Source: an uncultured Actinomycetes bacterium (GTDB lineage Bacteria > Actinomycetota > Thermoleophilia > Gaiellales > F1-60-MAGs149). From it: a DNA stretch of 34,267 nt. Below are positions 1 through 34,267 of the stretch, piece by piece. Within the stretch, counting starts at the first letter, position 1, and each line of letters opens with the position of its first letter. Both the position numbers and the translations under genes were made by a program. The stretch lies in assembly GCA_903873565.1 (NCBI GenBank), contig CAIQOY010000191.1, forward strand, positions 1 through 34,267. The letters are read 5' to 3'. Under the pieces are notes generated by a model, which had not been told where the DNA came from, did no database searches, and saw only the letters and a list, made by a program, of their open reading frames with translations.

Positions 1-119
1 AGCATCCAGTGCTCCCAGGCCCCCGCATCCCGGCCGCCGTCGTCGCCCGTCTCCTCGCGGTAGCGCACCCAGAGGGCGTGCAGCGCGGGCAGGTCGGCGG
101 CGGCCGCCGGTCGGATCAC
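1..119 (-). CDS. GNAT-family N-acetyltransferase, N-terminal fragment
   Basis: The first 39 codons of a gene running off the left edge are visible. They read MIRPAAAADLPALHALW and so on, the usual beta1-alpha1 opening of Gcn5-related acetyltransferases (IRPA..ADLPAL.AL). The start is a GTG whose last three bases overlap the TGA of apt (GTGA), so the gene is translationally coupled as the downstream member of the apt unit. The acetyl-CoA loop lies outside the window and the substrate cannot be guessed. The family call rests only on the N-terminus. Confidence 0.6.
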   Translation of the reverse strand, partial: MIRPAAAADLPALHALWVRYREETGDDGGRDAGAWEHWM

Positions 120-640
120 GCGCCCTCGTACTCCACGAGCGAGAGCACGGGCAGGTCCGCCAGCCGGCTGCGCCCGTCGAGCCCGCGCAGCTCCGCGACG
201 AAGCAGGCGCCGACGGGCTCGGCGCCGGCGCGTCGCACCAGCGCGACGCTGGCGGCGGCCGTGCCGCCGGTGGCGAGCAGGTCGTCGAAGATCAGGGCCC
301 GCTGGCCCGGGCGGATCGCGTCGACGGCGAGCTCGAGCGTGCCCTCGCCGTACTCGAGCGCGTAGGCCTCGGCGTGCGCGGGCCCGGGCAGCTTGCCCGG
401 CTTGCGCACCGGGGCGAAGCCGACGCCCAGGTCCAGCGCGAGCAGCGGCCCGAACAGGAACCCGCGCGCCTCCGCGCCCACCACGACGTCGGGGGCGAGC
501 GGGCGGGCGAACGCGGCGAGGCCATCGACGGTCTGGCGCACGGCCGCGGGATCCGCGAGGATCGGCAGCAGGTCCCGGAACAGGATCCCCGGCTTGGGGA
601 AGTCCGGGATCTCGCTGATCAGGGCGCGCAGGTCGGGCAT
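116..640 (-). CDS. apt: Adenine phosphoribosyltransferase
   Basis: This 174-residue cytosolic enzyme converts adenine and PRPP to AMP and pyrophosphate (purine salvage). The N-terminal hood reads IPDFPKPGILFRDL, which is typical of Apt. VVVGAEARGFLFG sits at about residues 52-64, and the PRPP-binding loop ALIFDDLLATGG at about 115-126 has both acidic residues and the Gly-rich turn. The length is normal for the family. The ATG at 640 is preceded after 6 nt by TAGGGT and by no Shine-Dalgarno sequence, so the mRNA is probably leaderless. It lies 32 bp downstream of the MerR gene and overlaps the following GNAT gene. MtnP, elsewhere in the window, belongs to the same adenine-salvage logic. Confidence 0.95.
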   Translation of the reverse strand: MPDLRALISEIPDFPKPGILFRDLLPILADPAAVRQTVDGLAAFARPLAPDVVVGAEARGFLFGPLLALDLGVGFAPVRKPGKLPGPAHAEAYALEYGEGTLELAVDAIRPGQRALIFDDLLATGGTAAASVALVRRAGAEPVGACFVAELRGLDGRSRLADLPVLSLVEYEGA

Positions 641-646
641 GTCGGC

Positions 647-652
647 ACCCTA
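647..652 (-). promoter_or_regulatory. Putative -10 box of apt (TAGGGT, 6 nt before ATG)
   Basis: On the minus strand TAGGGT is followed by GCCGAC and then the apt ATG. No purine-rich ribosome site lies between, so transcription would begin at or next to the start codon. This is a leaderless arrangement repeated at many genes in the window. No convincing -35 element is seen. Confidence 0.5.
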
Positions 653-672
653 GCGGAGCGGGCGCTCGCGGA

Positions 673-1353
673 TCAGGTCGAGACGTCGCGGACCAGGAGG
701 CGCTCGGTCAGCTCCGCGCTGAGGCCGGCGAGCTGCGCGAGCTCGTCGAGCCCCTGCTCGCGGCGCTGGCTGTTGCGCGAGCGCAACGACGGGGCGAGCA
801 CCTGGTCGAGCAGGCCCGCGACCCGCTGGACCCCGGTGTGGAGCTGGCGCACGTGCCGCGGCCCGAGGCCGTACTCGGCCATCCGCTTGCAGATGCGCAC
901 GATCTCGACCTCGCCCTCGCTGTAGAGGCCGTCGACGTCCGGGCTGACGATGCCGTAGGAGACGAGCTCCGCCAGCGACTCGTCGTCGATGCCGGACTCC
1001 CGCACGAGCTCGGCGCGGTCGACGCGCCGCGCCTCCTGCTGGAGGATCTGGCGCTGCTGGATGCGCGCCTTGCGCTCCTGGGGGCGCGGGATCGTGCCGC
1101 CGCCCGACTCGATCTCCTGGCGGATCACCCGCAGCGGCAGGAACTCGTCGCGCTGCAGCCGCAGGATCGTGCGCAGGCGCTCGACGTCCTGGCGGCGGTA
1201 GAGCCGGTAGCCACCCTGGGTGCGCAGCGGCGTCAGGAGCTTCTGTTCCTCGAGGTAGCGGATCTTCGAGATCGACACGTCGTCGAACTCGGACTTGAGC
1301 TCCTTGCAGACGGCGCCGATGGTGAGCGGCTTCTCCTCGCTGGTGGCGCTCAT
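673..1353 (-). CDS. MerR-family transcriptional regulator, FtsR-like
   Basis: This is a 226-residue DNA-binding regulator. The N-terminal winged helix-turn-helix is clear (LTIGAVCKEL, ISKIRYLEEQKLLTPLRTQGGYRLY), followed by the helix-rich linker of the MerR family. No cysteine cluster for metal sensing is visible. The gene starts 4 bp after the stop codon of a GarA-like FHA gene and is followed by apt. The FHA-MerR adjacency matches the mycobacterial and corynebacterial arrangement in which the MerR gene (FtsR in Corynebacterium) activates cell-division genes such as ftsZ. That role is inferred from synteny and the HTH domain, not shown by this sequence. Confidence 0.85.
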   Translation of the reverse strand: MSATSEEKPLTIGAVCKELKSEFDDVSISKIRYLEEQKLLTPLRTQGGYRLYRRQDVERLRTILRLQRDEFLPLRVIRQEIESGGGTIPRPQERKARIQQRQILQQEARRVDRAELVRESGIDDESLAELVSYGIVSPDVDGLYSEGEVEIVRICKRMAEYGLGPRHVRQLHTGVQRVAGLLDQVLAPSLRSRNSQRREQGLDELAQLAGLSAELTERLLVRDVST

Positions 1354-1357
1354 CCCA

Positions 1358-1795
1358 TCACTCCAGGTACGTCAGCTTGAACTTGCCGATCTGCAGCTCG
1401 TCGCCGTCCCGCAGGCGCACGCGCTCGATCCGCCGGGCGTTCACGTAGGTGCCGTTGAGGCTCGCGAGGTCGACCAGGTAGCGGCCGTCGGCCTCCTGCT
1501 CGATCGCGGCGTGGCGGCGGGAGACCGTCACGTCGTCGAGCAGGATCGATGCCTCGCCGGCGCGGCCGATGGTCTCGCGCGCCTGCCGCAGCGGGATGTG
1601 CTCGCCCGCGCGGCCGCCCGTGCGGATCACGACCGCCGGCAGCTCGTGCCCCGGCTGGGCCGGCACCTCCTGCGTGTCCGTGTCGCCCTGGTAGGTCGCG
1701 GTGTCGTCCAGGGCGTCGGGATCGAGCAGGGTGCCGCACTTCGCGCAGTAGTGCGCGGTGGCGGCGTTCCGGTATCCGCATTCCTGGCAGAACAT
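1358..1795 (-). CDS. Zinc-ribbon/FHA-domain protein, GarA/OdhI-like
   Basis: The protein is 145 residues from the chosen ATG. An N-terminal zinc ribbon (FCQECGY...YCAKCGTLL, CxxC x14 CxxC) is followed by a Thr/Asp-rich linker (DDTATYQGDTDTQEV) and a C-terminal FHA phosphothreonine-binding domain with GRAGEASILLDD, VSRRHA, SLNGTYVN and DGDELQIGKF. The FHA end closely resembles GarA/OdhI, which inhibits 2-oxoglutarate dehydrogenase depending on phosphorylation of an N-terminal TT motif. The linker threonines could play that part, but the zinc ribbon is not in classical GarA. I chose the second ATG (codon 7 of the listed ORF) because a -10-like hexamer sits just before it and would overlap the upstream start. 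Confidence 0.85.
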   Translation of the reverse strand: MFCQECGYRNAATAHYCAKCGTLLDPDALDDTATYQGDTDTQEVPAQPGHELPAVVIRTGGRAGEHIPLRQARETIGRAGEASILLDDVTVSRRHAAIEQEADGRYLVDLASLNGTYVNARRIERVRLRDGDELQIGKFKLTYLE

Positions 1796-1804
1796 CGTCG
1801 CGGG

Positions 1805-1834
1805 AGCATACACCGCTCGGGCGAAAAGGGTCTA
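1805..1834 (-). promoter_or_regulatory. Putative promoter of the FHA gene (TAGACC-18-TATGCT)
   Basis: Between the pgsA-like stop and the FHA start, the minus strand shows TAGACC, an 18-bp spacer and TATGCT. Each hexamer matches 4 of 6 consensus bases. The -10 ends 9 nt before the ATG at 1795, giving a leaderless or nearly leaderless transcript and supporting that start over the upstream one. Confidence 0.5.
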
Positions 1835-1848
1835 GCGCGGGTTGAGGG

Positions 1849-2400
1849 TTAGCCGGCGCGGGCGCGCAGGACGGCCCGCGCGTACAGCGCGCCGGCCGCG
1901 AGCAGCAGGATCACGCCGCTCCAGAGGACGACCTCCGTGGCCGCGTTGCCGCGGGGCGTGACCATCGCCAGCAGGAGCCCGATCATCATCACCAGCGTCC
2001 CGGCCTTGCCGATCGGGTTGACCCGCACGCCGTGGTCGCGGGCCCAGGGGAACAGGAGCGACGTCAGCAGCACCGCGTCCCGGCCGAGGATCAGGACCGG
2101 GATGGCGAGCGGCAGGCGCTCGTCGAGGTACAGCAGGATCACGGCCACGTCGATCAGGAGCCGGTCGGCGATCGGGTCGAGGATGCGGCCGTAGCGGGAC
2201 TGCGCGGACAGCCGGCGCGACAGCTCGCCGTCGAGGAAGTCGGTCAGGGCCGCGAAGGCGAAGACGGCTGCGGCGGCGGGCGACTCGGCCCCGTCCGCGG
2301 TCAGCATCAGCGCCGCGAACACCGGCACCGCGGCGAGCCGCAGCGTGGTGAGGGCGTTCGGCAGCTGCCGCAGGAGCGGACTCCGATCGGGCGCGTCCAC
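1849..2400 (-). CDS. pgsA: CDP-alcohol phosphatidyltransferase, PgsA-like
   Basis: This 183-residue integral membrane enzyme belongs to the family that transfers a phosphatidyl group from CDP-diacylglycerol to an alcohol, commonly glycerol-3-phosphate for phosphatidylglycerol synthesis. The catalytic signature is TDFLDGELSRR...GRILDPIAD. All four aspartates of D-x2-DG-x2-AR-x8-G-x3-D-x3-D are present, but the Ala before Arg is Ser. Several hydrophobic helices follow (AVILLYLDE, LVMMIGLLLAMV, VVLWSGVILLLAAG). The start is GTG. It sits between ileS and the FHA gene; a pgsA-type gene also lies near garA and the MerR gene in mycobacteria. The acceptor alcohol is inferred. Confidence 0.85.
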   Translation of the reverse strand: MDAPDRSPLLRQLPNALTTLRLAAVPVFAALMLTADGAESPAAAAVFAFAALTDFLDGELSRRLSAQSRYGRILDPIADRLLIDVAVILLYLDERLPLAIPVLILGRDAVLLTSLLFPWARDHGVRVNPIGKAGTLVMMIGLLLAMVTPRGNAATEVVLWSGVILLLAAGALYARAVLRARAG

Positions 2401-2439
2401 GCCGTCAGTGTCCCACAGGGGACGGCGCCAGGACCCGCC

Positions 2440-5400
2440 TCAGGCCCGCGCCACGCGCACGGCGCCCGTGCAGCCGTCGGCGTCGAAGGGGTCGCCCGCA
2501 GCCCCCTCCCCGACCCGCAGGTCGGTGCACAGGGTCTCGGCGGCGATCTCGTCGCCGTGGCGCTCGAGGACGCGCCGCAGCCGCTCGTCGCCGGCGATCT
2601 CGAGCACGATCCGGTCGGCGACCTCGAGGCCCGTGTCCTTGCGGCGCCCCTGGATGAAGTGGATCAGCTCGCGCGCGATCCCCTCGTCCTCGAGCGCCTC
2701 GTCGAGCTCGGTGTCCACCGCCACGGCCAGCCCGCCCTCGTCGGCGACGGCGAAGCCCTCGCGGGGCCGCGTTCGCAGCTCGACCTCGTCCGGACCCAGC
2801 CGGTGCCCGGCGACGACGATCTCGTCGCCCTCGCGGGCGTAGTCGCCGGCCTTGAGCGCGGCCTGCACGGCCGGGATGTCCTTGCCGAGCTTGGGCCCGA
2901 GGGCGCGGAAGTTCGGCACCACCTCGACGTCGAGGAGCTCGTCGACGGCATCGGCGATGCGCACCCGCTTGACGTTCAGCTCCAGCGCGATCTCCTCGGC
3001 GAGGCCCTCGACCGCGGCGCGGGCAGCGGCGTCGGGCGTGGCCACCACCGCCTCCCGCAGGGGCTGGCGCAGCTTGCGGTTGCCCTGGGCGCGCGCGGCG
3101 CGGCCGAGCGAGATCGCGGTCTGCGCCAGGCGCATCGGCACGAGCGCATCCGGGTCGGGGTCGCCGACGGCCGGCCAGCCCGCGAGGTGCACGGAGTCGG
3201 GGGCGCCGGCCGCGTGGCCGCGCACGATGCCCTGCCACAGCTCCTCGGCGAGGAACGGCATCGCCGGGGCGATCAGGCGGCAGATCTGCGTCAGCGCCCA
3301 CCACAGCGTCCGGAAGGCGGCGTCCTTGTCGGCATCGGCCTCGGCGCGCCAGAAGCGCGCGCGGCTGCCGCGGATGTACCAGGCCGAGAGGTCGTCGACG
3401 AGCGCCTCGACGGCACGCGCGTAGGCGGGCGTCCAGTAGCCCTCGAGCGCGGCGTCGCACTCGCGCACCGTCTCCTCGACGCGCGCGACGATCCAGCGGT
3501 CGAGGGCCGTCGCGGCGGGCGGGCGGCCGGCGAGATCGGCCCAGGTCGGCGCGAAGCCGTCGATCTCGGCGTAGCGGACGAAGAAGGCGTACGAGTTCCA
3601 GAGGGTGAGGAGGCGTCGCCGCACCTCGTTGGCCGGCCCGTAGCCGAAGTTCATGTTCTGCGAGGGCGTCTGGAGCGCGTACAGCCAGCGCATGACGTCG
3701 GCGCCCATCTCCTCGACGGCGTCGTCGAACCAGATCGCGTTGCCCCACGACTTGTGCATCGCTCGGCCCGTCTCGTCGTGGAGCTTCTCGTAGCCGAGCA
3801 CGGAGCGGTACGGGGCGCGGCCGACGAGCACGACGCTCATGAACAGCTGCGAGTAGAACCACAGCCGGATCTGCTCGCGCATCTCCGAGATCCAGTCCGC
3901 GGGGAACCACTTCTCCCAGTAGGCCTGGTCGGGGAGGTCGGCCGCGGTCAGCCCCTCCCCCGCGCCGGCCGCGTAGCCGCCCTCCTCGTGGGCGTCGCGG
4001 CCCCAGCCGAGCGTCGAGAACGGCACGATCCCGGCGTCGAGCCAGCAGTCGCCGACCTCGGTCACCCGCTCGGCGATCTGGCCGTCGTCGGTGCGGATGC
4101 GGATCCCGTCGATCCAGGGGCGGTGCAGCTCCTCGAGGCCGTCGAGCGGGTCGACGGCGCGCTCGCGCAGCTCCTCGATCGAGCCGATCACGGTCATCGT
4201 CCCGTCGGGCGCCCGGTAGAAGGGCAGCGGCAGCCCCCAGTAGCGCTTGCGCGAGATGCACCAGTCGCCCATGTTTCGCAGCCAGTCCTCCATGCGCTTG
4301 CCGTACTGCTCGGGCACCCACTCCACCGTGCGCGCGGCCTCGATCATCGCCTCGCGCACCGGGTCGGCGCTGATGAACCACTCCTCGACGACGCGGAAGA
4401 TCAGGTCGGTGCCGCAGCGCCAGCAGACGGGAAAGCGGTGGTCGATCGTCCCGGCGCGCACCAGGTGGCCGGAGGCGTCGAGGTGCTCGCGGATCGCGTC
4501 GGCGGCCTCGGCGCTGCCCCGGCCGGCGAGGAAGCCGTAGTCGGGCGTGAAGACGCCGGCCTCGTCGACGGGGACCAGCGCGGGCAGGCCCTCGGCGGCC
4601 CCGAGCTCGAAGTCCTCGGCGCCGCAGCCCGGCGCGATGTGGACGACGCCCGTGCCCTCGTCCGCGGAGACCATGTCCCAGGCCACGACGCGGTGGGCGA
4701 CCTCGGCCTGCGCCGGCAGGTCGTCGAACGGCCCGCGGTAGGCGCGGCCGACCAGCTCGGCGCCCGGCGCCGTGCGCTCGACGTCGGCCCCGGCCCCGAA
4801 CAGGTCCTCGACGCGGCTCGCCATCACCCAGTCGATCCCCTGCGACGTGCGCACCGCGGCGTACTCGGCGGCGGGATCGACCGCCGCCACGACGTTGGCG
4901 GGCAGGGTCCACGGGGTCGTCGTCCAGACCACGACCGCCTGCTCGGGGTCGTCGACGAACGGGAAGCGCACGTGCAGCGTCGGGTGCGTGCGGTCGCGGT
5001 AGGAGTCGATCAGCTCGTGCTGGGACAAGGACGTGCCGCAGCGCGGGCACCAGACCATCGGCCGGTTGCCGCGGTACAGCATCCCGCGGTCGTGGCACTC
5101 GCGGAGGAAGCGCCAGATGTAGGCGATGTTGGGGTCGGTCATCGTGTAGTACGACCGCTCCCAGTCCATCCACTGGCCGAGCCGGATCGACTGCCGCGTC
5201 TGCACCGCCGAGTACTCCGCCACGCGGTCGCGGCAGGCGCGAGCGAAGCGGTCGAGGCCGTACTCCTCGATCTCGCGCTTCGAGTTGAGGCCGAGCGCCT
5301 TCTCCACCTCCACCTCGACCCACAGCCCCTGGCAGTCGAAGCCGTTCTGGTAGCGCAGCTCGTGCCCCTTCATGGCGCGATGGCGCTGGATCAGGTCCTT

Positions 5401-5595
5401 CAGCGAGCGGCCCCAGGCGTGGTGCACGCCCATCGGGTTGTTGGCGGTGATCGGCCCGTCGATGAACGAGAACGGCGCGCCGCCGGCGTTCTGCTCGCGC
5501 AGCCGGTCGAACGTGCGCTCGGACTCCCACAGCGCGAGCACGCGGTGCTCGAGCGCGATGTGGTCGGGCGTGGCGGGGACGGTCGGGTAGGTCAC
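2440..5595 (-). CDS. ileS: Isoleucyl-tRNA synthetase (IleRS2 type) with GXHH signature
   Basis: The enzyme charges tRNA-Ile with isoleucine in the cytosol. It is 1051 residues from the GTG at 5595. I preferred this over the ORF start at 5658 because homologues begin near YPTVPATPDH and the longer form would overlap the upstream gene. Recognisable parts are the class I catalytic core, a zinc knuckle WCPRCGTSLSQHE, the CP1 editing domain (VVVWTTTPWTLP, HIAPGCGAEDFELG), a second CWRCG knuckle, and a long C-terminus with anticodon-binding and extra domains. The length and C-terminus fit the eukaryote-like IleRS2 class. The usual HIGH motif is replaced by GVHH (about residues 56-59), and KMSKS by AMHKS. 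No T-box leader is seen. Confidence 0.95.
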   Translation of the reverse strand: MTYPTVPATPDHIALEHRVLALWESERTFDRLREQNAGGAPFSFIDGPITANNPMGVHHAWGRSLKDLIQRHRAMKGHELRYQNGFDCQGLWVEVEVEKALGLNSKREIEEYGLDRFARACRDRVAEYSAVQTRQSIRLGQWMDWERSYYTMTDPNIAYIWRFLRECHDRGMLYRGNRPMVWCPRCGTSLSQHELIDSYRDRTHPTLHVRFPFVDDPEQAVVVWTTTPWTLPANVVAAVDPAAEYAAVRTSQGIDWVMASRVEDLFGAGADVERTAPGAELVGRAYRGPFDDLPAQAEVAHRVVAWDMVSADEGTGVVHIAPGCGAEDFELGAAEGLPALVPVDEAGVFTPDYGFLAGRGSAEAADAIREHLDASGHLVRAGTIDHRFPVCWRCGTDLIFRVVEEWFISADPVREAMIEAARTVEWVPEQYGKRMEDWLRNMGDWCISRKRYWGLPLPFYRAPDGTMTVIGSIEELRERAVDPLDGLEELHRPWIDGIRIRTDDGQIAERVTEVGDCWLDAGIVPFSTLGWGRDAHEEGGYAAGAGEGLTAADLPDQAYWEKWFPADWISEMREQIRLWFYSQLFMSVVLVGRAPYRSVLGYEKLHDETGRAMHKSWGNAIWFDDAVEEMGADVMRWLYALQTPSQNMNFGYGPANEVRRRLLTLWNSYAFFVRYAEIDGFAPTWADLAGRPPAATALDRWIVARVEETVRECDAALEGYWTPAYARAVEALVDDLSAWYIRGSRARFWRAEADADKDAAFRTLWWALTQICRLIAPAMPFLAEELWQGIVRGHAAGAPDSVHLAGWPAVGDPDPDALVPMRLAQTAISLGRAARAQGNRKLRQPLREAVVATPDAAARAAVEGLAEEIALELNVKRVRIADAVDELLDVEVVPNFRALGPKLGKDIPAVQAALKAGDYAREGDEIVVAGHRLGPDEVELRTRPREGFAVADEGGLAVAVDTELDEALEDEGIARELIHFIQGRRKDTGLEVADRIVLEIAGDERLRRVLERHGDEIAAETLCTDLRVGEGAAGDPFDADGCTGAVRVARA

Positions 5596-5641
5596 GGGCG
5601 GGCGGGTCGTTCGACCGCTGAACTGTACCCGTGCGGGGCCG

Positions 5642-5833
5642 TCAGGCCTCCGCACCACCCGGGCGCGCGCCGTAACGGCGCACCTGCTCCTCGCACCACA
5701 GCTCGAAGGCGGCGTGGCGCGCGAGGTAGCGCTCGATGGAGGCGATGCCGCCCTCGACCCAGACCTCCTCGTCCCACTCCTCGAGGCCGGTCAGGGAGGG
5801 CTCGTCGCCCCAGTCGTCGTCGTGGAACTCCAT
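5642..5833 (-). CDS. Small acidic hypothetical protein
   Basis: This is a 63-residue protein with an acidic, Trp-rich first half (MEFHDDDWGDEPS, EEWDEEVWVEGG) and a helical second half (IERYLARHAAFELWCEEQVRRYG). No known domain is recognised and there is no signal peptide or membrane segment. It lies 46 bp upstream of ileS and 43 bp downstream of the Nudix gene, all on the same strand, and is probably co-transcribed. Amino-acid composition and strand context favour a real gene, but the short length keeps this uncertain. Confidence 0.6.
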   Translation of the reverse strand: MEFHDDDWGDEPSLTGLEEWDEEVWVEGGIASIERYLARHAAFELWCEEQVRRYGARPGGAEA

Positions 5834-5876
5834 GACGACAGCGGTGTTCGCGGAGGCCCCGCGGACTCCTTCCCGC

Positions 5877-6374
5877 TCAGCGGCCCGCGAGGCGGCGCAG
5901 CGCCTCCGCGGTGTTGGCGAAGGCGAGCTCCGCCTCCCCGGGCAGCTGATCGGGCGCGAACCAGCGCAGCTCGGCGACGTCGTCGGCGGCGGTCGGCACC
6001 CCGGTCGCGATGCGCGCGGTGTACAGCGCGTTGAGGGTGTGGTCGCCGCCCTCGCCGTAGACGTCGATCACGTGCCCGAGGAACCCGGTCAGCTCGACCG
6101 CGCAGCCGGTCTCCTCCAGGAGCTCGCGCCGGGCGCAGTCCTCCGGGGTCTCGTCGGGGCCGCAGAAGCCGCCGGGGATGTCCCACAGGCCCCGCGCCGG
6201 CTCGATCGCGCGCCGACCGAGCAGCACGCGGCCCGCGTCGTCGAGCACCAGCACCGCGGAGCAGGGCTTGGCGTCGTGGTAGTGGGGCTCGCCGCAGGCG
6301 GCGCAGTCCTGGCGGCTGCCGACGAGCGGCCCGAGCGGCCCCCCGCAGAAGCCGCAGAAGGAGCGGAGGCGCAT
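5877..6374 (-). CDS. Nudix hydrolase with N-terminal zinc ribbon
   Basis: The protein has 165 residues from the ATG at 6374; the listed long ORF is a read-through of another frame. An N-terminal four-cysteine ribbon (FCGFCGG...CAACGEPHYHD) resembles that of NudC-type NADH pyrophosphatases. The Nudix box GGFCGPDETPEDCARRELLEETG at about residues 69-91 keeps the G-x5-E-x7-REUxEE pattern for hydrolysing a nucleoside diphosphate linked to another moiety. The SQPWPFPxS motif specific to NADH pyrophosphatases is absent, so the substrate is open. It begins 17 bp after the serine-hydrolase stop and is probably in one unit with it. Confidence 0.88.
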   Translation of the reverse strand: MRLRSFCGFCGGPLGPLVGSRQDCAACGEPHYHDAKPCSAVLVLDDAGRVLLGRRAIEPARGLWDIPGGFCGPDETPEDCARRELLEETGCAVELTGFLGHVIDVYGEGGDHTLNALYTARIATGVPTAADDVAELRWFAPDQLPGEAELAFANTAEALRRLAGR

Positions 6375-6391
6375 GCCCCCAGTGTGACGGC

Positions 6392-7414
6392 TCAGGCGGC
6401 GATCGCCGCGCAGAGGTCGGGCCAGCCGCCGGGCTCGAGCATCCAGCCCGCGTACGTGCCGCGATCGGCGAGGATCACGCCGCAGGCGCCGGTGGCCGGA
6501 TCGCCGAAGGCGAGGGTGCCGGAGGCGCCGAAGTGCGTGAAGGCCTCCGGCGACAGCGCCGCCCCGGTCCAGTGCGGCGCCTTGCCGTCGCGCAGCTCGA
6601 AGCCGAGGCCCCAGTCGCAGCGGTCCCACTCCATGAAGCCGCCGACCCCGCCCGGCAGCGCGCCGCCGTGGTTGCGGTGCAGGAGCGCGCAGGTCTCCGG
6701 GGCGAGCAGGGAGCCGCCGGCCGGCAGGCGGCCGCCGTCGAGGACCAGCCGCACGAGCGCGAGGTAGTCCGCGGCCGTCCCGAAGGCGCCGCTCTGCGGC
6801 AGCCCGAGGGCGCGGAAGCGGGCCCCGTTGAACAGCTGCTCGCCGTGCCCGAGCAGTCCGGGCTCGCGCACGGCCACCACCGTGGGGTCGTCGGGCACGC
6901 AGCCGAAGGACGTCGAGCGCATCCCGAGGGGCTCGAGGACGGCGGCCGCGACGTAGTCCGTCCAGGCCAGCCCCGTGGCGCGCTCGAGCTCGCCCGCGGC
7001 CCGGGCGTAGCCGACGTTGGAGTAGGTCCGCCGCACGCCCACCCCGTCGTCGGGGGCGACCGCCGCATAGGCCGCGGCCACCTCCGCCCAGCCGGCGGAC
7101 GGGTCCAGCTGGACGCGACGCGCGGCGGCGTCGTCGAACGGCAGCCCCGCATCGTGGGCCAGGAGGTCCGCCAGAGTCGCGGCGCCGAGCACGGGCGCCT
7201 CGAGCGCGAGCGATCCCTCCTCTACCGCCACGAGGCAGGCGAGCGCGAGGATCGGTTTGGAGAGGGACGCGAGGGCGAAGCGGCTGGTCGGCAGCGCCCC
7301 GCCGACCGCACAGGATCCTTCGCTCCCCCCCGCCGTTCGCCACGCCGCCTGCACGGCGCCGACGACCCCGTCCGCGACGAGGCGCGCGCAGAGCTCGGCG
7401 GGATCGGGGGCCAC
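6392..7414 (-). CDS. Serine hydrolase, beta-lactamase/DD-peptidase fold
   Basis: This 340-residue protein belongs to the class C beta-lactamase-like family (AmpC, DD-carboxypeptidases, EstB-type esterases). The nucleophile motif is S50-L-S-K53, the second motif is YSN at 131-133, and near residue 295 there is HFGASGTL in place of the KTG/HxG motif. There is no signal peptide, so the protein is probably cytosolic, which argues for an esterase or amidase rather than a cell-wall enzyme. The GTG start is preceded after 6 nt by TAGCGT with an extended TGG, so the transcript is predicted to be leaderless. The exact substrate cannot be told. Confidence 0.85.
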   Translation of the reverse strand: MAPDPAELCARLVADGVVGAVQAAWRTAGGSEGSCAVGGALPTSRFALASLSKPILALACLVAVEEGSLALEAPVLGAATLADLLAHDAGLPFDDAAARRVQLDPSAGWAEVAAAYAAVAPDDGVGVRRTYSNVGYARAAGELERATGLAWTDYVAAAVLEPLGMRSTSFGCVPDDPTVVAVREPGLLGHGEQLFNGARFRALGLPQSGAFGTAADYLALVRLVLDGGRLPAGGSLLAPETCALLHRNHGGALPGGVGGFMEWDRCDWGLGFELRDGKAPHWTGAALSPEAFTHFGASGTLAFGDPATGACGVILADRGTYAGWMLEPGGWPDLCAAIAA

Positions 7415-7420
7415 GGGCGG

Positions 7421-7426
7421 ACGCTA
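7421..7426 (-). promoter_or_regulatory. Putative extended -10 of the serine hydrolase (TGG-TAGCGT)
   Basis: TGGTAGCGT on the minus strand ends 6 nt before the GTG start at 7414. It has the TGN extension typical of promoters that do without a -35 box. There is no Shine-Dalgarno sequence in the gap. Confidence 0.45.
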
Positions 7427-7458
7427 CCAGCGCGCCGCCGTGGCCCCCGCCCGCACTC

Positions 7459-9144
7459 CTACTGGACCTTGAAGTAGAGCTTGCGCGCGGCGTTGTCGCC
7501 GTAGACGCTGCGAGCCTGGATGTCGAAGTCGAACGTCGCGCCCGCCGTCGCGACCCAGTCGCTCCCGAAGCACGTCGCCGCGTTGATGGTGTACTGCAGG
7601 AGGTTGGCCGTGGGTGCGGCAGGGTCGGTGGCCGTGTCGGCCGCCGGATCGAGAACGCCCTCCAAGGACGGGTCGATGCTGAACGGGGCGCCGTTCGAGA
7701 CCGCGTTCGAATACGAGGCCACCGAGCAGTTGTTGTTGCCCGTGCGGCCGCCGCCGTTGTTCGGCTTGTTGGGCGCATCCGCCGTGTAGAGCAGCGCGCC
7801 CATATCGATGTAGCCGCTTGCCGAGGGCTCGCCCGCAACGGCCGGCCGCTGCGGCCGGAACCACTTGAGGGTGATCACGCCATCCGCCCCGACCAGGATC
7901 GGGTTGGTCGGCGACATCCCGTACCCCGCGGACGGGGACGTGACCTGTCCCGAGGCAGCGTCGTAGCCGAGCACCGTCTCGGTGCTGCCGATCGTCACCG
8001 AATAGACCGCCGGCGCCGTGTTGAACACGAAGTTCAGAACGCCCGGATAGGTCGCCCCGCCCGCCGTCTGCACGAAGGCGTTGCCCGCGCCGATCTCCGA
8101 CGGCAGCGCACCGGGGGAGATTTGGGCGTCGCCGGTCGAGCCCGTGGCAATGCTGACCGTGGTGCCGGAGACCGCGGCCGCCGCCCCATTGACGAGCGGA
8201 TACGTGGTGGCCCCGACCGCGTGGCTCGCGCAGTAGACATTGCCCAGGCAGTCGAGCGTCGCGCTGGTGCCCGCCATGATCTGCGTTGCGAGCGTCACGG
8301 TGGTCGGCACCAGCCGGTCGATCAAGGGCTGCACCGCCGAGGCGCTGCCGCCCAGGTAGACGTTGATGCTCTCCGGGCCGGTCAGTTTGAAGTTCGAGAA
8401 CATCTTGAACTCGGTCGGAGCGGCACCGAACGCCGGGGCGAGCGGTGCGCCCGCCTGGCCCGGAGCCGGAGCCGGCGCCGGCGCCGGCGTCTGGCCGTCG
8501 GCGCACGGCGGCAGCGGCGCCGGGCCGCAGGTCTGACGAAGCACGCGTGAGGATGCCGTCTTGCCCCTGCGGCCGGTCCGATCGACGTTGTCGAGGATCA
8601 GGTTGCCGTTGTCATCGGTGTCGAAGGCCCCCGCGATGCCATCGAGATCGGCGTCACGCCCCTGGCCGTTGTAGCCCTTCAGCGCGGCCTTCCCGTTGCC
8701 GACCTTCACCCGGCCGAGATTGCCTGCGCCGATCGGCTTTCCGGCCCGCGCGGTGGCTGTGTAGGCGGCGGTCGTGTGATAGCTGCCCATCGGCGCCGTG
8801 GCCTTGAAATACCCGGTCTTCTTGACGATGGTGCCGAGCTTGACGCTCTTGGCCGTGGAGAGCGTGGCGTAGACCTTCGCGCCCCCGCCGCCGAGGACGA
8901 CGGGGCCGAGGTACGCGCCCTTGGCCGAGACGACGTGGAGCGACGCGCCCGAGGTCGTCGCGGTGATCCGGAAGGCGCCGCTCGCCGGCAGACTGGCCTT
9001 CCTGCCCTTGCCGTCCGCCTGGACGACGATGATCTGGAGTCCACCTCCGCCTTTGACGGTGCCCGAGATGGTGCCGGCCGAGGCGGGTACGGCGGCGATC
9101 AGCGCGCCGAGGACGGCGACGAGGGCGAGGGGAAAGCGCTGCAT
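7459..9144 (-). CDS. Secreted protein of unknown function with Asp-rich segment
   Basis: I do not recognise a catalytic family in this 561-residue exported protein. A Sec signal peptide covers residues 1-23 (MQRFPLALVAVLGALIAAVPASA, cut after ASA). A Gly-rich beta domain follows to about residue 150. An Asp-rich stretch RDADLDGIAGAFDTDDNGN at about 163-181 resembles calcium-binding thrombospondin type 3 or EF-hand-like loops. A Cys/Pro/Ala linker (APAPAPAP) spans about 206-238. The Ser/Thr/Gly-rich C-terminal half has six cysteines that could form disulfides. It is transcribed alone, divergently from gcdH, with a leaderless-type promoter. It is probably a cell-surface or extracellular structural protein. 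Confidence 0.75.
   Translation of the reverse strand: MQRFPLALVAVLGALIAAVPASAGTISGTVKGGGGLQIIVVQADGKGRKASLPASGAFRITATTSGASLHVVSAKGAYLGPVVLGGGGAKVYATLSTAKSVKLGTIVKKTGYFKATAPMGSYHTTAAYTATARAGKPIGAGNLGRVKVGNGKAALKGYNGQGRDADLDGIAGAFDTDDNGNLILDNVDRTGRRGKTASSRVLRQTCGPAPLPPCADGQTPAPAPAPAPGQAGAPLAPAFGAAPTEFKMFSNFKLTGPESINVYLGGSASAVQPLIDRLVPTTVTLATQIMAGTSATLDCLGNVYCASHAVGATTYPLVNGAAAAVSGTTVSIATGSTGDAQISPGALPSEIGAGNAFVQTAGGATYPGVLNFVFNTAPAVYSVTIGSTETVLGYDAASGQVTSPSAGYGMSPTNPILVGADGVITLKWFRPQRPAVAGEPSASGYIDMGALLYTADAPNKPNNGGGRTGNNNCSVASYSNAVSNGAPFSIDPSLEGVLDPAADTATDPAAPTANLLQYTINAATCFGSDWVATAGATFDFDIQARSVYGDNAARKLYFKVQ
8460..8489. repeat. Five tandem hexamers (CCGGAG x2, CCGGCG x3) encoding Ala-Pro repeats
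   Basis: Five consecutive hexamers encode the Ala-Pro linker of the secreted protein. Short in-frame tandem repeats of this kind can vary in copy number by slippage and would change only the linker length. Confidence 0.6.
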
Positions 9145-9150
9145 GCGGCT

Positions 9151-9156
9151 ACTGTA
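9151..9156 (-). promoter_or_regulatory. Putative -10 of the secreted-protein gene (TACAGT)
   Basis: TACAGT on the minus strand lies 6 nt before the ATG at 9144, with no Shine-Dalgarno sequence between. The position expected for the -35 element falls inside the inverted repeat at 9165-9182. Confidence 0.5.
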
Positions 9157-9164
9157 GCAGCCGG

Positions 9165-9182
9165 CCTGACCACGTAGTCAGG
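9165..9182. promoter_or_regulatory. 18-bp inverted repeat, candidate operator
   Basis: CCTGACCACGTAGTCAGG is a palindrome with perfect 6-bp arms CCTGAC/GTCAGG, an ACGT core and one mismatched pair. It lies in the divergent intergenic region between the secreted-protein gene and gcdH, overlapping the likely -35 region of the former. Its size and symmetry fit a site for a dimeric regulator such as a TetR-type repressor; no such regulator is encoded in the window. Confidence 0.45.
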
Positions 9183-9256
9183 ACCCGCGGCGGCCGCATC
9201 AGGACGAGCGGCGAAGAGCACACGGGCCGTCATGTACCCTTGACGACAGACCATCC

Positions 9257-9261
9257 GGAGG
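9257..9261 (+). promoter_or_regulatory. Shine-Dalgarno GGAGG deciding the gcdH start
   Basis: GGAGG followed by ACACC places the GTG at 9267 at ideal spacing and makes the upstream TTG start unlikely. It contrasts with the leaderless pattern of most unit-leading genes in the window. Confidence 0.75.
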
Positions 9262-9266
9262 ACACC

Positions 9267-10448
9267 GTGGCAACCACCAGCGACCGCGCGATCGACCCCC
9301 TCGACTACGTCGGCGTCGACGCGCTCCTGAGCGACGACGAGAAGGCCATCCGCGACGCCGTGCGGGAGGTCGTCCGTGACCGCATCCTGCCGGAGGTCGG
9401 CGACTGGTTCGACAAGGGCATCCTGCCGCGCGAGGTGTTCACCGAGTTCGGGCAGATGGGCTTCCTCGGCGCGCATCTCGAGGGCTACGGCTGCGCCGGC
9501 GTCAACGCCGTCTCCTACGGGCTGATCAACCACGAGCTCGAGTACGGCGACTCCGGCCTGCGCAGCGCCGTGTCCGTCCAGGGCTCGCTGGCGATGTTCG
9601 CGATCTGGCGCTGGGGCTCCGAGGAGCAGAAGCAGCAGTACCTGCCGCGCATGGCCGCCGGCGAGGTGATCGGCTGCTTCGGCCTGACCGAGGCCGACGC
9701 CGGGTCCGATCCCGGTTCGATGCGCACCCACGCCCGTCAGGACGGCGGCGACTGGATCATCAACGGCTCGAAGATGTGGATCACGAACGGCACCATCGCC
9801 GACATCGCGATCGTGTGGGCCCAGACCGACGACGGCATCCAGGGCTTCATCATCGAGAAGGGCATGCCCGGGTTCACGGCGCCCGAGATCCACAAGAAGC
9901 TGTCGCTGCGCGCCTCGATCACGTCGGAGCTCGTGATGGCGGACGTGCGCGTGCCCGACGAGAACCGCCTGCCGGGCGTCCAGAGCCTGCGCGGCCCGCT
10001 CTCCTGCCTCAACGAGGCCCGCTACGGCATCGTCTGGGGCGTCGTCGGCGCGGCCCGCGCCTGCTACGAGGAGGCGCTCTCCTACGCGACGGAGCGGATC
10101 GTCTTCGAGAAGCCGCTGACCGCCTACCAGCTGACCCAGCAGAAGCTCGCGGAGATGGTCCTCGAGATCAACCGCGGCATGCTGATGGCGCTGCACCTCG
10201 GCCGCATGAAGGACGAGGGCAAGCTGCGCCCCGAGCACGTCTCGCTCGGCAAGATGGGCAACGCCCGCGGCGCGCTCGAGATCGCCCGCTCCGCCCGCTC
10301 GATCCTCGGCGGCAACGGCATCACGCTCGAGTACCCCGTGATCCGCCACATGAACAACCTCGAGAGCGTGTTCACCTACGAGGGCACCCACGAGGTGCAC
10401 ACGCTGGTGGTCGGCGGCGCGGTCACGGGCGTCCAGGCGTTCCGTTGA
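9267..10448 (+). CDS. gcdH: Glutaryl-CoA dehydrogenase
   Basis: This 393-residue FAD enzyme oxidises and decarboxylates glutaryl-CoA to crotonyl-CoA in lysine/tryptophan degradation. It matches GCDH throughout: GYGCAGVNAVSYGLI, DSGLRSAVSVQGSL (with the Arg that contacts the substrate carboxylate), GCFGLTEADAGSDP, KMWITNG, LNEARYGIVWGVVGAA, ILGGNGI, and the catalytic glutamate in YEGTHE (about residue 372). I chose the GTG at 9267 over the ORF's TTG at 9240 because GGAGG sits 5 nt upstream. This is one of the few genes here with a strong Shine-Dalgarno. A small unknown gene is coupled to its stop codon. Confidence 0.92.
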   Translation: MATTSDRAIDPLDYVGVDALLSDDEKAIRDAVREVVRDRILPEVGDWFDKGILPREVFTEFGQMGFLGAHLEGYGCAGVNAVSYGLINHELEYGDSGLRSAVSVQGSLAMFAIWRWGSEEQKQQYLPRMAAGEVIGCFGLTEADAGSDPGSMRTHARQDGGDWIINGSKMWITNGTIADIAIVWAQTDDGIQGFIIEKGMPGFTAPEIHKKLSLRASITSELVMADVRVPDENRLPGVQSLRGPLSCLNEARYGIVWGVVGAARACYEEALSYATERIVFEKPLTAYQLTQQKLAEMVLEINRGMLMALHLGRMKDEGKLRPEHVSLGKMGNARGALEIARSARSILGGNGITLEYPVIRHMNNLESVFTYEGTHEVHTLVVGGAVTGVQAFR

Positions 10449-10789
10449 GCCAGCTCGAGGGCCTCGAGTACATCTCCTACGCCGTCGAGGCGTCGCCGGC
10501 GTGGCAGCGCGTCCTGCACGAGCCGCACCACCGCGTCTACGGGCCCGGCGGGGCGACGCGCTACCACCACGTCGGCTCTGACGACCCGCCCGTCGAGGGG
10601 ACGGCCGAGCTGATCGCCGAGCAGGGCGACACGCTGACGATCCTGATCACCGGCGACGACGCTCCGAAGACCGTCGCGCTGACGGTCCTCAGCCCGACGG
10701 TGGCCGAGATGACGATCACCCGCGGCGCCGACTGGGCGCGCTGCGTGGTGGCGCTGATCGCCCTGCCGGACGCGCACCACGACCACTGA
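10445..10789 (+). CDS. Hypothetical protein translationally coupled to gcdH
   Basis: This 114-residue protein begins at a TTG that overlaps the gcdH stop (TTGA). It opens MSQLEGLEYISYAVEASPAW and contains an alternating hydrophobic pattern (DTLTILITGDD, TVALTVLSPTVAEMTITRG, CVVALIAL) that suggests a small beta-rich fold. A His-rich tail (DAHHDH) ends it. I do not recognise a family. No good Shine-Dalgarno precedes the start, so translation probably depends on ribosomes finishing gcdH. Its stop is separated by one base from the convergent GST stop. Confidence 0.65.
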   Translation: MSQLEGLEYISYAVEASPAWQRVLHEPHHRVYGPGGATRYHHVGSDDPPVEGTAELIAEQGDTLTILITGDDAPKTVALTVLSPTVAEMTITRGADWARCVVALIALPDAHHDH

Positions 10790-10790
10790 G

Positions 10791-11450
10791 TCAGGTGCCG
10801 GCGGGCGGGCGGATCTCGAAGCCCTCGTGCTCGCGTGCGGCCGCGACGGCCGGCAGCGCGTGGAAGCGGTCGTAGAAGGCGCCCAGCACCGGATCGTCCC
10901 ACCACGGCTCGGCCGTGAGGCGGGTCCAGCGGATCAGCATCCCGAGGAAGACGTCGTCCACGCCCGGCTCGTCGCCGCGGGCGAACGGCGCGTCGGCGTA
11001 CCAGGCCGCGCAGCGCGCGCGCAGCCCGGCCAGCTCGTCCGTGGCGTGCGCCACGACGGCCGCTCGGGCGTCGTCGCCGTCGGCGAAGCGCTGCGGGTAG
11101 CGGGCGCGCAGGATCGCGACCTGCACGGTGTTGGTGAGGAAGACCAGCCGGCTCAGGAACGCGGGCCGCTCGGGATCGTCGGGCGCGGGCGCGAGGTCGT
11201 GCCGCCCGGCGCGCTCGGCGATCGCGAGGCTGATGGCGGCGGACTCGGTCTGCACGGTGCCGTCGGGCCAGATCAGGGTCGGGATCCGGCCGCTCGGGTT
11301 GAGCGACAGGTAGGCCTTCGGCTCCACCGGGCGCCCGTCGTCGTCGCGGACGACGCGCACCAGCTCGTGCTCCATCCCGGTGGCCTCGAGCAGCACGTGG
11401 GGCGCGAACGAGCCGGCCCCGGGCAGGAAGTAGAGGAGCGCGACCGACAC
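10791..11450 (-). CDS. Glutathione S-transferase family protein
   Basis: This 219-residue protein has an N-terminal thioredoxin-like GST domain (ALLYFLPGAGSFAPHVLLEA, SGRIPTLIWPDG, TESAAISLAIAE) and an all-helical C-terminal domain (GDEPGVDDVFLGMLIRW). The NPSGRIPTL and ESAAI glutathione-site motifs are present. The beta-class catalytic Cys of the SPGACS motif is Gly here (PGAGS), leaving the adjacent Ser as the candidate. Since many actinobacteria lack glutathione, the physiological thiol is uncertain. TAGATT sits 6 nt before the GTG start, which predicts a leaderless transcript. Confidence 0.82.
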   Translation of the reverse strand: MSVALLYFLPGAGSFAPHVLLEATGMEHELVRVVRDDDGRPVEPKAYLSLNPSGRIPTLIWPDGTVQTESAAISLAIAERAGRHDLAPAPDDPERPAFLSRLVFLTNTVQVAILRARYPQRFADGDDARAAVVAHATDELAGLRARCAAWYADAPFARGDEPGVDDVFLGMLIRWTRLTAEPWWDDPVLGAFYDRFHALPAVAAAREHEGFEIRPPAGT

Positions 11451-11456
11451 GGGGGC

Positions 11457-11462
11457 AATCTA
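11457..11462 (-). promoter_or_regulatory. Putative -10 of the GST gene (TAGATT)
   Basis: TAGATT on the minus strand is followed by six bases (GCCCCC) and the GTG start at 11450. The geometry is leaderless, without a Shine-Dalgarno sequence. Confidence 0.5.
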
Positions 11463-11520
11463 GCGCGCGCGGGGACGTGGCCTGCCACGCTGCCCGCACG
11501 CGATCCGAAGGGAGTCCCCG

Positions 11521-11808
11521 ATGGCCCACGTCATCGCCGTCCGCTGGACGATCAAGCCCGGCCACGAGCAGGAGGTCCTCGACCTCGCCCGCACCATGGT
11601 CGAGCCGTCGAACGCCGAGCCCGGCTGCCGCAGCTACGTCCTGCACGCCGACCCGGCCGACCCCGCGGCCCTCTTCCTCTACGAGGTCTACGACGACGCG
11701 GACGCCTTCCAGGCGCACTGCGACAGCGCGCACTTCAAGGCGACCGTCGAGGCGCGCATCTTCCCGCTGCTCGCCGACCGCCGGCTCGAGATCTACGCGC
11801 CGGCCTGA
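11521..11808 (+). CDS. ABM-domain protein (putative quinol monooxygenase)
   Basis: This 95-residue dimeric alpha-beta barrel protein is of the antibiotic biosynthesis monooxygenase/YgiN type. The typical pattern is visible: VIAVRWTIKPGHEQEVLDLA, EPGCRSYVLHAD, LFLYEVYDDADAFQAH and HFKATV. Members act as small cofactor-free oxygenases or as stress-related proteins; no substrate can be assigned. The ATG is preceded by GGGAG at about 7 nt, a conventional ribosome site. It is divergent from the GST gene, and the chagasin-like gene follows 37 bp downstream with its own -10-like hexamer. Confidence 0.85.
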   Translation: MAHVIAVRWTIKPGHEQEVLDLARTMVEPSNAEPGCRSYVLHADPADPAALFLYEVYDDADAFQAHCDSAHFKATVEARIFPLLADRRLEIYAPA

Positions 11809-11833
11809 GGCCGTGGGCGCGCAGTCCGGCCGG

Positions 11834-11839
11834 TATCGT
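11834..11839 (+). promoter_or_regulatory. Putative -10 of the lipoprotein gene (TATCGT)
   Basis: TATCGT ends 6 nt before the ATG at 11846, between the ABM stop and the lipoprotein start. No Shine-Dalgarno is present. A good -35 element is not seen. Confidence 0.45.
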
Positions 11840-11845
11840 CAAGCC

Positions 11846-12376
11846 ATGACCATGCGCCTCCTCGCCCTCCCCGCTCTGCTCCTCGTCACCGGCATCCTCG
11901 CCGCCTGCGGGGGCGACGACGGCGAGCCGGTCGTCAGCACAACGGCGGACGGCACCGTGATCGCCGAGCTCGAGACCAAGGCCGGCGACGCCTGGACCGT
12001 CACCCTCCCCGAGGGCGCAACCGAGGCCTACGACCTGTACGGCAACGACGGTCGCGAGCCGATCGCGATCTGGGGTGAGGACGCTGGGGCCATCACCACC
12101 GCGGTCGACGAGCGATTCGCGATCGGGCTGCTGCAGCAGGCCGGGACGGGCTACGCGTGGCGTCCCCTCGACGACACCGCGTCCGGGAGCGTCGTGGAGC
12201 TGCTCCAGCAGGGGGTCAACCCGCACGATCCCGGTCCGGAGGTGGGTGGCGAGGAGACGCACTACTACGTCTACCGCGCGACCGCCGCCGGCACGGGCCG
12301 GATCGAGTTCGGCCTGTACGGCCCGGGGGCCGATCAGCCGGAGCGGACCGCGGCCTTCGACGTCACCGTGTCGTAG
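11846..12376 (+). CDS. Chagasin-like (I42) protease-inhibitor lipoprotein
   Basis: This 176-residue exported lipoprotein has a signal peptide MTMRLLALPALLLVTGILAAC with lipobox LAAC, so it is anchored on the outer face of the membrane, followed by a short GGDDGEP spacer. The C-terminal half matches the chagasin/I42 cysteine-protease inhibitor fold: AGTGYAWRPL stands for the NPTTGYxW loop, then GGEETHYYVYRATAAGTGRIEFGLYGP for the GG...F.A...G...L segment. A middle domain of about 70 residues (GDAWTVTLPEGATEAYDLYG) is unassigned. The target protease is unknown. A second ATG two codons on is an alternative start. Confidence 0.75.
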   Translation: MTMRLLALPALLLVTGILAACGGDDGEPVVSTTADGTVIAELETKAGDAWTVTLPEGATEAYDLYGNDGREPIAIWGEDAGAITTAVDERFAIGLLQQAGTGYAWRPLDDTASGSVVELLQQGVNPHDPGPEVGGEETHYYVYRATAAGTGRIEFGLYGPGADQPERTAAFDVTVS

Positions 12377-12388
12377 CCGGCGTCCGGA

Positions 12389-12461
12389 TGGGCGGTACTG
12401 GGCTCGAACCAGTGACCCCCAGCTTGTCGAGCTGGTGCTCTACCAACTGAGCTAACCGCCC
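12389..12461 (-). tRNA. tRNA-Val (anticodon GAC)
   Basis: The minus strand folds into a full cloverleaf of 73 nt. The acceptor stem is GGGCGGT/ACCGCCC, the D arm GCTC-AGTTGGTA-GAGC, the anticodon arm CCAGC-TCGACAA-GCTGG, the T arm ACTGG-TTCGAGC-CCAGT, and the discriminator is A. The anticodon is GAC (Val), and A35, C36 and A73 agree with valine identity. CCA is not encoded. Position 33 in the loop is C rather than the almost universal U. The gene sits between the convergent lipoprotein gene and pcrA's 3' end. Confidence 0.93.
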
Positions 12462-12473
12462 GGACGGAGCCGG

Positions 12474-12482
12474 AATCTACCA
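12474..12482 (-). promoter_or_regulatory. Putative extended -10 of tRNA-Val (TGGTAGATT)
   Basis: TGGTAGATT on the minus strand ends 12 nt before the mature tRNA 5' end. It matches TATAAT at 4 of 6 positions with the TGN extension. This would give a short 5' leader for RNase P to remove. Confidence 0.5.
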
Positions 12483-12506
12483 GACCCCCGGCGGCCGGGG
12501 ACGCGG

Positions 12507-14708
12507 CTAGAGCACCTCGAGCGGGGCGTACTCGACGCGCAGCCGGCGCTCGCCGGACTCCGGGAAGCGGACGACGACCTCCTCCGGCGTCGGGCAGGCG
12601 ATCACGATCCCCTCCCCGAGCGTGGCGTGGCGCACGGTGTCCCCGGTCGAGATGACCGGCAGGTCGACGGGCTCCCGGCGCTCGATGCGCGGGCGCCGCG
12701 GGGCGGCGGACGGCGGCGGCAGATCCGACCACCTGCCCCGGGCGGCCGGCATCGCGGTGCCGCCGCGCACGCCGACGCGCTCCTCCTCGCGGTGGATGGA
12801 CGGGATCTCGTCGATGAAGAGGGAGCGCGGATTGCTCTCGGTGCGGCCGTAGAGGCTGCGCTGGCGCGCGTGGGTGAGCACGAGCCGCTCGCGCGCGCGG
12901 GTCATGCCCACGTAGCAGAGCCGCCGCTCCTCCTCGAGGTTGGCCTCCTCGAGCGCCCGCGCGTGCGGGAAGATCCCGTCCTCCATGCCGACCATGTAGA
13001 CGTGCGGGAACTCGAGGCCCTTGGCCGTGTGCAGGGTCATCAGGGTGACCATGGCGCCGTCATCGTCGTCGGGCAGCTCATCGCTGTCGGAGCGCAGGCT
13101 CAGGTCCGCGAGGAACATCGCGAGGTCGTCGAGCGGCACCCCGGTCAGCACGGCTTCGCGGGCGACGCCGAGCAGCTCCTCGAGGTTCTCGAGGCGTCCG
13201 CGGGCCTCCAGCGTGCGCTCCGCGCGCAGCGCCTCCACCATCCCCGTCTCGTCGTACACGCGCTCGAGGAGATCGGCGGGCTCGAGCTCGCGCGCAGCTC
13301 CGGCGAGCCCGTCCATCAGGTCCGCGAAGGCCGCCACCGCCTTGCGGGCCGCCGCCCCGGGAAGCAACGCGTCCGCCTCGCCGAGGACCTCGCGCAGCGT
13401 GCGCCCCGTGGCCAGGGCGTGGTCGGCGAGCCGTCCCACCGTGGTGTCGCCGATGCCGCGCCGCGGCACGTTGATGATCCGCCGCAGGGCGACGTCGTCG
13501 GCGGGGTTCGCGAGCGCGCGCAGGTAGGCCAGCGCGTCCCTGACCTCCTGGCGCTCGTAGAAGCCCGTGCCGCCGATGATGCGGTAGGGCACGTCGGCCT
13601 GGAGCAGGGCCTCCTCCAGCGCGCGCGACTGGGCGTTCGTGCGGTAGAAGACGGCGACGTCGCGCAGCGATCCGCCCTCCCCCACGATCCGGCTGATCTG
13701 CCCGACCACGAAGCGCGCCTCCGAGCGCTCGTCCTGGCACTCCACCACGCGCACGACCTCGCCGTCGCCGAGCTCGCTCCAGAGCCGCTTGTCCTGGCGG
13801 TCGAGGTTGTTGGCGATCACGCCGTTGGCGGCGTCCAGGATGTGCTGCGTCGAGCGGTAGTTCTGCTCCAGGCGGATCGTGCGCGCGTTCGGGAAGTCCT
13901 GCTCGAAGTCGAGGATGTTGCGGATGTCGGCGCCACGCCACGAGTAGATCGACTGGTCGGAGTCGCCGACCACGAACACGCTCTGGTGCTCCGCGGCGAG
14001 CGCGCGCACCAGCCGGTACTGGGCGTGGTTGGTGTCCTGGTACTCGTCGACGAGCACGTGGCGGAAGGCCCGTTGCCAGCGCTCCCGCGCCTCTGGGATC
14101 TGCTCCACGAGGTGCACCGCTTGGACGAGCAGGTCGTCGAAGTCCATCGCCCCGGCCTCCAGCAGCCTGGCCTGGTAGCGCCGGTAGACCTCGCCGACCG
14201 TGGTGTCGAAGTAGCCGTCGTTCTCCGCGATGAACCGATCGGCGTCGATCATCCGGTTCTTGGAGTCGCTGATCCGCGCGTGCACCCCGCGCGGCGGGTA
14301 GCGCTTCACGTCGAGTCCGAGGTCATCCTCGAGGATCGAGCGCACCAGGCGCACCTGGTCCGCGCTGTCGTAGATCGTGAAGGTGGAACGGAACCCGATC
14401 CGCGTCGCCTCGGCCCGCAGGATGCGCGCGCAGGCCGCGTGGAAGGTCATGACCCACATCCCCGTGGCGCGGCCGCCGAGCACCCGGTTGACGCGCGCGA
14501 CCATCTCCTGCGCGGCCTTGTTGGTGAAGGTGATCGCGAGGATCGACGAGGGCGGCGCGCCGTGCTCCTGCACGAGGTGCGCGATGCGGTGGGTGAGGAC
14601 GCTGGTCTTGCCCGAGCCGGCCCCCGCCACGACGAGGATGGGGCCGGGCGGCGCGGTCACCGCGTCCTGCTGGGCGGGGTTGAGGCCGGTGGGGTGCGCG
14701 CTCGTCAC
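12507..14708 (-). CDS. pcrA: ATP-dependent DNA helicase PcrA/UvrD
   Basis: This is a 733-residue superfamily 1A 3'-5' helicase for nucleotide excision and mismatch repair and replication-fork maintenance. All motifs are visible: LNPAQQDAV (Q motif), GAGSGKT (Walker A, about 31-37), AITFTNKAA (Ia), DEYQDTN (II), GDSDQSIYSWRGA (III), NYRST (IV), TLHTAKGLEF (V) and YVGMTRARERL (VI). The C-terminus carries the Tudor-like RNA-polymerase contact domain (GDTVRHATLGEGIV...VEYAPLEVL), as in actinobacterial PcrA/UvrD1. The start is GTG, and TAGGTT lies 6 nt upstream without a Shine-Dalgarno. Confidence 0.96.
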   Translation of the reverse strand: MTSAHPTGLNPAQQDAVTAPPGPILVVAGAGSGKTSVLTHRIAHLVQEHGAPPSSILAITFTNKAAQEMVARVNRVLGGRATGMWVMTFHAACARILRAEATRIGFRSTFTIYDSADQVRLVRSILEDDLGLDVKRYPPRGVHARISDSKNRMIDADRFIAENDGYFDTTVGEVYRRYQARLLEAGAMDFDDLLVQAVHLVEQIPEARERWQRAFRHVLVDEYQDTNHAQYRLVRALAAEHQSVFVVGDSDQSIYSWRGADIRNILDFEQDFPNARTIRLEQNYRSTQHILDAANGVIANNLDRQDKRLWSELGDGEVVRVVECQDERSEARFVVGQISRIVGEGGSLRDVAVFYRTNAQSRALEEALLQADVPYRIIGGTGFYERQEVRDALAYLRALANPADDVALRRIINVPRRGIGDTTVGRLADHALATGRTLREVLGEADALLPGAAARKAVAAFADLMDGLAGAARELEPADLLERVYDETGMVEALRAERTLEARGRLENLEELLGVAREAVLTGVPLDDLAMFLADLSLRSDSDELPDDDDGAMVTLMTLHTAKGLEFPHVYMVGMEDGIFPHARALEEANLEEERRLCYVGMTRARERLVLTHARQRSLYGRTESNPRSLFIDEIPSIHREEERVGVRGGTAMPAARGRWSDLPPPSAAPRRPRIERREPVDLPVISTGDTVRHATLGEGIVIACPTPEEVVVRFPESGERRLRVEYAPLEVL

Positions 14709-14714
14709 GGACCC

Positions 14715-14720
14715 AACCTA
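14715..14720 (-). promoter_or_regulatory. Putative -10 of pcrA (TAGGTT)
   Basis: TAGGTT on the minus strand is followed by GGGTCC and the GTG start. This gives pcrA its own leaderless-type promoter in the 38-bp gap after the upstream secreted-protein gene. Confidence 0.5.
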
Positions 14721-14733
14721 GCAGGGGCGCAGG

Positions 14734-14746
14734 GCCCCGCCGGGGC
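14734..14746 (-). terminator. Short GC hairpin after the Ig-like gene, weak terminator candidate
   Basis: GCCCC-GGC-GGGGC directly follows the TGA of the Ig-like protein gene on the minus strand. The stem is five GC pairs with a three-base loop and no U-tract follows. It may slow read-through into pcrA, whose own promoter lies just downstream. Confidence 0.3.
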
Positions 14747-16759
14747 TCAGCGGGCCGTCAGCCGAAGCGGTTCGGACAGCTCGGCGCCGACCCGCGCGCG
14801 GACGGTGTAGACCCCGGCCGCAGGCAGGCGGACCGGCGTCGCGAAGGCGCCGTCCGCGCCGGCCGCGACGCGCACAACCGCGACCCAGCGACCACCCGCT
14901 CGTGCCTCGATGGCGACCCGCCGGCCGGCGGGCGCGCTGCCGAGAAGACGCACCTCCGCCCCGGCCGCGACGCGGGTGCGCAGGGCCTTCAGGCGCACGG
15001 CGCCCCCGGCCTCCACCGCGACCTCGGCCTCGGCCCCCGCCGCGAGGACGACCACCCGTCCGGCCGCGCTGCGGGGCACGGCGATGCGCGCTGTGCCGTC
15101 GGGGCCCGTGACGCCGGCGCCGACGCGCCTGCCGTTGGGGCGCTGGGCGATCACGGCCACCCCGTCCGCAGGGGCGGACCCGATCTCCACGCGCACCAGG
15201 AGGGTGCCGCGGGGGCCGCGCAGGCGCAGGCGCTGCGGCACGACGAGCCGCGCCCCCGACGGCGCGGCCGCCGCCACGGGCTCCGCGACGGACGCTGGCG
15301 GTTCGGGATCCGCGCCGGGCGGGGCCGTGGGCAGGGGCGCCGGCGGCGGCACCGGCGGTGCCGGGACCGTGAACGCCCAGCTCGTCTGGGCGCGGTTGCC
15401 GGAGCGATCCAGCGCCACCAGCTGCACGACGTGCTCGCCCACCGGCCACCCGAGCGGGTGGCGCAGGCGCAGGTCACCGTTCGCGAAGGACGCGGCGGCC
15501 GTCATGTCCAGGCCGTCGACGGCGACGCGCACGCCATCGACCGCGACCCCGGCGCCCGCGTCGGTCACGCGCGCACGGACCTCCGCCGTGGCGCTGGCGA
15601 TGCCGGTCGGCGCGGCCTCGGCGATCGTCGGCGCGGTCTGGTCGCGGATGGCGATCACCTGCTGGCCCTCGCTGCGGTTGCCGGCTGCGTCGTCGACGCG
15701 CCACGTGACCAGGTGCAGGCCGTCGGCGAGCGGCTGCGGCGGCACGAAGCGCAGCTCGCCCCGCACGGTCTCGTCGCTGACGGGGATGCCGTTGACCGCG
15801 ACCTCGACCCGCGCGACCCCGCTGGCCGCGTCAGCGGTCGCCAGCCGCAGCTCGGGGAGGCGGGCCTCGGGGTCGGCCGGGCCCGTGAGCTCGGCCTGCG
15901 GGGGCGTGTTGTCGACCCGGACGAGGCTCCCCGCCAGCGAGGTGCGGTTGCCGTCGCCGGTGCCGTCGACCGCGCTGGCCGAGGTGCCGTAGGCGCCGTC
16001 GGGGAGCTGCGCGGTATCGATGCACGGGGCGGCCTCGTAGGCCGCAGGCCGCGGCTGCAGGCGCCCTCCGGACGGCGCGGCGGCGACGGCCACCGCTGCC
16101 CCGATCGCGTACTCGAGGCGGTCCACGCCGAGCCCCAAGTCCGTCGCGGCCAGCGACGCGCAGAGGACGCCGCGCCGCCAGCCGTCCCCGAGCGCCTCCG
16201 CGCCCCAGCGCAGCTCCGGCGGGCTCGTGTCCCGCACGCGCAGGACGACCGCCTCCACGGTGACCGCGTTGTCGGCGTCCGAGCGCACGGCGCCCCGGGC
16301 GATCGCCGACTCGGCCACGAGGGCCACCGCGACGGCGCTCGCCCCGCGGCCGGCGGTGACGCTGCGCGTCGTCTGCTGCGCCGCGCGGATGCGCGTCTGG
16401 TCGACCCAGCGCCCGCCGTAACGCGCCTGCACCTTCGCGACCACGCCCGCCTGGCGCGTGCGCACCCGCAGCCGCACCTGCGCGTCGAGAATGGCGGTAC
16501 CTGCCGGTGCGGCGTACTGCAGGACGGCCTGCCGGCGGGCGGGGACCGCGCTGCGGGACGGGATCCGCAGCGTCGCGCAGCCCGCCGCGCAGCCGGCGAG
16601 GCCGGGCGCGATCTGCGCGCTGAGCCCGGTCGGCTCCGGCGAGCCGAGCTCGTAGACGACGAGGTGCTCCCCGGCGCGGGCCTCGCCGCCCACGGCGACG
16701 ATCAGGAGCGGAACGAGGAGCAGGGGCAGGCGGCGGACGATCGCGAGGACGTTGGACAT
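14747..16759 (-). CDS. Secreted Ig-like repeat protein
   Basis: This is a 670-residue exported protein; the listed 838-aa ORF extends into upstream sequence. The signal peptide is MSNVLAIVRRLPLLLVPLLIVAVGGEARA. An N-terminal beta domain of about 170 residues is followed by Ig/cadherin-like modules opening with DTSPPELRW, DNTPPQAELTGP and RDQTAPTIAEAAP, each with DAASGVARVEVAV- or VDDAAGNRSEG-type strands. A Pro-rich linker (APPVPPPAPLPTAPPGADPEPP) leads to two further carboxypeptidase-regulatory-like beta modules. No enzyme motif or sortase signal is seen. A surface or matrix role is likely but inferred from architecture only. Confidence 0.78.
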   Translation of the reverse strand: MSNVLAIVRRLPLLLVPLLIVAVGGEARAGEHLVVYELGSPEPTGLSAQIAPGLAGCAAGCATLRIPSRSAVPARRQAVLQYAAPAGTAILDAQVRLRVRTRQAGVVAKVQARYGGRWVDQTRIRAAQQTTRSVTAGRGASAVAVALVAESAIARGAVRSDADNAVTVEAVVLRVRDTSPPELRWGAEALGDGWRRGVLCASLAATDLGLGVDRLEYAIGAAVAVAAAPSGGRLQPRPAAYEAAPCIDTAQLPDGAYGTSASAVDGTGDGNRTSLAGSLVRVDNTPPQAELTGPADPEARLPELRLATADAASGVARVEVAVNGIPVSDETVRGELRFVPPQPLADGLHLVTWRVDDAAGNRSEGQQVIAIRDQTAPTIAEAAPTGIASATAEVRARVTDAGAGVAVDGVRVAVDGLDMTAAASFANGDLRLRHPLGWPVGEHVVQLVALDRSGNRAQTSWAFTVPAPPVPPPAPLPTAPPGADPEPPASVAEPVAAAAPSGARLVVPQRLRLRGPRGTLLVRVEIGSAPADGVAVIAQRPNGRRVGAGVTGPDGTARIAVPRSAAGRVVVLAAGAEAEVAVEAGGAVRLKALRTRVAAGAEVRLLGSAPAGRRVAIEARAGGRWVAVVRVAAGADGAFATPVRLPAAGVYTVRARVGAELSEPLRLTAR

Positions 16760-16875
16760 GGCCGGACCATCGCCCGGGTCCGGGGCGCCGCGTGCGCCGT
16801 GGGCGTGCCGCAGGCGCACCGGATGCGCACGGGGTCCCGTCGCCCTGTGCCGGCCCCACCCGCGCGGCGCGCGGA

Positions 16876-16881
16876 TACGCT
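16876..16881 (+). promoter_or_regulatory. Putative -10 of the VanZ-like gene (TACGCT)
   Basis: TACGCT ends 6 nt before the GTG at 16888 with no Shine-Dalgarno. It lies in the 128-bp divergent region between the Ig-like protein gene and this one. I see no other clear element in that region. Confidence 0.45.
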
Positions 16882-16887
16882 TCGGCG

Positions 16888-17256
16888 GTGCGCGTCCTGG
16901 CCTGCCTGCCCGCCGTCCTGATCGCGGCCCTGATCTGGTGGCTCTCGTCGACCCCCGATCTGGCGGTGGCCGCCGGCGCCCTCGACACCGTGCTGCGCAA
17001 GGCGGCGCACATCGGGGTCTTCGCCGCCCTCGCGCTGGCCTGCGTCCTCGCCCTCCGCGCCAACGGGGTCCGCGCGGCTGCGGCGATCGCGATCGGGGCG
17101 CTGATCGCGCTCGGCTACGCGGCCGTCGACGAGCTGCACCAGTCCACGGTGCCGACCCGCAACGGCGCCGTGTCGGACGTCCTGATCGACGCGCTCGGGG
17201 TCGGGCTGGCCTCCCTGGCCCTGGCCCGCCGCGCGCGGAGGCCGGTGCCGTGCTGA
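16888..17256 (+). CDS. VanZ-like membrane protein
   Basis: This 122-residue protein has about four membrane helices: residues 3-19 (VLACLPAVLIAALIWWL), around 43-58, around 63-80 and the C-terminal DALGVGLASLALA. The VanZ family pattern is present: KAAHIGVFAALALA for the K..H...F..L helix, and DELHQSTVPTRNGAVSDVLIDALG for the DE.HQ...R...D...D..G segment. VanZ itself raises teicoplanin resistance by an unknown route; most family members are uncharacterised. The gene overlaps the next by 7 nt. Confidence 0.82.
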   Translation: MRVLACLPAVLIAALIWWLSSTPDLAVAAGALDTVLRKAAHIGVFAALALACVLALRANGVRAAAAIAIGALIALGYAAVDELHQSTVPTRNGAVSDVLIDALGVGLASLALARRARRPVPC

Positions 17257-17732
17257 TCGTCATCGACCGCGCCCTCGCCGATGTGGACGCCCTCGTCGCG
17301 GAGGCGGCCGACTACCTCTCGCGGCGCCTCGGCGGCACGCCGCCTCTCGACGCCGCGGCCCTGCCGCGCGATGCGGCGGGCGCCCTCGCCGCGATCGACG
17401 CGTGGGCGGGCGACGAGGTCGCCAACTGGCGGCAGGAGCTGATCCGCTGGTTCGAGGCCCACGCGCCGGTGCGCCTCGTCCCCGACCCCGACGTCAACGC
17501 GACCCTGCGCCGCGCCGCCAAGGGCGGCCAGCGCCTCGCGGTCGCCAGCGCCCTCCCGCCCGAGGCGCTCGAGCTGGTGCTGCAGCAGCTGGGCTGCGCC
17601 CGTGCGTTCGCGGCCTCCTGCGCCGGCGACGGCTCGCTCAACGACGCCCTCGACGGAGCGCGCGCGGCCCTCGGCGGGGACCCGCCGGTCGCGGACAGCC
17701 GCGACGCGCTGCTCGCCGCGCTCTCCGGCTAG
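17250..17732 (+). CDS. Degenerate HAD-like protein
   Basis: This 160-residue protein starts at a GTG inside the VanZ-like gene. The arrangement resembles a small HAD phosphatase: VLIVIDRALADVDALV stands where DxDGTL is expected, RLAVASALPPEALELVL where motif II (S/T) occurs, and GDPPVADS where the motif IV GDxxxD lies. D6 could be the nucleophile, but the second catalytic Asp is Ala and the following Gly-Thr is missing. If the family call is right it is probably a pseudo-phosphatase. Its TAG stop interlocks with the convergent EamA stop (CTAG). Confidence 0.6.
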   Translation: MLIVIDRALADVDALVAEAADYLSRRLGGTPPLDAAALPRDAAGALAAIDAWAGDEVANWRQELIRWFEAHAPVRLVPDPDVNATLRRAAKGGQRLAVASALPPEALELVLQQLGCARAFAASCAGDGSLNDALDGARAALGGDPPVADSRDALLAALSG

Positions 17733-18574
17733 CCCGGCAGCGCCAGCAGGACCACCGCGACCACGATCAGCGCGAGGCCCGCGTACTGGACGCTGCGGAG
17801 GCGCTCCTTGAGGATCAGGACCCCGATCAGGGCCGCGACGGTGCCGTACTGCCCGGTCAGCACCGAGGCCTGCGCGACCCCGTACTCGGACGCGAACAGA
17901 AACAGCGTGAACCCGAAGACCTCGCCGATGCCGGTGATCGCCGCGAAGCCGAGCGCACGCCGGTCCCGCACCAGCGGCCCGCGCATGAGGATCGGGACCG
18001 AGATCGCGAGGACGCCCAGCACGCGCATGAAGGCGACCACCCACGATGCGCCGACGTCGTCCTGGATCTCGCCGCCGGCCCACAGCTGCACGCCCCACGC
18101 GAGCGCGGCCCCGCCGGCGAGCAGCGCCGCCTTCGTCTGGTGCGGGTACTCGACCCCCGGCGTGGACACGTCGCCGCGCGTGGCGAGCACGGCGCCCGCG
18201 ACGGCGAGCGCGAGGCCGAGGAACGCGAGCGGCGACGTCGGCTCGCCGGTCAGGATCGCGATGACGGCCCCGAACCCCCCGTACGTCCCGGAGATGGGCA
18301 CCAGGGTGGAGATCTTCCCCATCCGCAGCGCGGCGTAGAGGAGGATCAGGCCGCCGATCCCGGTGCCCGCGACGAGCAGGAGCCAGAGGATCGCGCGGGG
18401 ATCGATCCGGCCCGGCATCCCCGAGGCGAGGGCAAGGGGCACGGCCACCAGGACGCTGAACAGCATCGAGTAGCCGACGGCCCGCATGCCGCCGAGCCGC
18501 CGCGCCGCCAGGCCCCCCGTCACGCCGCCGATGCCCCACAGGAGCGCCGACAGCAGGCCGAGGACGATGCCCAT
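17729..18574 (-). CDS. EamA/DMT-family transporter (second of a tandem pair)
   Basis: This 281-residue membrane protein has ten predicted helices arranged as two EamA repeats. The first repeat begins GLLSALLWGIGGVTGG; the second begins ALLAGGAALAWGVQLW. Repeat-end patterns such as YAALRMGKISTLVPI and EYGVAQASVLTGQYGTVAALIGVLILKERL are typical. The family includes metabolite exporters such as RhtA (threonine/homoserine). Its ATG overlaps the stop of the upstream EamA gene (TGATG), and that gene overlaps thrC, so an export role in threonine metabolism is a reasonable inference. Confidence 0.85.
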   Translation of the reverse strand: MGIVLGLLSALLWGIGGVTGGLAARRLGGMRAVGYSMLFSVLVAVPLALASGMPGRIDPRAILWLLLVAGTGIGGLILLYAALRMGKISTLVPISGTYGGFGAVIAILTGEPTSPLAFLGLALAVAGAVLATRGDVSTPGVEYPHQTKAALLAGGAALAWGVQLWAGGEIQDDVGASWVVAFMRVLGVLAISVPILMRGPLVRDRRALGFAAITGIGEVFGFTLFLFASEYGVAQASVLTGQYGTVAALIGVLILKERLRSVQYAGLALIVVAVVLLALPG

Positions 18575-19431
18575 CAGATCGAGCCCGACACCGAGATCGC
18601 CACGACGCCGATGATGACGATCGCCACCCCGGCCAGCTGCATCCGCGAGAGCCGCTCGCGCAGGATGACCCAGGACAGGAGCGTGGCGACCGTGGCGTAC
18701 TGGGTCGCCATGACCGCCGCCACGGCGATCCCGTCCCCCGCCCCCCAGAGGAAGCCGAGGAACCCGATCGACTCGCAGACCCCGGCCGCGAGCGCGAACC
18801 ACAGCCCCGGTCGGGCCCACTGCAGCTCGCGGCGGAGGACGAGCGGGAGGCCCATGGTGACGAGCCCGGTCAGGCGGGCGCTCAGCACGACCCACGGCCC
18901 GCCGAGCTTCTGGGCGATGTCGCCGCTGACGTAGAGCGCGGTGCCGAAGATCACGGCCGCCCCGCCCGCGCTGACCGCCGCCCGCCGGTTGTCGCGCACG
19001 ACGGCATCGGAGTCGTCGTCGTGGCGCCCGAGGCCGACCACCGACACGCCGGCGGCGGCCATCAGGATGCCCGCCGCGGCCAGCCAGCCGATCGTCTCGC
19101 CGAGCAGCACGGCGATGATCGCGGCGATCGCGCCCTCGGTGCTCGTGATCGCGACCACCAGGCCGACCTTGCCTCGGGCGAGCGCCGCGTAGGTGAAGCG
19201 CAGCCCGATCGCCGACGACAGGCCCGCGTAGATCAGGAGCGCGACGTTGACCCAGGTCCAGTCGCCGCGCACCCCGTACCAGGCGAGCACGGGCAGGATC
19301 AGGACCAGCCCGCCGGCGCCGACCCAGGCCAGCGTCGACGACGGCCCGATCTGCCGCGAGGCGCGGCCCGCGAGGATCGTGCTGACGCCCCACATGAGGG
19401 CGGCGATGCCGCCCCCGACCAGCGCGATCAC
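18574..19431 (-). CDS. EamA/DMT-family transporter (first of a tandem pair)
   Basis: This 285-residue protein has ten predicted helices and the same two-repeat layout as its neighbour. Repeat 1 contains IAALMWGVSTILAGR and TYAALARGKVGLVVAITSTEG. Repeat 2 contains AAVIFGTALYVSG and MATQYATVATLLSWVILRERL. A charged loop HDDDSDAVVRDNRR separates the halves. The GTG start overlaps the thrC stop (GTGA), and its own stop overlaps the next gene's ATG. The two transporters look like ancient paralogues and are translated as one coupled unit with threonine synthase. Confidence 0.85.
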   Translation of the reverse strand: MIALVGGGIAALMWGVSTILAGRASRQIGPSSTLAWVGAGGLVLILPVLAWYGVRGDWTWVNVALLIYAGLSSAIGLRFTYAALARGKVGLVVAITSTEGAIAAIIAVLLGETIGWLAAAGILMAAAGVSVVGLGRHDDDSDAVVRDNRRAAVSAGGAAVIFGTALYVSGDIAQKLGGPWVVLSARLTGLVTMGLPLVLRRELQWARPGLWFALAAGVCESIGFLGFLWGAGDGIAVAAVMATQYATVATLLSWVILRERLSRMQLAGVAIVIIGVVAISVSGSI

Positions 19432-20498
19432 GTGCCGTCGCCGAGCACGACCGCCTCGAGCGCGCTGCGCTCGGCGGGGATCGTGACGGGGGGCGCGCTC
19501 TCCGCGATGGCGTTGTCCGGGTCCTTCAGGCCGTGCCCCGTGAGGACGCAGACGACCTCGGCCCCCTCGGGGACGAGCCCGTCGCGACGGGCGTTGGCGA
19601 GACCCGCCAGCGACGCCGCGCTCGAGGGCTCGCAGAACACGCCCTCGTCGCGCACCGCATGGCCGAACCAGTCGAGGATCTCGCGGTCGGAGGCGGCCGC
19701 GAAGCCGCCGCCCGAGTCGCGCGCCGCCGCCCCGGCCTCCTCGCGGCGCACGGGCGCCCCGATGCGGATCGCGGTGGCGATCGTCTCCGGCCGCTCGACG
19801 TCGACGCCGCGCACCATGGCGGCCGACCCCTCGGCCTGCGCGCCCAGCATGCGCGGCAGGCGGTCGCAGTCGCCGCGCTCGTGGGCCTCGCGGAAGCCGC
19901 GCCAGTAGGCGGTGATGTTGCCGCCGTTGCCGACCGGCAGGCACATCCACTCCGGCACGTGGCCGAGGTCGTCGAGGATCTCCCAGGCCGCGGTCTTCTG
20001 CCCCTCGAGCCGGTACGGATTGAGGTTGTTGACGAGCGTGATCGGGTGCTCCTCGCTCATGATCCGCACGAGCCGCAGGGCGTCGTCGAAGGAGCCGTCG
20101 ATCTGGACCACCACGGCGCCCGCCACCTGGGCCTGCGCGAGCTTGCCGAGCGCGACCTTGCCGCCGGGGATGACCACCACGCAGCGGATCCCGGCCCGCG
20201 CGCTGTAGGCCGCCGCGGAGGCCGACGTGTTGCCCGTCGAGGCGCAGATCACGGCCTTGGCGCCGTCCTGCGCCGCCTTCGAGAGCGCCATCGTCATGCC
20301 GCGGTCCTTGAACGACCCGGTCGGGTTCATGCCCTCGTACTTCAGCCACAGGTCGACCCCGAGGCGCGCGCCGAGCCGCGGGGCCCGGAGCAGCGGCGTC
20401 GAGCCCTCGCCGAGCGTGACCACGGGGGTCGCGTCGTCGACGGGGAGCCAGGCGCGGTAGCGCTCGATCAGGCCCGCGCTGCGCATGGAGGTCGACAT
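19428..20498 (-). CDS. thrC: Threonine synthase
   Basis: This 356-residue PLP enzyme turns O-phosphohomoserine into threonine. The PLP lysine is K64 in NPTGSFKDRGMT. CASTGNTSASAAAY and LPVGNGGNITAYW form the substrate and phosphate sites, and CVLTGHGLKDPDNA is the conserved C-terminal segment. I start at the ATG at 20498 because TACCGT lies 9 nt upstream and the 21-residue extension in the ORF track would reach across the hom promoter. The gene faces hom, the enzyme two steps earlier, across 40 bp. thrB is not in the window. Confidence 0.95.
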   Translation of the reverse strand: MSTSMRSAGLIERYRAWLPVDDATPVVTLGEGSTPLLRAPRLGARLGVDLWLKYEGMNPTGSFKDRGMTMALSKAAQDGAKAVICASTGNTSASAAAYSARAGIRCVVVIPGGKVALGKLAQAQVAGAVVVQIDGSFDDALRLVRIMSEEHPITLVNNLNPYRLEGQKTAAWEILDDLGHVPEWMCLPVGNGGNITAYWRGFREAHERGDCDRLPRMLGAQAEGSAAMVRGVDVERPETIATAIRIGAPVRREEAGAAARDSGGGFAAASDREILDWFGHAVRDEGVFCEPSSAASLAGLANARRDGLVPEGAEVVCVLTGHGLKDPDNAIAESAPPVTIPAERSALEAVVLGDGT

Positions 20499-20507
20499 GA
20501 CTCCGAA

Positions 20508-20528
20508 ACGGTACCCGACCGCTAGGCT
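20508..20528. promoter_or_regulatory. Compact divergent promoter region of thrC and hom
   Basis: Only 40 bp separate the two start codons. On the minus strand TACCGT (20513-20508) lies 9 nt before the thrC ATG; on the plus strand TAGGCT (20523-20528) lies 10 nt before the hom ATG. The two RNA polymerase footprints would overlap, so the promoters should compete or be jointly controlled. No Shine-Dalgarno precedes hom. Confidence 0.5.
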
Positions 20529-20538
20529 GCCGAATCCA

Positions 20539-21822
20539 ATGGCCGCGGACCCCATCGGCATCGGACTGCTCGGCTACGGCACCGTCGGCTCCGCCGTCGA
20601 CCGCCTGCTGTCCGCCCGCCGCGACGACGTCGCGCGCGTCCTCGGCGCCCCCGTCGAGGTGCGGCGCGCGCTCGTGCGCGACCTCGGGCGCCCGCGCGGC
20701 GACGCGATCCGCGACGGGCTCCTGACCGATGACTTCGCCGCGATCCGCGACGACGCGTCGATCGCGGTCGTCGCCGAGGTGATGGGCGGCGTCGAGCCGA
20801 CGCGCGGCTGGATGCTGGAGCTCTTCGCGGCCGGCAAGTCGGTGGTGACCGCCAACAAGCAGCTGCTGGCCCGCCACGGCGCGGAGCTCTTCGCGGCCGC
20901 CGAGGAGCACGGCGTGCAGCTGCGCTTCGAGGCGAGCGTCTGCGCGGCCATCCCCGTGGTCAAGGTGCTCCGCGAGTCGATGGTGGCCAGCGAGGTGACC
21001 GCGGTCCTCGGCATCGTCAACGGCACGACCAACTACATGCTCTCCGCGATGGCCGCCGGCGCCGACTACGCGGCGGTGCTCGCCGAGGCGCAGCGGCTCG
21101 GGTACGCCGAGGCCGACCCGACCGAGGACGTAACCGGCGCCGACGCCGCCGCGAAGATCGCGATCCTCGCCTCCATCGCCTTCCACACCCGCGTCACCAT
21201 CGCCGACGTGCCCCACGAGGGCATCGACCGCCTCGACTCCCTGGACGTCGCGTTCGCCGACGACCTCGGCTACAGCGTCAAGCTGATCGGCCAGGCCCGC
21301 CGGGTCGAGCAGGGCGTCGTGGTCGGGGTCGCCCCCACGCTCGTGCCCCGCGCGCACGGTCTGAGCGCGGTCAACGGGTCCTTCAACGCGGTCATGCTGC
21401 GCGGCGACGCGATCCGCGAGGTCACCCTCGTCGGTCCAGGCGCGGGCGGCGACGAGACCGCGAGCGCCGTGATCGGCGACCTGATGGGCGTGCTCGGCAC
21501 CTCCGGGACGGGCTTCCCACGCGGCGACGGCCTCTTCCGCGACCTCCCGCTGGTGGCGGCCGACGATGTCGTCTCCGCGCTGTACCTGCGGCTCGACGTC
21601 CGCGACGAGCCCGGCGTCCTCGCGCGCATCGCCTCCGTCCTCGCCGACGAGCGCGTCTCCATCGACAGCGTCGTGCAGCGCGCCGAGGGCGGCCGCGCCC
21701 AGCTCGTGATCGTCACGCACCCCGCCTCCGAGGGCGCGGCGCGGCGGGCGATCGCCACGATCGCCGGCCTCGACATCTGCGAGGGCGACCCGGTCGTCCT
21801 GCGCGTGCTCGCGGACGGCTAG
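20539..21822 (+). CDS. hom: Homoserine dehydrogenase with ACT domain
   Basis: This 427-residue enzyme reduces aspartate semialdehyde to homoserine, the branch point to threonine, methionine and isoleucine. The NAD(P) fold opens with IGIGLLGYGTVGSAV; TANKQLLARHG, FEASVCAAIPVVKVLRE, GIVNGTTNYML and YAEADPTEDVTGADAAAK are family signatures with the catalytic Lys and Asp residues. The C-terminal ACT domain (LRLDVRDEPGVLARIASVLADERVSI) is the usual site of threonine feedback inhibition. Its TAG stop overlaps the presumed -10 of the following SDR gene. Confidence 0.95.
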   Translation: MAADPIGIGLLGYGTVGSAVDRLLSARRDDVARVLGAPVEVRRALVRDLGRPRGDAIRDGLLTDDFAAIRDDASIAVVAEVMGGVEPTRGWMLELFAAGKSVVTANKQLLARHGAELFAAAEEHGVQLRFEASVCAAIPVVKVLRESMVASEVTAVLGIVNGTTNYMLSAMAAGADYAAVLAEAQRLGYAEADPTEDVTGADAAAKIAILASIAFHTRVTIADVPHEGIDRLDSLDVAFADDLGYSVKLIGQARRVEQGVVVGVAPTLVPRAHGLSAVNGSFNAVMLRGDAIREVTLVGPGAGGDETASAVIGDLMGVLGTSGTGFPRGDGLFRDLPLVAADDVVSALYLRLDVRDEPGVLARIASVLADERVSIDSVVQRAEGGRAQLVIVTHPASEGAARRAIATIAGLDICEGDPVVLRVLADG

Positions 21823-21825
21823 GAT
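21820..21825 (+). promoter_or_regulatory. Putative -10 of the SDR gene overlapping the hom stop (TAGGAT)
   Basis: The TAG stop codon of hom forms the first half of TAGGAT, which ends 7 nt before the SDR ATG at 21833. No Shine-Dalgarno is present. The gene may therefore have its own leaderless transcript as well as read-through from hom. Confidence 0.45.
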
Positions 21826-21832
21826 CGCGCCC

Positions 21833-22546
21833 ATGGACCGCCTGGCCGGCAAGCGCGCGCTCGTCACCGGCGGCGCCTCGGGCATCGGCGCGGGCATCGC
21901 GGAGCGCTTCCGGGAGGAGGGCGCGCAGGTCGTCGTCCTCGACCTCGCCGGCGGGGACATCGACTGCGACATCCGCGACGCGGACGGCGTGGCCGCGGCC
22001 GTCGGGGAGGCCGTCGAGCGCCTCGGCGGGCTCGACCTGCTCGTGCTGAACGCCGCCCGCCCGTGCGTGGGGACCCTCTGGGAGCTGGACGACGCCACGT
22101 GGGACGACGCCGTCGCCGTCAACCTCACCAGCGTGCACCGCTTCGTGCGCGCCGCCTGGGAGCACCTCGTCGCGGCCCGCGGCACGATCCTGCTGACCGG
22201 CTCCGTGGTCGGCCTCGACGGGTCCGGCAACCAGGCCGCGTACTGCGCCACCAAGGCCGGCGTCGTGATGCTGACCAAGTGCCTCGCGATCGACGGCGCC
22301 CCGCACGGGGTGCGCGCGAACTGCGTCTGCCCCGGGTTCACCGAGACGCCGATGCTGGAGCGCTTCCTGGCGGAGCAGGAGGACCCCGACGCGGTCCGCA
22401 GCTACGCGACCGGGCTCCACCCCGCCGGGCGCCTCGGCACGCCGCGGGACATCGCGGACGCCTTCGTCTACCTCGCCAGCGACGAGGCGAGCTGGGTGAC
22501 CGGCGTCGCGCTGCCGGTCGACGGCGGCCTCCTGGCCGGCATCTAG
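21833..22546 (+). CDS. Short-chain dehydrogenase/reductase
   Basis: This 237-residue classical SDR oxidoreductase has the cofactor motif TGGASGIG (12-19), and an Asp after beta2 (VVLDLAGG) suggests NAD(H) preference. LNAA (72-75) corresponds to NNAG. The catalytic residues are S124, Y137 and K141 (YCATK). The C-terminus has PGFTETPML and VTGVALPVDGG. The substrate is unknown; a role in amino-acid metabolism is not supported beyond lying next to hom. It converges on hppA with a hairpin between the two genes. Confidence 0.88.
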   Translation: MDRLAGKRALVTGGASGIGAGIAERFREEGAQVVVLDLAGGDIDCDIRDADGVAAAVGEAVERLGGLDLLVLNAARPCVGTLWELDDATWDDAVAVNLTSVHRFVRAAWEHLVAARGTILLTGSVVGLDGSGNQAAYCATKAGVVMLTKCLAIDGAPHGVRANCVCPGFTETPMLERFLAEQEDPDAVRSYATGLHPAGRLGTPRDIADAFVYLASDEASWVTGVALPVDGGLLAGI

Positions 22547-22563
22547 CGGCCCGCAGACGCGAA

Positions 22564-22593
22564 CGGCCCCGCCGGCCGGAGCCGACGGGGCCG
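22564..22593. terminator. Bidirectional terminator hairpin between SDR and hppA
   Basis: CGGCCCCG pairs perfectly with CGGGGCCG around a 14-nt loop that is itself GC-rich. The hairpin sits in the 60-bp gap between two convergent genes. There is no U-tract, as is common for high-GC actinobacterial terminators, so it could work in both directions. This is the only convergent pair in the window with room for such a structure. Confidence 0.6.
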
Positions 22594-22606
22594 CGCGACG
22601 GGCGTC

Positions 22607-24718
22607 CTAGATCAGGGCGACGAGCGCCGGGATCAGCAGGATCGCGACGATGTTCGCGATCTTGATCATCGGGTTGATGGCCGGGCCCGCGGTGTCCTTG
22701 TAGGGATCGCCCACGGTGTCGCCGGTGACGGCGGCCTGGTGGGCGATGGAGCCCTTGCCGCCGTGCGCGCCGTCCTCGATCAGCTTCTTCGCGTTGTCCC
22801 ACGCGCCGCCGCCCGAGGTCATCGAGATGGCCAGGAACAGGCCGGTCACGATCGTGCCGAGCAGCAGGCCGCCCAGCATCTGCAGGGCGGAGTCGGTGAA
22901 GACCACGATCAGGCCCACCAGGATCGGGATCACGACCGGGATCGCGGCCGGCACCAGCATCTCGCGGAGCGCGGTGCGGGTCACGATGTCGACGCAGGTG
23001 CCGTACTCGGGGCGGTCCGTGCCGTCCATGATGCCCGGCTTCTCGCGGAACTGCCGGCGCACCTCCTCGACGACCGCCTTGCCGGCCTTGCCAACGGCGC
23101 TCATGCAGAAGGAGGCGAACACGAACGGCATCGCGCCGCCGATCAGGAGGCCGACCACGACCCACGGGTCGGACAGGTCGAACGCGATGTTCGTGAGCTC
23201 GAGCTTGCCCGCCTCCTCGAGCTTGATGATCAGCTCGTCGCGGTACGAGGCGAACAGGATCACCGCGGCGAGGCCGGCGGAGCCGATCGCGTAGCCCTTG
23301 GTGACCGCCTTGGTCGTGTTGCCGACCGCGTCGAGCGGGTCGGTGACCTTGTTGCGGACCTCCTCGGGGAGGCCCGCCATCTCGGCGATGCCGCCGGCGT
23401 TGTCGGTGACCGGGCCGAAGGCGTCGAGCGCGATGATCACGCCCGCCATCGACAGCATGGCGACGACCGCGATCGCGATGCCGACGAGGCCGGCGAGCGC
23501 GTTGGCGATCAGGATGCCGCCGCCGATCACGATCACCGGCAGGGCCGTGGCCTGCATCGAGTAGCCGAGGCCGCTGATGATGTTGGTGGCGTGGCCGGTG
23601 GTCGAGGCCTCCGCGACGTCCTTGACGGGGCGCCAGCGGGTGCCGGTGTAGTACTCGGTGATCGCCATCAGGAGCGCGGTGATCACGAGGCCGACGAGGG
23701 CGCAGATCAGGACGTCGGTGCTGCTCGCGCCGGACAGGGCGTCGGCGTGCTTGGCGATGGCGTCGTCGAGGCCGAGGATGGCCGGGACGAAGAGCACGGC
23801 GGAGATGACCGCCGACACGAGGACGCCGCGGTAGAGGGCGCCCATCACGCTGCCGCCCTCGCCGACGCGCACGACCAGCGTGCCGACGATCGAGGCGAGG
23901 CCGGACAGGCCGCCGAGGATCAGCGGGAGGCCGACGAGGGCCTCGGAGCCGGTGAACTGGCTGAGCAGGAGCATCGCCGCCACGATCGAGACCGCGTAGG
24001 TCTCGAACAGGTCCGCCGCCATGCCGGCGTCGTCGCCGACGTTGTCGCCGACGTTGTCCGCGATCACGGCCGGGTTGCGCGGGTCGTCCTCGGGGATGCC
24101 GGCCTCGATCTTGCCGACGAGGTCCGCGCCGACGTCGGCGCCCTTCGTGAAGATGCCGCCGCCGACGCGCGCGAAGACGGAGATCAGCGAGCCGCCGAAG
24201 CCGAGGCCGACGAGGCCGTAGATCGCCTCGCCCTGCGTGGCGCCCATCTGGAGCAGGAAGCCGTAGTAGCCGGCGACGCCGAGCAGGCCGAGGCCGACGA
24301 CGAGGATGCCGGTCACGGTGCCGCCCTTGAAGGCGACGTCGAGCGCCGGGCCGAGGCCCGACTTCGCGGCCTCCGCGGTGCGCACGTTGGCGCGCACGGC
24401 GACGTTCATGCCGATGAAGCCGGCGGCCGCCGACAGGATCGCGCCGATCAGGAAGCCGACGGCGACGCGCCAGCCGCCCAGGTCGGGCACGACGAGGAGG
24501 ATGATCGCCAGGATCACGGCGACGATGGCGACCGTCCGGTACTGACGGCTCAGGTAGGCGGAGGCGCCCTCCTGGATCGCCGCGGCGATCTCGCGCATCT
24601 TGTCGTCACCCTGGGGCTTGGACAGCACCCAGCGGGTCAGGATCAGCCCGTACAGGACGGTGATCGCGCCGCAGACCAGCGCGATCAGCACGGCATGCTC
24701 GGAGAAGAAGGTGGACAT
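22607..24718 (-). CDS. hppA: K+-independent membrane proton-pumping pyrophosphatase
   Basis: This 703-residue enzyme has about 16 membrane helices and couples pyrophosphate hydrolysis to proton export. The pyrophosphate and Mg site motifs [13 protein letters not shown] (about 193-205) and [21 protein letters not shown] (221-241) are intact, as is [10 protein letters not shown] (439-448). The subtype residue is K470 in [10 protein letters not shown]: Lys here marks the K+-independent class, whereas K+-dependent enzymes have Ala. It can save energy from the pyrophosphate made by biosynthesis. The gene has a 5' leader of about 50 nt from an extended -10, with AAGGAG rather far from the ATG, and is divergent from the TPP riboswitch. 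Confidence 0.96.
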
Positions 24719-24773
24719 CAGGCTCGCTCGGCTCCTTGAGATCGACTCGCCGTCGGCGGGGGACGGCCGCCGA

Positions 24774-24782
24774 ACGGTAGCA
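24774..24782 (-). promoter_or_regulatory. Putative extended -10 of hppA (TGCTACCGT)
   Basis: TGC-TACCGT on the minus strand lies 55 nt before the hppA ATG. It would give a leader of roughly 50 nt containing AAGGAG, so hppA is one of the exceptions to the leaderless pattern. Confidence 0.4.
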
Positions 24783-24814
24783 ATCCGCCCCGTGCGCGCC
24801 CGCCGCTAGTCGGC

Positions 24815-24820
24815 TAGTGT
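24815..24820 (+). promoter_or_regulatory. Putative -10 of the thiamine operon (TAGTGT)
   Basis: TAGTGT ends 6 nt before the first bases that pair in the TPP aptamer, so transcription would start right at the riboswitch. No clear -35 is visible. Confidence 0.4.
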
Positions 24821-24826
24821 TGGTGG

Positions 24827-24915
24827 CCGAGCGCGGGAGCCCGAGCGGGCTGAGAGGCGGGGTTCGACCCCGCGACCGCGGAACCTGATCTGGGTAAGAC
24901 CAGCGGAGGAAGCTC
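24827..24915 (+). ncRNA. TPP riboswitch (THI element)
   Basis: The conserved thi-box core is clear: GGCTGAGA (24848-24855) in the pyrimidine-sensor arm, and ACCTGATCTGGGTAAGACCAGCGGAGGAA in the pyrophosphate-sensor arm. A small P3 hairpin GCGGGG-TTCGA-CCCCGC lies between them. GAGC at 24829-24832 can pair with GCTC at 24912-24915 to close P1. The Shine-Dalgarno GGAGGA (24905-24910) lies in the 3' side of the aptamer, 6 nt before the thiS ATG. Thiamine pyrophosphate binding should therefore block ribosome access directly, with no separate expression platform visible. Confidence 0.95.
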
Positions 24916-24916
24916 A

Positions 24917-27332
<2,416 letters not shown>

Positions 27333-27355
<23 letters not shown>

Positions 27356-28655
27356 GGTACGACGCGGTCCCGAACAGCTCGTCGAGCGACACCGGCTCGA
27401 GGCCGCGGGCCCGCAGCCCGCGCACCATCCCCGGCACCGCCGCGGCGGTGTTGGCCTCGACGTGCATCACGACGATCGACCCCGGGCGGGACTTCGACAC
27501 CACGCGCTCGACGAGGACGCCGGGGGCCGGCTTCAGGTAGTCGGAGGGATCGACGTCCCAGAGCACCGTCCAGGCCATGCCCTCGGCGCCGGCGGACGCG
27601 CGCACGCCCGCATCGACGTCACCGTAGGGCGGCCGGAAGAACGGCGCCGGCGAGGCCTTGGCGACGCTCCACCAGATCTCCCGGTCGCCCGCGATCTGGC
27701 TGCGCTGCTCGCCCGCCGCCTCCTTGGTCATCCACGGGTGGGCCCAGGTGTGCGAGCCGATCGTGTGGCCCTCCGCGACGGTGCGCCGCGCCGCGTCGGG
27801 GTTGGCCCGCACGTTGACGCCGTTGCAGAAGAAGGTGCCCTTCACGCGCGCGCGCCGCAGCGCGGCGAGGAGCTGCAGCCACGGACCCGAGTCGAGGCAG
27901 TCGTCGAAGGTCAGCGCGACCTTGTCGCCCGCCTCGGGCAGGCGGTAGATCTGCGTGCTGGTCACGGCCCGCGCGACGCGCAGGAGCTGCGCGTCGCCGG
28001 TCCCGCGCCGCCCGACCGCGTCGTCGGCGGCCACGCGCAGCCGGTAGACCCCGGGCAGGAGCAGGCGCCCCTTGACGCGCAGGTTCCAGGCCAGCTCGGA
28101 GGCGCCGTCGACGGGCGTCGGCATCCTCACGCGCCCGATCTCGACGCCGAGCTGGCTCTCGACCACGAGGCGCATGGCCACGGCCCCCGAGAGGTCCTCC
28201 GCGCTGGCCCGCACGCGCACCGGGCCCCGGCTCGTGGTCGCCGGCGTCGCCGCCGGCGCCGTCACCACGGGATCGGCGCCGTCGCGGGTCACGGGCGTGA
28301 GGGCGTCCTGGGCGACGCCGGCGGCGTCCGTCAGGCGGGCGCGCACCGCGTAGTGCCCGTCGGGGACGCCGGCCCCGTCCCACGTGAGGGTCTGCTCCTG
28401 CCCCGCGACGACCGCCGTCGGCGCGAGCAGGGAGGCGACGGCGATCCCGCCCGCCGTGACCACGTCGACCTGCAGCGTCCCCGCGCTCTGCGCCACCACC
28501 GTGACGGTCGCCCGGTTGGCCTGCGGGGTGGCCTCGGGGTCGAAGGCGGCCGGCGCGACCTGCGCGGAGACCGCGGCGCTGGTCACGGGCGCGATCGGCA
28601 GCGGCGCCGCGGGGGCGGCGAAGAGGGTCAGTCCGACGGCGACGGCGGCGAGCAC
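27333..28655 (-). CDS. Exported polysaccharide deacetylase (NodB domain)
   Basis: This is a 440-residue protein from a GTG at 28655, the most likely start because the hydrophobic signal (VLAAVAVGLTLFAAPAAPLP) follows at once; the listed 628-aa ORF runs through mtnP. After the signal come about 200 residues of beta-rich, FlgD-like or Ig-like modules (QEQTLTWDGAGVPDGHYAVRARL). The C-terminal NodB domain has TFDD, the metal-binding HTWAH (SHTWAHPWM), RPPYGD, DVDPSDY and IVVMH, a complete CE4 active site. It probably removes acetyl groups from peptidoglycan or another surface glycan. It follows mtnP by 17 bp. Confidence 0.85.
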
Positions 28656-28672
28656 GGGACCGTGTTCCGCCC

Positions 28673-29473
28673 CTAGAGGCGCGCTCCTGCCAGCGCGTGC
28701 CGGCAGGGATCGTCGGCGGGGCGCTCCGGCAGGGCGGCGATCGCGCTGGCGAGCAGGTCGCGCAGCACGTCGAGGTTGGCCGCGAACGCGGCGAGCACGT
28801 CGTCCGCCTGCACCGCCTCCCCCGCGTCCGCCTCGACGCCGGTGTCGTAGTCGGTGATCAGCGCGATCGACGCGTAGCAGAGCTCGAGCTCCCGGGCGAG
28901 CGCGGCCTCCGGGTAGCCGGTCATGTTGATGACCTGCCAGCCCATCTGGCGGTACCAGCGCGACTCGGCCCGCGTCGAGAAGCGCGGACCCTCGACGACG
29001 ACCATGGTGCCGCCGTCGCGCACGTCCGCCCCGACCGCGCGGCCGGCCGCGAGCAGCGCGGCGCGCAGGTGCGGGCAGTACGGGTCGGCCGTGGACACGT
29101 GCGTCGCGCCGGGGCCGTCGTAGAAGGTGTGGCTGCGGCCCGAGGTGCGGTCGACGAACTGGTCGACGACGCAGAACGCGCCCGGCGGCAGGGCGGGGTC
29201 GAGGGACCCGGCCGCGCACGGGGCCAGGATGCGCTCGACCCCGAGCTCGCGCATCGCCCAGAGGTTGGCGCGGTACGGGATCCGGTGCGGCGGCAGGTCG
29301 TGGCCGCGGCCGTGCCGGGGCAGGAAGGCGACCCGCTGCCCGCCGACCTCGGCGATGCGGACGGCGTCGGACGGGTCGCCGTACGGCGTCTCGACCCGCA
29401 CCTCCTCGGCCCCCTCCAGGTACTGGCCGAAGCCCGACCCGCCGAACACGCCGATCGCGGCGCGTCCGCTCAC
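28673..29473 (-). CDS. mtnP: S-methyl-5'-thioadenosine phosphorylase
   Basis: This 266-residue trimeric phosphorylase splits methylthioadenosine into adenine and methylthioribose-1-phosphate. It follows human MTAP closely: IGVFGGSGF, TPYGDPSDA, LPRHGRGHDLPPHRIPYRANLWAM, ACGSL-like CAAGSL, VVDQFVDRTSGRSHTFYDG, VVEGPRFSTRAES, INMTGYPEAALARE and the base-binding TDYDTG. The released adenine could feed apt at the left end of the window. The GTG start overlaps the stop of the upstream gene (GTGA). Confidence 0.94.
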   Translation of the reverse strand: MSGRAAIGVFGGSGFGQYLEGAEEVRVETPYGDPSDAVRIAEVGGQRVAFLPRHGRGHDLPPHRIPYRANLWAMRELGVERILAPCAAGSLDPALPPGAFCVVDQFVDRTSGRSHTFYDGPGATHVSTADPYCPHLRAALLAAGRAVGADVRDGGTMVVVEGPRFSTRAESRWYRQMGWQVINMTGYPEAALARELELCYASIALITDYDTGVEADAGEAVQADDVLAAFAANLDVLRDLLASAIAALPERPADDPCRHALAGARL

Positions 29474-29943
29474 ACGTCGCCGCCCGGCGTCCAGATCTTG
29501 GGCCGCGGGACCTCGGTGCGGGGCGGCGCCGGGGCGGGCGGTGCGGCGGCCGCGGGTGCGGCGCTCGCCGGGTCGCCCTCCGCCGCCGCCGCTTCGTCCG
29601 ACAGGCGCACGGCCTCGGCGAAGGCCAGCTTGAGGTCGGCGAGGGCGCGTCGCAGCTCCTCCACCTGCGGGGGCAGCGGCGCCCCCTCGGGGAAGGCCGC
29701 CGCGAGCGTCTCGATCAGGGCGTCCGCGGACGAGATCGCGAGGCTGGCCTGCACGGCGTCGCCGCCGTTGACCATCCCCGGGATCATCCCGAGCTGCCCC
29801 GCGCCGATCGACATCAGCTCGGAGGCGACCTGCAGGATCAGCCCCTCGACGCGCAGCTGGGACAGGTCCAGCTCCTGCGGCGGCTCGCCGCCGGGCGCGG
29901 CTCCGGCCTCCGGGGCCGGCTCGTTCTCGGGCTCATCGGCCAT
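29470..29943 (-). CDS. Hypothetical protein, DUF1844-like helical core
   Basis: This 157-residue cytosolic protein has Pro/Ala/Glu-rich tails (EPENEPAPEAG at the start, AAPAAAAPPAPAPPRTEVP near the end) around a helical core (EGLILQVASELMSIGAG, ADALIETLAAAF, ELRRALADLKLAFAEAV). The core resembles DUF1844 proteins in pattern, but I cannot confirm membership. The function is unknown. It overlaps the ybdK-like gene by 11 nt upstream and mtnP by 4 nt downstream, so it is made in step with both. Confidence 0.75.
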   Translation of the reverse strand: MADEPENEPAPEAGAAPGGEPPQELDLSQLRVEGLILQVASELMSIGAGQLGMIPGMVNGGDAVQASLAISSADALIETLAAAFPEGAPLPPQVEELRRALADLKLAFAEAVRLSDEAAAAEGDPASAAPAAAAPPAPAPPRTEVPRPKIWTPGGDV

Positions 29944-31129
29944 CGAGCACCTCCTTCAGGCGCCGGGCGGACGCCATCGTGATCTCGACCTGCTCGGCGT
30001 GGATCGCCGACATGTCCTCTCCCGCCTCGACGCGGGCCTTCCAGCGCGAGGCGTGGTCCCCATTCTGCAGCAGATCCTCCAGCGGCTCGAGCCAGGGCGC
30101 GAGGCCGAGGGCCTCGACCTCCGGCGAGCAGGCCGCGAGCAGGGCGCGGGCGTGGTCCGCCGCGCCGACCACCGCCCGCCGCTCCAGGTCGATCTGCCCG
30201 CGGTCGGTGCCCCAGCGCAGCGCCCGCCAGAGGTTCTCCTCGATGTCGCTCGGGCGGTCGGGCGGCGGCAGCTCGCCGGCGTCGTAGAGGCGCGCCGCGC
30301 GCGCCGCCAGTGCCGTCTGGAGCGCCGCCAGGGCGATCGACTCGGCGATGTCGGGCAGCGCGTCGCAGGCGCGCACCTCGACCGTGCCGAAGGACTGGTG
30401 CGGGCGCACGGTCCACCAGATCTCGGTGTGCTCGCGGATCGACTCCGTCTCGAGCAGGAAGCGGACGTAGCGGTCGTAGTCAGCCCAGTCGGCGAAGACG
30501 TCGGGGACGCCGCAGCGCGGGAACATGCGCGTGAAGATCTGGGTGCGCGTCGAGCGCAGGTGCGTGATGCGCCCCTCGAGCCACGGCGACGAGCACGACA
30601 GCGCGAGCAGGATCGGGACGTGGCTGCGCATGTGGTTGGCCACCGCCATCGCGCGGTCCGCGCCGCGGATGCCGACGTGCACGTGCATCCCGAAGGTGTT
30701 GTTGCGCCACGCGATGTAGCGCAGCGTGCCCTCGACGATCCGGTAGTGCGGCGTGTCGATGATGCGCTGCTCGGTCCACGGCGACGTCGGGTGGGTCCCG
30801 GTGGCCCCGATCGCGACGCCGAGCCGCTCGGCCTCCTCCATCAGCGCGATCCGCCGGTCGACGATCATCCGGGCCGCCTCGTCGAAGGTAGCCCCGCGGC
30901 CGGTCTTGACCTCGATCTCGGAGGCGATCAGCTCGCCGGCGACGTTGCCGTGGAGCGGCCCGGCCTCGCAGGCGTCGCGCAGCTCCTCGAAGCGGTTGCA
31001 CATCCGCAGCGAGTCGCGATCGAGGATCTGGAACTCCTCCTCGATCCCGATCGTGAAGTCGGTCGCGTCGGCGAAGTGCGAACGGGCGGCGTCGAGCGCC
31101 GCATAGGAGTCCTCGACCGACGCGCCCAT
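29933..31129 (-). CDS. YbdK-type glutamate-cysteine ligase family protein
   Basis: This 398-residue protein of the GCS2/YbdK carboxylate-amine ligase family uses ATP to join a glutamate carboxylate to an amine such as cysteine. Signatures are FTIGIEEEFQILD (about 25-37), EIEVKTG, GTHPTSPW, RNNTFGMHVHVGI and FGTVEVRACD. The real start is the ATG at 31129; TACCCT lies 9 nt upstream with no Shine-Dalgarno. If it makes gamma-glutamylcysteine it could serve ergothioneine- or glutathione-like thiol synthesis, but E. coli YbdK is only a weak GCS, so the product is uncertain. Confidence 0.88.
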   Translation of the reverse strand: MGASVEDSYAALDAARSHFADATDFTIGIEEEFQILDRDSLRMCNRFEELRDACEAGPLHGNVAGELIASEIEVKTGRGATFDEAARMIVDRRIALMEEAERLGVAIGATGTHPTSPWTEQRIIDTPHYRIVEGTLRYIAWRNNTFGMHVHVGIRGADRAMAVANHMRSHVPILLALSCSSPWLEGRITHLRSTRTQIFTRMFPRCGVPDVFADWADYDRYVRFLLETESIREHTEIWWTVRPHQSFGTVEVRACDALPDIAESIALAALQTALAARAARLYDAGELPPPDRPSDIEENLWRALRWGTDRGQIDLERRAVVGAADHARALLAACSPEVEALGLAPWLEPLEDLLQNGDHASRWKARVEAGEDMSAIHAEQVEITMASARRLKEVLDGR

Positions 31130-31138
31130 GGCCGCGCA

Positions 31139-31185
31139 AGGGTACCAGCGGCCGCGCGGCGCCTTCCCCGCATGGGCGCTACCCT
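31139..31185. promoter_or_regulatory. Divergent promoter region with two TACCCT boxes
   Basis: The same hexamer TACCCT occurs once on each strand: minus 31144-31139, 9 nt before the ybdK-like ATG, and plus 31180-31185, 7 nt before the anti-sigma-like GTG. Both are leaderless arrangements. Identical boxes suggest that one sigma factor serves both genes. Confidence 0.5.
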
Positions 31186-31192
31186 TCCGCGC

Positions 31193-31759
31193 GTGGAGGA
31201 CCAGGACGAGACCGCGATCCACCCCGCCGAGGTCACGCTGCTCGACTACGTCGTGGGCGACCTCGAGCACGAACGCTCCGCCGAGATCCGCCGCCACGTC
31301 GCCGGCTGCTCGGAGTGCCGCGAGCGGATCGTGCAGCTCTCGCTGGCCATGGACGAGCTCGATCGGCTGCCCAGCGCCGGCATCCCGCACGACGTCCTCA
31401 ACGCCGTACGCCCGCCCGTGCGACGCGCCGGCCGGATCGTCCCGATCGCCCTGCTCGTCGCCGCGGGCCTCGGGGTCGTGGCCCTGTTCCAGGTCGGCGG
31501 CCTGCAGAGCGGCGAGCCGCAGGCGACCGGCAGCCAGGTCGTGCTGGAGACCGCCAGCGACCGCCCCGAGCTGGTCGTGACCGAGCTGCTCGGCGGCCTC
31601 CCCCACGACGTCGTCGTCGACCGCGACGACGAGCGTCGCATCGTCGTGCTCGTGCAGGCCGGCGACGTCGCCGTGGCCGCCGAGCGCCTCAGCGGCACGT
31701 CCTCGCCGGACGGCCGCACCTACGTCGTGGACGTCGCCGCGACGCCCGCCGCGCCGTAG
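31193..31759 (+). CDS. Zinc-finger anti-sigma-like membrane protein
   Basis: This is a 188-residue protein. The N-terminal domain has the H-x3-C-x2-C signature of ZAS anti-sigma factors (IRRHVAGCSECRERIVQLS, about 31-49). One membrane helix follows (RIVPIALLVAAGLGVVALF, about 84-102), and an outer domain of about 85 residues (VVTELLGG...RRIVVLVQAGD...YVVDVAAT) resembles the end of RskA-type proteins. No ECF sigma gene lies beside it. I chose the GTG at 31193 because TACCCT is 7 nt upstream; an in-frame ATG at 31172 would add seven residues but precedes that hexamer. Confidence 0.78.
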   Translation: MEDQDETAIHPAEVTLLDYVVGDLEHERSAEIRRHVAGCSECRERIVQLSLAMDELDRLPSAGIPHDVLNAVRPPVRRAGRIVPIALLVAAGLGVVALFQVGGLQSGEPQATGSQVVLETASDRPELVVTELLGGLPHDVVVDRDDERRIVVLVQAGDVAVAAERLSGTSSPDGRTYVVDVAATPAAP

Positions 31760-31768
31760 CGCCCCGCC

Positions 31769-32425
31769 TCAGGCGAGGTGGAAGTAGAGCGCGTAGAGGA
31801 GCTCGACCGCGGGGCTGGTCGTGTGCACCGTGACGTCCGCCGGCACGTCGATCAGGGCGCCCGAGTAGTTGAAGACGATGCGGACGCCCGCCCGCACGAG
31901 CTCGTCGGCGACATCCTGCGCGGCCTCGGCGGGGACGGCGACGACGCCGACGATGACCTGCTCCTCCTCGACGATGCGCGGCAGCTCGTCCGGGCCCCGC
32001 ACGACGAGCGGGCCGCACTGGGCGCCGACCTTGGCCGGGTCGGCGTCGACGATGGCGGCGATCGAGAAGCCGTGGTCGGCGAAGACGTCCGCCTCGGCGA
32101 TCGCCTGGCCGAGCCGGCCGGCGCCGACCAGCACGATGTTGTGCTGCCCGGCGGTGCGCAGGATCTGGCTGATCTCGCCGATCAGGGCGTCGACGCTGTA
32201 GCCCACGCCGCGCTTGCCGAACGTGCCGAAGCCGGACAGGTCGCGGCGGATCTGCGTCGCGTTGACGTGCGTGTACTCGCTGATCTCGTGCGAGGTGATG
32301 TGGCTGCGGCCGGCCTTCTTGGCCTGCGTCAGCACCTGCAGGTAGTGGGCGAGGCGCGCGGCGACTCCGCCGCCGAGGCGCTCCGTGACCGGGGTCGTGA
32401 CCAAGGCATCCACTGTCACAAGCAT
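31769..32425 (-). CDS. rex: Redox-sensing transcriptional repressor Rex
   Basis: This 218-residue dimeric repressor senses the NADH/NAD+ ratio. The N-terminal winged helix reads YLQVLTQAKKAG...TSHEISEYTHVNATQIRRDLSGFGTFGKRGVGY, and the Rossmann domain has VLVGAGRLGQAIA with GxGxxG. The C-terminal swap helix is ELLYALYFHLA. It follows the glutaredoxin-like gene by 35 bp and may be co-transcribed with tsaD. TACGAT overlaps the ATG; if that is a -10 box, one of the GTG codons at positions 3 or 5 would be the true start. Confidence 0.93.
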   Translation of the reverse strand: MLVTVDALVTTPVTERLGGGVAARLAHYLQVLTQAKKAGRSHITSHEISEYTHVNATQIRRDLSGFGTFGKRGVGYSVDALIGEISQILRTAGQHNIVLVGAGRLGQAIAEADVFADHGFSIAAIVDADPAKVGAQCGPLVVRGPDELPRIVEEEQVIVGVVAVPAEAAQDVADELVRAGVRIVFNYSGALIDVPADVTVHTTSPAVELLYALYFHLA

Positions 32426-32460
32426 CGTACAAACTCTTCGTCGGCGCGGAGGCGGGCGGC

Positions 32461-32700
32461 CTAGCGGTCGAGCCGGGCCACCAGCTCGCCGACGCTGACG
32501 GCGTAGCGGGCGACCTCCTCCCCGTCGATGAGCACGACGGGGATCGAGGCCCGGTGGCGGCGCTCGAGGTCGAGGTCGCCGTCGATGTCGATCACCTGCA
32601 GGTCCACATCGGGGCGCCCGCGCACCGCCGCGCGGACGGCCTCCACGGCCGGCGGGCAGAGCGTGCAGCCCGCGGCGACCAGGACCTCGACGCGCCTCAT
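32461..32700 (-). CDS. Glutaredoxin-like (DUF836) thiol protein
   Basis: This 79-residue thioredoxin-fold protein has the redox motif CTLC near the N-terminus (VAAGCTLCPPAVEAV) and the cis-Pro segment IPVVLIDGEEVARY. Its size fits DUF836/glutaredoxin-like proteins, which often neighbour rex in actinobacteria. The start overlaps the tsaD stop (ATGA), coupling it to the t6A operon. The electron donor and partner are unknown. Confidence 0.88.
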   Translation of the reverse strand: MRRVEVLVAAGCTLCPPAVEAVRAAVRGRPDVDLQVIDIDGDLDLERRHRASIPVVLIDGEEVARYAVSVGELVARLDR

Positions 32701-33668
32701 CCGAGCGGGCTCCGGGCGTGGGCGTCGAGGGCCAGGAGCGCCGCCGGCGCGAGCGGCTCGAGGTCGAGGGCGGCGCGGGCGATCATTGCGGCGTTGTCGC
32801 CGCAGAGGGCCAGCGGCGCCGCGACGACCCGCGCGGGCAGCCCGGGCAGGGCGGCCCGCAGCCGCTCGTTGGCAGCCACGCCGCCGACCAGGCCGAGCGT
32901 GTCGCGCCCGGTCGCGGCGAGGCCGAGCGCCGCCCGCTCCACGAGGTGGCGCACGATCGCCTCCTGGTAGGCGGCGGCCAGGTCCGACGGGCTCGCCGCC
33001 TCCGCGGCGACGGCCATCGCCAGCGCGGTCTTCAGGCCCGAGAACGAGAAGGCGAGGTCGTCGCGACCCGCGAGCGGCGTCGTCAACGGGTGCGCCTCGG
33101 GATCGCCCTGCGCCGCCAGCGCCGCCAGCGCCGGCCCGCCGGGGTAGCCGAGGCCGAGCAGACGCGCGCCCTTGTCGAAGGCCTCGCCGGCCGCGTCGTC
33201 CATGCTGCGCGCGAGGGTGCGGATGCGCGGCCCGTCGACGTCGAGGAGCAGCGTGTGCCCGCCGGACGCGAGCAGCACGAGGTGCGGGCCCACGGGCGGC
33301 TCGGGGGCGAGCTGCAGCGAGGCCACGTGGCCGTGCAGGTGGTCGACCGCCACGAGCGGCAGCCCGCGGCCCCAGGCCAGGCCCTTGGCGTACCCGACGC
33401 CCACGAGGAGGGCCCCGATCAGCCCGGGGCCGGCCGTCACGGCCACCCGGGTGACGTCGTCGAGGGACAGCCCGGCGTCCCGCAGGGCGGCGCGGACCGT
33501 GGGGTCCAGGAGCTCGAGGTGGCGCCGGGCGGCGATCTCCGGCACGACGCCCCCGAAGGCCACGTGCTCGGCGGACTGCGAGGCGACGACCGAGGCGCGG
33601 AGGGTGCCGTCGGGCGCCATCACGGCGGCGCAGGTCTCGTCGCAGGAGGTCTCGAGGGCCAGGATCAT
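32697..33668 (-). CDS. tsaD: tRNA N6-adenosine threonylcarbamoyltransferase TsaD
   Basis: This 323-residue catalytic subunit transfers threonylcarbamoyl to A37 of ANN-decoding tRNAs. The ASKHA fold opens with ILALETSCDETCAA; EIAARRHLELL, the metal-binding H110-x3-H114 (DHLHGHVASL), LLASGGHT, DDAAGEAFDKGARLLGLGYPGGP, FSFSGLKTA and GGVAANERLR are all present, as is the C-terminal DNAAMIA. The ATG overlaps the rimI stop (ATGA); the longer listed ORF runs into rimI. Confidence 0.96.
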   Translation of the reverse strand: MILALETSCDETCAAVMAPDGTLRASVVASQSAEHVAFGGVVPEIAARRHLELLDPTVRAALRDAGLSLDDVTRVAVTAGPGLIGALLVGVGYAKGLAWGRGLPLVAVDHLHGHVASLQLAPEPPVGPHLVLLASGGHTLLLDVDGPRIRTLARSMDDAAGEAFDKGARLLGLGYPGGPALAALAAQGDPEAHPLTTPLAGRDDLAFSFSGLKTALAMAVAAEAASPSDLAAAYQEAIVRHLVERAALGLAATGRDTLGLVGGVAANERLRAALPGLPARVVAAPLALCGDNAAMIARAALDLEPLAPAALLALDAHARSPLG

Positions 33669-34156
33669 CGGACCAGCGGCTCGTCGCCCGGCCCCTCGCC
33701 CCGCCACATCACGAGCGCGTCCTCGCGGTCGTCCGTGTAGTAGCCGCGGCGCATCCCCGACGGCCGGAACCCGAGCTCCTCGTAGAGCCGGATGGCGCCG
33801 TGGTTGGAGACGCGCACCTCGAGCGTGTGCCCGCGCGTTCCGTCCTCGCTGGTCTCGCGCAGGAGCGTCTCGAGCATCAGCCGCGCGACCCCGCGCCTGC
33901 GGTACGGCTCGTCGACGGCGACGTTCATGATGTGCCACGCGTCCGTGTACTTCGAGACGATCAGGTAGCCGACCAGCGTCTTGCCGTCGAAGGCGCCGTA
34001 GCAGCGGCTGCCCGGCCGCGTGATCTCGCCCTGGAACATCGTGCGCGACCAGGGCGTCCGGTACGAGCGCCGCTCGACCGCCTCGACGGCGGGCAGGTCG
34101 CCGAGGCCGAGGCGGCGCAGCCCGATCTCCGTCTCGTTGACGGGCTCCGCGCTCAT
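33665..34156 (-). CDS. rimI: Ribosomal-protein-alanine N-acetyltransferase RimI-like
   Basis: This is a 163-residue GNAT protein. IGLRRLGLGDLPAVEAVERRSY opens the fold, WHIMNVAVDEPYRRRGVARLML contains the acetyl-CoA loop RRRGVA, and LEVRVSNHGAIRLYEELGFRPSGMRRGYY is the RimI-type C-terminal segment. It lies between tsaB and tsaD with ATGA overlaps on both sides, the standard bacterial order. Family members acetylate the N-terminus of ribosomal protein S18; the role here is inferred from position and motifs. Confidence 0.92.
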   Translation of the reverse strand: MSAEPVNETEIGLRRLGLGDLPAVEAVERRSYRTPWSRTMFQGEITRPGSRCYGAFDGKTLVGYLIVSKYTDAWHIMNVAVDEPYRRRGVARLMLETLLRETSEDGTRGHTLEVRVSNHGAIRLYEELGFRPSGMRRGYYTDDREDALVMWRGEGPGDEPLVR

Positions 34157-34267
34157 CGCGCCTCCGTGGGGATGGCGTCGGGCGCCCGCAGGTAGCGGGG
34201 CGCGGCCGTCGCGGGCTCCCGCTCGGCGACCGCGAGGACCGCCGCGGGCTGCGGCGCGTGGCGCGGG
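34153..34267 (-). CDS. tsaB: TsaB, C-terminal fragment
   Basis: The last 37 codons of a gene entering from the right edge are present. The reading frame ends RYLRAPDAIPTEAR, and PRYLRAPDA is the conserved C-terminus of TsaB (YgaZ/YeaZ), the inactive paralogue that partners TsaD in t6A synthesis. The TGA overlaps the rimI start (ATGA). Position and motif agree; the rest of the gene is outside the window. Confidence 0.85.
   Translation of the reverse strand, partial: PRHAPQPAAVLAVAEREPATAAPRYLRAPDAIPTEAR

Follow-up and report, generated by a model that had tools for sequence, protein, structure and literature searches.

An isoleucyl-tRNA synthetase with altered HIGH and KMSKS motifs in an uncultured actinobacterium, and the apparent relocation of a catalytic lysine among its relatives

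Results

The window, that is, the whole stretch of 34,267 nucleotides that was analyzed, carries on its minus strand an ileS gene whose open reading frame starts with GTG and encodes 1072 amino acids. The following features were assigned.

2440..5658, minus strand: ileS, isoleucyl-tRNA synthetase (IleRS), type 2, minor clade; 1072 aa, assigned by TIGR00392, tree and AlphaFold2
3646..5541, minus strand: class I catalytic core with editing insertion (PF00133)
3052..3501, minus strand: anticodon-binding domain (PF08264)
2446..2991, minus strand: C-terminal domain DUF5915 (PF19302)
5419..5430, minus strand: HIGH-motif position, G-V-H-H, residues 77-80
5437..5439, minus strand: HIGH-loop residue -3, Asn74, which is Lys or Arg in relatives without the second KMSKS lysine
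3748..3762, minus strand: KMSKS-motif position, A-M-H-K-S, residues 633-637

The product was recognized as an isoleucyl-tRNA synthetase by the TIGR00392 profile (687 bits against a cut-off of 621.4, residues 35-883, a span covering the catalytic, editing, and anticodon domains), and both Pfam profiles, PF00133 and PF08264, matched it. An AlphaFold2 model built with 51 related sequences as input reached a mean pLDDT of 92.8. Among solved structures, it was most like IleRS2 of P. megaterium. The MupA and MupB profiles scored only 493.7 and 518.1 bits, far under their 1900-bit cut-offs, which rules out that the gene is mupA or mupB.

A single ileS was found in the genome to which the window belongs (2.29 Mb in 408 contigs, 88% complete). 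A PF00133 search of these contigs gave no second copy: the candidates above the cut-off were read as valS (contigs C300 and C218), leuS (C16), and metG (C14), all with a canonical HXGH, and a ninth match (C167) fell under the cut-off. One IleRS per genome was likewise found in the genomes of 14 relatives. Downstream of ileS and co-directional with it, positions 116-2400 of the minus strand hold apt and genes for a MerR-type regulator, an FHA-domain protein, and pgsA, all named by eye; this neighborhood order (pgsA, FHA-domain, MerR, apt) is common to the relatives L009 and L013. The original prediction had regarded ileS as the housekeeping gene and not as an acquired second copy. Because it is the only ileS found, and relatives are single-copy, we agree, as far as an incomplete genome can tell.

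The HIGH segment of the window IleRS reads DGPITANNPMGVHHAW, with GVHH encoded exactly at 5419-5430. In a HMMER alignment, GVHH was placed opposite HVGH of the P. megaterium and T. thermophilus IleRS2, and it conforms to the published G/AXHH pattern, whose first residue is G or A and whose third and fourth are H. The same motif was present in L009 (93% identity), L010 (91%), and L011-L018 (about 80%), all from other assemblies, and in dozens of relatives and nearly all related minor-clade sequences. The replacement of HIGH by GXHH that had been predicted at this site was thus borne out by translation, alignment, and relatives. The string given there for the usual IleRS2, DGPPFATGLPHYGH, was wrong and should read DGPPFANGLPHYGH, as in three actinobacterial HXGH enzymes (L158-L160), which leaves the main point unaffected. 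GVHH is real because relatives from separate assemblies share it; chance or a sequencing or assembly error is ruled out on the same ground; a sequencing error had been named in the prediction as a finding that would overturn it.

The prediction had also stated, rightly, that GXHH in IleRS2 has been linked to mupirocin resistance. G/AXHH occurs in 86 of 163 IleRS2, with at least two inferred origins (Brkic 2023, PMC10485003). It raises the mupirocin Ki of IleRS2 about 200 to 800-fold with activity kept, and abolishes activity in IleRS1 (PMC10485003). Hyper-resistance was measured for the D. radiodurans enzyme (ALHH) and for P. megaterium and T. thermophilus enzymes carrying the swap, and is cited for S. 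griseus (PMC10485003). The same work divides IleRS2 into a major and a minor clade, with GXHH ancestral in the minor one. The GVHH of the window IleRS is, therefore, a known, published kind of change and not a rare one.

A tree of 128 IleRS, in which 7 IleRS1 rows served as the outgroup, placed the window enzyme within IleRS2 (support 100); a position outside that clade had been named as refuting the prediction. The first of two IleRS2 clades (n = 26, KMSKS kept) contained T. thermophilus, P. megaterium, and actinobacterial enzymes with HXGH or GXHH; the P. megaterium and T. thermophilus enzymes thus fall in the major clade, together with GXHH enzymes that keep KMSKS. The second (n = 95; SH-aLRT 100) held the window IleRS along with sequences from Chloroflexi, a planctomycete, Armatimonadota, Clostridia, WOR-3, Eisenbacteria, Elusimicrobia, and Woesearchaeota, and its KMSKS was degenerate: xMHKS (x = A, P, E, or D), KFSKT, and others. 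By members and motif, this clade corresponds to the published minor clade. None of the assayed enzymes of PMC10485003 that could be placed in the tree fell within it.

Textbooks present HIGH and KMSKS as near-invariant motifs that define the class I synthetases, and the second lysine of KMSKS is described as almost always present (PMC5370406). The window IleRS lacks the K-M-S-K-S signature and reads AMHKS, with the first lysine replaced by alanine, the serine by histidine, and only the second lysine, K636, kept. It also carries the segment GPI-TANN, as opposed to GPP-TANG. Both features were overlooked in the original prediction. The running text of PMC10485003, whose Fig. 2b carries KMSKS alignments, contains no discussion of KMSKS variation and no mention of HXXT, KXHH, loss of the second KMSKS lysine, or a HIGH-loop lysine. 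The pattern expected of compensation as in arginyl-tRNA synthetase (ArgRS), a HIGH-loop base with the second KMSKS lysine lost, was found in 48 distinct relatives but not in the window IleRS, which has Asn74 and Lys636.

IleRS searches of the window's order (129 species) and of other groups retrieved about 140 further sequences, and the enzymes of the order fell into a series of motif types. Type (a), which includes the window IleRS, combines TANN and GVHH with xMHKS or xMHRS. Type (b) has TANK, GVHH, and MHGS (L195, L215-L217, L220, L225, and L234), and type (c) has TANK, [G/A/P/L]XHT, and MHGS; the latter is the most frequent type of family f2 and also occurs in f53, f48, and f32. In type (d), represented by eight sequences, TANR with a one-residue insert accompanies VHT and MHAS or MHSS. 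Type (e), GPKTANTTDGLGVHH with MHGS, comprises L211 and L214 of genus g241; in these two, the HIGH-loop lysine lies at another place, adjoining a two-residue insert. Altogether, 48 distinct enzymes of the order lack the second KMSKS lysine (MHGS, MHAS, or MHSS), and most of them also lack the last histidine of HIGH (VHT). All 48 have a lysine or arginine in the HIGH loop, usually at -3, the position used by ArgRS without KMSK. Type (c) is the only IleRS of a single-contig genome of 97% completeness (G190); it must therefore work there, unless some unrelated enzyme charges isoleucine in its place. The AlphaFold2 model of a type (c) enzyme (L119) had a mean pLDDT of 91.5 and the IleRS fold, closest to P. 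megaterium IleRS2.

Several further motif variants were observed. Enzymes of family f44 (L130 and L132-L135) combine GVHH with MHYS and are the only group lacking a base at both sites. A HIGH-loop lysine that might explain them was not found there; lysines at 638, two residues further on, and at 60 are candidate substitutes. Seven IleRS from Clostridia and Bacilli metagenome-assembled genomes (L061, L063, L066, L068, L076, L082, and L087) have KLHH or KIHH together with KFSKS or KFSKT; their lysine at the first HIGH position lies outside the published G/AXHH definition. Three actinobacterial IleRS1 (L149, L152, and L153) read HAGT or HLGT, with the last HIGH histidine changed to threonine, and loss of this histidine is accordingly not unprecedented. 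One in-frame TAG was noticed inside the match to a VHT-type IleRS (L179, genome G488).

Among 178 distinct parsed minor-clade sequences, 125 have K or R at 636 without a HIGH-loop base, 48 have the base without K636, 5 have neither, and none has both. The five all belong to family f44, and the rule of a base at one of the two sites is thus not absolute. In a focused set of 82 sequences, a HIGH-loop Lys or Arg was present whenever the second KMSKS lysine was missing, and only then (49 versus 33). With the five f44 rows set aside, columns 74 and 636 were the only two of the alignment to separate both groups perfectly. On the 82-row tree, loss of K636 together with the HIGH-loop gain occurred essentially once, plus one reversal, each trait needing 2 changes, so the statistics of this pair rest on few events. 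TANR with its insert arose five times, always with MHAS or MHSS at a site about 560 residues away (5 of 5 independent pairs; sign test, P = 0.0625).

The reversal is represented by L199 (genome G470), which lies within the VHT/MHGS clade as the sister of L182 (ultrafast bootstrap 100, SH-aLRT 99). It carries TANG, GVHH, and MHKS: each of the three sites has reverted, but its remaining marker residues are still those of the clade. A whole-gene recombinant was rejected, as segment identities stay with VHT-type relatives over most of the catalytic core, the KMSKS flank included. Over its N-terminal 80 residues the identities are level; a short exchange confined to the HIGH loop is therefore possible.

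Discussion

Following the published mechanism, His79, the third residue of GVHH, would do the job of the first HIGH histidine, and its steric clash with mupirocin should exclude the drug. Hyper-resistance of the window IleRS is plausible and a good prediction, but an extrapolated one, because no assayed enzyme that could be placed belongs to its minor clade; and it is predicted rather than demonstrated, because the published mechanism depends partly on the KMSKS loop (PMC10485003), which is changed here. The enzyme might instead not be especially resistant, if GVHH were an old minor-clade background with no bearing on the drug and if the changed KMSKS loop shifted drug binding in its own way. 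GXHH is near universal in the minor clade across Clostridia, Armatimonadota, and Woesearchaeota, as well as inferred to be ancestral there, and such a spread does not need recent drug selection; moreover, the text of PMC10485003 reports no assays of minor-clade enzymes. We nevertheless consider this reading unlikely, since in three IleRS2 enzymes swapping the motif, in both directions, shifted the Ki by a factor of 200 to 800 (PMC10485003), and every IleRS2 is less sensitive to mupirocin than IleRS1 to begin with. An artifact, with GVHH arising by error or the gene being an acquired second ileS, can be given hardly any credence. A further copy could be missing from so fragmented an assembly, but the motif recurs in independent assemblies, the other PF00133 matches above the cut-off have their own identities, relatives carry one IleRS, and the gene sits among co-directional housekeeping genes in an order shared with L009 and L013.

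For the series in the window's order, a competing explanation is shared ancestry only: the HIGH-loop base and the loss of the KMSKS lysine would each have arisen once, on one branch, and been inherited together. Two changes per trait do suffice on the 82-row tree. This explanation would leave unaccounted for the reversal of both sites in L199, along with that of threonine to histidine, against a background of retained marker residues, as well as the five independent co-switches of arginine plus insert with Ala or Ser across some 560 residues; nor did any column besides 74 and 636 separate the groups perfectly. We regard it as quite improbable.

We favor a functional link between the two sites. 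In the proposed series, the enzyme with Asn74, GVHH, and AMHKS, as found in the window, would represent the ancestral state of its order, in which the first KMSKS lysine has gone and K636 is the one that remains. K636 would then have been exchanged for Gly, Ala, or Ser only in enzymes with a HIGH-loop Lys or Arg, usually at -3, and the last histidine would have become threonine afterwards. The task of holding the ATP phosphates would thus pass from the KMSKS lysine to the HIGH-loop base, in line with what has been proposed for ArgRS. The window gene is probably a housekeeping minor-clade IleRS2 in which His79 bars mupirocin and which marks the starting state of a takeover from K636 by a HIGH-loop base; its activity, mechanism, and mupirocin Ki we infer from sequence and from analogy with characterized enzymes. 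With somewhat less assurance, the motif patterns lead us to lean towards the broader proposal that in this order the HIGH loop acquired, separately from ArgRS, the catalytic lysine formerly supplied by the KMSKS loop, that the last HIGH histidine was lost in the process, that on five occasions the lysine gave way to arginine plus insert along with a corresponding change in KMSKS, that one lineage went back at all three sites, and that the window IleRS shows the state of origin.

Taken alone, the window adds modestly to what is known: one more GXHH IleRS2, with intrinsic mupirocin resistance predicted for a freshwater actinobacterial lineage and with KMSKS changed too. The order-wide series outweighs it in importance. 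If true, it offers a housekeeping family with coordinated loss, relocation, and regain of HIGH and KMSKS positions, in which rewiring of an essential active site without loss of function becomes testable. What appears to be new relative to the literature is that a second signature is altered and, in the window's order, that the catalytic lysine has apparently been relocated; a search of open-access articles gave no paper on this.

The closest parallel to the relocation is ArgRS. In ArgRS without canonical KMSK, a HIGH-loop lysine is reportedly crucial (Sekine et al. 2001, JBC). The two ArgRS that we compared, one with AKEMHVGH and KPFKTREG and the other with VGPMHVGH and VRMSKRTG, display the same exclusion: a lysine stands three residues before HIGH when KMSK is degenerate and is absent when it is intact. 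This -3 register is the same as in the VHT/MHGS IleRS. ArgRS is, however, a different family, the window IleRS itself has asparagine at -3, and in IleRS the change is superimposed on GXHH and accompanied by loss of the last histidine. As a separate observation, the ArgRS model TIGR00456 strongly matched other actinobacterial genomes, and no match at E 1e-50 was obtained in G000 or G190, whose ArgRS are perhaps divergent.

With the G/AXHH IleRS2 of the published minor clade, the window enzyme shares type 2 membership, the exchange of the first and third HIGH residues, and an ancestral GXHH, and Chloroflexi and Planctomycetota are represented both there and in the present data set; the window IleRS differs in that its KMSKS is altered as well. 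MupA and MupB resemble it as IleRS-family enzymes conferring mupirocin resistance through the same target class. They are acquired, whereas the ileS of the window is a native chromosomal gene.
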